Under the pieces are notes generated by a model that was not told where the DNA came from, did not search any database, and saw nothing but the letters and a program-made list of their open reading frames with translations. A stretch of 47,670 nucleotides of DNA from Clostridia bacterium (lineage in GTDB: Bacteria > Bacillota > Clostridia > Oscillospirales > Acutalibacteraceae). The stretch is taken from the NCBI GenBank assembly GCA_017379935.1, contig JAFNVC010000007.1, positions 1 to 47,670 of the forward strand, read 5' to 3'. Position 1 is the stretch's first letter, and the number at the start of each line of letters is the position of its first letter. The position numbers and the translations under genes were made by a program. Below, piece by piece: positions 1-47,670 of this stretch.

Positions 1-1
1 A

Positions 2-613
2 GGTATCTCTGTTGAATCCATTGCGCTTAATCCGATTACCCTCACAGAAGAGGATATGAAGAAAATCAATCAGATGGAAGATGCCGCAACAATGGGCTCA
101 AATCCGTTTATGATGGCAGGCAGAATGACTGATGCAAGAGCGAATGCAATGGAAGCAGCTGCCGCAAACGAAAACGGAGCAATGATGGGCTTCATGGGAA
201 TGAATATGGCAATGGGTGCCGGTGGCGGCGGATTTGACCCCGCGGCAATGTACCAGGCAGGAATGCAGCAGCAACAGCAGATGGCTCAGCAGCAGGCAGC
301 ACCCGTAACACCTGCACAGCCGGCTCCCGCGGAACCCGCGCAGGGCGGTTGGAAATGCGCTTGCGGAGCAACAGCAAACGGCAAATTCTGTCCCGAATGC
401 GGTTCACCCAAGCCTGCAGAAGCAGAAGGCTGGACATGTAGCTGCGGTGCAGTGAATAAGGGCAAATTCTGCCAGAACTGCGGCTCACCGAAGCCGGCAG
501 GTGCACCGCTTTATCAGTGCGACAAATGCGGCTGGACGCCTGAGGATCCTCACAATCCACCGAAGTTCTGCCCCGAATGCGGTGATAAATTCGATGAAAA
601 TGACAAGAAATAA
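2..613 (+). CDS. C-terminal part of SPFH-domain protein with zinc ribbons (YdjI-like), cut by window edge
   Basis: The reading frame is open to the left edge, so the ATG at 56 is internal and the N-terminal SPFH domain lies outside the window. The visible part starts with a short stretch typical of the end of SPFH/virion-core-like proteins, then a Met/Ala/Gly/Gln-rich linker, then three small zinc-ribbon modules in the last 75 residues (CACG...CPEC, CSCG...CQNC, CDKC...CPEC). In Bacillus the homologous YdjI belongs to the pspA-ydjG-ydjH-ydjI membrane-stress operon, where these proteins act at the membrane. Here it is followed after 15 bases by a YdjG-like gene and then a YdjH-like gene, the same set in a different order. 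The family call rests mainly on the neighbours and the ribbon tail. Confidence 0.75.
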   Translation, partial: GISVESIALNPITLTEEDMKKINQMEDAATMGSNPFMMAGRMTDARANAMEAAAANENGAMMGFMGMNMAMGAGGGGFDPAAMYQAGMQQQQQMAQQQAAPVTPAQPAPAEPAQGGWKCACGATANGKFCPECGSPKPAEAEGWTCSCGAVNKGKFCQNCGSPKPAGAPLYQCDKCGWTPEDPHNPPKFCPECGDKFDENDKK

Positions 614-628
614 AAATAGAGGTGTAAT

Positions 629-1714
629 ATGAATTCTACTATTGAATATAAATGTCCCTCTTGCGGAGGTGCAATAGAATTCAATGCCTCTGCTCAAAAT
701 ATGAAATGTCCGTATTGCGATAGTGAGTTTGATGTTGATGTACTCAAAGCCCTTGATGAAGAAGATAAATCTGCACAACCCGATCAAATGGAGTGGGAAA
801 CCTCTGCCGGCGGCTCGTGGAAGGAAGACGAGGCTGAATCAATCAAGGTTTATATCTGCAAATCCTGCGGAGGTGAAATAGTTGCGGATGAATCAACCGC
901 TGCAACCTCCTGCCCCTTCTGCGGCAATCCGGTCGTTATTTCAGGTCAGGTTTCAGGAACACTTAAGCCCGATTTTGTGATTCCGTTCAAGCTTACCAAG
1001 CAACAGGCAAAGGAAGCCCTCAGAAAGCATCTCACGGGCAAAAAATTTCTGCCCAAAACCTTTAAGGATGAAAATCGTATTGACGAAATTAAGGGTGTTT
1101 ACGTCCCGTTCTGGCTTTTTGATGCCGAAGCAAATGCACAGATAAATTATAAGGCAACAAGGGTCAGACACTGGAGTGACACAAAATTCAATTACACAAA
1201 GGTGAGCACCTACAGAGTGCGCCGCGGCGGGTCAGTCGGTTACCGTCACGTCCCCGTAGACGGCTCAACAAAAATGGCAGATGATCTTATGGAATCCATC
1301 GAGCCTTATGATTTCAATGACGCCGTTGATTTTCAGACAGCGTACCTTGCAGGCTATCTTGCAGATAAATATGACGTTACACCTGAACTAAGCATTGAAC
1401 GCGCTAACGACAGAATCAAAAAAAGCACGGAGGATCTTTTTGCATCAACAGTAACAGGTTACAGCAGCGTGGTTACCGAAAGCAGTTCTGTTCAGCTTAC
1501 AAACGGCACAGCAAAATATGCACTTTATCCCGTATGGCTTCTCAACACAAGCTGGGACGGTAAAAAATACACCTTCGCAATGAACGGACAAACAGGAAAG
1601 TTTGTAGGTGACCTCCCCGTAGATAAAAAGGCTTTCTGGACGAGTGTTCTCGGCTGGGGTGCAGGTATTAGTGCTGTTGTGTACGGTCTTATGTGGCTGT
1701 TCACACAGTTTTAA
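629..1714 (+). CDS. TFIIB-type zinc-ribbon membrane protein (YdjG-like)
   Basis: The 361-residue protein begins with two zinc ribbons: C9/C12 with C27/C30 (YKCPSCGG...MKCPYC) and C77/C80 with C95/C98 (YICKSCGG...TSCPFCG). A large soluble middle domain follows, and one hydrophobic segment near residues 337-358 ends the chain (GWGAGISAVVYGLMWLF), so it is probably tail-anchored. This order matches Bacillus YdjG, a partner of PspA and YdjH in membrane-stress response. The start is the ATG at 629, preceded by AGAGGTG. It sits 15 bases after the SPFH gene and 12 bases before the TPM gene, clearly one operon. Confidence 0.82.
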   Translation: MNSTIEYKCPSCGGAIEFNASAQNMKCPYCDSEFDVDVLKALDEEDKSAQPDQMEWETSAGGSWKEDEAESIKVYICKSCGGEIVADESTAATSCPFCGNPVVISGQVSGTLKPDFVIPFKLTKQQAKEALRKHLTGKKFLPKTFKDENRIDEIKGVYVPFWLFDAEANAQINYKATRVRHWSDTKFNYTKVSTYRVRRGGSVGYRHVPVDGSTKMADDLMESIEPYDFNDAVDFQTAYLAGYLADKYDVTPELSIERANDRIKKSTEDLFASTVTGYSSVVTESSSVQLTNGTAKYALYPVWLLNTSWDGKKYTFAMNGQTGKFVGDLPVDKKAFWTSVLGWGAGISAVVYGLMWLFTQF

Positions 1715-1726
1715 GGAGGGTGCGCT

Positions 1727-2626
1727 ATGATTAAGAAAATAACTTATGTAACGCTTTCAATCTTTATGTGCCTTGCACTGACCGTCAGTTCCTACGCCTT
1801 TTATGAGGGTGAAATACTCCCCCGAGTAATTGATGATGCTGATCTGCTTATGGGCACTGAAGAAATGCATCTGCTTGCCAAATTGGACGAAATCGCTGAT
1901 ACAGAACAGTTTGACGTAATTATCGCAACCGTTGACACACTCGAAGGCAAAACACCGCAGGAATATGCAGACGACCTTTACGATTACAACGATTTCGGTT
2001 TAGGTGATAAAAAGGACGGAATTCTGCTTCTTGTAAGTATGGAGAACCGCGACGTTTATATTTCGACAACAGGCAGCGGAATATTCTTTTTCGGTGACGG
2101 TATATGGGACGAAAGTATTCTCAACCGTATTCTCCCCTACCTTTCGGACGGAAAATACTTTGAAGCCTTTGAGCTATACGCTTCCCTTTGCGAGGTGCAC
2201 ATTAACCCCGAGCTGTATGACAAAATGCAGGATGATTACGGATACGGCTATGATGATTCATCAGATTATGATTATGATTATGACTATTACTATGATTACA
2301 ATCAAAGTTACAGTCCAAGCAAAAATTTCGATTTCATCGGAATGATACCAGTTTCTCTTGCTATCGGTATGGTTATTTCTGTTCTTATTATGTTAAGCTT
2401 CAGAAGCAAGCTTAAATCCGTAAGAAGCAAGCCAAACGCTCATGACTATCAAGTTCCGGACAGTATGAGAATAACACATCAGAGCGATATGTACCTTTAC
2501 AGTCACGTTACAAAGACACCAAGACAGACTCAGAACACAGGCGCACGAGGCGGCGGAATTCACGGTGGCGGTGTTCACGTCGGCTCATCGGGCAGAAGCC
2601 ACGGTGGCGGTGGAGCCAGATTTTAA
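1727..2626 (+). CDS. TPM-domain membrane protein (YdjH-like)
   Basis: A signal sequence (residues 1-24) is followed by a TPM domain (about 30-150, including the segment DGILLLVSMENRDVYIST), a run very rich in Asp and Tyr (about 165-195), one transmembrane helix (about 204-225) and a basic linker ending in a Gly/His-rich tail (GGGIHGGGVHVG, then SHGGGGARF). TPM proteins face outside the membrane, and this layout matches Bacillus YdjH. Glycine-rich tails are common in the family. The start has an AAGGAGG site just upstream. It is the last gene of the operon, followed at once by a strong terminator. Confidence 0.85.
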   Translation: MIKKITYVTLSIFMCLALTVSSYAFYEGEILPRVIDDADLLMGTEEMHLLAKLDEIADTEQFDVIIATVDTLEGKTPQEYADDLYDYNDFGLGDKKDGILLLVSMENRDVYISTTGSGIFFFGDGIWDESILNRILPYLSDGKYFEAFELYASLCEVHINPELYDKMQDDYGYGYDDSSDYDYDYDYYYDYNQSYSPSKNFDFIGMIPVSLAIGMVISVLIMLSFRSKLKSVRSKPNAHDYQVPDSMRITHQSDMYLYSHVTKTPRQTQNTGARGGGIHGGGVHVGSSGRSHGGGGARF

Positions 2627-2631
2627 TTAAC

Positions 2632-2674
2632 AAAAACAACCGTTCCCTTCTTTTCAGGGAACGGTTGTTTTTTG
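2632..2674 (+). terminator. Bidirectional terminator after the ydj-like operon
   Basis: A 12-bp perfect stem, 2636-2647 (ACAACCGTTCCC) with 2657-2668, has a 9-base loop, flanking A-tract and T-tract. It ends the plus-strand operon and can also end the minus-strand gene that stops at 2683. Confidence 0.9.
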
Positions 2675-2682
2675 TCGTACTT

Positions 2683-3117
2683 TTATAGATAAGATCTTAT
2701 ATCAACTGCAAGCCGCTCTTCAAGGCTGATGAGGCGTTTTGCAATATCCTTTGACTGCTCATCCGCCGCCTTGTATTGATTAAGATAACGGCTCAGGGAC
2801 TTTACACCCATATTACAGCCATCTGTCATAAGGTCAGCGATTGTGGCATCAGAGCAATCCATCAAAAGCTTCGCGTTGGTTTTCATCCAGGACATACCCT
2901 TGGTAACAGGATTGGGATCCTTTCCTTCATCGTCATAGCATTCGAGAAGAGACTGAATCTCCTTATCCAGTCTGATATGACCGATTTTACAATTTTCAAG
3001 ATAAGCTTTAAAAATATCTGCTTCTACCTTTTCATAAACATCATTAATGGAATCAATGCCCATTTTAACACCTGCATCACATTCTCGCAGAAGTCTTATA
3101 GTATCCTGTTCAATCAT
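2683..3117 (-). CDS. Small all-helical protein, possible four-helix bundle
   Basis: The 144-residue protein has no signal or membrane segment and consists almost wholly of predicted amphipathic helices. It opens with a helix like those of DUF2383/PA2169-type ferritin-like bundles (DTIRLLRECDAGVKMGIDSI), followed by acidic helices with spaced Glu, Asp and His. I do not recognise the family securely and assign no function; metal binding would be speculation. It lies 46 bases downstream of the ADP-ribosylglycohydrolase on the same strand with no terminator between, so the two are probably co-transcribed. An AAAGGAAAGG site precedes the ATG. Confidence 0.6.
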   Translation of the reverse strand: MIEQDTIRLLRECDAGVKMGIDSINDVYEKVEADIFKAYLENCKIGHIRLDKEIQSLLECYDDEGKDPNPVTKGMSWMKTNAKLLMDCSDATIADLMTDGCNMGVKSLSRYLNQYKAADEQSKDIAKRLISLEERLAVDIRSYL

Positions 3118-3163
3118 CAGAAATCATCCTTTCCTTTAAATAGGATAACCTCTGAATGACAAA

Positions 3164-4510
3164 TTATTCATACAAAACATGCTTCATAGTGGCTTTTGCA
3201 CATTCTGAAACAGACACCGTGCCTACACCAAGGATTGAGGTATGAAGCGTATCATTGACAGGCTTACTCCATTCTTCGGGAATCGCATTTGCACCCAAGC
3301 ACATTCCGATGATTGAGCCGACTGTTGCTCCGTTACAATCTGTATCAAATGCAGACTGCACGGCAAGGCAGAGCGATTTGCCAAAATCACCCTCACCGTA
3401 AAGAAGAGCTCCTGCAACAATTATTGCATTTGAAAGAGTGTGACACCAGCCGTGACCGTCATATTCATCATAAGAAGAATGAAGCTTTTTGAAAAAGTCA
3501 TAATAGGTAACGCCGTTTTCGTAATCCTTTATAACATTGATAATTTCCTCGTATAGTCTGGAGGTTGAAGGAATTTGTGCTAATCCACCGAGTATTATAT
3601 CCTTGATATTATCAGTTACGGCAGCGCAGGCAATCATAGCAGAAGCAAACATCTCGCCGTAAATTCCGTTTTTGATATGAGAAATCGAAGCGTCTCTGAA
3701 TGCCATTTCTGCGGCAAGCTCGGGATTGCCGGGATTGATGTAGCCGAAATAGTCGCCACGGATTTGTGCGCCTATCCACTCGCGGAACGGATTTTTATAA
3801 ACAGCGGAATACGGTGGCTCATAGCCTTCGAGGAAATTACGGTATGCAACATATTCCGCAGTAAAATACGCAGTTTTAGGCTGATATCTTAACCACGCAT
3901 CAGCAACATTCTCAGCGGTGAAATCCCTGCCGTATTTTTCAATTATAAGCTGTGCGAGAGTAACATAATTTGTATCGTCATCAACCGGCATTCCATCAAC
4001 CGTATCGGCATAGCATTTATCGCGAAGTCCGAATTTATAGGTATCAATCATTTCCTGAGTGATGTCGGTTGAGAGGATGTATCTGTGCATAGGGTAATTG
4101 TCAGATTGCTTCAAAAGCGGAGTGAATTCATCCGTGCGAATACCTTCAACAGGCTTACCAAGAAGACAGCCGATTATCCTGCCGAGCCATGCTCCGTGTA
4201 TTTTATCAGAAAGGGTTTCGCAGTCGGGCCTTTGATTTTTGAATATATAAGGTTTTCTTAATTTTTTAATTTCATCCAATTCGGACGGTTCATTGTATTT
4301 ATAATCCGATTTCTGTGGAAGTGACAGTACAAGCTCATTGAGCGCATCAGCGATTTTTTCTTTAATATCACAGTTCGGCATTTTCGCAACACTTTTAAAC
4401 AGGGATTCATATTTTTCTATATCAATACCCTCATCAAGTGACTGGTGATATTCAACCATAAGGTTATCAAGGTAAAGATTGTCCTTGTATTTTTTCTGTA
4501 TCATTTTCAT
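3164..4510 (-). CDS. ADP-ribosylglycohydrolase family protein
   Basis: The protein belongs to the all-helical ADP-ribosyl-glycohydrolase family, which hydrolyses ADP-ribose from proteins or small acceptors using two magnesium ions. Visible signatures are HGAWLGRIIGCLLGKPVEG (about 105-123), the metal site DDDTNYVTLAQ, and the second metal site DTDCNGATVGSIIGMCLGA near the C-terminus. The first 100 residues form a helical extension before the domain. I place the start at the ATG at 4510, just after a GGAGGTG site; an upstream in-frame extension reads as hydrophobic 5' UTR translation. A housekeeping-type promoter lies at 4539-4566. The substrate cannot be told from sequence. Confidence 0.88.
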   Translation of the reverse strand: MKMIQKKYKDNLYLDNLMVEYHQSLDEGIDIEKYESLFKSVAKMPNCDIKEKIADALNELVLSLPQKSDYKYNEPSELDEIKKLRKPYIFKNQRPDCETLSDKIHGAWLGRIIGCLLGKPVEGIRTDEFTPLLKQSDNYPMHRYILSTDITQEMIDTYKFGLRDKCYADTVDGMPVDDDTNYVTLAQLIIEKYGRDFTAENVADAWLRYQPKTAYFTAEYVAYRNFLEGYEPPYSAVYKNPFREWIGAQIRGDYFGYINPGNPELAAEMAFRDASISHIKNGIYGEMFASAMIACAAVTDNIKDIILGGLAQIPSTSRLYEEIINVIKDYENGVTYYDFFKKLHSSYDEYDGHGWCHTLSNAIIVAGALLYGEGDFGKSLCLAVQSAFDTDCNGATVGSIIGMCLGANAIPEEWSKPVNDTLHTSILGVGTVSVSECAKATMKHVLYE

Positions 4511-4538
4511 AGGAGCACCTCCGAAGCTTACTATTATA

Positions 4539-4566
4539 ATTATAACAGAATAGCTATGTATTTCAA
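4539..4566 (-). promoter_or_regulatory. Promoter of the ADP-ribosylglycohydrolase gene
   Basis: Read on the minus strand: -35 TTGAAA (4561-4566), a 16-bp spacer and -10 TATAAT (4539-4544), about 30 bases upstream of the start codon. Confidence 0.7.
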
Positions 4567-4583
4567 CATAAATCAGAAAAAAG

Positions 4584-4622
4584 GACAAAAAACACCCATC
4601 GATTATGTAAAAACCGATGGGT
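4584..4622 (-). terminator. Terminator of the esterase-EEP operon
   Basis: Minus strand: an 8-bp stem, ACCCATCG with CGATGGGT (4594-4601 with 4615-4622), is followed by GTTTTTTGTCC. It lies directly after the EEP gene. Confidence 0.8.
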
Positions 4623-4630
4623 ATGATTTA

Positions 4631-5539
4631 TCAGCCGTTGAACATTGTCATTTCAACAATAACGGGGAAATGATCTGAAGGATACATTCTGTTGAAGCGT
4701 GATTTATCGATTGTGCTTGACTTTACGCTCTTTACATATCCGTTGACAAAAATGTGGTCAATGGGATTGATTGCAAAACGGATAAGCTTGTATCCGTTAT
4801 ATGTCGCGCCGAGATCGTAATCATCGGCAAGATATTTTGTGTTGCTGAAGCCGCAGGAAAGAAGATTATCATAGTGCTCAACTGTTTCATTGAAGTTGAA
4901 ATCACCTGTCAGCACAACGGGAATATCGGGTGCGATTTCGGCAATCTTTGAAGAAATCAGAGCAACTGATTCCGCCTGAGCAACATCACTGACATGGTCA
5001 AAATGAGTATTGAAATGAGCATACACAAAGCCTGTTGCTTTATCCTTCAGAACAGCATATGTGCAGATTCGGTAGCAGGCTGAATCCCAGTCCCTTGAAG
5101 GAACATCCGGAGTTTTTGAAAGCCAGAAATCACCTGAATCAACAAGCTCATATTTGTCTTTTTTATAAAAGATATTGTTAGACTCGCCTTCCGAAATACC
5201 GTCATCACGGTAAGTACCGACATTTGCATAATCGGTGAGTGTTGCGTTCAGAAGACCTACCCAGTTTTTATCAGCCTCCTGAACACCGAGAGAGTCGGGA
5301 GAATATTTCTTGATAAGAGTACAGATTGCATCCTTACGGCTTTCCTGTGAATACTTGCCTTCACCGCTGCACTTAAGATTATATGTCATAACCGTTAAAT
5401 CCTGAGCAAGAATTTCCTGCTTAATCGGGTTAGGATTAACATTAACCAGCGGTGCTGTCGGCTGAGCCGAAGCGGGAGTAAAAATTGCTGTTATTGCTGT
5501 CAAAGCTGATACAATCAGAGATAAAAGACCTTTAAACAT
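4631..5539 (-). CDS. Secreted endonuclease/exonuclease/phosphatase (EEP) family protein
   Basis: A signal peptide (residues 1-25, ending PASA) leads into an EEP domain of the DNase I/sphingomyelinase/inositol-phosphatase fold. Core motifs are present in order: MTYNLKC (Asn54), GVQEAD (Glu88, metal ligand), HFDHVSD, VLTGDFNFN (catalytic Asp-Asn), IDHIFVNG and SDHFPVIVEM (catalytic Asp-His at the C-terminus). The protein should act outside the cell or at the wall on a phosphodiester or phosphomonoester; substrate specificity cannot be read. It lies 19 bases downstream of the secreted esterase gene and has its own AAAGGAT site, so the two form an operon. Confidence 0.88.
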   Translation of the reverse strand: MFKGLLSLIVSALTAITAIFTPASAQPTAPLVNVNPNPIKQEILAQDLTVMTYNLKCSGEGKYSQESRKDAICTLIKKYSPDSLGVQEADKNWVGLLNATLTDYANVGTYRDDGISEGESNNIFYKKDKYELVDSGDFWLSKTPDVPSRDWDSACYRICTYAVLKDKATGFVYAHFNTHFDHVSDVAQAESVALISSKIAEIAPDIPVVLTGDFNFNETVEHYDNLLSCGFSNTKYLADDYDLGATYNGYKLIRFAINPIDHIFVNGYVKSVKSSTIDKSRFNRMYPSDHFPVIVEMTMFNG

Positions 5540-5558
5540 AAGTATTATATCCTTTCAA

Positions 5559-6611
5559 TTATCTAATGCGCAATACACCGAGAATTGCATTGCCGAGAAC
5601 ACGGAAGAAATCGATAATGCCGTCAAAATAAAGCATTCCGTCGGTATTACTTTTACCTTCAAGGTTACCCTTACCCTCACAGGGTGTACCGTCGTAATCA
5701 GACGTAAACTGTGAAAGCCATGAAATCATACCATTGGGATATGTAAGCGTTACACCTTCACCGACACCGTTGACAGTTGTCATATTATGATAATCGCCGT
5801 TTTCTGTTGTAAACATATCGTAGTTGACAGAGAACCATGCGTGGTGCGCACTGCCGCACTTTTTACCGTCAGCATAGCAAACCTTGGTAAGTGTTGAAAA
5901 TCTGCAATCCTCTGAAACATTCGACGCAGACATAAGTCTGTTCCATGTCGGAGTTACTGCAAGATAATAGTTTACAAGAGGATCTCGACGGCTGGATGTA
6001 ATCCAGATCGGAAGATCGGAAAGAAGCTCGGCATACTCTGACGGAACTGACCACGCGGGACAAATCGGAAACGCTGCAGCAAACATTTCGGGATAAGCTA
6101 CACTCATTTTAAGTGTCATCTTACCGCCCATAGAATAACCGCCGATGTAGATACGGGTTGTATCCACATTAGCCTTATTATTTGCAATAAAATCATCAAT
6201 AGCTGCACGCAAAGGTTCAAGCATATCGTTATCCCAGAACTTGCCCTTTTCCTCACGTGAACGGGCTGCAAAAATGAATGCACCGCCCGCAGAATCAAAA
6301 CGAGCCTGGAACTCATCACTAGCCCAATATGCAATTTCACTCTTTTTAACCTGTGTGCCTTCTTCGGCACCGTCACCCATACCGTGAAGCCATACTACAA
6401 GCGGATATTTTGTAGTGTCATTCGCTTTTACGGGTGAAAAATAACGGTAATCAACAGAATAAATTCCTGCAACAGGACCTTCGCCGAATACAAACTGCTC
6501 CTTAAGCGCGTCAAGACCATCATCCATCGACACAGCCGATACTGAAAGCGGGATTGATGCAACAAACAAAATTGCAAGAAGCATCGCGATTATTTTTTTG
6601 CTTGTTTTCAT
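5559..6611 (-). CDS. Secreted alpha/beta-hydrolase esterase (PHB-depolymerase/carboxylesterase-like)
   Basis: A signal peptide (1-26, ending SVSA) is followed by an alpha/beta-hydrolase: oxyanion region PLVVWLHGMGDG (about 70-81), nucleophile elbow GGYSMGGK with Ser160, an Asp in RRDPLVNYY and a candidate His in GSAHHAWF. This is the arrangement of extracellular esterases such as feruloyl or acetyl esterases acting on plant polysaccharides, but the substrate is unknown. The last 25 residues are hydrophobic and aromatic (YFDGIIDFFRVLGNAILGVL) and may hold the enzyme at the membrane. The start is the ATG at 6611 behind AGAGGTG. It is the first gene of a two-gene operon with the EEP protein. Confidence 0.85.
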   Translation of the reverse strand: MKTSKKIIAMLLAILFVASIPLSVSAVSMDDGLDALKEQFVFGEGPVAGIYSVDYRYFSPVKANDTTKYPLVVWLHGMGDGAEEGTQVKKSEIAYWASDEFQARFDSAGGAFIFAARSREEKGKFWDNDMLEPLRAAIDDFIANNKANVDTTRIYIGGYSMGGKMTLKMSVAYPEMFAAAFPICPAWSVPSEYAELLSDLPIWITSSRRDPLVNYYLAVTPTWNRLMSASNVSEDCRFSTLTKVCYADGKKCGSAHHAWFSVNYDMFTTENGDYHNMTTVNGVGEGVTLTYPNGMISWLSQFTSDYDGTPCEGKGNLEGKSNTDGMLYFDGIIDFFRVLGNAILGVLRIR

Positions 6612-6647
6612 AAAAACACCTCTGATTTTCAAAATCACATTAATTGG

Positions 6648-6676
6648 AATATATCACAATATTTCTTAAAAGTCAA
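6648..6676 (-). promoter_or_regulatory. Promoter of the esterase-EEP operon
   Basis: Minus strand: -35 TTGACT (6671-6676), 17-bp spacer, -10 TATATT (6648-6653). The leader then contains GAAAATCAGAGGTG before the ATG. Confidence 0.75.
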
Positions 6677-6759
6677 TTTACACAATTAATAATATGTTAC
6701 ATTATCAGCTTCAAATGTCTTATTATCACCAGGATGCGCTCAGATTATAAAAGTGAGTT

Positions 6760-8403
6760 TTACCTTAATACATATATCGTATTATTTTCATCCTTTACAG
6801 CACCTGAATGAACACATTCAAAGGAATACGCAGAATCAAAAACGTTCCCCGTAACCTCTGCCTCACCAAGATATTCAAGATGAAAATTATGAGTGCCGAG
6901 CTTCGCTTTTTTGAAGGTATTACCTTCTATTACAAGTCTGCCGTGAACGAATTCCCGCGAGCCTTCATCCATAACCTTAGGTGTATATCGTATAGCTGCA
7001 CCGCCGGGACAGGTTTCGGCATAATCACAGTTGATAACCATATTATTTTTAAAAACAATATTTTCGGTATAGCCCGATTCAAACCAGAAATTACAATCGT
7101 CCTCAATAAGAAGCGCAGGTCCCCATAAGGTATCGAACACATTGTTTTCGATAATAACCTCTCCTCTCGTTGTCGCGAGGATCCCTCTGCCTGATGTCGG
7201 ACCGAAGCTGCAGCTTCTGACATAAAGATCAGGTGTCCAGGTTGCATTTTCAACAACATCCTTACCTGCAATTAAGGAATCGGGAATTTCTCTGTCAAGA
7301 ACAAGGCGTATATCGGTATCGTTCAGTTTTTCATAGCTGATAACCGTTGCACTCGCATAAGGTATGAGTGTATCCCAACGGATAAAGTCCAGCACATCCC
7401 CCTCCTGAAAAGCCTGAAAGCCCCAGCTTTCGGCATGGCAGAAACGTACAACCAGAGCATTATTCATCTCATCACTTTCAACTACTCTCAGATGTGTACC
7501 GTGAACATTTATATAATCATCATGTGCTCCGTTCGCCTTGCAGGAATCAATAATCAACTTTCCCCTGCAGCCTGAAAACTGAAAGAAATCAGCAGTGCTT
7601 GCAATCGTTCTGCCATCCCTCGGGGAAAAATCACAATTACGATAGGTTACATTTTCGCAAAACTGCGAAACCATACCAAGCCCGTGCATAAACATTATTC
7701 TGTTATTTTCAAAAAGAATGTTCTTACAGCGATTGAACAGACTTCCTGTCTGATCTCGGATGATATTTCTGGTCTGGACGATTTCGTTTTCTGCGAAGCT
7801 GATCTGCGGATTTTTAAACACAACCTTCAGCGTATTTTCATCAATCTCTTCAACAACTTCAAAGGCAAGGTCTTCCCTTCTGAAATCGCGGCATTGTCTT
7901 GTCAAAGGAGAATAAACCTTGACATAACGTCGGTCTCCTATATAACTGTCTTCCCAATAGGGTTTGCCGTTTTTGTCAGGCTCACCCTGCCATATCAGCT
8001 CGTTATTTTCAACTCTGTGAAGACACTCTTCATTGATTTTAATCGTATAAGCACCGTCATCAAATCCAATAAAAGTGAATTCTGACATAGTCGGACAAGC
8101 ATAATCGACAGTAAGATTTTTTACGGTTATATTCTCGCATCCTTCAAATACGAACGGCGTCATTTTGCCGTAAATCATTATTGTTGCGCCGTTGCCGTCG
8201 ATTGTTATATTCATCTTACCGTCAAGGTAAATTGCAGCATTGCGCCTACCGTCCGGATTCTCGTGCTTTTTAGCAGTATTTGTACAGAAAAACCCTTCAA
8301 GAAAAAACGAATCATCCTGACGAACGTGATAAACTCTGCCTTTTTCAAGAATGATGGTCTGGCCGTCGGCTGCATTCAAAAATAAATTACTTAATTCGTT
8401 CAT
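6760..8403 (-). CDS. Right-handed beta-helix protein, GH110-like (alpha-1,3-galactosidase family)
   Basis: The 547-residue protein is built from parallel beta-helix repeats (runs such as ITIDGNGATI, FEGCENITVKNLTVDY, ILFENNRIMF, VTYRNCDFSP, IIENNVFDTLWG). The segments FEGCENITVKNLTVDY, ADFFQFSGCRG and GAHDDYINVHGTHLR resemble GH110 enzymes, which remove alpha-1,3-linked galactose such as the blood-group B epitope. There is no signal peptide, so it would act on imported oligosaccharides. It starts 16 bases after the PHP hydrolase stop and shares its transcript. The beta-helix is certain; the GH110 assignment is inference from remembered motifs, and another beta-helix glycosidase or lyase remains possible. 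Confidence 0.7.
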   Translation of the reverse strand: MNELSNLFLNAADGQTIILEKGRVYHVRQDDSFFLEGFFCTNTAKKHENPDGRRNAAIYLDGKMNITIDGNGATIMIYGKMTPFVFEGCENITVKNLTVDYACPTMSEFTFIGFDDGAYTIKINEECLHRVENNELIWQGEPDKNGKPYWEDSYIGDRRYVKVYSPLTRQCRDFRREDLAFEVVEEIDENTLKVVFKNPQISFAENEIVQTRNIIRDQTGSLFNRCKNILFENNRIMFMHGLGMVSQFCENVTYRNCDFSPRDGRTIASTADFFQFSGCRGKLIIDSCKANGAHDDYINVHGTHLRVVESDEMNNALVVRFCHAESWGFQAFQEGDVLDFIRWDTLIPYASATVISYEKLNDTDIRLVLDREIPDSLIAGKDVVENATWTPDLYVRSCSFGPTSGRGILATTRGEVIIENNVFDTLWGPALLIEDDCNFWFESGYTENIVFKNNMVINCDYAETCPGGAAIRYTPKVMDEGSREFVHGRLVIEGNTFKKAKLGTHNFHLEYLGEAEVTGNVFDSAYSFECVHSGAVKDENNTIYVLR

Positions 8404-8419
8404 CTGTCTCGCCTTCTGA

Positions 8420-9766
8420 TCAAAACTTAAAATACTTTTCTCTCTGCTTCTTCATTCTGCCGTTTATGGCTGACAGAACAGCTTTTGAAGCTTCATCTCC
8501 GCAGACATAATCCTTCATAAGTCTGCCCTCCTCGAAGGTGAGCTCATCGTGAAGCGGAAAGAATTCACGGAGAAGGAAATCGCCGTAACGGATAAAACGG
8601 GTTTCTCCTACCAGTCTCCACTCGGTGCTGATAGTATCAACAGCAACACTGTAACAATCCTTAATGGAATAAACAATACCTTCGCGCGTATTTTCGGGTG
8701 CAAAAACAATTGTTGAAGCAATAAGTGCTCCGTCATTATGTACACAGGAATGGCTGTCCGTACTTCCGACAATCGGATATTTCCTGCCCTTAACACGGTC
8801 GTCGTAATATCTCGCTGCCTGAAAACCGTTCTGCTGATAATAGCTTTCTCCTCCAAGAACCTCAAACGCGTCAAACGGCTGAGTCTGCATCATATACTCC
8901 ACGAGAGTTTCTGGTACCTGAAAAACATTCGCAAGCCAGTACGGATGGCAGAATATACCAAGACCGTCTGCTTTTTTGATATGATTGAAAATCCATACAC
9001 ATGCGGCGTATGTAAATTTTTCGATATCTTCAGGTATATCGAGTTCTTCCGCAAGCTCACGCACCTGTCGTTTATACTCTTCAACACTGATAACCTCAGG
9101 GCATTCACCGTCAAGCGATCGAAGCTCCTTTGCATCACCTACATCAATGTGATGATCTCCCGGCATAAGCGCATTAACGCTGTATTTTCCGCCGAAATTA
9201 ACGATATGTATATCATTATCCTCGAGGTGAACCTCCTCGCCGGTAACAAGATTATACTCAATCGGCACGTCTTTATATGCATTTATAGCCTCCAGCGACG
9301 GATAGTATGAATCGTGGTCGGTAATTGCAAGGAAATCATATCCGTTCTTACGGTATTCAGCCGCTACAATAGCAGGTGCCTGTTTTCCGTCGGAACGGCA
9401 CGTGTGCATGTGAAGGTCACCGCGGAAGGGATATCTGCCTACCATATCAGGTAAAAGTGAATAAACAGAAAGACGCACGATCCGCTTTTCATCCTTCAGA
9501 ACATCGACAAAATGCTCCTGTTCATCGCGATAGATATGGCTGAATCTAATACAGCCATCCGAATCAGGCTGTACCGGGTAGGAAGCAAGATTATTACGCT
9601 GCTTATAATCACGGATATTTCCCTGCGTAACAGCACGCACCTGCACGGTATATTCACCGTCGAACGCTACGTGAGCACCGAGAGGTTTAATCGTAACCTC
9701 AATTTCCTCATCGCAAGGAAAAACCTTCGGAAAAATATCAAAATTAAAGAGTTCAAGTTTAACCAT
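8420..9766 (-). CDS. PHP-domain metallohydrolase (CehA/McbA-like)
   Basis: An N-terminal beta-rich domain (about 1-110) precedes a PHP domain with metal-binding motifs GDLHMHTCRSDG (His119, His121), AITDHDSY (Asp150-His151), GEEVHL, GIFCHPYW and GSTDSH. PHP enzymes hydrolyse phosphoesters or related bonds using two or three metal ions. CehA/McbA-type members with an N-terminal beta domain often sit in sugar-use clusters. Here it is the first gene of an operon with the GH110-like protein. The start is the ATG at 9766 behind AGGGGTGG; a longer in-frame start reads through the promoter and is rejected. Substrate unknown. Confidence 0.85.
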   Translation of the reverse strand: MVKLELFNFDIFPKVFPCDEEIEVTIKPLGAHVAFDGEYTVQVRAVTQGNIRDYKQRNNLASYPVQPDSDGCIRFSHIYRDEQEHFVDVLKDEKRIVRLSVYSLLPDMVGRYPFRGDLHMHTCRSDGKQAPAIVAAEYRKNGYDFLAITDHDSYYPSLEAINAYKDVPIEYNLVTGEEVHLEDNDIHIVNFGGKYSVNALMPGDHHIDVGDAKELRSLDGECPEVISVEEYKRQVRELAEELDIPEDIEKFTYAACVWIFNHIKKADGLGIFCHPYWLANVFQVPETLVEYMMQTQPFDAFEVLGGESYYQQNGFQAARYYDDRVKGRKYPIVGSTDSHSCVHNDGALIASTIVFAPENTREGIVYSIKDCYSVAVDTISTEWRLVGETRFIRYGDFLLREFFPLHDELTFEEGRLMKDYVCGDEASKAVLSAINGRMKKQREKYFKF

Positions 9767-9803
9767 AAAGCCACCCCTGATTTTCAAGATTTTATTAAAA
9801 ATT

Positions 9804-9832
9804 AATATACCATAAACGATAAAACTCGTCAA
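9804..9832 (-). promoter_or_regulatory. Promoter of the PHP/beta-helix operon
   Basis: Minus strand: -35 TTGACG (9827-9832), 17-bp spacer, -10 TATATT (9804-9809). Its leader shares TGAAAATCAGRGGTG with the esterase operon leader. Confidence 0.75.
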
Positions 9833-9856
9833 CAAATATAACAGTCAAAAAAGCAT

Positions 9857-9889
9857 ATCACCGAGCATATACTTGATACGGACGGTGAT
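9857..9889 (+). promoter_or_regulatory. Inverted repeat covering the sigK ribosome binding site
   Basis: ATCACCG (9857-9863) can pair with CGGTGAT (9883-9889), which contains the likely Shine-Dalgarno GGTGAT of sigK. Sequestration is inference; the loop is 19 bases. Confidence 0.4.
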
Positions 9890-9892
9890 TTT

Positions 9893-10576
9893 ATGATTAT
9901 TGAAACTGTATTCAGCTCGTTATCAAATCTTTTGTTTTTCGCTTTGCATCTGTCGAATGCGAGCACGTTCCCTCCTCCGCTTTCAGCTAAGGATGAGCGT
10001 GATTATCTGGTCGCATTCAGAAACGGTGATATGGATGCAAAAAATGAGCTTATCGAGCATAATCTGAGGCTGGTGGCACATATTATCAAGAAATACTACG
10101 CAAACTCCACGCAGCAGGATGACCTTATTTCTATCGGCACGATAGGGCTTATCAAGGCTATCAACACCTTCGACGTTGATAAGGGCACCCGCCTGGCTAC
10201 ATATGCCGCAAGGTGTGTTGAAAATGAAATACTGATGTATTTCCGTGCTCAGAAGAAAAGTGCTCAGGATATTTCGGTAAATGAACCGATAGATACTGAT
10301 TCCGAAGGAAACCCTTTGACACTTATGGATATTATCGCGACAGAGGATCGGATTATTGATGATATTTATAAAATCTCAATGATTAAAACTCTTCGCGAGG
10401 AAATAAGGAAAATCAGCAATCCGCGCGAAAGAACAATTATCATACTTAGGTACGGACTTGACGGAAACAACCCTATGACTCAGCTTGAGGTCGCAGGCCG
10501 TCTCGGCATTTCGCGGTCTTATGTTTCGAGAATCGAAAAGAAGGTGTTGGCAAGGCTTAAAAAGGCATTGGAATAA
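9893..10576 (+). CDS. sigK: RNA polymerase sporulation sigma factor SigK, uninterrupted
   Basis: The 227-residue protein is a sigma-70 family factor of the sporulation sigma-E/K group. It has a short hydrophobic N-terminal pro-sequence (about 1-25, SSLSNLLFFALHL), region 2 with NLRLVAHIIKKY and DLISIGTIGLIKAI, and region 4.2 with LGISRSYVSRIEKK. The pro-sequence matches pro-sigma-K of Bacillus, which is cleaved during late mother-cell development. The gene is continuous, without the skin element that splits sigK in Bacillus and some clostridia. It starts at the ATG at 9893, 6 bases after GGTGAT, and is 54 bases upstream of a permease gene. Confidence 0.93.
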   Translation: MIIETVFSSLSNLLFFALHLSNASTFPPPLSAKDERDYLVAFRNGDMDAKNELIEHNLRLVAHIIKKYYANSTQQDDLISIGTIGLIKAINTFDVDKGTRLATYAARCVENEILMYFRAQKKSAQDISVNEPIDTDSEGNPLTLMDIIATEDRIIDDIYKISMIKTLREEIRKISNPRERTIIILRYGLDGNNPMTQLEVAGRLGISRSYVSRIEKKVLARLKKALE

Positions 10577-10585
10577 TATAAATTA

Positions 10586-10614
10586 TTGCAACAAGTCCAC
10601 ATTTGTGGTAATAT
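10586..10614 (+). promoter_or_regulatory. Candidate promoter of the permease gene
   Basis: TTGCAA (10586-10591), 17-bp spacer and TAATAT (10609-10614). The spacer contains the small palindrome CCAC-ATTT-GTGG (10597-10608), a possible operator. Confidence 0.5.
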
Positions 10615-10629
10615 CAGCACGGTGATTTT

Positions 10630-11736
10630 ATGCAAGGAGTTTTAAATTTTATCAAAAAAGAGGCTGTGCTGTGCATTTCGTTTATTTGCGCCGCGGTAAC
10701 GGTATTTTTCGTTCCGCCCGATGTTCAGTACGTTGAATATATTGATCTGCACGTGCTGAGCTTATTACTTTGTCTTATGGCAGTTGTTGCGGGATTTCAG
10801 GCCTGCGGGATTTTCCGCTGTCTTACATATGAAATCTTAAAGAGGACAAAAAGCGGTCGCCTGCTCGGTCTGATACTTGTACTCCTCCCCTTTTTCAGCT
10901 CGATGCTCGTAACAAATGATGTTGCTCTGCTCGTGTTCGTGCCGTTTACAATCGGCTTACTTTCGCAGCTGCAATCTCAAAAATCAGTTATCCCCATTCT
11001 TGTTTTACAGACAGTTGCGGCAAACCTCGGCAGTATGGCAACACCCGTCGGCAATCCGCAGAATTTGTTTCTTTATTCCGAATACAATCTTTCTGCGAGC
11101 GAGTTTTTCACCGTAACCCTTCCGCTGACAGCCGTGAGTCTTATTCTTCTTAGTCTCGCCTCCCTCCCCGTTCTGCCCAAAAAGCTCGGAGAAATCACTC
11201 TCACGCAGGAAAAGATATCTGACCCGAAAAAGCTTGCCGTTTACGCAGTTTTATTTATAGTATGTCTGCTGACGGTTTTCAGAGTTATGCATTTCGGAAT
11301 TATGCTCGGTATCGTCATAATCGCGATTTTGATTGTCGACCGTAAAATACTTTTAAAGCCGGATTTCGCTCTTCTCGCTACCTTCGTATGTTTCTTTATC
11401 GTTTCGGGAAATCTCGGCAGAATTGATGCGGTAAATGAGTTTCTTCATACCCTACTGAATAAAAACGCACTGCTGACCGCAACGGGGGCAAGCCAGATAA
11501 TAAGCAACGTACCTGCGGCTGTACTTCTTTCGGGATTTACTGAAGATTGGAGATCACTTCTCGAGGGTGTAAACATCGGCGGACTTGGCACTCCGATAGC
11601 ATCGCTCGCGAGTCTGATTACCTTAAAGCTGTATCTTCGTTCAGATAACACAAATGGCGGAAAGTTTATTTTAGTTTTCCTTGCGGCAAACATTATCGGT
11701 CTTGCGCTTTTGCTCGGCGTTGCTACGGTTATATAA
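10630..11736 (+). CDS. ArsB/NhaD-superfamily (SLC13-like) anion permease
   Basis: The 368-residue membrane protein has about ten hydrophobic segments and the ion-transporter superfamily hairpin signatures SSMLVTNDVALLVFVPF and ANLGSMATPVGNPQNLFLY. The second half again contains TGASQIISNVPAAVLLSGF, the pseudo-symmetric repeat. Such proteins move dicarboxylates, sulfate, arsenite or sodium ions; the substrate cannot be assigned. At 368 residues it is shorter than typical ArsB (about 430). It uses the same translation start context as sigK (ACGGTGATTTTATG). No sporulation role is implied beyond adjacency. Confidence 0.82.
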   Translation: MQGVLNFIKKEAVLCISFICAAVTVFFVPPDVQYVEYIDLHVLSLLLCLMAVVAGFQACGIFRCLTYEILKRTKSGRLLGLILVLLPFFSSMLVTNDVALLVFVPFTIGLLSQLQSQKSVIPILVLQTVAANLGSMATPVGNPQNLFLYSEYNLSASEFFTVTLPLTAVSLILLSLASLPVLPKKLGEITLTQEKISDPKKLAVYAVLFIVCLLTVFRVMHFGIMLGIVIIAILIVDRKILLKPDFALLATFVCFFIVSGNLGRIDAVNEFLHTLLNKNALLTATGASQIISNVPAAVLLSGFTEDWRSLLEGVNIGGLGTPIASLASLITLKLYLRSDNTNGGKFILVFLAANIIGLALLLGVATVI

Positions 11737-11740
11737 AGCT

Positions 11741-11775
11741 ATCCCTCTGAATCGGCTGATTCAGAGGGATTTGTT
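11741..11775 (+). terminator. Bidirectional terminator between permease and XRE regulator
   Basis: A 13-bp perfect stem, ATCCCTCTGAATC (11741-11753) with 11758-11770, has loop GGCT and is followed by TTGTTATTT. It separates two converging genes. Confidence 0.85.
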
Positions 11776-13201
11776 ATTTAATGTATTCGATGTCGTATTC
11801 GTCAATTTTCATTGTATTGGATTCACAATCATATCCGATAAAATAAAAATAATATCTTCCGTTCTCATCAGGTACGGTATTAAACTGATTCGTGTCCGCG
11901 TTATATAAAATAATGTAATCGTAAATATCTATTTCCGTAAATGATGAGCTCAAGCCGAAAAGATTATTAGGTATTTTTGAAATCCATCTTTCATCTGACG
12001 GGAGTGCTTTTTCAAATTCGTCTGCCTGATTATCTTCAAACCATATATCGGAAGATGAATGTATATATTCAGTGTCCTCATACTGATCTTCATCCGTCCA
12101 GTAATATGTATTTATACCTTCCGCTTTCGGAATATCAATTCCGATAATCTGTTCGGCGTTTATTACGGCAGCGTCAGTATGGTCGGCAATATCCTCCGCC
12201 ATATACGGCGCAAATCCGAAAGCACCAAGAATTAACGTAAAAATAACACCAACAACAATATTTTTAGTACATTTATATCCCTTTGCTTTAAAAATAATGC
12301 CCATTATAAGTGACGCAATCGGAATCGGCATTGCCACAAAAAACGGCCAACAGCTTTCATGCCAAGTAAGCTCTCCGGGAATAAGCATCATTATCAGCAT
12401 AGCAATAAATTCTGAAAAAAACGTCGCCACAAACAGAAGATTGAGAACAATCTGAGTAGTCGTCATTCCCTTTTTGTTGACAACCGTTTTTTCAGGACTG
12501 CTTTTTAAAAGCAAAGTAAACACGCTGTTCTGAACAAGCTCCGATTTTCTTAAAATGAAGGTAATGGCGTTAGCCGTAACATAGAGGTATTCGCCGTAAT
12601 CTAAAAACTGTTCAATATCGTTAAAGTCGAATTTGAAATCAGATTTTATTTCTCCGTTTCTTGTAATTTTTACTGTAAAGAAGTCATCATAAGCCTTAAT
12701 ATCGTAAGAGGATTCAGGTAATCTTTCAATCACCTTTTTCGAGCTTGATTTGTTAGCAGAAAAGGTTTTTATAACAATTACCGTTGATAAAAACATAACT
12801 CCTGCGCCTAAGCCTAAAAACCACTGTCCTTCCTGCTCAAATAACGCCCATACTAAAAAACCAACCGCAAAAGCTGCACACAATATCATTCGGTAAATCA
12901 ATTGCATATTGCTGCGCTTGTACAAAGTTTCAAGCTCATCTTTTGTATATCGGAAAACATAGCTTTCTTTTGCTACAGGCAAATTTACCTCGGTCTGATT
13001 CTCCTCTGCACATCCGAGAAGCTCATCAACGGACACGCCGAAAATTTCCTTGAGTCTTATCAAATTATCTATCGTCGGGACTGTCTGATCCTTTTCCCAC
13101 AGGCTGATTGTCTGTCGGCTGACAAGCAGCTTCTGACCAAGCTCCTCCTGCGAGAGTCCGAGCTGTTTTCTGTAATAATTTATTTTCTCTCCAGTTGTCA
13201 T
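11774..13201 (-). CDS. XRE-family regulator fused to a five-helix membrane domain
   Basis: Residues 1-63 form a Cro/C1-type helix-turn-helix (LSQEELGQKLLVSRQTISLWEKD). Membrane segments follow at about 101-121, 127-147, 250-275, 284-304 and 314-333, with a soluble 90-residue stretch between helices 2 and 3 that resembles small PH-like/YcxB-type domains, and a C-terminal soluble tail (about 335-475). It is therefore a membrane-bound transcription regulator that could sense an extracytoplasmic or membrane signal. Its promoter overlaps two palindromes (13269-13306), suggesting autoregulation, and it is divergent from a sugar symporter. The start has AAAGGAG at proper spacing. Signal unknown. Confidence 0.85.
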   Translation of the reverse strand: MTTGEKINYYRKQLGLSQEELGQKLLVSRQTISLWEKDQTVPTIDNLIRLKEIFGVSVDELLGCAEENQTEVNLPVAKESYVFRYTKDELETLYKRSNMQLIYRMILCAAFAVGFLVWALFEQEGQWFLGLGAGVMFLSTVIVIKTFSANKSSSKKVIERLPESSYDIKAYDDFFTVKITRNGEIKSDFKFDFNDIEQFLDYGEYLYVTANAITFILRKSELVQNSVFTLLLKSSPEKTVVNKKGMTTTQIVLNLLFVATFFSEFIAMLIMMLIPGELTWHESCWPFFVAMPIPIASLIMGIIFKAKGYKCTKNIVVGVIFTLILGAFGFAPYMAEDIADHTDAAVINAEQIIGIDIPKAEGINTYYWTDEDQYEDTEYIHSSSDIWFEDNQADEFEKALPSDERWISKIPNNLFGLSSSFTEIDIYDYIILYNADTNQFNTVPDENGRYYFYFIGYDCESNTMKIDEYDIEYIK

Positions 13202-13242
13202 AGTTTACTCCTTTGGTTAAGCTTTTTTGTTTTTCTGTGAGA

Positions 13243-13271
13243 ATTATAGCATAACCCGTGACTTTTGCCAA
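13243..13271 (-). promoter_or_regulatory. Promoter of the XRE regulator
   Basis: Minus strand: -35 TTGGCA (13266-13271), 17-bp spacer, -10 TATAAT (13243-13248). The -35 overlaps the first of two palindromes. Confidence 0.75.
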
Positions 13272-13308
13272 GCACAGCGTGCTTGATTTTGTCAAGCGGG
13301 ACTTGATT
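13269..13308. promoter_or_regulatory. Two tandem palindromes, candidate operators
   Basis: CAAGCAC-AGC-GTGCTTG (13269-13285) and TCAAG-CGGGA-CTTGA (13292-13306) share the half-sites CAAGC and CTTGATT; the two CTTGATT copies are 20 bp apart. They lie between the divergent XRE and symporter genes and overlap the XRE -35. The XRE protein is the obvious candidate binder. Confidence 0.55.
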
Positions 13309-13365
13309 CCGTGAAAATTTACAAAAAGCTTTTTTGTTTTTCTACATCGGCAGATTTTTATCTGA

Positions 13366-13394
13366 TTGAAAACAGACAGTATTTATGATAAAAT
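13366..13394 (+). promoter_or_regulatory. Promoter of the GPH symporter
   Basis: TTGAAA (13366-13371), 17-bp spacer, TAAAAT (13389-13394), about 46 bases before the start codon. Confidence 0.65.
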
Positions 13395-13439
13395 GTCATT
13401 ATGCAAATTTCCGTGCAAATTTAATTTCGGAGGTCTGAT

Positions 13440-14942
13440 ATGGGACAGAAAATTGAAACCAAAAAATACGTACCTAAAAAAGAAACGCAGGCTTATGCAA
13501 TTGCCGCGTTAGGTCAGGGACTCGTTTACAGCTGTATGTCGAGCTACATAACCGACTACTATATGAACGTTCTTACCCTCAACGCATTCTTCGTTATTAT
13601 GCTTATGCTTCTTGCCCGTGTATGGGACGCAATCAACGACCCGATGATGGGTATGATTATGGACAGACACACAACCAAATGGGGCAGAATGAAGCCTTAT
13701 CCGCTCGCAACAGCTCTTCCTATCGCCGCGCTCACGATTCTTATGTTCGTCAATCCCGGCTTCAATACGGATAACAAATCAATCTGGCTTTATGTGTTTG
13801 TTACTGTTGTTTATGTTGCCTGGGGTATGATTTATACAGCGAGTGACGTTCCGTTCTGGAGTATGCCGAACGTTATGACACCCAACCCGAAGGAAAGAGG
13901 AACTCTCATTTCTCATGCCAAAACAATCGGCGGTATCGGCTCGGCTGTTACAGTTGCACTTCCGATTATTGTCGGTTACTTTGTAGCCGATATGGATATT
14001 GAAAGAGCAAACATAGTCAAATACGCTGTTATGGCAATTTCAATGGCTGTCATCGGAATGCCGCTCTTCACTCTTTCTACATTCAAGACAAAAGAAAGAA
14101 TCCAGATTCCCAATGCGCAGAAAAAAGCACCCGGAGAGCCGTCAACACTCAAGAGAATTTTCTCCTGCAAGCCTCTTATGCTCGTTGTACTTTCAGGCAT
14201 GCTCTCCTTCGGCCGTTATATGCTTCAGGCGGCGGCTCCTCACGTAGCTCGTTATTCGGGCTTCTATCTCGGTTCAACAGCTCCGCAGACAGTTGAGGAA
14301 ATCAACAAGAACATCTCCAATGTTGCTCTTATTATTCAGGTCTGTGCAGCTATCGGTATGTTCGGTGCTATGCTTGTTCTCCCGAAGCTTTACAAGAAAT
14401 TTGAATACAAGCAGATTATGATCGTTTCCTGCATCGGTGGCTTCCTTTCAAGCTGCTGCACACTTATAATCGGCTGGACGACCAAGAATCTTCTTATCTG
14501 TATCCCGTTTATGCTCATTTCAGCAATCCCCCTCGGCGTTATCAACAACGTTTCATTCGCGATGGTTTGTGACTGTCTCGACTTTATGGAATGGAAAACA
14601 GGATACCGTGACACAGGTCTCGGCTCAGCTTGCCAGTCATTCGTTAATAAGATCGGTAACGCTTTTGCAACGGTTATGATTATCGTTATGTACATCGTTG
14701 TCAGCATCGACGTAGCACAGCTCAACGTCGGCAGCGGCGAAGCTGTTGTTCAGGCTATCAACAGTCTTTCTCCGACACAGAACTTTGCGATGTTCTCACT
14801 AGTTACAATCGTTCCCGGTATCAGCCTTCTTCTTTGCGCCATTCCTCTCTTCTTCTATGATCTTACAGGTAAGAAAAAGGAAAAGGTTTTCTCAGAGCTT
14901 GCTGAGCTCCGCAAGGTGCGCGGTATCAATATCGACGAATAA
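13440..14942 (+). CDS. GPH-family (MelB-like) sugar:cation symporter
   Basis: The 500-residue, twelve-helix major facilitator protein has the GPH-family cation-site signature in helix 2, WDAINDPMMGMIMDR, followed by TKWGRMKPYPL. GPH proteins import glycosides, pentosides, hexuronides or small oligosaccharides with sodium or protons. No other sugar importer occurs in the window, so it is the natural candidate to feed the cytoplasmic glycosidases encoded between 6760 and 25200; this link is inference. A clear GGAGG site precedes the ATG. It is followed by a strong terminator and is transcribed away from the membrane-bound XRE regulator, which may control it. Confidence 0.9.
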   Translation: MGQKIETKKYVPKKETQAYAIAALGQGLVYSCMSSYITDYYMNVLTLNAFFVIMLMLLARVWDAINDPMMGMIMDRHTTKWGRMKPYPLATALPIAALTILMFVNPGFNTDNKSIWLYVFVTVVYVAWGMIYTASDVPFWSMPNVMTPNPKERGTLISHAKTIGGIGSAVTVALPIIVGYFVADMDIERANIVKYAVMAISMAVIGMPLFTLSTFKTKERIQIPNAQKKAPGEPSTLKRIFSCKPLMLVVLSGMLSFGRYMLQAAAPHVARYSGFYLGSTAPQTVEEINKNISNVALIIQVCAAIGMFGAMLVLPKLYKKFEYKQIMIVSCIGGFLSSCCTLIIGWTTKNLLICIPFMLISAIPLGVINNVSFAMVCDCLDFMEWKTGYRDTGLGSACQSFVNKIGNAFATVMIIVMYIVVSIDVAQLNVGSGEAVVQAINSLSPTQNFAMFSLVTIVPGISLLLCAIPLFFYDLTGKKKEKVFSELAELRKVRGINIDE

Positions 14943-14956
14943 AGATACAAAAAGCT

Positions 14957-14992
14957 ACTCCCTGAATCCGAGGATTCAGGGAGATTTTTTTA
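14957..14992 (+). terminator. Terminator after the GPH symporter, probably bidirectional
   Basis: An 11-bp stem, CTCCCTGAATC (14958-14968) with 14973-14983, is followed by ATTTTTTT. The opposite strand also ends in a T-run, serving the converging operon. Confidence 0.88.
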
Positions 14993-15000
14993 CTTATTTA

Positions 15001-16575
15001 TCAGGTAAACGCATTGAGATCAAATGTAAATTCAACCTCTTCACCTTTGATAAGCTTAACTATGATATTAAAGAATGCTTTTATAAAGTTAGTAATTGAA
15101 GTCAGGAAATTATTATCCTTTTTGTTTAAATCTTCTTCGCTGACCTCCAGCGGAGCAAGTGTTGCGTTGTTGACATTTACCATATACTGCGGATATTTCT
15201 CGCTTTCAACGGTCATATCATAGCGCATAATTTCAACTGACGGTTTTTCGACGGGTGCGAAATAGTTATGATGCAAATCCTTGACAAACCAAGTTGTTTC
15301 GGGGAACATACAGGTTGATGCATCAATGATTTTGTCGGGAGAGATATATTTCTGATTTTCCTCTGAAACATTCGAAAGATATTCATCCGAAAAGACCTCG
15401 CCGTAATCCGCGGCTGTTGCGCCGAATGACTGTCTGTAAACCGACGTATCAGCGTCACTCTGTACAGTTGCACCATCATAAAGCGGGAATTCTGGGAAAT
15501 TGTACTTTACAAAAATGTAGAAATTGATGCCTGCTTCCTTCATTTCACGCATTGTGTCGAGTGCATTTACCTGAACATTATAATAGTAGTCGTCCGCTTT
15601 CTCGATAAAGCCCGCATACTCAGCTCTGATCTCATCAGTATTGAAGATGTAGTCTCTCGCCTGTTCATACAGTTCGGGGGTGACCATAGCCCAATATGAG
15701 AGCCAACCGCCGAAGGTGTTGCGGATTATAAGCGGGAACAAATCATCCTTGAACATACCGACAAAGGTTGTGAGTGCATCTCCCGTAATTCCGAGAGCCT
15801 TTGCCTGCTGCAGAACTTCAACAAGAGCGGTTACAAGACCAGCGCAGGTTTCATCGCCGATAGCGTTTCTTTCATCAACATAAAACCTGAGGAAATTGCC
15901 CAACGCTTCGTTTTCGATTTCTACCTGTCCCGTAAACAATGCGCTCATAAAATCAACGCCCATTATAGATGAAGAATAGTAGGAAATATCAGAAATATAA
16001 GTTTTTGCATGCTCCTTATAAAGCTCAAGATACGCCGCAATAACGTTTGCACCGTAGCATCTGCCGATAAGCTGAACTTTATCCTTACCTGTTTTTTCAA
16101 TAACATCATCGATATGAGCCTTGAGCTCGTGAGCGGTTTTAATCGGAGATTCGCGCCAATCGTACCAGAAGCGGCAATCCCACACACCGAAATCTGATGT
16201 CTTTCCTTCAAGATGACCGGTCTCAGTATAAAAACGCGGATAGCTTCCGTTGGTAACCTCACCGTTTTTATCAAGAATAAGATCCTCAAAAATCGGTGAC
16301 CAGGAAGCGTTGAACTCCTCGGCATAGGATGAATAATCACCCGTAACCATGCCCTTTGCAAGCTCCTCAAGGCACGGACCGAGAGTTTCCTTGATGATTG
16401 CTCCGAGATCGGCATTGAGCGGATAAACAGTTTCGCCCTCAGCATTATAAATATCATTTTTATGTGCCCCGATTACATAAACGGTAGGATATTCCTCAGG
16501 CTCGGTTGCAAATGACGGTGCAACACATGCAAGCGTCAGCAAAAGACAGAGAAATACTGATAAAAGCTTTTTCAT
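15001..16575 (-). CDS. Secreted alpha/beta-hydrolase with cysteine in the nucleophile elbow
   Basis: A signal peptide (1-23, ending PSFA) precedes a 500-residue alpha/beta-hydrolase fold. The nucleophile elbow reads QLIGRCYGANV: Cys173 stands where lipases have Ser (GxSxG). A candidate His lies in VKDLHHNYFAP near the C-terminus. The C-terminal region has an amphipathic, aromatic stretch (FIKAFFNIIVKLIKGE) that could contact membrane. The family is unknown to me; it is LCAT/PGAP1-like in shape, and the activity may be acyltransfer, thioesterase-like or lost. Start at the ATG at 16575 behind AGAGGTG. It is the last gene of an operon, 11 bases after the SGNH gene. Confidence 0.8.
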   Translation of the reverse strand: MKKLLSVFLCLLLTLACVAPSFATEPEEYPTVYVIGAHKNDIYNAEGETVYPLNADLGAIIKETLGPCLEELAKGMVTGDYSSYAEEFNASWSPIFEDLILDKNGEVTNGSYPRFYTETGHLEGKTSDFGVWDCRFWYDWRESPIKTAHELKAHIDDVIEKTGKDKVQLIGRCYGANVIAAYLELYKEHAKTYISDISYYSSSIMGVDFMSALFTGQVEIENEALGNFLRFYVDERNAIGDETCAGLVTALVEVLQQAKALGITGDALTTFVGMFKDDLFPLIIRNTFGGWLSYWAMVTPELYEQARDYIFNTDEIRAEYAGFIEKADDYYYNVQVNALDTMREMKEAGINFYIFVKYNFPEFPLYDGATVQSDADTSVYRQSFGATAADYGEVFSDEYLSNVSEENQKYISPDKIIDASTCMFPETTWFVKDLHHNYFAPVEKPSVEIMRYDMTVESEKYPQYMVNVNNATLAPLEVSEEDLNKKDNNFLTSITNFIKAFFNIIVKLIKGEEVEFTFDLNAFT

Positions 16576-16586
16576 AATAACACCTC

Positions 16587-17381
16587 TCAAATTGTAAACT
16601 CCCAATCCTTTTTCGGAGGATTGATAAATGCTACTCTTTCAAAATCCTTCGGGTTATGGCGTACAATATAATCAATATATGAATCTACCATCTCTGCTAT
16701 CAGAATATAGCCGGAAGGATTCATATGTCCGTACATAAAATAACGGTCTTTAAACTTATCATCAAAAGCAGGTCCGTATTTACCAAGATCGATTACAGCT
16801 GCGTTTTCGAAGTGTTCAGCAAGACGGTACAGCTCATTAGCAATAAGCTGTGCTCTCGGGTTACGGTTGCGTTCAGGTTCGTTCGGAAGAGTAACAAAGA
16901 AAAACTTAGCATCAGGACTTATCTCTTTGTAACGGGCAACAATCGCCGCATAATAACCGACAAACGTTTTTTCGTTCTCTCTGTAATTTTCTTTTATATC
17001 CTGTATCGAACCGATCGGCAGCTCGGTCTTGTTCATATCATTCGCGCCAAGTGCGATAACATAAGCCTGAGCGGCCTTTGCAGGATCCCAGAAGCCTTTT
17101 TCTTCTGCAAAGGACTCTATATACTCCCCTGCAGTCATTCCTCCGCGCGAGAAGCTGTACGCCTTAAGACCGTTTTTGCGCGCAATATGCTGCCCCCATG
17201 AATATTCAAAAAAATCGTGATAGCCCTTGCCGCCGTTTTCGTCACGGGATTCAAATTCTCCCGATGACATACTGTCTCCGACGAAGGCAATTGTTCTGAA
17301 AATTGAAGTATTCGAATAGCCGCTGACAAGGGAGTCAAGCGGTCTTTCGTTTTCTTTGTATAGCTTTTCGTTCCAGTTCAT
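16587..17381 (-). CDS. SGNH/GDSL-family hydrolase
   Basis: The 264-residue protein has the SGNH blocks: FVGDSMSSGE with the nucleophile Ser (block I), a Gly in SRGGMTAGEY (block II), ALGANDMNKTE with Asn (block III) and YGHMNPSGYILIAE with His (block V). Family members are esterases, often deacetylating sugars or cell-wall polymers. No signal peptide is seen, so it is probably cytoplasmic, unlike its operon neighbours. The ATG at 17381 follows AAGGAT; a TTG three codons upstream is rejected because it overlaps the spacer. It lies 12 bases after the GxGYxYP gene. Confidence 0.87.
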   Translation of the reverse strand: MNWNEKLYKENERPLDSLVSGYSNTSIFRTIAFVGDSMSSGEFESRDENGGKGYHDFFEYSWGQHIARKNGLKAYSFSRGGMTAGEYIESFAEEKGFWDPAKAAQAYVIALGANDMNKTELPIGSIQDIKENYRENEKTFVGYYAAIVARYKEISPDAKFFFVTLPNEPERNRNPRAQLIANELYRLAEHFENAAVIDLGKYGPAFDDKFKDRYFMYGHMNPSGYILIAEMVDSYIDYIVRHNPKDFERVAFINPPKKDWEFTI

Positions 17382-17393
17382 AAAAAACAATCC

Positions 17394-19079
17394 TTATTCG
17401 GGTTTTGCATTTTTGTGCGGTATATTTTCAGCAACTGCCGCAAGCAGCTCAGCAGCAGGAAGCACCTCGACGCCGTCATCAAGCTGACTTACAAAATACG
17501 CAAGATCATCCGGTCCTACTGTCCAAGGATGCACATTGATTACTGAATATCCGTTAATTGAATCGATATCTGCGGAATAGGAGTTAACAATTTCTGCCTG
17601 CTCCTTTAGCCACTCGTTATTGACCTGCGCCGCATCGCCCGAGGGATGCCAGAGTGAGAATCTGACAGACATAAACGGTTTATCATTCTCAAAGTAAACC
17701 TTACCGTGTCCGCCCGCATAATAATCGTCGTCAAACTGAAGAATACCGCCGTCAATATTATCATATTTAGCGAAATTCTTCAACTTATTTGTATAAACCC
17801 ACTCATCGTAAGCTGTTGCAGGAGGATCGTTAAGAAGCGTTACGATACGAAGTCCCGAATCAAGCATAGTAGCCGCAGTGCGGTCGGCAAACTGTCGGAT
17901 ATCCTTTGCAGACATAAACGAAATTCGTGCATAGCCTGCTCCTGACGGGCCCGAAATAAACGTATTGTTCATTTTGTTATTATCCTGCGCCTTTTTAACG
18001 GCAGTTGAAGAAAACTCCTTCATCTGCGGAGCAAAGGTCCAGGTGATCGGCGTATCTATATTATAGCTCTGCCATGTGTGATACTCGGCATAGCCGTTTG
18101 AAATCCACTGAGCATTGTCGCCGTCGCTGTATACAATTGCAACATAGTGCTTATCAGGGTTAAGCTCAGGTGCCTGTGCCTTCTGCGCCATAGGTGCAGT
18201 TTCAACACGATTACAGGTCAGTATGCTTGTGTTGAAGGAATGATCGGAGGGAATAACATAATGACCAAAGCGTGAAGCACACTGGGTATATTTAACCTCA
18301 TACTTACACCAGCCAAGAATCATTGAAGCGGGCTCAAGATCCTTAAAAAGACGATCTCGGAATGTACGAGCAAGATAATCGTCATCCTCAACATAGCACA
18401 TAAATATTCTCTGCTGAACAGCAAGGTCACGAAGACCCGAAGCCATCCAATAAAGATGAATCAGAACATCCTTACGGAATTCGTCCTTATGCTCTTCATA
18501 AAATTCGCGCTGTTGAGTGAAGTCAAGAGTATCATCTGTCAGGTCTTCCTTCTTCTCAAGTCCGATAGCTTTGACTCTTTCTTCAACTGACTGCGGAACA
18601 ACAAGCCAACCATATACAGTTGCGTAATTGAACGCCATATTTATCTGCTCGGTTGTGTCCGAATTGGTATAGAGAACATATCCGTTATCCTTAATATGAG
18701 AAAGATATCTCGGAATAAGATTTTCGAGTGTCCAGTTCTTGCCGTTTTCATCTGTGTAAAGAAGCTTAGCTCCTGCAGCCTCAAGATCTTTAAGCTCTGC
18801 TTCAGCTTCAAAGCCGCCAAAATTGATAAAAATCGAAGCTGCTTCTCTGCCTACCAGGCCCTGAAGAGACTGAATAGCTGCGCGCTCATCCTTGGATACT
18901 CCTCTAACAACAACTATTTCATCAGCAAGAGGCTTCTGTTCGAAGTCAGTAACAAGAGCTCTGAGCTCATCCTCACTCAAAGGCTCACGTATAAATCCCG
19001 GTATAAAAGAGGTTATACCGTTAGAAATGAACATAATAATCGACAGGAATAATGCAATTGTCGTTTTGATAAAAGCCAT
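17394..19079 (-). CDS. GxGYxYP-family protein with N-terminal membrane anchor
   Basis: An N-terminal hydrophobic segment (residues 3-28) acts as signal or anchor. The remainder resembles the GxGYxYP family of putative glycoside hydrolases found in gut Bacteroidetes and Clostridia: an N-terminal domain (about 50-290), the segment AIVYSDGDNAQW (about 314-325), then the signature region SGPSGAGYARIS (about 376-387), where the usual Tyr-Pro end is replaced. The reaction is not established for the family. Start at the ATG at 19079 behind GGAGGTATT. It leads a three-gene operon with an SGNH hydrolase and the Cys-elbow hydrolase, suggesting a joint role on an extracellular or envelope glycoconjugate. 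Confidence 0.75.
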   Translation of the reverse strand: MAFIKTTIALFLSIIMFISNGITSFIPGFIREPLSEDELRALVTDFEQKPLADEIVVVRGVSKDERAAIQSLQGLVGREAASIFINFGGFEAEAELKDLEAAGAKLLYTDENGKNWTLENLIPRYLSHIKDNGYVLYTNSDTTEQINMAFNYATVYGWLVVPQSVEERVKAIGLEKKEDLTDDTLDFTQQREFYEEHKDEFRKDVLIHLYWMASGLRDLAVQQRIFMCYVEDDDYLARTFRDRLFKDLEPASMILGWCKYEVKYTQCASRFGHYVIPSDHSFNTSILTCNRVETAPMAQKAQAPELNPDKHYVAIVYSDGDNAQWISNGYAEYHTWQSYNIDTPITWTFAPQMKEFSSTAVKKAQDNNKMNNTFISGPSGAGYARISFMSAKDIRQFADRTAATMLDSGLRIVTLLNDPPATAYDEWVYTNKLKNFAKYDNIDGGILQFDDDYYAGGHGKVYFENDKPFMSVRFSLWHPSGDAAQVNNEWLKEQAEIVNSYSADIDSINGYSVINVHPWTVGPDDLAYFVSQLDDGVEVLPAAELLAAVAENIPHKNAKPE

Positions 19080-19107
19080 AATAATACCTCCATTATTATA
19101 TAACAAT

Positions 19108-19136
19108 AATATAACATATTATTCTGAAAAAAACAA
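19108..19136 (-). promoter_or_regulatory. Candidate promoter of the GxGYxYP operon
   Basis: Minus strand: TTGTTT (19131-19136), 17-bp spacer, TATATT (19108-19113). The -35 abuts the stop codon of the upstream GH78-like gene. Confidence 0.5.
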
Positions 19137-21263
19137 TCAGCAGATTGTAACCTTCACACCTTCAGGCGCAGAAATTTTCGGTTTTTCACCATTCTTCATT
19201 TCACAGATAAGCTTACCGTAAGGAGTAAGTACTTCCGCTGTTGCAAAATCCAGTCCAAGCAATGATGGTGAAACCGAAATTTCCTTCATTCCCGCAGAAA
19301 TAATCTCAAGTCCCATAAGTGCCTTTGGCAAAGAGCAGAGCGGTGTTCCTCCCCATGCGTGGCTATGGTCAAAAGAATAGGTCGGCTCCGGAGGAATAAA
19401 GCCTTCAACAAGACCTTTGTGACAATCCTTAACCGGCTTCTTCCATTTTTCTATAATTTTAAGTGTATATTCATCACGCAAGCCGCAACGATAAACCGCT
19501 TCGAGAAAATAGTGCAGGAAATAAGGCTGACATTCGCCCTCAATTTCATCCTCCGCTATTTTACGTATAAGCCCGCGCGCCGTTTCATCATCACATACTC
19601 CAAAGCAAGCAGCAAGCACATTTGCATGCTTAAGATAATAACGCTTATCTGTATTGGGAGTCGTCCATTTCCATGACGAGGTAAACATTTCATCAAGAGT
19701 ACTCAATCCCATAAAATAAAGACCCTTTTTCTTATCATACAACAGACTGTTTATACTCTCACGCAGATTTTCGCGCTTTTCGGCACAGCGTCTCGCTTCA
19801 TACAAATCACCAAGAATACGGTAAAGCCCTTCAGCGTTATCAAGCGCAGTGAAATAAAACATATTAAGGCATGTCTGTCCCAGTGCCTTAGGCGGATGAT
19901 GCATTGAAATACCGTCAATATAGATCCAGTCAACGAACATATAATCAGGCGATTTTTCAATCAGTCCGTTTTCACCGACATATTTTTCAAAGCGCTCAAG
20001 AAGCTTTCTCAAGCCTTTTTCACACTTTTTTATTAATTCAATATTGCCCGTGAACATATAAACGTCATAGAGCATTTTAACCCAGATAAGACTATACGTT
20101 GTATGAAACATTCTTCCGTTTTCACGCTCAAGCATAACCGCTGTACGGATAAGATCGAATTCCGCAAGACGCATATCTCCAAACGAAAACGGAGTCATCA
20201 TACTTTCAATATTATAATCACCTGTGCAAGCCATAGGCTCACAATGACGAGGGCTGTCAAGATGATGTGTCTGACGACAGATTTTAAGAGTATGTTTACA
20301 TGTTTCCAGCACAAGGTTAATGTCTGCATCACTCGTATACGTGGTCGCCTCATCTCGTACGGGATAATGAGTTTCAAGAAAAGATACCGTAACCTCTGCC
20401 TCAGAGTCGGATTTATTCTTTGCATCAACAGCAATATTACCGGCACTATGCATAAAAAATCCGACATATTCTCCGTCTGCATTAAATATTACCTGTTCTT
20501 CATCTGAGTTTTCACTCGTCTCACGACACATCAGTCTGAGTTCAACCTCGCCACGTGCTTTTACCTTAACACGCAAAAAGCCGGCCCATATCTTATCAAA
20601 CTCCAGCACAACAGTCTTTTTCTCCTCCGGTGAAAGTGAGAAGGTACTGTTTTCAGCAAAAAGCTCATTTTCATCTCTGACAGGTATCAGTGATTGCTCC
20701 GCACGCCAGATATCTGCGGTTATTTCTGCATTTACAAAGTCATCCGGTGTAATTCTCCCATCAAATGAAAGCGGAGAAAGGTATGCGCCGTTTCTGCGTA
20801 CAAGCCAGCTTTCATCTGTTGAAACAGAGGTATATGTTCCGTCATCAAACATAAGAACAGCTGAAAGCATAAAGCCGCCGTGTCCCTTCGAATATTCACA
20901 AATCTGGACCGGCGTCATTTTAACACGCGCAAAAAAATCAAGCGTATCCGTTTCGGAGAAAAGCGTTGCTTCCGAATAATAGCAATTTTCGCGCACGGTT
21001 TCGTTACCTATAAAATCGCCGCCAACGCAGGCAGGACCCGTTGCCACTAAAGCACCGTTGCACATCAATCTGTAGGTTGTATCCGCACAGAAACGAAGCT
21101 CAGCACGAAGAATTTTCTTGGAAAACTTATATGTTTTTGCAAATTCAGCAACCGTAAAGGCATGTTCGCTCCTCTCGTGAAATCCGCTGATTACGGTTGT
21201 CTGATGATACGGATAATGCTTCTTCGGTAGCCATATCCATTGTGTTTTGTGCTGAACGGACAT
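19137..21263 (-). CDS. GH78-like alpha-L-rhamnosidase
   Basis: The 708-residue protein has N-terminal beta-sandwich domains (about 1-300) followed by an (alpha/alpha)6 barrel. At 334-350 HLDSPRHCEPMACTGDY corresponds to the family's conserved catalytic region (commonly DCPQRERLGWTGD), and DHSHAWGGTP at 632-641 matches the late conserved HSWGGTP motif. GH78 enzymes hydrolyse terminal alpha-L-rhamnose from plant or bacterial glycans. The catalytic motif is diverged (ERLGW replaced by CEPMAC), so specificity is uncertain. No signal peptide, hence cytoplasmic. The ATG at 21263 follows GCAGGTG; the earlier in-frame ATG at 21281 lacks a site. Confidence 0.78.
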   Translation of the reverse strand: MSVQHKTQWIWLPKKHYPYHQTTVISGFHERSEHAFTVAEFAKTYKFSKKILRAELRFCADTTYRLMCNGALVATGPACVGGDFIGNETVRENCYYSEATLFSETDTLDFFARVKMTPVQICEYSKGHGGFMLSAVLMFDDGTYTSVSTDESWLVRRNGAYLSPLSFDGRITPDDFVNAEITADIWRAEQSLIPVRDENELFAENSTFSLSPEEKKTVVLEFDKIWAGFLRVKVKARGEVELRLMCRETSENSDEEQVIFNADGEYVGFFMHSAGNIAVDAKNKSDSEAEVTVSFLETHYPVRDEATTYTSDADINLVLETCKHTLKICRQTHHLDSPRHCEPMACTGDYNIESMMTPFSFGDMRLAEFDLIRTAVMLERENGRMFHTTYSLIWVKMLYDVYMFTGNIELIKKCEKGLRKLLERFEKYVGENGLIEKSPDYMFVDWIYIDGISMHHPPKALGQTCLNMFYFTALDNAEGLYRILGDLYEARRCAEKRENLRESINSLLYDKKKGLYFMGLSTLDEMFTSSWKWTTPNTDKRYYLKHANVLAACFGVCDDETARGLIRKIAEDEIEGECQPYFLHYFLEAVYRCGLRDEYTLKIIEKWKKPVKDCHKGLVEGFIPPEPTYSFDHSHAWGGTPLCSLPKALMGLEIISAGMKEISVSPSLLGLDFATAEVLTPYGKLICEMKNGEKPKISAPEGVKVTIC

Positions 21264-21295
21264 AAAAGCACCTGCTTTCATAGATATTTGTAATG

Positions 21296-21324
21296 AGTAT
21301 ACCACAAACCATAGAATAAAGCAA
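21296..21324 (-). promoter_or_regulatory. Promoter of the GH78-like gene
   Basis: Minus strand: TTGCTT (21319-21324), 17-bp spacer, TATACT (21296-21301). Confidence 0.55.
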
Positions 21325-21354
21325 AGAAAATCCCCGTAGCGGTGTACGAGGATT
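21320..21354 (-). terminator. Terminator after the TrmH gene
   Basis: Minus strand: AATCCTCGTA pairs with TACGGGGATT (21345-21354 with 21329-21338, one G-U pair), followed by TTTTCTTTG. The T-run is moderate and overlaps the next promoter. Confidence 0.6.
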
Positions 21355-21369
21355 ACAGGATGATTATGC

Positions 21370-22188
21370 TTATATATCGCGATTTTTATTTCCTAGCTGA
21401 TAGAACGCTACCGCAGAAGCAGCGGCTACATTAAGCGAATCAACTCCGTTGTACATCGGTATTTTAACGGTAAAATCACAATCGGAGATGGTTTTATCAG
21501 AAAGACCGTCACCCTCTGTTCCCATTATAACAGCAAGTCTCTCTTCCTCCGACAGCCTCGGATCATCAATGGAAAGCGAATTATCCTTGAGTGCCATAGC
21601 AACTGTTCGGAAGCCCAAAGACTTTATCTCATCAAAAGTATCATCAGATAAAAACGTCCATTCTATCTGAAACACGGTGCCCATACTTACTCTTGCGGCA
21701 CGTCTGTACAGCGGATCAGAGCATCCGGGAGTCAGAAGCACAGCATCCATTCCCAGTGCGGCAGCAGAGCGTATTATCGCACCTACGTTTGTCGGATTCA
21801 TCACCTTATCGAGTATTACAATTCTGCTTTTATTTTCGCAGATCTCTTTAACCGTAGACAGTTTCTTCCTCTTCATCGCACAAAGCATACCTCGCGTAAG
21901 CTTGAAACCGGTCAACTGAGTCAGAACATCAAATTCTGCGCAAAAAACGGGAACACCTTTCATTTTTTCAAGTATCGGCTTACCCTCGCCATCTATATGC
22001 TTTTTCTCCATAAGGCACGAAACCGGCTCATACCCTGCATCAAGCGCCCGTTCAATAACCTTGGGACTCTCTGCTATAAACAAGCCCCTTTCGGGAAATT
22101 CCCTGTTAAGCAGCTGAACCTCAGTTAACCGGGCATAAACATCAAGCTCAGGTGCCAGAAAATCTGATATTTCAATAATTCTGTTCAT
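21370..22188 (-). CDS. TrmH/SpoU-family RNA 2'-O-methyltransferase
   Basis: The 272-residue protein has an N-terminal substrate-binding domain (about 1-100, FIAESPKVIERALDAG) and a SPOUT methyltransferase domain with the three conserved motifs: motif 1 NPTNVGAIIRSAAALG (Asn and Arg), motif 2 VIMGTEGDGLS and motif 3 IPMYNGVDSLNVAAASAV. It transfers a methyl group from S-adenosylmethionine to ribose 2'-OH in rRNA or tRNA. The exact target is unknown. The start is the ATG at 22188 behind GGAGAG. It lies 42 bases after the GH125 gene on the same strand; the functional link to that neighbour is unclear. Confidence 0.92.
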   Translation of the reverse strand: MNRIIEISDFLAPELDVYARLTEVQLLNREFPERGLFIAESPKVIERALDAGYEPVSCLMEKKHIDGEGKPILEKMKGVPVFCAEFDVLTQLTGFKLTRGMLCAMKRKKLSTVKEICENKSRIVILDKVMNPTNVGAIIRSAAALGMDAVLLTPGCSDPLYRRAARVSMGTVFQIEWTFLSDDTFDEIKSLGFRTVAMALKDNSLSIDDPRLSEEERLAVIMGTEGDGLSDKTISDCDFTVKIPMYNGVDSLNVAAASAVAFYQLGNKNRDI

Positions 22189-22230
22189 ATTACTCTCCGA
22201 TTGCAAAAAGAAATCTGACGTAGACACAGA

Positions 22231-23526
22231 TTAAATTACATTCTTTTCTATGCAATCAATCAGAAACTCACTTACTATTGTATTCGCCCACGCAAACCAG
22301 ACCCTTGTAAATTCATCCGGATTATCAACATTGAAGCCTTCGTGCATATACCACTCGCCTGCGTGAGTCGACAATATAAAATCAAGGAGCGTCTTTTTTT
22401 CCTGCAGATCTTCGGTTGTCAGTCCCTGCATTGCAAGAGCAATATGCCAGATATAATTTTGGGGAGTGTGCGGACTTCCGATTCCCTTTGCAGCCGTGCC
22501 TTCAAAATAAAAAGGATTAGCCTTTGAAAGGAGCATTTTTCTTGTATTCTGATATATTTCATCGCTAATATCACAATAGCCAAGATACGGAGCTGACATA
22601 AGCGAAGGTACATTTGCATCGTCCATAAAGAGTGTATTACCGTGACCGTCCACTTCGTACGCGTAAACTTTCCCGAACTCTTCCGTTTCAATGATTGCAT
22701 ATTTTCTGATACCCTCATCGATTTCGTCACGCAGAGTCAGCGCCTTGCCAGCAAGTTCTTCGTCGCCATAACCAGCAGCAACCATTTCCGCCATTTCCTT
22801 AAGAGCCACAACTGCAAACATATTGGCAGGAACAAGATATCCGTAAACGCAGGCATCATCACTCGGTCTGAAGCCTGACCATGTCATACCTGTGTATGCA
22901 ACGGGATTGCCCTTACCCTCGTTATGAAGAGTGTCACTGTACGGACAATTGTGACGGGTAAAACGGTACGGTGAATTTTCGTGATTCTGCTCAGTCCTCC
23001 ATGTATTCAGAATAAGCTCCATCGCTTTTTTAAATTCATCCGTAAACATAGCTTTATCATCAGTTATTTTATAATACTGATAAGCAAGATGTATCGCATA
23101 GCAAAGTGAATCTATTTCGTACTTACGCTCCCACACCCACGGGCTCATATCTGTAACATCATCGGTATGTCCGTGACCGTTGCCTTCAAAATTGAAAGCA
23201 TTGGCATACGGATCCATAACAACAGAATGCATCTGACGCGCAATCACCTTTGATATTACGGACTTTATCTCATCACACTCAAGCATTATCGGAAGATAAT
23301 TCTTAACCTGAGCAGCTGAGTCACGAAGCCACATTGCAGGAATATCGCCAGTTATAACGAACGCATCATTTTCGCTTATCTGAATAGTTGTTGTCCACGT
23401 GTTAACAAATGTATTATTAAAAAGCTTTTTAATATCCTCGCTATCGGTTTTCGAGAGAATCTTATCCATATATTCTCTCATTTTTGCAGGAACCGGATTG
23501 GTCGGTTCAGGTACTTTAACGCTCAT
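22231..23526 (-). CDS. GH125 exo-alpha-1,6-mannosidase
   Basis: The 431-residue protein matches the length and signatures of GH125: DIPAMWLRDSAAQVKNYL (about 62-79), MDPYANAFNFEGNGHGH, WVWERKYEIDSLCYAI, TGMTWSGFRPSDDACVYGY and HEGFNVDNPDEFTRVWFAWAN. These (alpha/alpha)6-barrel enzymes remove alpha-1,6-linked mannose, for instance from N-glycan cores or yeast mannan. No signal peptide is present, so it should act on imported mannooligosaccharides, as in other Firmicutes. The ATG follows GGGAGGA. It has its own promoter just after the initiator tRNA terminator and may be co-transcribed with trmH. Confidence 0.92.
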   Translation of the reverse strand: MSVKVPEPTNPVPAKMREYMDKILSKTDSEDIKKLFNNTFVNTWTTTIQISENDAFVITGDIPAMWLRDSAAQVKNYLPIMLECDEIKSVISKVIARQMHSVVMDPYANAFNFEGNGHGHTDDVTDMSPWVWERKYEIDSLCYAIHLAYQYYKITDDKAMFTDEFKKAMELILNTWRTEQNHENSPYRFTRHNCPYSDTLHNEGKGNPVAYTGMTWSGFRPSDDACVYGYLVPANMFAVVALKEMAEMVAAGYGDEELAGKALTLRDEIDEGIRKYAIIETEEFGKVYAYEVDGHGNTLFMDDANVPSLMSAPYLGYCDISDEIYQNTRKMLLSKANPFYFEGTAAKGIGSPHTPQNYIWHIALAMQGLTTEDLQEKKTLLDFILSTHAGEWYMHEGFNVDNPDEFTRVWFAWANTIVSEFLIDCIEKNVI

Positions 23527-23558
23527 CGCTCTTATCCTCCCGTTAATTGCATGGTATT

Positions 23559-23587
23559 ATTATATGGGGTACAGTCATAAAACGCAA
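23559..23587 (-). promoter_or_regulatory. Promoter of the GH125 gene
   Basis: Minus strand: TTGCGT (23582-23587), 17-bp spacer, TATAAT (23559-23564). Confidence 0.6.
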
Positions 23588-23604
23588 GTGTAAAGGTAAT
23601 TTTT

Positions 23605-23644
23605 ACAATAAAAAATCTCCGACACCCTATCAGGTATCAGAGAT
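23605..23644 (-). terminator. Terminator of the initiator tRNA gene
   Basis: Minus strand: a 12-bp stem with two G-U pairs, ATCTCTGATACC with GGTGTCGGAGAT (23633-23644 with 23615-23626), is followed by TTTTTTATTG. Confidence 0.88.
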
Positions 23645-23648
23645 CTTA

Positions 23649-23725
<77 letters not shown>

Positions 23726-23759
23726 ATATTTTATTGTGCGCTCTCTTGAGTGCTTGACT

Positions 23760-23788
23760 ATTATATACTGCCTTTTTGTATTTGTCAA
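23760..23788 (-). promoter_or_regulatory. Promoter of the initiator tRNA gene
   Basis: Minus strand: perfect consensus TTGACA (23783-23788), 17-bp spacer, TATAAT (23760-23765), as expected for a stable RNA gene. Confidence 0.85.
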
Positions 23789-23841
23789 GTGTTTTCTTAA
23801 AATATTTTATGCTTTTTTATTTTTATTTATTCCGTTTTTTG

Positions 23842-23870
23842 ATGACAATTAATTCTTTTTGTGATAGAAT
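23842..23870 (+). promoter_or_regulatory. Promoter of the sialidase gene
   Basis: ATGACA (23842-23847), 17-bp spacer, TAGAAT (23865-23870). The GTGATAGAAT context recurs at the deaminase promoter near 38033. Confidence 0.5.
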
Positions 23871-23910
23871 ATTAACAATTGTAAATCTGTTAAATAAAGG
23901 ATGATATTTT

Positions 23911-25200
23911 ATGAAGAATATTTTTGACCCTAATTTCAGAAAAATCAAGCCGACCGAGGGTAAGGACTACACAATTCCTCAGGTTGACCTGAGCGTTAAG
24001 CCCGACGGCCTTGACCCGAAATTCGACTATCTTTATGATCTGGTTACAGTTGACAACTCTAAGCCGTATCAGGCTCATCCCGACAGTGTTCTGCTGAAGA
24101 ACGGCAATATCCTTTGTATGTATCCCGCAGGCCACGGTAAGGGCGCTGTTATGACAAAAATCAGCACCGACGGCGGACGCTCCTGGACAGAAGAGTTAAA
24201 AAACAAGCCTGCAAGCTGGGATAAATCCCGCGAAACACCTACTGTTTACCGTCTTCAGTTTACTGACGGTAAGACAGCCGATAAAATCATTATGATTTCC
24301 GGCAATCCTAAGTGGCCGAAAGAGCCGACCTGCGGCGGATTCAACTATTCTCTCTCCTCTGACGAAGGTGAAACCTGGACTGAATTCGATCTTGTTTTCG
24401 ATAAGAAGAGCGATTTTCCGATTATCCCTATTGTTGCACTCGCAAGCCTTACTCAGCTTAAGGAAAACGGCAAGTTTGTTGATAAGTGGATGGGCTTTTT
24501 CCATAACCCTAATTTCAACAATTTCAAGACTATTCTTACTTTCGACGAAAACGGTAATCCGCATTGGAGCAAGCCGGAGAAATATTTTGCCGCACACCGC
24601 GACTACGAGGCAAGCTCTAACATGTGCGAGGTTGAGGTTGTCCGTTCCGACTTCGGCAAGGGCGATGAGCTTTGCCTGATTTCACGAAGCAACTCGAAGA
24701 AAATCAACTCACTCCTTTCCTTCTCACAGGACGAGGGTAAAACCTGGAGCCGTCCCGTAGAAGCACCGGCTGCACTTAACGGCGAGCGTCACAAGGCCGA
24801 CTATACTCACGACGGCAGACTCTTCATTACCTTCCGTTCTATCGAAAGAGGTCCGCGTGCGGCAAGAACAAAGCAATACGACTGGAGCAGTGAGGGTTGG
24901 GTTGCCTGGGTAGGTACTTACGACGACCTCAAAAACGGCAGAGAGGGTCAGTACAGAATCAAGATTGCACACACATATCTTCTCAAACAGACAGAGCCTC
25001 AGTATTCTGCAAATGCTGACACTGGATATTGCGGAAACGTTGTGCTTGAGGACGGAACGATCGTTACTGCAACCTATGGAATTTTTGACAACACAGACAT
25101 CGTAACATCACTTCAGGGTAAGCGTGAAGGCAGAACATATATTGCATCAAAGCGTATCCGTCTTGAGGATACAGACGAATTGGTAAAGTTAATTAAATAA
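23911..25200 (+). CDS. Sialidase-family (BNR repeat) protein, cytoplasmic
   Basis: The 429-residue beta-propeller protein has three clear Asp-box repeats, STDGGRSWTE, SSDEGETWTE and SQDEGKTWSR, and arginines in TFRSIERG that fit the sialidase arginine triad. Sialidases release terminal sialic acid; Asp-box propellers also include other exo-glycosidases, so the substrate is not certain. No signal peptide is present, unusual for a secreted sialidase and consistent with action on imported oligosaccharides. The ATG follows AAAGGATG. It is monocistronic, bounded by the tRNA region and a strong terminator. Confidence 0.82.
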   Translation: MKNIFDPNFRKIKPTEGKDYTIPQVDLSVKPDGLDPKFDYLYDLVTVDNSKPYQAHPDSVLLKNGNILCMYPAGHGKGAVMTKISTDGGRSWTEELKNKPASWDKSRETPTVYRLQFTDGKTADKIIMISGNPKWPKEPTCGGFNYSLSSDEGETWTEFDLVFDKKSDFPIIPIVALASLTQLKENGKFVDKWMGFFHNPNFNNFKTILTFDENGNPHWSKPEKYFAAHRDYEASSNMCEVEVVRSDFGKGDELCLISRSNSKKINSLLSFSQDEGKTWSRPVEAPAALNGERHKADYTHDGRLFITFRSIERGPRAARTKQYDWSSEGWVAWVGTYDDLKNGREGQYRIKIAHTYLLKQTEPQYSANADTGYCGNVVLEDGTIVTATYGIFDNTDIVTSLQGKREGRTYIASKRIRLEDTDELVKLIK

Positions 25201-25202
25201 GC

Positions 25203-25243
25203 AAAAACAGGCAGAGCTTCAATTGAAGCTCTGCCTGTAAGCT
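25203..25243 (+). terminator. Bidirectional terminator between sialidase and glycogen phosphorylase
   Basis: A 14-bp perfect stem, ACAGGCAGAGCTTC (25207-25220) with 25225-25238 and loop AATT, sits between two converging genes, with A-rich and T-rich flanks. Confidence 0.88.
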
Positions 25244-25247
25244 TTTA

Positions 25248-27665
25248 TTATTTTTTGATGGGATTAAGGGGTGCTGTGTGCCAGATATCGCGCGCATACT
25301 CATTGATTGCACGGTCACAGGCAAATCGGCCTGCACCTGCGATATTCATAAGCGACATTCTGTTCCATGCATCTCTGTCCTTATAAAGCTCCTCTGCTCT
25401 GAGCTGTGCAGACTTGTAGTCAGCAAAATCTGCAAGAACCATATACGGATCGTGATGAACAATCGTTCCGCCGATTTCCGGGAACACCTTACCTTCAATA
25501 CCGTTGTTAATGAATTCAATAACACGTCGGATGTCCGCATTATTCTGATAATAATTTCTCGGATTATAACCGATTCGCTTGAGCTCGTTAACCTCAGGAG
25601 TGCTCATACCGAAGATAATGATATTATCCTCACCTACCGCCTCGTGAATCTCGACATTTGCACCGTCCATTGTTCCGAGTGTGACTGCGCCGTTGATCAT
25701 AAGCTTCATATTACCCGTACCGCTTGCCTCAGTACCTGAAAGAGAAATCTGTTCACTGATATCTGCGGCAGGCATAAGTGCCTCAGCCATTGATACATTA
25801 TAATCTTCAAGATATACAACCTTGAGTCTGCCTCTAACATCGGGATCATTATTGATAAGATCACCCAAAGCACAGATAAAGCTGATGATTTTCTTTGCCA
25901 TAAAGTAGCCCGGTGCAGCCTTTGCAGCAAAGATGTATGTGTGCGGTGTGAAGTCTCCGTCGGGGTTTTCCTTGATTGCAAGATATCTTGAAAGGATGTG
26001 GAAGGCATTGAGGTGCTGACGCTTATACTCGTGGAGCCTCTTTACCTGCACATCAAAAATAGAATTCGGATCAAGCTCAATTCCGTTCTTTTCCTTAACG
26101 ATCTCAGCAATCTTCTGCTTGTTACGGAATTTGATTTGTTCAAGCTTCTTCAGTACTTCCTTATCATCAGCAAAGGCTCTGAGCTTTTCAAGCTCGGCTC
26201 CGTCGTAGATGAACTTATCACCGATAAGCTCTGTAAGGAGTGCAGTAAGCTCGGGATTTGACTGACAGAGCCAACGTCTGTGAGCGATACCGTTCGTTAC
26301 ATTCTTGAACTTATCAGGAGTTACAGAATAGAAATCCTTGAACACGCTCTCCTTGAGAATTTCGGAATGAAGAGCAGAAACGCCGTTAACACTATGTGAG
26401 CCTGCAACAGACATATTGGCCATACGGATAACTCCGTTTGAAACGATAGCCATACGCTCAACCTTATCTGCATCGCCTGTTGAATTCCAGACGAAGCTAC
26501 GCCAACGGTTGTCAATTTCCTTTGTAATGCCGTAAATTCTCGGAAGAAGGCGCTTGAAGAGATCCTCGGGCCAGCATTCGAGCGCTTCCGCCATAACGGT
26601 ATGATTAGTATAAGCAATTGTCTGAGTAACAATCTTCCATGCCTCGTCCCAGCCATAGCCGCATTCGTCAAGAAGGATTCTCATAAGCTCGGGAATCGCA
26701 AGCGTCGGGTGTGTATCATTGATATGAATCGCAACCTTTTCAGCAAGATTGTCAATTCTGCCGTAAATACGAAGATGGTTGTTGATGATATCCTGAACGG
26801 AGGACGAAACGAGGAAATACTGCTGTCTCAGGCGAAGGCTCTTTCCCTCAGGATGATTATCGGCAGGATAAAGCACCTTACTGATAACCTCTGCCATAGC
26901 ATTATGCTCCATAGCACGCATATAATCGCCCTGATTGAACATATCCATATCAAGACCGGGTGCCTTTGCAGACCAGAGTCTGAGCACGCTGATGCCTCTG
27001 CCGTCCTTACCTGCGACATACATATCGTGCGGGATAGCTTTAACGATCTTTGCATCGCGCTGTTCAACATGATGATAGCTGTTATCCCAGATTTCGTCAA
27101 TCCAGCCCTCAAATTTGATATCAACAGCCTCCTCCTCACGGGGAACAAGCCAGACGTCTCCGCCCGGCAGCCAGAAATCAGGCATCTCTGTCTGCCATCC
27201 GTCAACGAGCTTCTGCTTGAAGATACCGTATTCATAAAGAATTGTATAGCCCTTCGCGTGATAGCCCTGCGTTGCAAGTCCGTCAAGGTAGCAGGCTGCA
27301 AGTCTGCCGAGACCGCCGTTACCGAGACCTGCATCAGGCTCGCAGTCATAGAGCTTTTCAAGCTTTATGCCGAAATCCTTAAGAGCAGACTCCATTGTTT
27401 TTGTAAGATTAAGATTGTAAAGATTATTCTTAAGAGAACGACCCATCAGGAATTCCATACAAAGATAGTAAACCTTCTTTGTATCCGCAGTCTTCGCCTC
27501 GTTATGGAACTCCTTTCTTCCGTTCATCATCATATCACGAAGAATGAGAGCAATTGCTTTGTAATAATGCTCATACGTTGCCTCATCAGGTGTTACCCCG
27601 AAAAAATGGGAGAGCTTATTGGCAATCTGTTCTTTAGCTTCTTTCTTGGTCATTTTATAATTCAT
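25248..27665 (-). CDS. glgP: Glycogen/maltodextrin phosphorylase
   Basis: The 805-residue protein has the full length and motifs of GT35 phosphorylases, which release glucose-1-phosphate from alpha-1,4-glucans with pyridoxal phosphate. Seen are EFLMGRSLKNNL near the N-terminus, DAGLGNGGLGRLAACYLD, NDTHPTLAIPELMRIL, VKRLHEYKRQ and the cofactor lysine motif EASGTGNMKLMINGAVTLGT. An ideal AAGGAGG lies 7 bases before the ATG. The gene is alone in its transcript, with a candidate promoter near 27697-27725. In this locus it could store or mobilise carbon from the sugars released by the nearby glycosidases. Confidence 0.95.
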   Translation of the reverse strand: MNYKMTKKEAKEQIANKLSHFFGVTPDEATYEHYYKAIALILRDMMMNGRKEFHNEAKTADTKKVYYLCMEFLMGRSLKNNLYNLNLTKTMESALKDFGIKLEKLYDCEPDAGLGNGGLGRLAACYLDGLATQGYHAKGYTILYEYGIFKQKLVDGWQTEMPDFWLPGGDVWLVPREEEAVDIKFEGWIDEIWDNSYHHVEQRDAKIVKAIPHDMYVAGKDGRGISVLRLWSAKAPGLDMDMFNQGDYMRAMEHNAMAEVISKVLYPADNHPEGKSLRLRQQYFLVSSSVQDIINNHLRIYGRIDNLAEKVAIHINDTHPTLAIPELMRILLDECGYGWDEAWKIVTQTIAYTNHTVMAEALECWPEDLFKRLLPRIYGITKEIDNRWRSFVWNSTGDADKVERMAIVSNGVIRMANMSVAGSHSVNGVSALHSEILKESVFKDFYSVTPDKFKNVTNGIAHRRWLCQSNPELTALLTELIGDKFIYDGAELEKLRAFADDKEVLKKLEQIKFRNKQKIAEIVKEKNGIELDPNSIFDVQVKRLHEYKRQHLNAFHILSRYLAIKENPDGDFTPHTYIFAAKAAPGYFMAKKIISFICALGDLINNDPDVRGRLKVVYLEDYNVSMAEALMPAADISEQISLSGTEASGTGNMKLMINGAVTLGTMDGANVEIHEAVGEDNIIIFGMSTPEVNELKRIGYNPRNYYQNNADIRRVIEFINNGIEGKVFPEIGGTIVHHDPYMVLADFADYKSAQLRAEELYKDRDAWNRMSLMNIAGAGRFACDRAINEYARDIWHTAPLNPIKK

Positions 27666-27696
27666 TGCTATTCCTCCTTGGAGCTTATGTATTAAT

Positions 27697-27725
27697 AATA
27701 TACCAAAATGTATAAAAATACAACA
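27697..27725 (-). promoter_or_regulatory. Candidate promoter of glgP
   Basis: Minus strand: TGTTGT (27720-27725), 17-bp spacer, TATATT (27697-27702); a TTGTAT with 15-bp spacing is an alternative -35. Weak. Confidence 0.4.
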
Positions 27726-27999
27726 CCTAAATGCATTTCATTGTAACAAAATTTCAACTGTTTTTTGTGCGATTTGCTAAAAACTATAATTGATTTTTCC
27801 TGTTCGTAAATACAAATTATAAGAATTACACAAAATATACCGTTTTTTACTATACAAGTAAATTTTTGAATATACAAAAAAATCAAAAAAATGTCGAAAA
27901 AGGCTTTTCTCATCTATACTTTTATAGTATAATGATCTAAACATTGTCTTATTTTTAATATTGGCGGACTTTTTCGCTTTATTCCGCGGAGGTATTGTT
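27726..27999. other. AT-rich intergenic region between glgP and zapA
   Basis: About 275 bases are very AT-rich with homopolymer A and T runs. A TATAAT at 27928-27933 with no good -35 is the best candidate for the zapA promoter (a small dyad CTATACTTTTATAG precedes it). I see no convincing gene; one minus-strand open frame here has no ribosome binding site. Confidence 0.5.
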
Positions 28000-28359
28000 A
28001 TGGATAAAAATAAAATCAGACTTACTATCGGCGGTCTTGATTACAGACTGACCACTGATGAAGACATCAATTATATGAAAAACCTCGGCGAAGAGGTTGA
28101 CGAGATCATATCTCTCCTTCTTCAGGGTCATTCCAAGCTTTCTCAGGTACAGGCTGCTGTATTATGCGCTCTTGATTTTGCTGACAAATACCATCAGGCT
28201 GAGCGCAATGCAGACTATCTCAAGGCACAGATCCAGATTTATATGGAGGATGCCGCACGGGCTAAGACCGAAGCAGAAATGGCTCGCAGAGAAGCAGAAA
28301 GAATGACCAGAGACCTTCGCAGCATCAGAAGAAGTCTTGAAGAAAAGGATCAGTTATAA
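28000..28359 (+). CDS. zapA: Cell division protein ZapA
   Basis: The 119-residue protein has the ZapA head domain (KNKIRLTIGGLDYRLTTDED) and a long C-terminal coiled coil (about 65-118, ERNADYLKAQIQIY, then Arg/Glu heptads). ZapA binds FtsZ and bundles its filaments at the division ring. The true start is the ATG at 28000 behind GCGGAGG; an upstream TTG is rejected. Its TAA stop overlaps the ATG of the U32 gene by one base (TAATG), indicating translational coupling. The zapA-U32 pair is a recurrent arrangement in Clostridia. Confidence 0.92.
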   Translation: MDKNKIRLTIGGLDYRLTTDEDINYMKNLGEEVDEIISLLLQGHSKLSQVQAAVLCALDFADKYHQAERNADYLKAQIQIYMEDAARAKTEAEMARREAERMTRDLRSIRRSLEEKDQL

Positions 28360-30389
28360 TGAAAACAGAAATACTTGCACCCGCAGGCTCAATGGAGTCT
28401 GTTATTGCCGCTGTTCGAAGCGGCGCAGATGCCGTATACCTTGGCACCAAGGATTTCAACGCACGCCGTAACGCCGATAATTTCGATGCTGAAGCGCTCA
28501 AGGCTGCTGTTGATTACTGTCATAAGCACGGCGTCAAAGTACATCTGACATTGAACACGCTTATTGCGGACGGCGAGCTTGATGATGCTCAGGAAGCCGT
28601 CCGTCTTGCTTGTGAAGCAAATGTAGATGCAATCATCGTGCAGGATCTCGGACTGGCCGATATTATCCGCCGCTGCGCGCCCGATATGCCTATGCATGCT
28701 TCAACACAGATGAGCGTACAGACACCTGCCGGACTGAAGAAGCTGAAAAAATTGGGCTTTACACGTGCCGTGCTTCCCCGGGAGATGAATAAAGAGGAAA
28801 TCCGCAGGCTTTGCGAAAACTCACCGATTGAGCTTGAGTGCTTCGTACACGGAGCACTTTGTATGTGTGTGTCGGGTCAGTGCTATTTCAGCGCTATGCT
28901 TGGTTCACGAAGCGGTAACCGCGGTGCCTGTGCACAGCCCTGCAGACTCCCCTTCGGCGTACCTTACGGTACAGGTCATGACTTGAGCCTCAAGGATTTA
29001 TCTCTCGTTGATTACATCCGCGAAATGGCCGAAATGGGCGTATGCTCATTTAAGATTGAAGGCAGAATGAAGCGTCCTGAATACGTTGCCGCTGCTGTGA
29101 AAGCCTGCAAAAATTCGGTTGACGGAATTATTGACAACGAGCTGAGAAGCGACCTTAGAAGTGTTTTTTCACGCTCGGGCTTTACCGACGGATATTATCA
29201 GAACAAGCTTGGGATCGGAATGTTCGGCACACGACAGAAGGACGACGTTACCGCCGCTGCCGGTGTACTTAAGAAGCTTGAAAAAATCTACGAAAAAGAG
29301 GTTGCCGACACAAGAGTGGATTTTGCCTTCACCGGTATACTCGGCGAGCCGTTATCTCTTGCCGCTCAGGCGGACGGAAAGAACGTTTTTGTAGAAAGTG
29401 AAGCACAGCCTCAGCCTGCAATGAATAAAGCTACAACTCAAGAAGCCGTACAGATTCAGCTGGAGAAATGCGGCGGAACAAGATTCTTTGCCGGTGAAAT
29501 TGATATTGAGCTTGACGAGGGCGTATTCATTCCCGTTTCCGAGCTTAACAAGCTCAGACGCGATGCGCTCGAAAAGCTTGAAAATGACGAAAAAACCACC
29601 GTCAAGGATTTCAAAAACGAGTTTGTTTCCGTCAAACCGCACCAGGGCGGGAAAAAGAGACTCATCTGCCGTTTTGCAGATATAGAAAGCATCCCCGAAA
29701 ACTGGGATTATATTGAGCAGGTAATCGTACCCCTCGGCACCGAAAGGCAGGTAAAAAAATCCGTGCGCGTAAGTGTTGAGGTTCCGAGAGGAATTTTCTC
29801 CGACGATGAAAAAATCCTTCGTCAGCTTAAAAGCGCCGGGGCTTACGGAATTACCGAGGCCTGGGCCGGCACGCTCGACGGAATTGCTCTTATTCAGAAA
29901 GCAGGACTTAAGGCAAATGCATTTTTCGGCTCCAATATATTCAATTCCCGCTCCGTTAAGGTGCTCGAGGATATGGGAGTCAACAAAATCTTACTTTCTG
30001 CTGAATTGACTATGTCTCAGGCACAGTCAATCGGCGGTGAAGCACCGCGCGGAATTTTTGCTTACGGCAGACTTCCGCTGATGCTTACCAGAAACTGTCC
30101 GCAGAAAAACGGTCAAAGCTGCTCTGACTGCAAGCAGAACGGCAAGCTCATCGACCGCAGGGGTGTTGAATTCCCGATTGAATGCCGTATGGGTGCAAAT
30201 GATATTCTTAATTCCGTACCCGTTTATATGGCCGATCGCCTTAACGAAATCCGCAATATGGATTTTATGCTCCTTTACTTTACAAAGGAATCCAAGGAAA
30301 ACGTACGCGAGATAATTACATCCTATATAAATTCAGGTAAAGCCAAGGGGGATTTCACCCGCGGTCTGCTTTACAGAGGAGTTGAATGA
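28359..30389 (+). CDS. U32 family protein (peptidase/RlhA-like)
   Basis: The 676-residue protein starts with the U32 TIM-barrel region (EILAPAGSMESVIAAVRSGADAVYLG) and has the U32 signature with clustered cysteines (ELECFVHGALCMCVSGQC, then GACAQPCRLPFG), followed by a C-terminal extension with further Cys (NCPQKNGQSCSDCKQNG). Members such as Escherichia coli RlhA hydroxylate C2501 of 23S rRNA and others act in prephenate-dependent tRNA hydroxylation; the clustered cysteines may bind an iron-sulfur cluster. Peptidase activity is a historical label. It is coupled to zapA and followed by a GNAT gene whose start overlaps nearly with its stop. Confidence 0.9.
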   Translation: MKTEILAPAGSMESVIAAVRSGADAVYLGTKDFNARRNADNFDAEALKAAVDYCHKHGVKVHLTLNTLIADGELDDAQEAVRLACEANVDAIIVQDLGLADIIRRCAPDMPMHASTQMSVQTPAGLKKLKKLGFTRAVLPREMNKEEIRRLCENSPIELECFVHGALCMCVSGQCYFSAMLGSRSGNRGACAQPCRLPFGVPYGTGHDLSLKDLSLVDYIREMAEMGVCSFKIEGRMKRPEYVAAAVKACKNSVDGIIDNELRSDLRSVFSRSGFTDGYYQNKLGIGMFGTRQKDDVTAAAGVLKKLEKIYEKEVADTRVDFAFTGILGEPLSLAAQADGKNVFVESEAQPQPAMNKATTQEAVQIQLEKCGGTRFFAGEIDIELDEGVFIPVSELNKLRRDALEKLENDEKTTVKDFKNEFVSVKPHQGGKKRLICRFADIESIPENWDYIEQVIVPLGTERQVKKSVRVSVEVPRGIFSDDEKILRQLKSAGAYGITEAWAGTLDGIALIQKAGLKANAFFGSNIFNSRSVKVLEDMGVNKILLSAELTMSQAQSIGGEAPRGIFAYGRLPLMLTRNCPQKNGQSCSDCKQNGKLIDRRGVEFPIECRMGANDILNSVPVYMADRLNEIRNMDFMLLYFTKESKENVREIITSYINSGKAKGDFTRGLLYRGVE

Positions 30390-30390
30390 T

Positions 30391-30948
30391 ATGCCTTTTA
30401 TAAGACCTGCTGAGGATAAGGACATTGCAGGGATTGAATACGTCTGCCGGATGACCGCAGGTCCCGAATCCAGAGAAATCGAAGCAGTCGGAAGAAAGAT
30501 GTCGCTCACCTACTCCACCTATTATGCACGGGCAGAGCAGGACACCTGCTTCGTACTGGACGATGACGGCAGAGTTGCCGGATATATTCTCTGCGCCCCC
30601 GACTATAAAAGATATATAAAGGGATTCCGGAAAAACGAAATTCCTCAGATATGGAAGCTTGATAAAAAGCATTGCATATTCTCATATTTTCTCCCGCTCA
30701 GCTACCTCCCCTTCAGGAGTAAATACCCTGCGCATCTGCACATCGACCTGCTTGACGAATACCAAAGCAAGGGCTACGGCTCAAAGATGGTACAGACACT
30801 TCTTGATAAGCTTAAAAGTATGGGCTTACCCGGAGTTATGCTTATCGTTGACAAGAGCAACACCGGTGCACAGCGTTTTTACGAGCGCGCAGGCTTCAAA
30901 AAAATAATCTCCGCTTTCGGCGGAGTTGTGATGGGTATGGAATTTTAA
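30391..30948 (+). CDS. GNAT-family N-acetyltransferase
   Basis: The 185-residue protein has the GNAT fold: an N-terminal beta strand (FIRPAEDKDIAGIEYVCRMT), the central strand LHIDLLDEYQSKGYGSKMVQTLL containing the acetyl-CoA loop (Q-x-x-G-Y-G), and C-terminal GAQRFYERAGFKKI. The arrangement with an inserted 40-residue loop before the core resembles the acetyltransferase-like domains of bacterial O-GlcNAcase-type proteins. The ATG at 30391 is two bases after the U32 stop and uses AGAGGAG inside the preceding gene. The acceptor substrate is unknown. Its stop codon overlaps that of the converging small gene. Confidence 0.87.
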   Translation: MPFIRPAEDKDIAGIEYVCRMTAGPESREIEAVGRKMSLTYSTYYARAEQDTCFVLDDDGRVAGYILCAPDYKRYIKGFRKNEIPQIWKLDKKHCIFSYFLPLSYLPFRSKYPAHLHIDLLDEYQSKGYGSKMVQTLLDKLKSMGLPGVMLIVDKSNTGAQRFYERAGFKKIISAFGGVVMGMEF

Positions 30949-31181
30949 AGCTTCGCTTCAACAAACCAGCGCTCACCGTCATCAAAAAGGTAGGTTTCCC
31001 TGCCCATTATACGCACGGTAAAGCGCACGCCCGTACCGCCGACCTTGGTTGCGGCGGCGCGTCGGACATCGATAACACGGTCAATCTCGTATCTTGTCCC
31101 GTCCTCCCACGTGACGGACAGAGGAACGATTGTGCCGTATTTATCCTGTCTGAGAGTTACATCAACATAAACCTTTCTCAT
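30945..31181 (-). CDS. Small conserved-looking protein beside the Y-family polymerase
   Basis: The 78-residue basic protein is predicted to be all-beta (MRKVYVDVTLRQDKYG, then SVTWEDGTRYEIDRVIDV and GVRFTVRIMGRETYLFDD). I do not recognise a family. It begins 6 bases after the polymerase stop on the same strand and so shares the LexA-controlled transcript, which makes a role in damage tolerance or as a nucleic-acid-binding accessory conceivable. Codon use matches its neighbours. Its stop overlaps the stop of the GNAT gene by four bases. Function unknown. Confidence 0.72.
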   Translation of the reverse strand: MRKVYVDVTLRQDKYGTIVPLSVTWEDGTRYEIDRVIDVRRAAATKVGGTGVRFTVRIMGRETYLFDDGERWFVEAKL

Positions 31182-31187
31182 TTATAT

Positions 31188-32426
31188 TCACCTGAACATC
31201 CGCATTGGCATTACCGATTCTGTCGGGTTGCCGTGCGGAATTTTTTCTTCCTGCATAAGGCAGGCATTAAAAATCGCATTTTCACCGAAGCGGCGGCGCA
31301 GTTCAAGCACTGTGTCGTCGATTTTCTGCGTTTTCTCGTGTTTTCTCATATCAGAGAAAAAATCAAGCTGTGCGGGGGTATCTTCATCAATAAGATCAAT
31401 CGCACGAACAGTCACTGCGCGCACATCGTAATTCCACCTGTAATTGGAGATAAAAAGCTCAATTGCCGCACGCGCAAGCTCAGTAGCACTCTGCGTGGGT
31501 ATAGCAAGCTTTTTCTGAAACTGACGGCTGAAAAGATTACAGTCCTTCACGGTAATCTGCACTCCCGATGCCTTAAGATTATAATGACTGAGACGGCGGT
31601 TTACATCCTGACTTAACGAAAGAAAAACACGCCACACCTCATTTGCATCAACAAGATCTGCCGAGCAGGTTATACCGTGTCCGATGCTCTTGATCGGTGT
31701 ACGGTATCCATCGGGCATTACACGGGAAAAATCAAGTCCGTTGGCAAACATCCACAGCTCCGTTCCGCATTTTCCGAATTGTGCAGCTGCCCATTCCTTT
31801 CGGCACACGGCAAGCTCGCCGATTGTATGGATACCGAAGCTCTCAAGCTTTTTATATGTTGCTCTGCCGATACCTATCATCTCGTTTGCAGGCAGATGCC
31901 ACAGCTTTTCCTTAAAATCATTGCGAGTGATAACGGTAACCGCATCAGGCTTTTTCAGGTCACTCCCGAGCTTTGCAAAAACCTTATTAAAGGAAACTCC
32001 GATAGAAACAGTTAAACCGAGCTCATATTTCACCGTTTCGCGGATATCGTTTGCAATTTCTTCCCCTGTACCGAAAAGTCGCTGACTTCCCGTTACATCA
32101 AGCCATGCCTCATCGAGCCCGAACGGCTCGATGAGATCGGTATAACGACGGTAAATATCGCGTACGAGATTTGAATACTTTATATATTCATCATAATGCG
32201 GCGCAACGGTGATAAGGTCATGGCACTTCTGCCTTGCTTCCCATATAGCCTCGCCCGTCTTGACTCCGTGTTCCTTCGCCTCCTGCGATTTTGCAAGAAT
32301 GATACCGTGGCGGTCCTCGATGTTGCCCGCAACTGCAACAGGCTTTCCGCGAAGCTCAGGATTGAGCATACATTCAATTGAAGCGTAGCACGCGTTAAGG
32401 TCAGAATGCAGAATCACCCTTTCCAT
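31188..32426 (-). CDS. dinB: Y-family DNA polymerase (Pol IV/DinB-like)
   Basis: The 412-residue protein has the Y-family palm and finger motifs: VILHSDLNACYASIE with the first metal-binding Asp, a steric region RHGIILAKSQEAKEHGVKTG, the second catalytic motif PFGLDEAWLDVTGS, the thumb helix-hairpin-helix GIGRATYKKLESFGIHTIGEL and a little-finger domain. DinB performs error-prone synthesis past lesions. The usual SxDE is GLDEAWLD here and the usual DMDxFF is DLNACY, a pattern seen in clostridial members. It is under a consensus promoter with a perfect LexA box, so it is SOS-inducible. It is followed by a 78-residue small gene. Confidence 0.92.
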   Translation of the reverse strand: MERVILHSDLNACYASIECMLNPELRGKPVAVAGNIEDRHGIILAKSQEAKEHGVKTGEAIWEARQKCHDLITVAPHYDEYIKYSNLVRDIYRRYTDLIEPFGLDEAWLDVTGSQRLFGTGEEIANDIRETVKYELGLTVSIGVSFNKVFAKLGSDLKKPDAVTVITRNDFKEKLWHLPANEMIGIGRATYKKLESFGIHTIGELAVCRKEWAAAQFGKCGTELWMFANGLDFSRVMPDGYRTPIKSIGHGITCSADLVDANEVWRVFLSLSQDVNRRLSHYNLKASGVQITVKDCNLFSRQFQKKLAIPTQSATELARAAIELFISNYRWNYDVRAVTVRAIDLIDEDTPAQLDFFSDMRKHEKTQKIDDTVLELRRRFGENAIFNACLMQEEKIPHGNPTESVMPMRMFR

Positions 32427-32456
32427 TGTTTCACCACCGATACAAATTACACTCTT

Positions 32457-32485
32457 ATTATACGAACATTTGTTCGCTTTGTCAA
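32457..32485 (-). promoter_or_regulatory. SOS promoter of dinB with LexA box in the spacer
   Basis: Minus strand: TTGACA (32480-32485), 17-bp spacer, TATAAT (32457-32462). The spacer holds CGAAC-ATTT-GTTCG (32463-32476), a perfect Gram-positive LexA (Cheo) box, so repressor binding would block polymerase directly. Confidence 0.92.
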
Positions 32486-32523
32486 GCGGAATTTTCTGCT
32501 AAGGCTCAACGCCGCGCTGAATC

Positions 32524-32571
32524 TTGTAACCTTATTGTAACTTGACAATATTTCCCGTAGTGTGTTATTAT
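32524..32571 (+). promoter_or_regulatory. Promoter of the pseudokinase with upstream direct repeats
   Basis: TTGACA (32542-32547), 18-bp spacer, TATTAT (32566-32571). Directly upstream, TTGTAAC occurs twice (32524-32530 and 32535-32541), 11 bp apart, on one face of the helix, as an activator site might. Confidence 0.6.
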
Positions 32572-32616
32572 AAACTGTAAAATTACTGTAATTTTGATCG
32601 GAAGAAGGTTTAGCTA

Positions 32617-34368
32617 ATGATCAATTCTGATAATCTTTGTATGAGTTGTATGAAGGAAATCGGCGACCTTAAGCAATGTCCTCATTGCGGTTTTCATGTC
32701 GATTCTCCTCAGATTGCTCCCTACCTGCCGATAAGAACGGTGCTCGACAACCGTTACCTCGTCGGCAAGCTCCTCGAATATAACGGCGACGGCGCAACTT
32801 ATATGGGACTTGATCTTTCTACAAGAACATCCGTAAATATAAGAGAATTTTTCCCTGAAGGACTCGCAGAGCGTGACCCGAAAAGCCTTGCGGTTTCCGC
32901 TCCCGAAGCACACGCTACCCTCTTCAACGAATGCCTGCACAGCTTTGTTGAAATGTGGAGAAAGCTTATGAGGCTCAGCGGTCTTTCCGCTCTCATAAAG
33001 GTTCAGGACGTGCTTGAGGGCAACGGCACCTGCTACGCGGTTACCGAAAATGTTGAAGGACTCACTCTTCGCGAATACCTGCTGCGCAACAATGTCGGAT
33101 ACATATCCTGGGAAAAGGCGCGCCCCCTGCTTATGCCCGTTCTTTCAACGCTCGGTACACTCCATTCTTCGGGAATTGTGCACAGAGGCATCTCCCCCTC
33201 GACGCTCGTTGTTGCAACAGACGGAAAAATCCGTATCACAGGCTTCAGCATCAGTCAGGTGCGTTCAGCAAGAAGTGAGCTGAAAACTCAGCTTTATAAC
33301 GGCTACGCTGCTTTTGAGCAGTACGGCTTCGACGGCAGACAGGGCGCATGGACGGATATCTACGGCTTCGGCGCCGTGCTTTACAGAACACTTATCGGTA
33401 CAGACCCGATTGATGCAACCGAACGAGTCACGAACGACAGGCTTATGGTACCCGGTAAATTTGCCGAGCAGCTTCCGGCTTACGTTATAAACGGACTTGT
33501 CAACGCACTTCAGATTCTCCCCGAAGACAGAACAAGAAGCGTTGAGGAGCTTCGTGCAGAGCTTTCCGCCTCCCCGAGTGCAGCGGCAGGCGCATCACAC
33601 GACCTTGACACTACTGCAAAGCAGCCGAAATATCAGACAATGGCACAGCGCATTGAAAACGAGGAGGATGACTACACCTCCGAAAAGCGCGAAGCCGCAC
33701 AGAAGAGACATAACCGCTCTTCAGCAGTTATTGCGGTCGCTTCAATAATCATCGTGCTTGCGGTTGCATTTCTGGTTCTCTGGCAAACAGGTGTTATCGA
33801 CCTTGGCGGAACAAACACAACCGCACCCGTTCAGCAGGAGGTTATCTCCGTTCCTAATTTCGTCGGCAAGGTTTATACCGATATTCTTGACGACCCGTAT
33901 TACAACAGAAACTTCAAGTTTGAAAAGAGCGAGGTTTACAGCTCAACAATCGAGGAAGGTATCGTTATTGAGCAGAGTGAAAGCGTAGACTCTCAGGTTG
34001 AGAAAAACAGCGTTATCAAGCTGACAGTAAGTAAGGGTAAGGAAATTGTCACATTCCCGACATCGGGTATCGTCGGCACAAAGTATGAGGATGCGGCAAA
34101 TCTGCTCAAGAAAATGGGCTTTGTCGTTTACAAAACAGATAAGCTCAACAATATCAATCAGACGGCAGGCACGGTTGCAGGCATCTCACTTGAGGCAGGC
34201 GGACAGTACGAAAAGGGCACTGTAGTTTACCTCTTTGTCTGGGAAGAGCCCGAAACCACAACAACAGAGCCGACTGAGCCGACAGACAGCGGCAGCAACT
34301 TCTGGGACGACTGGTTCAATCAGAACAGCGGCTCCGAAGACCTGCAGACGGATGAAGGTACATACTAA
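32617..34368 (+). CDS. Zinc-ribbon pseudokinase with transmembrane helix and two PASTA domains
   Basis: Order: zinc ribbon (C8, C11, C21, C24), kinase-like domain (about 40-320), one transmembrane helix (about 369-389), two PASTA domains (about 410-475 and 476-548), and a Thr/Ser/Asp-rich tail. The kinase core lacks catalytic residues: the VAIK lysine position reads VNIRE (Arg76), the HRD aspartate is Gly191 (HRGISPSTL), the metal-binding Asn is Thr, and DFG is replaced by TGF. Family relatives keep HRDISPDN and VAIKEYFP. PASTA domains bind peptidoglycan fragments or lipid II. It is likely a non-catalytic envelope sensor or scaffold. Single gene with promoter and terminator. Confidence 0.88.
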   Translation: MINSDNLCMSCMKEIGDLKQCPHCGFHVDSPQIAPYLPIRTVLDNRYLVGKLLEYNGDGATYMGLDLSTRTSVNIREFFPEGLAERDPKSLAVSAPEAHATLFNECLHSFVEMWRKLMRLSGLSALIKVQDVLEGNGTCYAVTENVEGLTLREYLLRNNVGYISWEKARPLLMPVLSTLGTLHSSGIVHRGISPSTLVVATDGKIRITGFSISQVRSARSELKTQLYNGYAAFEQYGFDGRQGAWTDIYGFGAVLYRTLIGTDPIDATERVTNDRLMVPGKFAEQLPAYVINGLVNALQILPEDRTRSVEELRAELSASPSAAAGASHDLDTTAKQPKYQTMAQRIENEEDDYTSEKREAAQKRHNRSSAVIAVASIIIVLAVAFLVLWQTGVIDLGGTNTTAPVQQEVISVPNFVGKVYTDILDDPYYNRNFKFEKSEVYSSTIEEGIVIEQSESVDSQVEKNSVIKLTVSKGKEIVTFPTSGIVGTKYEDAANLLKKMGFVVYKTDKLNNINQTAGTVAGISLEAGGQYEKGTVVYLFVWEEPETTTTEPTEPTDSGSNFWDDWFNQNSGSEDLQTDEGTY

Positions 34369-34375
34369 TTTTTAT

Positions 34376-34426
34376 TACAGCAGCTCCTGCATTTCAGGTT
34401 GAACGCAGGAGCTGTGTTTTTTCTTT
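34376..34426 (+). terminator. Terminator after the pseudokinase
   Basis: A 10-bp stem, CAGCTCCTGC (34381-34390) with 34405-34414, has a 14-base loop and is followed by TGTTTTTTCTTTT. Confidence 0.85.
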
Positions 34427-34431
34427 TATTA

Positions 34432-34460
34432 TTGATTTAAAACAGAATTTATGGTAGAAT
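34432..34460 (+). promoter_or_regulatory. Promoter of the purine nucleoside phosphorylase gene
   Basis: TTGATT (34432-34437), 17-bp spacer, TAGAAT (34455-34460). The same hexamers and spacing occur at the deaminase promoter (38010-38038). Confidence 0.7.
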
Positions 34461-34482
34461 TGTTACAATTGAGGTGATATGA

Positions 34483-35304
34483 ATGGATTATAGCTACGAA
34501 TATTTTAAAGTAAGCGCGGATTATGTTAAATCCATAGTTCCGTACGAGCCCGAAATAGGTATTATCCTCGGCTCAGGACTCGGCAGCTTCGCAGATAACA
34601 TCGCAAATCCGATTGAAATTGATTATAAGGATATTCCGAATTTCCTTGTCTCTACCGTGCAATCGCATGCCGGCAAGCTGATTTTCGGTGAGCTTGAGGG
34701 TAAGAAGGTCGTCTGTATGAAGGGACGCTTCCATTTCTACGAGGGCTACGACTTTGAACAGCTCGTTATCCCCATCCGTCTTTTTAAGCTTATCGGTGTC
34801 AAGAAAACTATTCTCACGAATGCAGCCGGTGCAGTCAACACATCGTACAACGTCGGCGATATTATGATTGTCAAGGATCATCTCAAGCTGACAGGTGCAA
34901 GTCCGCTTTGCGGCAAGAACATCGAGGAATTCGGTCCGAGATTTTTTGACGTGACGGATATGTATACAAAAGCTCTTCGTGAGGTTGCGCTTGATTGTGC
35001 CGAGGACAGCGGTCTTACGGTACACGAGGGCGTTTATATGTTTTTCACGGGTCCGCAGTTTGAAACACCTGCCGAAATCCGCGCCGCGCGTATACTCGGT
35101 GCTGATGCCGTAGGTATGTCAACCGTAACAGAGGCTTTGACTGCGGCACATTGTTCGATGGATTTATTAGCTCTTTCTGTTATGACCAATATGGCGGCGG
35201 GAGTGCTTGACTGCAAGCTTTCCGACGAAGAGGTCGGCATTGCAGCAGCTAAAATCGAGGACAAGTTTGCAGGATATGTCAGAAAAATCGTTGCAAAATT
35301 CTGA
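34483..35304 (+). CDS. punA: Purine nucleoside phosphorylase (trimeric type)
   Basis: The 273-residue protein has the low-molecular-mass PNP/MTAP signatures: phosphate-binding GIILGSGLGSF, VQSHAGKLIFGELEGKKV, GRFHFYEGYD, TNAAGAVNTSYNVGDIMIV, and the base-site region VGMSTVTEALTAAHCSMD with TNMAAG. It splits inosine- or guanosine-type nucleosides to free base and pentose-1-phosphate. The Asn that selects 6-oxopurines corresponds to the T-N-M-A-A-G motif, which favours inosine over adenosine. Together with the deaminase at 38068 it could phosphorolyse methylthioinosine or deoxyinosine. GAGGTGAT precedes the ATG. Confidence 0.92.
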   Translation: MDYSYEYFKVSADYVKSIVPYEPEIGIILGSGLGSFADNIANPIEIDYKDIPNFLVSTVQSHAGKLIFGELEGKKVVCMKGRFHFYEGYDFEQLVIPIRLFKLIGVKKTILTNAAGAVNTSYNVGDIMIVKDHLKLTGASPLCGKNIEEFGPRFFDVTDMYTKALREVALDCAEDSGLTVHEGVYMFFTGPQFETPAEIRAARILGADAVGMSTVTEALTAAHCSMDLLALSVMTNMAAGVLDCKLSDEEVGIAAAKIEDKFAGYVRKIVAKF

Positions 35305-35322
35305 TGTAAACTTGAGTTTACA
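35305..35322. repeat. Perfect palindrome after punA
   Basis: TGTAAACT-TG-AGTTTACA (35305-35322) begins just after the punA stop. It lacks a T-run on the plus strand, so it may be an operator rather than a terminator. TTTACATT recurs at 35368. Confidence 0.45.
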
Positions 35323-35347
35323 TTAAAAAATTAAAAAAATAAGCATT

Positions 35348-35365
35348 TATCAACTCGGGTTGATA
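35348..35365. promoter_or_regulatory. Palindrome upstream of the XRE-lipase gene, candidate operator
   Basis: TATCAAC-TCGG-GTTGATA (35348-35365) lies 57 bases before the start codon of a gene encoding an XRE DNA-binding domain; autoregulation is the simplest reading. Confidence 0.45.
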
Positions 35366-35421
35366 GATTTACATTTTAATTAAGCTTATAATTAAGTCAT
35401 ATTAAAAGCGAGGTGTTTTTT

Positions 35422-37023
35422 ATGACAATTGGTGAAAAAATTGGTGTTTTAAGGCACGAGGCAAATATGTCTCAGGACGAGCTTGCGGAAAAGCTCGACG
35501 TTTCAAGACAGTCTGTTTCAAAATGGGAATCCGGCAAGGCACTCCCCGACTCTGATAAGGTTCTTGCTATGGCTGAGCTGTTCGGCGTTTCAACAGATTT
35601 TCTGTTAAGGGACACAGAAGAATTTGTAGCCGACGAGGAATTAACACAGCCCGTTGCCGAGCCTGTTGTTCAGGCCACAAGCATTGCATGGAATGAGCCT
35701 CCAAAAACACCGTCTCAGAAAAAGAACAACACTAAAAAGGTTGTTGCGTTTGTTGTTGCGGTCTGCCTGATTATCGCGGCAATCATTCCGATTCCGACAG
35801 GACTTTACAAAAAGGCTTTCGATGCAATTACCGAAGACCCTGTCGAATATCCGTACATCCTTGTACACGGTCTCGGCGGTTGGGGTGCAGAGGCTGACAT
35901 AAACGATGTAAGCCCTTATTGGGGCAGTACAACCGGAAGTCTTGTTGACTACCTTGCAGGTCAGGGTTATACGGCTTATGAGGCTTCGGTGGGCCCATTC
36001 TCCAGCACATGGGACAGAGCCTGTGAGCTTTACGCTCAGCTGAACGGCACAACCGTTGACTACGGTGAGGCACATTCTGCGGCGCACGGTCACGCACGAT
36101 ACGGCAGAGAATACACGACACAGCTCGCTCCCGGTTGGGGTACAAAAACCGAGGGCGGTCAGCTTATCAAGGCAAATCTCGTAGGACACAGCTTCGGCGG
36201 TGCAACGGTTAGAATGCTCGCATCCCTGCTCGAATACGGCAACGAGGCCGAGGTTGAAGCAAGCGGTGAAAATGTATCCGGGCTTTTCAAGGGCGGTAAG
36301 GGTGATTACATCAACAGCGTAACTGCACTCTGTGCACCGCACAACGGCTCTACACTTTTCTACGTTATCGACCAGTATAAGGTTGTTGACCTTGCAATGG
36401 ACATCGTCAAGCTCGGCGGTTCGCTGACTCAGAACAATTCTATCGGTGATTTCTACGATTTCCGACTTGAGCATTTCGGCGTTGATTCAGCCAATACTGA
36501 TGCAAGCACAATCATAAACACCGTTTTCAGCCAAGGCACGGACAACGCGGCGTACGATCTTTCTCCCGACGGTGCGGCTGAAATCAACAAGCAGATAAAG
36601 CTTGTGCCCGACGTATATTATTTTTCCTATGCTTACTCAACAACACATATAAGCTCGCTGTCAGGCTACCACGTTCCCGATATTAGCGGCACGCTCGCGC
36701 TTCTCATCCCAACAGCAACGCTTATGGGAAGATACTCCGTCAACAAGGTTACTGATTTCCCGATTGACGAAACGTGGCTCGAAAACGACGGACTTGTCAA
36801 CGTAGTTTCTGCACAGCATCCCGCAAATGACGAATGGCAGGATTACGATGAAGAAAATATCGTAAAAGGAAAATGGAACGTGATGCCCGTCAAGCGCGGA
36901 CATCACGGCACGGTTATCGGCCTTAGTGCAGACACAGTAGAAACACACGATTTCTATCTCGAGCTTATCTCAATGATAAACACACAGCCGAGGGACAGAA
37001 AAATTTATTTCAAGGGGTTTTAA
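35422..37023 (+). CDS. Fusion protein: XRE helix-turn-helix, transmembrane helix, family I.5-like lipase
   Basis: Residues 1-65 are a Cro/C1-type HTH (MSQDELAEKLDVSRQSVSKWE). A linker leads to one transmembrane helix (about 107-127). Residues 140-533 form a lipase resembling Geobacillus family I.5 lipases: YPYILVHGLGGWG (oxyanion), VGPFSSTWDRACELYAQL, DYGEAHSAAHGHARYGREY (zinc-site region), LVGHSFGGATVRML with Ser257, WLENDGLVNVVS with Asp456 and GHHGTVIG with His495. The triad is intact. With the HTH inside, the lipase would face outward. The start is the ATG at 35422 behind GAGGTG; a GTG three codons earlier overlaps that site. The dockerin gene follows after 3 bases. Confidence 0.9.
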   Translation: MTIGEKIGVLRHEANMSQDELAEKLDVSRQSVSKWESGKALPDSDKVLAMAELFGVSTDFLLRDTEEFVADEELTQPVAEPVVQATSIAWNEPPKTPSQKKNNTKKVVAFVVAVCLIIAAIIPIPTGLYKKAFDAITEDPVEYPYILVHGLGGWGAEADINDVSPYWGSTTGSLVDYLAGQGYTAYEASVGPFSSTWDRACELYAQLNGTTVDYGEAHSAAHGHARYGREYTTQLAPGWGTKTEGGQLIKANLVGHSFGGATVRMLASLLEYGNEAEVEASGENVSGLFKGGKGDYINSVTALCAPHNGSTLFYVIDQYKVVDLAMDIVKLGGSLTQNNSIGDFYDFRLEHFGVDSANTDASTIINTVFSQGTDNAAYDLSPDGAAEINKQIKLVPDVYYFSYAYSTTHISSLSGYHVPDISGTLALLIPTATLMGRYSVNKVTDFPIDETWLENDGLVNVVSAQHPANDEWQDYDEENIVKGKWNVMPVKRGHHGTVIGLSADTVETHDFYLELISMINTQPRDRKIYFKGF

Positions 37024-37026
37024 GAA

Positions 37027-37968
37027 ATGAAAAGAGCAATCAAACGATTAACCGCAGTTGTACTTGCTGTTATTATCACTGCAGGTCTTTTTACATCAGC
37101 TTTTGCAGTACTCAGAGGTGATGTTGACCTTAACGGCAAGATCAACTCTCTCGATGCACTCCGCATTCTCAGATATAACGTTCAGCTTGACACCGAAATT
37201 GACGAGAAGATTGCCGATATCAACGGTGACGGCAAAATCAATTCACTCGATGCGCTCGGCGTGCTTCGCGTAAGTGTAGGTCTCGACGAGGAAAGCGAGG
37301 TTGAGGATGACGAGCCTTCCGCTCCCTCCTGTGTCGCTGATATCGTTGCAATGTATAACGATGCGGTCAACAAGGTTATAAGCGACAAGGCAGGCTACAC
37401 AAAGCAGAGAACAACGACGGTAACTCACCTTGACGCAGGCAATTATACAAGTATGGCCGGTGATATCGTAAAGGAATTCCTCGGCGAAGGTACAAGCGAA
37501 TTTAAAAACAGCAAGGGCAATTCAAAATATCTTGCAAAGGCTTCACTCACAGCAGATGACGTTACATCCGCAGCCTGTCAGAAAACAGGCTCAACCTACA
37601 CAATCACACTTGACCTTAAAAACGGTACAAGCTCATACACAAGCAAAAAAGCCGAAGATAAATCTCCTGTTGCTAAAACCGGTCTTCTCTCAGGAAATCA
37701 GCTGAACCCAGAGTATGACTACCTCAACAGCGCAAGCATCAATGCAGGCATCAAGAGCAAGGGCGCAAAGGCCAACTCCGTAAGCACAGAAACAATCAAC
37801 ACCAAAATCGTTGTAACTATTGATGCCGAATCCGGAAAAATGCTTTCTTACACAGCATCCTTCGACCTTGAGGTTTCGATTAAAAAAATCTCAGTTGCTA
37901 TCATCAGTGTTCCGAGTGCCGAGGGCAAGGCTCATACCGCTGTTGTTCTCTCCGATTTCAAGTGGTAA
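37027..37968 (+). CDS. Secreted protein with N-terminal type I dockerin
   Basis: A signal peptide (1-27, ending SAFA) is followed directly by a type I dockerin (about 29-87) with two calcium-binding repeats, GDVDLNGKINSLDALRILRY and ADINGDGKINSLDALGVLRV. An acidic linker and a 215-residue domain of unknown family follow, with Lys/Ser/Thr-rich beta segments. Dockerins bind cohesins on scaffoldins or the cell surface; N-terminal placement is less common than C-terminal. The start is 3 bases after the lipase stop, with the AAGGGG site inside the lipase gene, so the two are translationally coupled. The unknown domain may bind or assist the lipase (inference). Confidence 0.87.
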   Translation: MKRAIKRLTAVVLAVIITAGLFTSAFAVLRGDVDLNGKINSLDALRILRYNVQLDTEIDEKIADINGDGKINSLDALGVLRVSVGLDEESEVEDDEPSAPSCVADIVAMYNDAVNKVISDKAGYTKQRTTTVTHLDAGNYTSMAGDIVKEFLGEGTSEFKNSKGNSKYLAKASLTADDVTSAACQKTGSTYTITLDLKNGTSSYTSKKAEDKSPVAKTGLLSGNQLNPEYDYLNSASINAGIKSKGAKANSVSTETINTKIVVTIDAESGKMLSYTASFDLEVSIKKISVAIISVPSAEGKAHTAVVLSDFKW

Positions 37969-37975
37969 ATAAAAT

Positions 37976-38008
37976 TTAAGGTGCGGTAATCCCGCACCTT
38001 TCTTTTTT
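37976..38008 (+). terminator. Terminator after the lipase-dockerin operon
   Basis: A 9-bp stem, AAGGTGCGG (37978-37986) with 37992-38000, is followed by TCTTTTTTG. Confidence 0.88.
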
Positions 38009-38009
38009 G

Positions 38010-38038
38010 TTGATTTAGATACAGTTTCGTGATAGAAT
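38010..38038 (+). promoter_or_regulatory. Promoter of the deaminase-isomerase operon
   Basis: TTGATT (38010-38015), 17-bp spacer, TAGAAT (38033-38038), closely like the punA promoter. Confidence 0.7.
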
Positions 38039-38067
38039 AGATATATTATGAATATCCGAGGTGCAAT

Positions 38068-39363
38068 ATGAAAACTTTATTCAAAAATGCCGATATACTT
38101 CTTTTTGAAAACGGAATATATAATGTTCTGAAAAACGCATACCTTGCCGTTGATGAGGATAAAATTTCCTACATCGGAAAGGACAAGCCTAACGATAGCT
38201 TTGACGAAACAAAGGATATGACTGGTAAGCTGATGATGTCAGGCCTTTACAACTGTCATAATCATTGTCCGATGGTGCTTCTGCGCGGTGTCGGCAGTGA
38301 CCTTCCGCTCAACGAGTGGCTTTTCAATAAGGTATTCCCGATTGAAGACAAGCTGACAGCAACCGAAATCGAAGCCGGAACAAAGCTTGCCCTGCTCGAA
38401 ATGCTCGCAGGCGGTACGGTCAGCTTCTCGGATATGTACTTTGAACCTCAGGTGACAGCGAAAGCTGTTGCAGATGCCGGAATGAAGGCTAACCTCACCC
38501 GTCCCGTTCAGAGCTTTGATCCGAACGAGGAGCCGAAGGATTCCTTCAGAATCGCACAGTCAATTGAGCTTTACGACGAGTGGAACAAGGCTGAAAACGA
38601 CCGAATCCTTATTGATTTCTCAATCCACGCTGAGTACACCTGCACAGAAAAAATTGCACGTGCTTATATTGAGGAATGCAACAAAAGAAACGGAAATCTT
38701 CACATTCATCTTTCCGAAACAGTCAAGGAGCATAATGAATGTAAAGAAAAGTACGGCAAGACTCCGACCGAATGGTTCAACAGCCTCGGCGCTTTTGACT
38801 CCAGAGCCTTCGCGGCGCACTGCGTAACACTTGAGGACAGCGATATGGAAATCTTCCTTCAGAAGGGAATCAGCGTTGCGCACTGTCCTTCAAGCAATAT
38901 GAAGCTCGGAAGCGGATTTGCAAGAATACCGAAAATGCTTGATATGGGAATCAATGTTGCCATCGGTACTGATGGTGCGGCAAGCAACAACAACCTTGAT
39001 ATGCTCGAGGAAATCCACCTCGCCTCCATTATACATAACGGCTATATGCAGGATGCAACCGTAATGAATGCAGATACCGTCATTAAGATGGCAACGCTCA
39101 ATGGTGCGCGTCTTCAGGGCAGAGACGATTGCGGTGAATTAAAGGTCGGCAACAAGGCAGATCTCATTGCAATCTCACTCGATAAGCCTCGTATGTTCCC
39201 GATTGTTGACGAAAAGTCTCTCATCACCTACTCTGCACAGAGCAGTGATGTTTCAATGACTATGGTTGACGGTAAGGTGCTTTACGAAAACGGCGAGTAC
39301 AAGACTCTCGATAAGGAAAAGATTTATTATGACATCGAAAAAGCGATGAAAAAGTTATATTGA
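38068..39363 (+). CDS. mtaD: Amidohydrolase, 5'-methylthioadenosine/S-adenosylhomocysteine deaminase type
   Basis: The 431-residue TIM-barrel amidohydrolase has MSGLYNCHNHCPMVLLRGVGSD (metal ligands HxH), LNEWLFNKVFP, FSIHAEYTC, LHIHLSETVKEHNEC, FAAHCVTL and VAIGTDGAASNNNLDM with the catalytic Asp. This set is typical of MtaD/DadD enzymes that deaminate methylthioadenosine, S-adenosylhomocysteine or 5'-deoxyadenosine to the inosine form. GAGGTG precedes the ATG. The stop is 10 bases before an MtnA-like isomerase gene, and a purine nucleoside phosphorylase lies upstream at 34483, giving a plausible nucleoside salvage path. Which nucleoside is preferred cannot be read. Confidence 0.9.
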   Translation: MKTLFKNADILLFENGIYNVLKNAYLAVDEDKISYIGKDKPNDSFDETKDMTGKLMMSGLYNCHNHCPMVLLRGVGSDLPLNEWLFNKVFPIEDKLTATEIEAGTKLALLEMLAGGTVSFSDMYFEPQVTAKAVADAGMKANLTRPVQSFDPNEEPKDSFRIAQSIELYDEWNKAENDRILIDFSIHAEYTCTEKIARAYIEECNKRNGNLHIHLSETVKEHNECKEKYGKTPTEWFNSLGAFDSRAFAAHCVTLEDSDMEIFLQKGISVAHCPSSNMKLGSGFARIPKMLDMGINVAIGTDGAASNNNLDMLEEIHLASIIHNGYMQDATVMNADTVIKMATLNGARLQGRDDCGELKVGNKADLIAISLDKPRMFPIVDEKSLITYSAQSSDVSMTMVDGKVLYENGEYKTLDKEKIYYDIEKAMKKLY

Positions 39364-39373
39364 GGTGACAGAA

Positions 39374-40438
39374 ATGGAAAGAGCAGATAACGGTCTTGCT
39401 TTTATGTTAAGATATGAAAATATTGCGTGGTACGAGGACGGTAAGGTGAAAATTCTCGACCGCCGCGTTTATCCCCGCGAGGTCAGATTTGAAATCTGCA
39501 AAACTCATCAGGAGGTTACGCAGGCTATCCGCGATATGGTAACACAGAGTGCAGGTCCGTACACGGCGGCAGCTATGGGTATGGCTCTCGCCGCTTACGA
39601 ATGCCGAAATATGACAGCCGACAAGCAGCTTGAATATCTCCTTGCGGCATCTGACAATATTTCACACGCGCGTCCGACTACGGTTGCGAGAATGTCGCTC
39701 ATTACGGGCGGATGTCTTGAAGCCGCAAAGCAGGCTTTGCGCGACGGTACGGATGTCAGCGAGGCAATCGTGAATTATACTATCCGCGCAAACAATCTTC
39801 GCTACGGCAAGGTTAATCTTATGGCGGAGCATCTTGTTGATATGTTCCCGCAGAACGGCACGGTTATGACACAGTGCTTCGGTGAAACTATCGTCGGAAT
39901 GATGCTTAAGGTTGCTAAAGAGCGCGAAAAAAACATCCGCATCTTCTGCCCCGAGACACGTCCCTATTTTCAGGGTGCCAGACTGACGGCAACGGTCTGC
40001 AACGAAATGGGCTTCGACACAACAGTTATCTCGGACAATATGCCCGCATACGTTATGAAGAAGGAAAACGTTGACGTTTTCACCTCAGCCGCTGATGCTA
40101 TCTGTCTCGACGGCCACGTTGTCAACAAGGTCGGCACATATCAGATTGCAATTGCCGCAAAGTATACAGGAATCCCTTATTTCGTAACGGGTGCGCCCGA
40201 CCACGGACATCCGACGATCGACACGGTTAAAATCGAGATGCGCGATCCCGACTTCGTGCTTCAGGCGATGGGTGTAAAGACTGCCGCAGACGGACTTAAG
40301 GGGTACTACCCCGCCTTCGACATCACTCCGCCCGAGCTTGTCAGCGGTGTTGTGACAGATACGGGTATTTACACCCCGTATGACCTCCACAGCTATTTCA
40401 AGGACGGAAATATGGGCGAATACGAAATGGTAATATAA
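39374..40438 (+). CDS. MtnA/eIF-2B-family sugar-1-phosphate isomerase-like protein
   Basis: The 354-residue protein belongs to the eIF-2B alpha/beta/delta-like superfamily that includes methylthioribose-1-phosphate isomerase. Visible blocks are TVMTQCFGETIVG (position of the catalytic Cys of MtnA), FCPETRPYFQGARLTATVCNEMGF, ISDNMPAYVM, and AICLDGHVVNKVGTYQIAIAAKYTGIPYFV with the catalytic Asp. It would convert methylthioribose-1-phosphate, or 5-deoxyribose-1-phosphate, to the ribulose form. The Cys motif deviates from the usual TCNAG. The ATG at 39374 follows GAGGTGA inside the deaminase stop, so the genes are coupled. Ends before a shared terminator. Confidence 0.85.
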   Translation: MERADNGLAFMLRYENIAWYEDGKVKILDRRVYPREVRFEICKTHQEVTQAIRDMVTQSAGPYTAAAMGMALAAYECRNMTADKQLEYLLAASDNISHARPTTVARMSLITGGCLEAAKQALRDGTDVSEAIVNYTIRANNLRYGKVNLMAEHLVDMFPQNGTVMTQCFGETIVGMMLKVAKEREKNIRIFCPETRPYFQGARLTATVCNEMGFDTTVISDNMPAYVMKKENVDVFTSAADAICLDGHVVNKVGTYQIAIAAKYTGIPYFVTGAPDHGHPTIDTVKIEMRDPDFVLQAMGVKTAADGLKGYYPAFDITPPELVSGVVTDTGIYTPYDLHSYFKDGNMGEYEMVI

Positions 40439-40441
40439 CGG

Positions 40442-40486
40442 CAAAAGGCGCTGTATCACAATGATACAACGCCTTTGTTGTTTGTT
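40442..40486 (+). terminator. Bidirectional terminator between the isomerase and mntP
   Basis: Stem AAAGGCG-c-TGTATCA with TGATACA-a-CGCCTTT (40444-40458 with 40462-40476), one mismatch and loop CAA, then GTTGTTTGTT. Confidence 0.82.
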
Positions 40487-40489
40487 AAA

Positions 40490-41077
40490 TCAGAATATTC
40501 CCGTAATAAATATTTCAAGTCCGATAAGAACAAGTATCGTTCCGCCGAAGATACCTGCCTTACCTGCAAGCCTTGTACCGAATTTTCTTCCGATAAGAAT
40601 ACCTCCGGCACAGATAAAGAACGTTACAACAGCAATAACCGCGGCACAGACAACAGCCATTTTAAGATTATAATCTGCAATGGTGAAGCCGACAGAAAGA
40701 GCATCTATAGAGGTTGCAACACCCTGCACGAGAAGAGCCGTTATACCGATTTTTTTACAGTTGCATTCATCGTTGACACAGTCATTGCCTCTGATACCCT
40801 CGACAAGCATTTTGCCGCCGATAAAGCAGAGAAGAATGAGTGCTATCCACGGAATAAACTTTTCAAACGCGGTGAAATACTGAACGACAGTATGAACGCA
40901 TATCCAGCCTATCATCGGCATAAGCGCCTGAAAGAAAGCAAAAATTCCTGCTATACCGGTTATTTTACCTGATTTCATTTTAGGCTCATTAAGCCCGTTA
41001 GCAAGAGAAACCGAAAAGGCATCCATAGCGAGTCCGATGCCGAGAAGTGCGCTGTTGAAGAAAAACTTGAAATCCAT
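40490..41077 (-). CDS. mntP: Manganese efflux pump MntP
   Basis: The 195-residue membrane protein has six hydrophobic segments in two repeats and the MntP metal motifs GLAMDAFSVSLANG in helix 1 and VATSIDALSVGFTI in helix 4. A hydrophilic loop with Asp and Cys residues (GNDCVNDECNCKK) links the halves. It exports excess manganese(II). The start is the ATG at 41077 behind TGGAGG; longer frames read into the riboswitch terminator. Regulation by the yybP-ykoY riboswitch directly upstream fits this function exactly. Confidence 0.95.
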   Translation of the reverse strand: MDFKFFFNSALLGIGLAMDAFSVSLANGLNEPKMKSGKITGIAGIFAFFQALMPMIGWICVHTVVQYFTAFEKFIPWIALILLCFIGGKMLVEGIRGNDCVNDECNCKKIGITALLVQGVATSIDALSVGFTIADYNLKMAVVCAAVIAVVTFFICAGGILIGRKFGTRLAGKAGIFGGTILVLIGLEIFITGIF

Positions 41078-41086
41078 ACTTCTGCC

Positions 41087-41124
41087 TCCAAAAAAATATC
41101 GGGTACAGCGTTCGCTATACCCGG
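41087..41124 (-). terminator. Riboswitch-controlled terminator before mntP
   Basis: Minus strand: CGGGTATAGCG pairs with CGCTGTACCCG (41113-41123 with 41100-41110, one G-U, loop AA), followed by ATATTTTTTT. It lies 10 bases before the mntP ribosome binding site. Confidence 0.88.
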
Positions 41125-41146
41125 TCACTTCAAGATATAAAGACAC

Positions 41147-41259
41147 CATGTATAGCCACTGCAGTTATACATGAGTCTCGCAATTTAAAACAAGCCAGAC
41201 CTTGCGGCCAGTATGTTGACTTGTTACACACCTTCGTGCGCTCGCTACTCCCTCATTGG
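41147..41259 (-). promoter_or_regulatory. yybP-ykoY manganese riboswitch with expression platform
   Basis: Minus strand: the conserved 5' motif GAGGGAGTAGC (from 41256 down) and 3' motif GCGAGACTCATG (41170-41181) mark the aptamer, closed by ATGAG/CTCAT. Between them are helices GTAACAAG/CTTGTT and CTGGCCGCAAGGTCTGG. Just after it, CATGTATA (41166-41173) can pair with TATACATG (41147-41154), and GCTATAC (41150-41156) can instead pair with GTATAGC of the terminator (41114-41120). This yields a coherent manganese-ON switch: ligand holds CATG in the aptamer stem, freeing TATAC to break the terminator. The aptamer is recognised; the switching model is inference from complementarity. Confidence 0.9.
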
Positions 41260-41272
41260 AATTGCAAGGGGT

Positions 41273-41301
41273 ATTATATAGAGTTTCGTGAATTTTGTCA
41301 A
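41273..41301 (-). promoter_or_regulatory. Promoter of the mntP riboswitch transcript
   Basis: Minus strand: TTGACA (41296-41301), 17-bp spacer, TATAAT (41273-41278). Confidence 0.85.
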
Positions 41302-41331
41302 TATTTTGCTTTAATTTTTTCGTAATATGTC

Positions 41332-41360
41332 TTGTGAAGCTCATAACAATGATATATAAT
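41332..41360 (+). promoter_or_regulatory. Promoter of the flavodiiron gene
   Basis: TTGTGA (41332-41337), 17-bp spacer, TATAAT (41355-41360), 32 bases before the ATG. Confidence 0.7.
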
Positions 41361-41391
41361 TATACAGTATTATAAATCAAAGGAGTTTAAA

Positions 41392-42546
41392 ATGATTATC
41401 ACAGACAGCATCAAATATATCGGCGTAAATGACCACAGCACAGACCTTTTTGAAGGTCAGTTTGATATCCCGAACGGCATCGCTTATAACTCGTATGTTA
41501 TTCTCGACGAAAAAATTGCAGTTACCGATACAGCTGACAAAAATTTTGCCGACGAATGGTTCACAAATCTTGACAAGGTGCTTGACGGCAGAAAGCCCGA
41601 TTACCTCATCGTTCACCATATGGAGCCTGACCATTCGGCTAACATCGACGCCTTCCTCAGGAAATATCCCGAGGCTCAGGTTGTTGCTACCGTTAAGGCG
41701 TTCAATATGATGAAGGGCTTCTTCGGCGAGGATTACGCTGACAGACGAATCGTCGTCGGTGAGGGCGACACGCTCTGCCTCGGAGAACATACACTTACAT
41801 TCTATACCGCTCCGATGGTGCATTGGCCTGAGGTTATGGTCAGCTACGACAGTAAGGATAAGGTTGTTTTCTCCGCTGACGGCTTCGGCAAATTCGGTGC
41901 ACTCGACGCTGAGGAGGACTGGGCATGCGAGGCTAGAAGATACTATTTCGGCATCGTCGGCAAATACGGCGCACAGGTGCAGGCACTTCTTAAAAAGCTT
42001 GCAACGCTCGACGTTAAAATCATCTGTCCCCTTCACGGACCCGTGCTCAACGAAAATCTCGGATATTACATCAGCCTTTACGACATCTGGTCGTCCTACG
42101 GCGTTGAAAGCGAGGGTATTGTCGTCGCATACACATCCGTTTACGGCAACACAAGAGCGGCGGCAGAGCTGATTGCAGAGAAGCTGCGCGAAAAGGGCTG
42201 TCCGAAGGTTGTTGTCAACGACCTTGCACGCTGCGATATGCACGAGGCTGTCGAGGATGCCTTCCGTTACGGAAAAATCGTCCTTGCGACGACCACCTAT
42301 AACGGCGATATGTTCCCGTTTATGAAGGAGTTTATCAACCACCTCACAGAAAGATTTTATCAGAACAGAACCGTAGCATTTGTCGAAAACGGCTCGTGGG
42401 GTCCCGTTGCGGCAAAGATGATGAGAAAAATGCTTGAGGGCTCAAAGAACGTCACATTTGCGGAAACGGTTGTGCAGATTAAATCAGCCTTGAATGCAGA
42501 CAGCATTGCGGCAATTGATAACCTTTGCGATGAATTGATGAAATAA
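41392..42546 (+). CDS. Flavodiiron protein (FprA-type A flavoprotein)
   Basis: The 384-residue protein has an N-terminal metallo-beta-lactamase-like diiron domain with HHMEPDHSAN (His76, Glu78, Asp80, His81), further ligands in MVHWPEVMV, FSADGFG and CPLHGPVL, and a C-terminal flavodoxin domain from about residue 247 (VVAYTSVYGNTRAAAE, then ATTTYNGDMFPFM). Such enzymes reduce oxygen to water, or nitric oxide to nitrous oxide, and protect strict anaerobes. Electrons usually come from rubredoxin, encoded directly downstream. AAAGGAG precedes the ATG. It has its own promoter, and an attenuator-like hairpin separates it from the rubredoxin gene. Confidence 0.95.
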   Translation: MIITDSIKYIGVNDHSTDLFEGQFDIPNGIAYNSYVILDEKIAVTDTADKNFADEWFTNLDKVLDGRKPDYLIVHHMEPDHSANIDAFLRKYPEAQVVATVKAFNMMKGFFGEDYADRRIVVGEGDTLCLGEHTLTFYTAPMVHWPEVMVSYDSKDKVVFSADGFGKFGALDAEEDWACEARRYYFGIVGKYGAQVQALLKKLATLDVKIICPLHGPVLNENLGYYISLYDIWSSYGVESEGIVVAYTSVYGNTRAAAELIAEKLREKGCPKVVVNDLARCDMHEAVEDAFRYGKIVLATTTYNGDMFPFMKEFINHLTERFYQNRTVAFVENGSWGPVAAKMMRKMLEGSKNVTFAETVVQIKSALNADSIAAIDNLCDELMK

Positions 42547-42559
42547 GAAAATAAACGTA

Positions 42560-42597
42560 ATAAGCCGTAGCAGGAAATTCTGTTACGGCTTTTATAA
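42560..42597 (+). terminator. Hairpin between flavodiiron and rubredoxin genes
   Basis: AAGCCGTA-g-CAG with CTG-t-TACGGCTT (42562-42573 with 42580-42591), then TTTATAAATT. The short T-run suggests partial termination, which would lower rubredoxin transcription relative to the first gene. Confidence 0.7.
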
Positions 42598-42651
42598 ATT
42601 ATGAATAAAAGGTCAGCATCTGAACACACTCCTATTAAAGGAGGTTCTGAT

Positions 42652-42807
42652 ATGGTATATATTTGTGACGTATGCGGATGGGTTTATGACGAGGCAATCG
42701 GCGACCCCGAAAACGGGATTGAGCCCGGTCAGAAATTCGAGGACCTGCCCGAGGATTTCGTCTGTCCGCTGTGCGGAGTCGGAAAAGATTCCTTTTCAAA
42801 GGAATAA
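42652..42807 (+). CDS. Rubredoxin
   Basis: The 51-residue protein has both iron-binding CxxCG loops ([19 protein letters not shown] and [13 protein letters not shown]), the usual rubredoxin spacing and the aromatic core. It carries one iron in a Cys4 site and is the electron donor to the flavodiiron protein encoded upstream. The start is the ATG at 42652, 7 bases after a perfect AAAGGAGGT; an in-frame ATG 51 bases earlier adds an unrelated segment and is rejected. No separate promoter is evident, so it is probably read through from the upstream gene. A terminator follows. Confidence 0.95.
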
Positions 42808-42810
42808 CCC

Positions 42811-42848
42811 TTATCGGATTGTTTGAGGACAATCCGATTTTTATTTTT
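42811..42848 (+). terminator. Terminator after rubredoxin
   Basis: A 10-bp stem, ATCGGATTGT (42813-42822) with 42829-42838, is followed by TTTTATTTTT. Confidence 0.9.
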
Positions 42849-42892
42849 CGAAAAATAATTTAGCAATTTAAAGTATTATTACGAAAAAGCAC

Positions 42893-42921
42893 TTGAATAC
42901 TGTTTCAATTAGTGATATAAT
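42893..42921 (+). promoter_or_regulatory. Promoter of putP
   Basis: TTGAAT (42893-42898), 17-bp spacer, TATAAT (42916-42921). Confidence 0.78.
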
Positions 42922-42953
42922 GAAGCATAATTTTTTTCATGAGGAGTTTTACT

Positions 42954-44414
42954 ATGTTTAATGCAGAAATGATCGTATTCTGCGTGTACCTTGTGTTCAT
43001 GGTCGGCATCGGCGTATTCTTCTTCTTACGCTCTAAGTCCGGCGGTGATAAGGGCTACTTCCTTGGCGGTCGCCAGATGGGTCCTTGGGTATCCGCATTA
43101 TCAGCAGGCGCTTCAGATATGAGTGCCTGGGTTCTTATGGGTCTCCCCGCTTCTATTTATGCCGCAGGTCTCGGCCAGGCATGGATTGCAATCGGTCTCG
43201 GCATCGGTTATGCGCTGAGCTGGCTGATTGAAGCTCCCAGACTCCGTCGTTATTCTATCGCGGCTAACGATTCAATTACTATCCCGCAGTACCTTACCAA
43301 CAGATTCCTTTCAAGCAACCGTGCTTTACAGGTTATCTGTGCAGTTATCTTCCTTATTGCTTACACTGTTTATGCAGCTTCAAGCATCAAGGCTTGCGGT
43401 ACTCTTTTCAACACAGTTATGGGTATTGATGCTACCGTTGCGATGTACATAGCAGCAGTTATTATCATCTGCTACACCTTCCTCGGCGGCTTCTCGGCAG
43501 TTTGCTGGACAGACTTCTTCCAGGGTCTTCTTATGCTCGGCGCTCTTCTCATCGCTCCTATCTTCGCTGTCGGTCTTATTAATGCCGGCGAAGGTGCAGG
43601 AACAATGGCTCAGCTTCCGGAAAATTACTGGAGCCTTTTCTCTAACTGGAAGGATATCGTTTCCGGTCTCGGTTGGGGTCTCGGATACTTCGGTATGCCG
43701 CACATCATCATCCGCTTTATGTCTCTTCGCTCTGATAAGGACCTTAAGAAGAGTGCAAAAATCGGTATCACATGGACTGTTCTTATTCTTACCTTCTCTG
43801 TTGCGGCAGGTATTATCGGTCACCTCTTCCTTGGAGAAATCACTGACAGCTCAACAGTATTCATCCAGATGGTCCGCAAGATCTTCCCCGCACTCATCAG
43901 CGGCCTTCTTCTTTCCGCTATCCTTGCAGCTGCAATGAGCACAGCTGACTCTCAGCTTCTTGCTTCTGCTTCTGCTTTCTCGGTTGACGTTTATAAGCCG
44001 ATCATCCGTAAGAACAAGGCTTCCGATAAGGAGATGCTTTGGGCAGGCCGTTTTGTTGTTCTTGCAATTTCAATCATTGCAGTTCTTATCGCTTCAAATC
44101 CCAATTCAGGTACGATTATGGACCTTGTTGAAAACGCATGGGGCGTATTCGGCGCAGCATTCGGTCCCGTAATTATGCTTTCTCTCTTCTGGAGAAGACT
44201 TAACTTTGCAGGCTCCGTTGCAGGTATCGTTGTAGGTGCAGCTGTTGATATTCTCTGGCTTGTATTCCTCAAGGATCTCGGCATTTACGAAATCATCCCC
44301 GGCTTCGCTGCAGGTCTCATCGCAACAATAGTTGTTACACTTCTTACAAAGGCTCCGTCAAAGGATGTTACAGATATGTTCGACAAGGTTGCTAAGGGCG
44401 AAATCGGCGAATAA
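42954..44414 (+). CDS. putP: Sodium/proline symporter PutP
   Basis: The 486-residue protein has about 13 transmembrane helices and the sodium:solute symporter signatures of PutP: KGYFLGGRQMGPWVSALSAG, ASDMSAWVLMGLPASIY, the APRLRRYS loop, CYTFLGGFSAVCWTDFFQG and AAMSTADSQLLASASAFSVD. It imports proline with sodium ions. The start is taken as the ATG at 42954, because GAGGAGT in front of it is the ribosome binding site; an ATG five codons upstream overlaps that site. Single gene with promoter and terminator. Proline specificity is likely but not proven by sequence alone. Confidence 0.9.
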   Translation: MFNAEMIVFCVYLVFMVGIGVFFFLRSKSGGDKGYFLGGRQMGPWVSALSAGASDMSAWVLMGLPASIYAAGLGQAWIAIGLGIGYALSWLIEAPRLRRYSIAANDSITIPQYLTNRFLSSNRALQVICAVIFLIAYTVYAASSIKACGTLFNTVMGIDATVAMYIAAVIIICYTFLGGFSAVCWTDFFQGLLMLGALLIAPIFAVGLINAGEGAGTMAQLPENYWSLFSNWKDIVSGLGWGLGYFGMPHIIIRFMSLRSDKDLKKSAKIGITWTVLILTFSVAAGIIGHLFLGEITDSSTVFIQMVRKIFPALISGLLLSAILAAAMSTADSQLLASASAFSVDVYKPIIRKNKASDKEMLWAGRFVVLAISIIAVLIASNPNSGTIMDLVENAWGVFGAAFGPVIMLSLFWRRLNFAGSVAGIVVGAAVDILWLVFLKDLGIYEIIPGFAAGLIATIVVTLLTKAPSKDVTDMFDKVAKGEIGE

Positions 44415-44421
44415 AAAAAAA

Positions 44422-44464
44422 GAAAAATCTACACCCCGAAGCTCAGTGCTTCGGGGTGATTTTT
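44422..44464 (+). terminator. Bidirectional terminator after putP
   Basis: An 11-bp stem, CACCCCGAAGC (44432-44442) with 44448-44458, is followed by ATTTTTC. The other strand ends in a long T-run, serving the converging gene. Confidence 0.9.
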
Positions 44465-44931
44465 CATTCAGATATTCTTTCAATAATCAGTTTAATCTCG
44501 TTTATACAATACGTATCCTCAAAATAAATTCTGCGCTTTCGTCCTTTAGATTCGGTAAAGCATAAGAAATAGACAGTTTTGCTCGGCTTTCCGACACGGT
44601 TGTGCAGTACCTTTCCTTTAAATTCAGCGGATTTGATTTCGCCGTATTTATAAAGCTTTGCGTTAAAGGGATTAGTTCTGACAAAAAATCCGTCGGGATA
44701 AATTTCTATTCGGTAAAAAATATAATGATTTATACACCAGATATTATACCCGAGAACACCGGCGGCAGCGGCCAGAAGAACTAACGATTCAATACTGAAT
44801 CTCAACATAGAAACCCAAAAGACAACTATAATCCAGAACGGAGCGGCAATAACCGTGCTGATAATCAGCCTTTTCAGCGCATAATCCTTGCCTTTAATGA
44901 GATATTCCAGCGAGCTTACATCTCTTTCCAT
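44464..44931 (-). CDS. Small membrane protein with PH-like C-terminal domain
   Basis: The 155-residue protein has two adjacent transmembrane helices (about 21-43 and 46-67) followed by a 85-residue soluble beta-rich domain ending in a helix (EIKLIIERISE), the pattern of bacterial PH-like or YcxB-type membrane proteins. Function is unknown. It starts 12 bases after the ceramidase-like gene stop, with AAAGGGG before the ATG, so they share a transcript. A similar soluble segment lies in the membrane-bound XRE regulator at 11774, but I cannot show homology by eye. Confidence 0.7.
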   Translation of the reverse strand: MERDVSSLEYLIKGKDYALKRLIISTVIAAPFWIIVVFWVSMLRFSIESLVLLAAAAGVLGYNIWCINHYIFYRIEIYPDGFFVRTNPFNAKLYKYGEIKSAEFKGKVLHNRVGKPSKTVYFLCFTESKGRKRRIYFEDTYCINEIKLIIERISE

Positions 44932-44943
44932 TTCTTTTCCCCT

Positions 44944-46413
44944 TTATTTAACCGATTTAATCAGGTTATCCATAGCATCAAGGAGGATGCGGGCGGTTTT
45001 GATGCCCGTTGAGTTCGTTTCCTCGTAATGGTTGCGGTCCATATGGTCGTGGGCGCCGTTTATGTAGGGCAGCTTGGCGTCGAGCAGGAAATCGTTATCG
45101 GGAATGATATATCCGAGCTCATCGTTACACAATCCGAGAACAAAGGTGTGCTTCGCATCGCTCTGCTTTTTAAGAATCTTATAATGTGCATCCGTTCGTG
45201 TTGCGGAATTTTCCATAGTAAGGAATTCACCGTTATAAAGCTCAGGGAAAAGCTCGCCGGGGATAAGGAACATTCCGATATCCTTTTCGCCAAGCTCGAG
45301 ATAGCCGACCTCAGAATAGATATAAGGCACAAGACGGTTCTTGCTGCGCGCGATATCGTTATTAAGCACCTTCATAAAGCGTGCGAGAATGAGAACAAAG
45401 TTAGTTGCTTCAATCTTCACGGGCGCGTGTTTTATGTTGATGCAGGGCTTAAGCTCCTTCTCATCCGCCATAGAGTTTACCATTTCACCGAGAGCTTTGC
45501 CGAATTCCTTCGTGTAAGCCTCGCAGTCAATTGTTTCGCGGTATACCTTCTTGATTTCCTTTGCAGAAATCATACCTCCGATTGCGCCGTTGAAGAAAAC
45601 AGCATCGCTGTTCGGGTTATTGCCCTCGATTTCCTTAATCATATATGCAGGGAAATCTGCGCTGACCGTCTTCGTGCAGCTGCCGAGAAGCTCCGCGTGA
45701 GATGCGAAATTGACGATGCAGACATTCCTCGACTTATCAAAGGCTTCAAAGCGGATTTTCGTCAGATTATCGTCGAAGGTATCGGGGGTACGGCAGTCAA
45801 ACTGCATATCCTCAGCCTTGATTACCGAATAGTAAAGTCTACCCGGAGTGCGGTTTTCGTAAGCGGAGATAATCGCATTTGCCGTAAGGCGCTCAAGACG
45901 CGCCATAAACTCATCATCCCTGCCGCACTTAAGGATTCTTTCGCCCCAGAGTCCCTGCGTATCAATCGCAGAATGGGAATGAGTTGCCATTACATTTATT
46001 GATTTAAGATCCGGGATTTTTCCGCTTTCGATAACGAGCTTTCGGATGTTGTTGATGTTATGACGGCTGATGCCGACTGCATCAACACAGCACAGCACCA
46101 CGCCTCCCCTGCCCGTGTTATCGTCGAGATAAACAGCACGCGCATACATATCGTCAAGAACGCCCTGTGCGGGGTTATTAGAGTCATAGCCCGCGATAAA
46201 GTAGCGTTTGGAGCTGACGTCCTCGGGAGTGAGAACTGTCTTTGCAAAGCCGCAGGTAAAGTGCGAGCCGGGCTCGCAGGAGAATTTCTTGTCACCCGTG
46301 AGCATATATTTATTCGCTTTTTCCGCCGTTGTGAAATTCTTTTCCGGCATCGAAAAAACAACCGTCCTTGCAACCTTGTATAAGGCTTTTCTGATGATTT
46401 TATCAGTATTCAT
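44944..46413 (-). CDS. Neutral/alkaline ceramidase-like hydrolase, no signal peptide
   Basis: The 489-residue protein resembles the neutral/alkaline non-lysosomal ceramidase family: FTCGFAKTVLTPEDV near the start, VLCCVDAVGIS, the zinc-binding ATHSHSAID, NFASHAELLG with the second His, VFFNGAIGG, and a late segment MFLIPGELFPELYNG with a candidate Glu ligand. Family enzymes cleave the N-acyl bond of ceramides. There is no secretion signal and the C-terminal domain looks shorter than in characterised members (about 650 residues), so the substrate may be another N-acyl compound. Start at the ATG at 46413 behind AGAGGTGTG. Confidence 0.82.
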   Translation of the reverse strand: MNTDKIIRKALYKVARTVVFSMPEKNFTTAEKANKYMLTGDKKFSCEPGSHFTCGFAKTVLTPEDVSSKRYFIAGYDSNNPAQGVLDDMYARAVYLDDNTGRGGVVLCCVDAVGISRHNINNIRKLVIESGKIPDLKSINVMATHSHSAIDTQGLWGERILKCGRDDEFMARLERLTANAIISAYENRTPGRLYYSVIKAEDMQFDCRTPDTFDDNLTKIRFEAFDKSRNVCIVNFASHAELLGSCTKTVSADFPAYMIKEIEGNNPNSDAVFFNGAIGGMISAKEIKKVYRETIDCEAYTKEFGKALGEMVNSMADEKELKPCINIKHAPVKIEATNFVLILARFMKVLNNDIARSKNRLVPYIYSEVGYLELGEKDIGMFLIPGELFPELYNGEFLTMENSATRTDAHYKILKKQSDAKHTFVLGLCNDELGYIIPDNDFLLDAKLPYINGAHDHMDRNHYEETNSTGIKTARILLDAMDNLIKSVK

Positions 46414-46433
46414 AAAACACACCTCTTTAGGCT

Positions 46434-46461
46434 ATTATACATCATTTTTGGAAAATTGCAA
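46434..46461 (-). promoter_or_regulatory. Promoter of the ceramidase-like operon
   Basis: Minus strand: TTGCAA (46456-46461), 16-bp spacer, TATAAT (46434-46439). It sits right after the terminator of the lipoprotein gene. Confidence 0.65.
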
Positions 46462-46489
46462 ATAAAAAAGCGCGGAGGTCGTCCGCGCT
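46462..46489 (-). terminator. Terminator after the lipoprotein gene
   Basis: Minus strand: AGCGCGGA-CGACC-TCCGCGCT (46489-46469) followed by TTTTTTATTTG. Confidence 0.88.
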
Positions 46490-46498
46490 GTAGGAGGA

Positions 46499-47143
46499 TT
46501 ACTCAATTATTTCAGCATCATAATAACGCAATATGTTATTTTCAATGATTACCTTTGCTGAAAATTTGATTTCCTGATTATATTTCAATACACTTATATC
46601 AACACTGTCTGCAAAATAAATCAGCATATAAACATTACTATCATTAATAGAAATATTAAATGCGGGGGCGTAGCTATTATTTGCACCCTTGAGAACACCC
46701 GTAAGTTCGATTGTGTCACTTTCAAGGTAAGCCACAGGCATCTGATAATGTTTTGTATTAATAGTATATCCACCTATATCATTTGAGGTTTCGGAAATCT
46801 CATCTGTAATATTTCCCACAACAGTTATAGACTGTCCCATCTGCAGTTTTGCAATTTCTTCTGTCGCAAGATAAACATCCACTACATATTCACTACCAAA
46901 TGATCCTGATAATATAATATAGTTTTCTTTAATTTCTCTGACAATGCCATTAATCAGTAAAGTCTTATTACAATACATTTCTTTAGCACTGACGATATTC
47001 TGCATAGAATCATTGTGCATATCTATAGCTTTAACTTCTTCTGCAACCTCTAACAGCTCTTCCTTAGTCGGTGTTTTTTCACCGCAAGCGGCAAAACTCA
47101 AACACATTCCAATAACTAAAAATAATGCTAAAATTCTTTTCAT
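46499..47143 (-). CDS. Lipoprotein with predicted OB-fold (tRNA_anti-like) domains
   Basis: A lipoprotein signal (1-20) ends in the lipobox FAAC with Cys20 as the lipid-anchored residue. The 190-residue mature part appears beta-rich with two similar segments, KTLLINGIVREIKENYIIL and a later EIKFSAKVIIENNILRYY, typical of tRNA_anti-like OB-fold lipoproteins of Clostridia. Such proteins are of unknown function and may bind ligands at the outer face of the membrane. AAAGGGC precedes the ATG. It lies downstream of a structured RNA with a terminator and a 7-codon open frame, so its expression may depend on read-through. Confidence 0.8.
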   Translation of the reverse strand: MKRILALFLVIGMCLSFAACGEKTPTKEELLEVAEEVKAIDMHNDSMQNIVSAKEMYCNKTLLINGIVREIKENYIILSGSFGSEYVVDVYLATEEIAKLQMGQSITVVGNITDEISETSNDIGGYTINTKHYQMPVAYLESDTIELTGVLKGANNSYAPAFNISINDSNVYMLIYFADSVDISVLKYNQEIKFSAKVIIENNILRYYDAEIIE

Positions 47144-47164
47144 TATTAAAGCCCTTTCTTATTT

Positions 47165-47188
47165 TTACTTTCGTGTGTATGTTTGCAT
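47165..47188 (-). CDS. Possible 7-residue leader peptide (MQTYTRK)
   Basis: A perfect AAGGAGG (47193-47199) stands 4 bases before an ATG that opens a 7-codon frame, 21 bases upstream of the lipoprotein start. The strong site is wasted unless a peptide is translated or the site recruits ribosomes for coupling. Expression is inference. Confidence 0.35.
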   Translation of the reverse strand: MQTYTRK

Positions 47189-47199
47189 TTTTCCTCCTT

Positions 47200-47238
47200 A
47201 AAAATAAAAAGTGTGTGCCAACCGAAGTCAACACACAC
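47200..47238 (-). terminator. Strong terminator ending the structured RNA
   Basis: Minus strand: a 12-bp stem, GTGTGTGTTGAC (47227-47238) with GTTGGCACACAC (47211-47222), has a cUUCGg tetraloop and is followed by TTTTTATTTT. Confidence 0.92.
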
Positions 47239-47369
47239 GAAAAATGCTGACTCGTTTAGCTACAACACTAAATTATTCCCCAACAAGCGATGCGAAAATA
47301 GAAGTCAGCATTTTTACCAAGTAAAAAAGCCCACTTCGCCAATTGGGAAACTATTTAATTTAGTGTGGT
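47200..47369 (-). ncRNA. Candidate structured RNA (about 170 nt), pseudoknot-capable
   Basis: A promoter (47376-47404) and a terminator (47200-47238) bound an RNA of about 170 bases with no protein frame. Two long helices are possible in plus coordinates: 47265-47274 with 47357-47366 (ACACTAAATT), extended by 47276-47283 with 47343-47350 (UUCCCCAA region), and 47240-47252 with 47303-47315 (AAAAATGCTGACT). The pairs cross, so they form a pseudoknot or exclude each other as a switch. I recognise no known family: no T-box, SAM, or ZTP motif. It could be a small RNA or a riboswitch-like leader of the lipoprotein gene. Confidence 0.6.
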
Positions 47370-47375
47370 AATTTT

Positions 47376-47404
47376 ATTATATCAAATCAAATTGCTGTAT
47401 TCAA
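47376..47404 (-). promoter_or_regulatory. Promoter of the structured RNA
   Basis: Minus strand: TTGAAT (47399-47404), 17-bp spacer, TATAAT (47376-47381). Confidence 0.75.
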
Positions 47405-47426
47405 GTGTTTTGATTAAATCAAGACA

Positions 47427-47457
47427 AACAAAAAACCGCTCTCTTGCGAGAACGGAT
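47427..47457 (-). terminator. Terminator after tRNA-Val
   Basis: Minus strand: CCGTTCTC-GCAA-GAGAGCGG (47455-47436, one G-U) followed by TTTTTTGTTTG. Confidence 0.9.
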
Positions 47458-47464
47458 TTTTCTT

Positions 47465-47541
47465 TGGTGAGGATGAGTGGGCTCGAACCACCGACCCCTT
47501 GCATGTCAAGCAAGTACTCTGACCAACTGAGCTACACCCTC
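47465..47541 (-). tRNA. tRNA-Val (GAC)
   Basis: Minus strand cloverleaf: acceptor GAGGGTG/CATCCTC, D-arm AGCTC...GAGT, anticodon arm CTTGC-TTGACAT-GCAAG giving anticodon GAC, T-arm GGTGG-TTCGAGC-CCACT and an encoded CCA. Confidence 0.95.
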
Positions 47542-47556
47542 AAATATTGTTTTGTT

Positions 47557-47588
47557 AAGAAAAAAGCACTCGCAACTGCAAGTGCTTT
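47557..47588 (-). terminator. Terminator after tRNA-Gly
   Basis: Minus strand: AGCACTTGC-AGTT-GCGAGTGCT (47586-47565) followed by TTTTTTC. It separates tRNA-Gly from tRNA-Val, although no clear promoter for tRNA-Val lies in the short gap. Confidence 0.85.
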
Positions 47589-47589
47589 A

Positions 47590-47665
47590 TGGAGCGGATG
47601 ACGAGGCTCGAACTCGCTACCTCCACCTTGGCAAGGTGGCGCTCTACCAGATGAGCTACATCCGC
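47590..47665 (-). tRNA. tRNA-Gly (GCC)
   Basis: Minus strand cloverleaf: acceptor GCGGATG/CATCCGC, anticodon arm CCACC-TTGCCAA-GGTGG giving GCC, T-arm GCGAG-TTCGAGC-CTCGT, discriminator U and an encoded CCA. Confidence 0.95.
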
Positions 47666-47670
47666 AAATG

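Follow-up and report, generated by a model that had tools for sequence, protein, structure and literature searches.

A predicted single-pass membrane regulator with a lipase as its outer domain, likely directed at its own promoter, in uncultured gut bacteria

In a window of 47,670 nucleotides (the window being the whole stretch of DNA that we analysed), we find a gene that joins an XRE HTH DNA-binding domain, a membrane helix and a lipase in one protein. Judging from sequence comparisons, this protein is likely to be a single-pass transmembrane one-component regulator, the outer domain of which is an apparently active lipase and the main or only target of which is its own promoter. The HTH very probably serves to regulate the gene that encodes it, and a feedback of the fusion on its own gene appears to be well supported. 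The features discussed here, with their positions in the window, are as follows.

35305..35322, no strand assigned: O1, the distal predicted operator, palindrome TGTAAACTTGAGTTTACA, with 0 mismatches to TGTAAAC-N4-GTTTACA
35348..35365, no strand assigned: O2, the promoter-proximal predicted operator, palindrome TATCAACTCGGGTTGATA, from motif refinement; the 20-mer element extends to 35367
35364..35369, plus strand: putative weak -35 element TAGATT, overlapping the end of O2, with a 17-nt spacer to the -10 box
35387..35392, plus strand: -10 element TATAAT of the inferred promoter, at a near-constant position relative to O2 across the fusion loci
35422..37023, plus strand: fusion of XRE HTH, linker, membrane helix and family I.5-type lipase, 533 aa (ORF, Pfam, PDB sequence search, conserved residues, predicted structure, fold search)
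35422..35616, plus strand: HTH DNA-binding domain, residues 1-65 (HTH_3 at 11-61, pLDDT, dN/dS)
35617..35739, plus strand: disordered cytoplasmic linker, fast-evolving and lysine-rich at its end, residues 66-106 (pLDDT, entropy)
35740..35802, plus strand: single membrane helix, residues 107-127 (hydrophobic stretch in the sequence, helix in the model)
35845..37020, plus strand: lipase domain, residues 142-533, with Ser257, Asp456 and His495 (Lip_C at 142-509, PDB and fold search)
37027..37968, plus strand: secreted-looking dockerin protein with a weakly NTF2-like C-terminal domain (Dockerin_1, fold match)
37978..38000, plus strand: terminator-like hairpin with a T run, downstream of the dockerin gene, a consensus match only (4 in the region, 2.8 expected from shuffles)

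The reading frame of the fusion is uninterrupted from the ATG at 35422 to the stop at 37023. A Pfam search of the protein finds HTH_3, an HTH of the Cro/C1 type, with an E value of 1.8e-15 and a score above the family cut-off, and Lip_C with an E value of 4.3e-63 (213.7 bits, the cut-off being 27). No OmpR-type model is among the 24 Pfam families found for the fusion protein at E up to 1, and no dockerin is among its Pfam domains; the dockerin sits on the neighbouring protein. In the predicted structure the HTH is modelled confidently (pLDDT block means of 88-96 over residues 1-60), the linker is disordered at residues 67-104 (pLDDT < 50), a helix covers residues 105-121 (the hydrophobic segment recognised in the protein sequence is at 107-127), and the lipase part is mostly confident, except for about 311-370. 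The lysines preceding the helix suggest that the N-terminus lies inside the cell; the HTH is predicted to be cytoplasmic and the lipase to lie outside. A chain made of these three parts had been described in an earlier note on this DNA, and it is upheld by Pfam, predicted structure and fold search. It contains both parts that define a transmembrane transcription regulator in the main text of a recent survey (PMC10269533), namely a DNA-binding domain and at least one membrane region.

The closest solved structures found in a PDB sequence search are lipases of the Geobacillus, Pelosinus and Staphylococcus kind (E down to 2.4e-69). A Foldseek search with the predicted model gives family I.5-kind lipases in its first 43 rows, with E values from 6.5e-37 to 1.8e-31 and about 400 columns matched. 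The catalytic residues Ser257, Asp456 and His495, earlier read as intact in the protein of the window, are so, and the alignment shows them conserved in 48/48 fusion proteins. The same holds for Asp198, His218 and His224 (48/48), while the position of Asp379 has D in 46 and E in 2 of the 48; these four are the zinc-site residues, as in the L1 lipase. The active site appears to be complete and the outer domain is apparently an active lipase. With the family I.5 lipases (Geobacillus L1, T1 and T6, Pelosinus fermentans lipase 1 and EstA of C. botulinum) the fusion shares the fold, the triad and the zinc-site residues at an identity of about 34-37%. These family I.5 lipases are known as secreted enzymes with neither an HTH nor a membrane anchor, whereas the fusion has both. 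The source genome holds two further lipases of the same type (L002:1429-2700 on contig C3 and L003:1489-2772 on contig C32), both secreted-looking and without an HTH.

The main evidence on the target of the HTH comes from the two palindromes upstream of the gene. Scanning 250 bp, we found O1 with at most two mismatches upstream of 31 of the 47 fusion genes (15 exact) and of 1 of the 40 HTH-less lipase genes, for which the first start codon of the frame was taken as the gene start; this contrast has a Fisher p of 1.6e-10, with kinship among loci ignored. The scan left out L050, which has no upstream sequence, and the five duplicate loci L028-L032. At two mismatches, 16 of the 47 fusion loci are without O1; at up to three mismatches it is seen in 36 fusion loci, and shuffles predict about 1.3. 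Because the neighbouring genes differ among the fusion loci, O1 appears to move with the fusion gene rather than with the region. All 36 fusion loci that have O1 at up to three mismatches also have O2, which in the window lies at a distance of 43 bp, the O2 motif having been refined downstream of O1 on the fusion loci themselves. By its sequence, O2 is a weaker predicted site than O1. As a guard against circularity, motifs derived from either half of the fusion tree were used to score the opposite half: a score of at least 8.0 was reached in 36/47 fusion upstreams and in 0/40 HTH-less ones, where the best control had 7.9 and the cut-off of 8.0 was set after the controls had been seen to reach that value.

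The position of the sites relative to the promoter is nearly fixed. In 35 of 36 loci the first base of the -10 box lies 39 nt past the first base of O2, and in the remaining one the distance is 38 nt (search window 33-47 nt, ties resolved toward 39); the -10 element at 35387 was not returned by a generic promoter scan. The -35-like element overlaps O2 and is separated from the -10 box by a spacer of 17 nt, and the centre of O2 falls at about -42.5 relative to the inferred start near 35399. The distances between O1 and O2 form clusters at 32-35, 43-45, 52-57 and 66 bp, with empty gaps among the 35 values (L061, with a spacing of 169, is omitted from the phasing statistic). Their helical phasing is R = 0.74 at 10.5 bp, with a maximum of 0.77 at 11 among the periods tried; none out of 20,000 uniform draws reached the value at 10.5 bp, and p is 0.00055 when just the 11 distinct values are used. 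On the tree the spacing class has changed at least 11 times (42 loci, with six spacings added by hand). Two proteins in contact with each other would need just such a same-face spacing, retained over many changes, and since O1 and O2 are on the same face of the DNA, they are probably filled cooperatively.

How could such a protein work? We suggest that the cytoplasmic HTH is tethered to the membrane by the flexible linker and that an HTH dimer may bind the strong palindrome O1 and the weaker O2 abutting the -35 box, presumably in a cooperative manner, which would place the promoter of the gene under control from the membrane. An HTH bound to O2 at about -42.5 could contact RNA polymerase and activate, or it could hinder the polymerase and repress; lambda-type repressors activate from about -42.5, and a protein sitting over the -35 box can also block transcription. 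The amount of the lipase, or its substrate-bound state, may set the occupancy of the operators, such that the output of lipase would be metered to external lipid. Lipid or the state of the lipase as the input signal is the boldest thing that we infer here. In full, the proposal is that of a transmembrane trigger enzyme: an exoenzyme that would read its own substrate outside the cell and switch its own gene through one helix and the occupancy of two phased operators, thus being enzyme, sensor and single-target factor in one molecule, without a second messenger or an obligatory partner. We put it forward tentatively, as something that lies slightly on the improbable side.

The main rival to an input by lipid or lipase state is a level-keeping feedback. 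The protein might be a homeostatic autorepressor, with the HTH counting the protein that is made or inserted and holding its level down, while the lipase senses nothing; this is possible, although we judge it to be somewhat improbable. It fits all of the operator data. Furthermore, the linker is both disordered and fast-evolving (mean alignment entropy 2.88, versus 1.05 for the HTH), which makes it less than obvious that it could pass on a defined conformational signal. On the other hand, a proximal site near -42.5 combined with a better palindrome upstream is a geometry that is also typical of activators. Selection has a bearing on this question as well, through dN/dS ratios that are rough because synonymous change is near saturation in several of the close pairs: the HTH has 0-0.12 in 10 of 11 pairs (in the remaining pair dS is unusable), the lipase has about the same (0.06-0.11) and the linker up to 0.83, but residues 107-141, that is the membrane helix and the stretch that follows, are in several pairs as low as the HTH, a hint of a role beyond anchoring. 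The constraint on the HTH, similar to that on the lipase, speaks for our main reading of the protein as a regulator of its own gene.

We also considered a broader regulon of the HTH that would include lipid genes. It is common for a regulator to act on several targets, and there is one lone intergenic one-mismatch site (L116:1501-1518, that is C27:26706-26723), 47 nt before an ORF of 171 aa that resembles a small membrane protein. However, the exact O1 pattern occurs six times in the 18 genomes of the genus, one site per genome (once in the source genome and once each in five others, thus in 6 of the 13 fusion-bearing genomes), and all six sites lie 94-113 nt before the fusion gene. Likewise, the 20-mer at up to one mismatch has seven sites in these 18 genomes and 7/7 are just upstream of a fusion gene. 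Sites that deviate at exactly two positions number 18, and 3 of these lie at fusion genes; for comparison, the reversed control pattern, searched at up to two mismatches in the same 18 genomes, yields 21. A relaxed pattern gives three other sites in the source genome, two of which fall inside long ORFs. Apart from the single intergenic site, the pattern search thus yielded nothing above background in the 18 incomplete genus genomes, and we regard a wider regulon as unlikely; the operator pair looks private to the fusion gene. Of the earlier idea that the HTH regulates genes, the regulatory role is favoured by the comparative operator evidence, the predicted target narrows to the gene's own promoter, and the wider gene set finds no backing in the pattern searches.

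A further source of evidence are natural variants, which were spotted on inspection and were not planned for. For example, the fusion of L049 has R29V and K34E in the recognition helix and neither operator, whereas both operators and the common helix are present in its sister L043, whose gene order is the same. In L040, from the same group, the entire HTH is gone and the operators are gone too, and none of the three loci that lost the HTH (L040, L070, L073) has a good site. The fusion of L058 carries the strongly altered helix SCRTVSDWE, and its O2 scores only 5.0, yet TATAAT stands at the usual place. All five members of a clade with S31A (L053, L055, L063, L066, L089) have CGCAAC-N5-GTTGC instead, at -105 to -110. 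The picture is not uniform: L056 and L078 combine the common helix and a good O2 with an unrecognisable O1, in L064 the best O2-like site is as far away as -231, and at some loci the operators differ though the recognition helix is unchanged. A tree-aware test of the correlation between operators and HTH found 4 pairs, too few for significance given the few independent losses, with L056 and L078 labelled operator-positive by eye. A link between K34 and particular operator letters was dropped: the inner letters are altered in L012 and L014 (S31T together with K34S or K34G), yet similar alterations are seen in L018, L020, L035 and L037, which have the common helix.

These variants bear on the possibility that the operators serve another regulator, the fused HTH being passive or anchoring the enzyme near the nucleoid. 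The genus does have XRE regulators with identical recognition-helix letters, but the sites change or vanish with the fused HTH itself (in L049, L058, the S31A clade and the three HTH-loss loci), and a search of the 18 genus genomes, which have many XRE genes, showed the exact site at no other place; we therefore consider this to be very improbable. That the HTH may only localise the enzyme, as the earlier note had allowed, is likewise disfavoured, since HTH and operators are kept and lost together in the cases seen. The palindromes between 35305 and 35365 had been no more than a suggestion as binding sites; as predicted sites of the HTH they now have strong comparative support from the contrast of fusion and HTH-less loci, the genome-wide patterns, the phasing and the variants.

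The fusion occurs in a group of uncultured gut bacteria. All 18 genomes of the window's genus have a match, and 13 of them have HTH and lipase fused in one frame. A second collection has the fusion at 40 loci among the best 80 of 537 relatives, with five duplicates of genus loci among these 40, and in total 48 distinct fusion proteins were collected. In a sample of the family, a match with an E value no worse than 1e-90, extending over the query from its residue 1 on, was found in 14 of 398 genomes and 4 of 135 genera; in a sample of the order the fusion was found in 2 of 394 genomes, both from the window's family. A midpoint-rooted tree of 97 lipase domains (48 from fusions, 49 without HTH) needs 4 HTH changes and reads as a single gain, basal to a clade of 51 rows (support 100/93), followed by three losses, in L040, L070 and L073. 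The fusion is a real inherited architecture. The source assembly is only 84.8% complete, but the recurrence of the same one-frame fusion in the genus and in the second collection, together with purifying selection on either side of the HTH-lipase joint, leaves a negligible chance that an assembly chimera or a frameshift has fused two genes, so that both worries raised in the earlier note, an error of joining and an absence of the fusion elsewhere, are excluded.

As noted before, a dockerin ORF begins 3 nt past the stop of the fusion, at 37027. Its protein has a type I dockerin (Dockerin_1) at residues 31-78 (Pfam, E 2.6e-12), a start that by eye looks like a signal peptide and a C-terminal domain with a weak likeness to NTF2-like folds. 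A co-directional dockerin gene 3-24 nt downstream is seen in the window and in four near relatives, i.e. at 5 of 39 fusion loci. Any same-strand gene within 30 nt downstream is seen at 12 of the 39, and the products differ; three of the 39 (L062, L064, L068) have no downstream ORF on the contig, and the count omits the fusion loci L063 and L089 and the genus loci with short flanks. By eye, neighbours at other fusion loci are MgtE-like, pyridoxamine-oxidase-like or unrelated genes. We have ruled out the dockerin protein as a general functional partner, given its restriction to the window and four near relatives among these loci. We prefer to see in it a local addition rather than a part of the mechanism, and in the window's subclade it probably shares the transcript of the fusion. 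The proposed tie to a cellulosome-like surface is not supported either: the loci with a dockerin gene are all near the window, and the source genome, which is incomplete, has 22 dockerin matches and a single cohesin match. The sole cohesin match and a dockerin match share a strand at C21:56962-58611 and sit in open frames that are equally long (600 aa), as in an adaptor scaffoldin. At L042, L044, L045, L051 and L059, differing small proteins that look membrane-bound or secreted are encoded no more than 12 nt past the lipase, as though different lineages had taken on different partners.

Transmembrane transcription regulators are widespread, and the single-pass form is the commonest, while few membrane-tethered regulators have been validated experimentally, according to the main text of a 2023 survey (PMC10269533). 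Like ToxR, CadC and others described there, the fusion has a DNA-binding domain, a membrane helix and an extracytoplasmic part in one chain (PMC10269533). What sets it apart from them is an outer domain that makes up a whole lipase, with none of the catalytic residues missing, and a DNA-binding part of the XRE type. ToxR- and CadC-like regulators have an OmpR-type winged-helix domain for binding DNA, which is not shared by the fusion with its Cro/C1 HTH_3 domain. Words beginning with "lipase", "Xre" or "enzym" do not occur in the main text of that survey (PMC10269533). In the co-component systems VtrA/VtrC and ToxR/ToxS, as the same text presents them, the membrane regulator has an outer partner next to it, which possibly binds hydrophobic molecules (PMC10269533); the neighbour of the fusion, by comparison, is a dockerin protein of one subclade only, with a weak NTF2-like fold match. 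Among trigger enzymes, PutA is a single protein that works in metabolism and also regulates its own operon directly (PMC6978683). For the fusion we propose a like combination of enzyme and own-gene regulator. Its enzyme is predicted to lie outside the cell, and any signal would have to cross the membrane; PutA, by contrast, works in the cytoplasm and on the inner face of the membrane.

We did not find a fusion of XRE, membrane and lipase parts described in the open-access literature, among the matches listed (titles and beginnings of abstracts). The building principle as such is not unique, because other kinds of XRE fusions occur in the same genus. A second XRE fusion lies within the window itself, at 11774-13201 on the minus strand (475 aa, several membrane helices), with similar ORFs in other genomes of the genus (L128, L130, L139). 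Three more genus XRE fusions are found at L134, L141 and L135; as named by eye, one is ADP-ribosylglycohydrolase-like, one is NadR/CYTH-like and one has a single membrane helix and an outer domain.

The way in which membrane-tethered transcription factors work is an open question. The present family offers a test bed for it, with a defined enzyme as the outer domain, a single predicted target, mapped predicted operators, natural variants of helix and operators, and sisters that lack the HTH. If it is true that the state of the lipase controls transcription, this would be a minimal outside-in circuit within one gene, and it would be a way for gut bacteria to meter a degradative exoenzyme.
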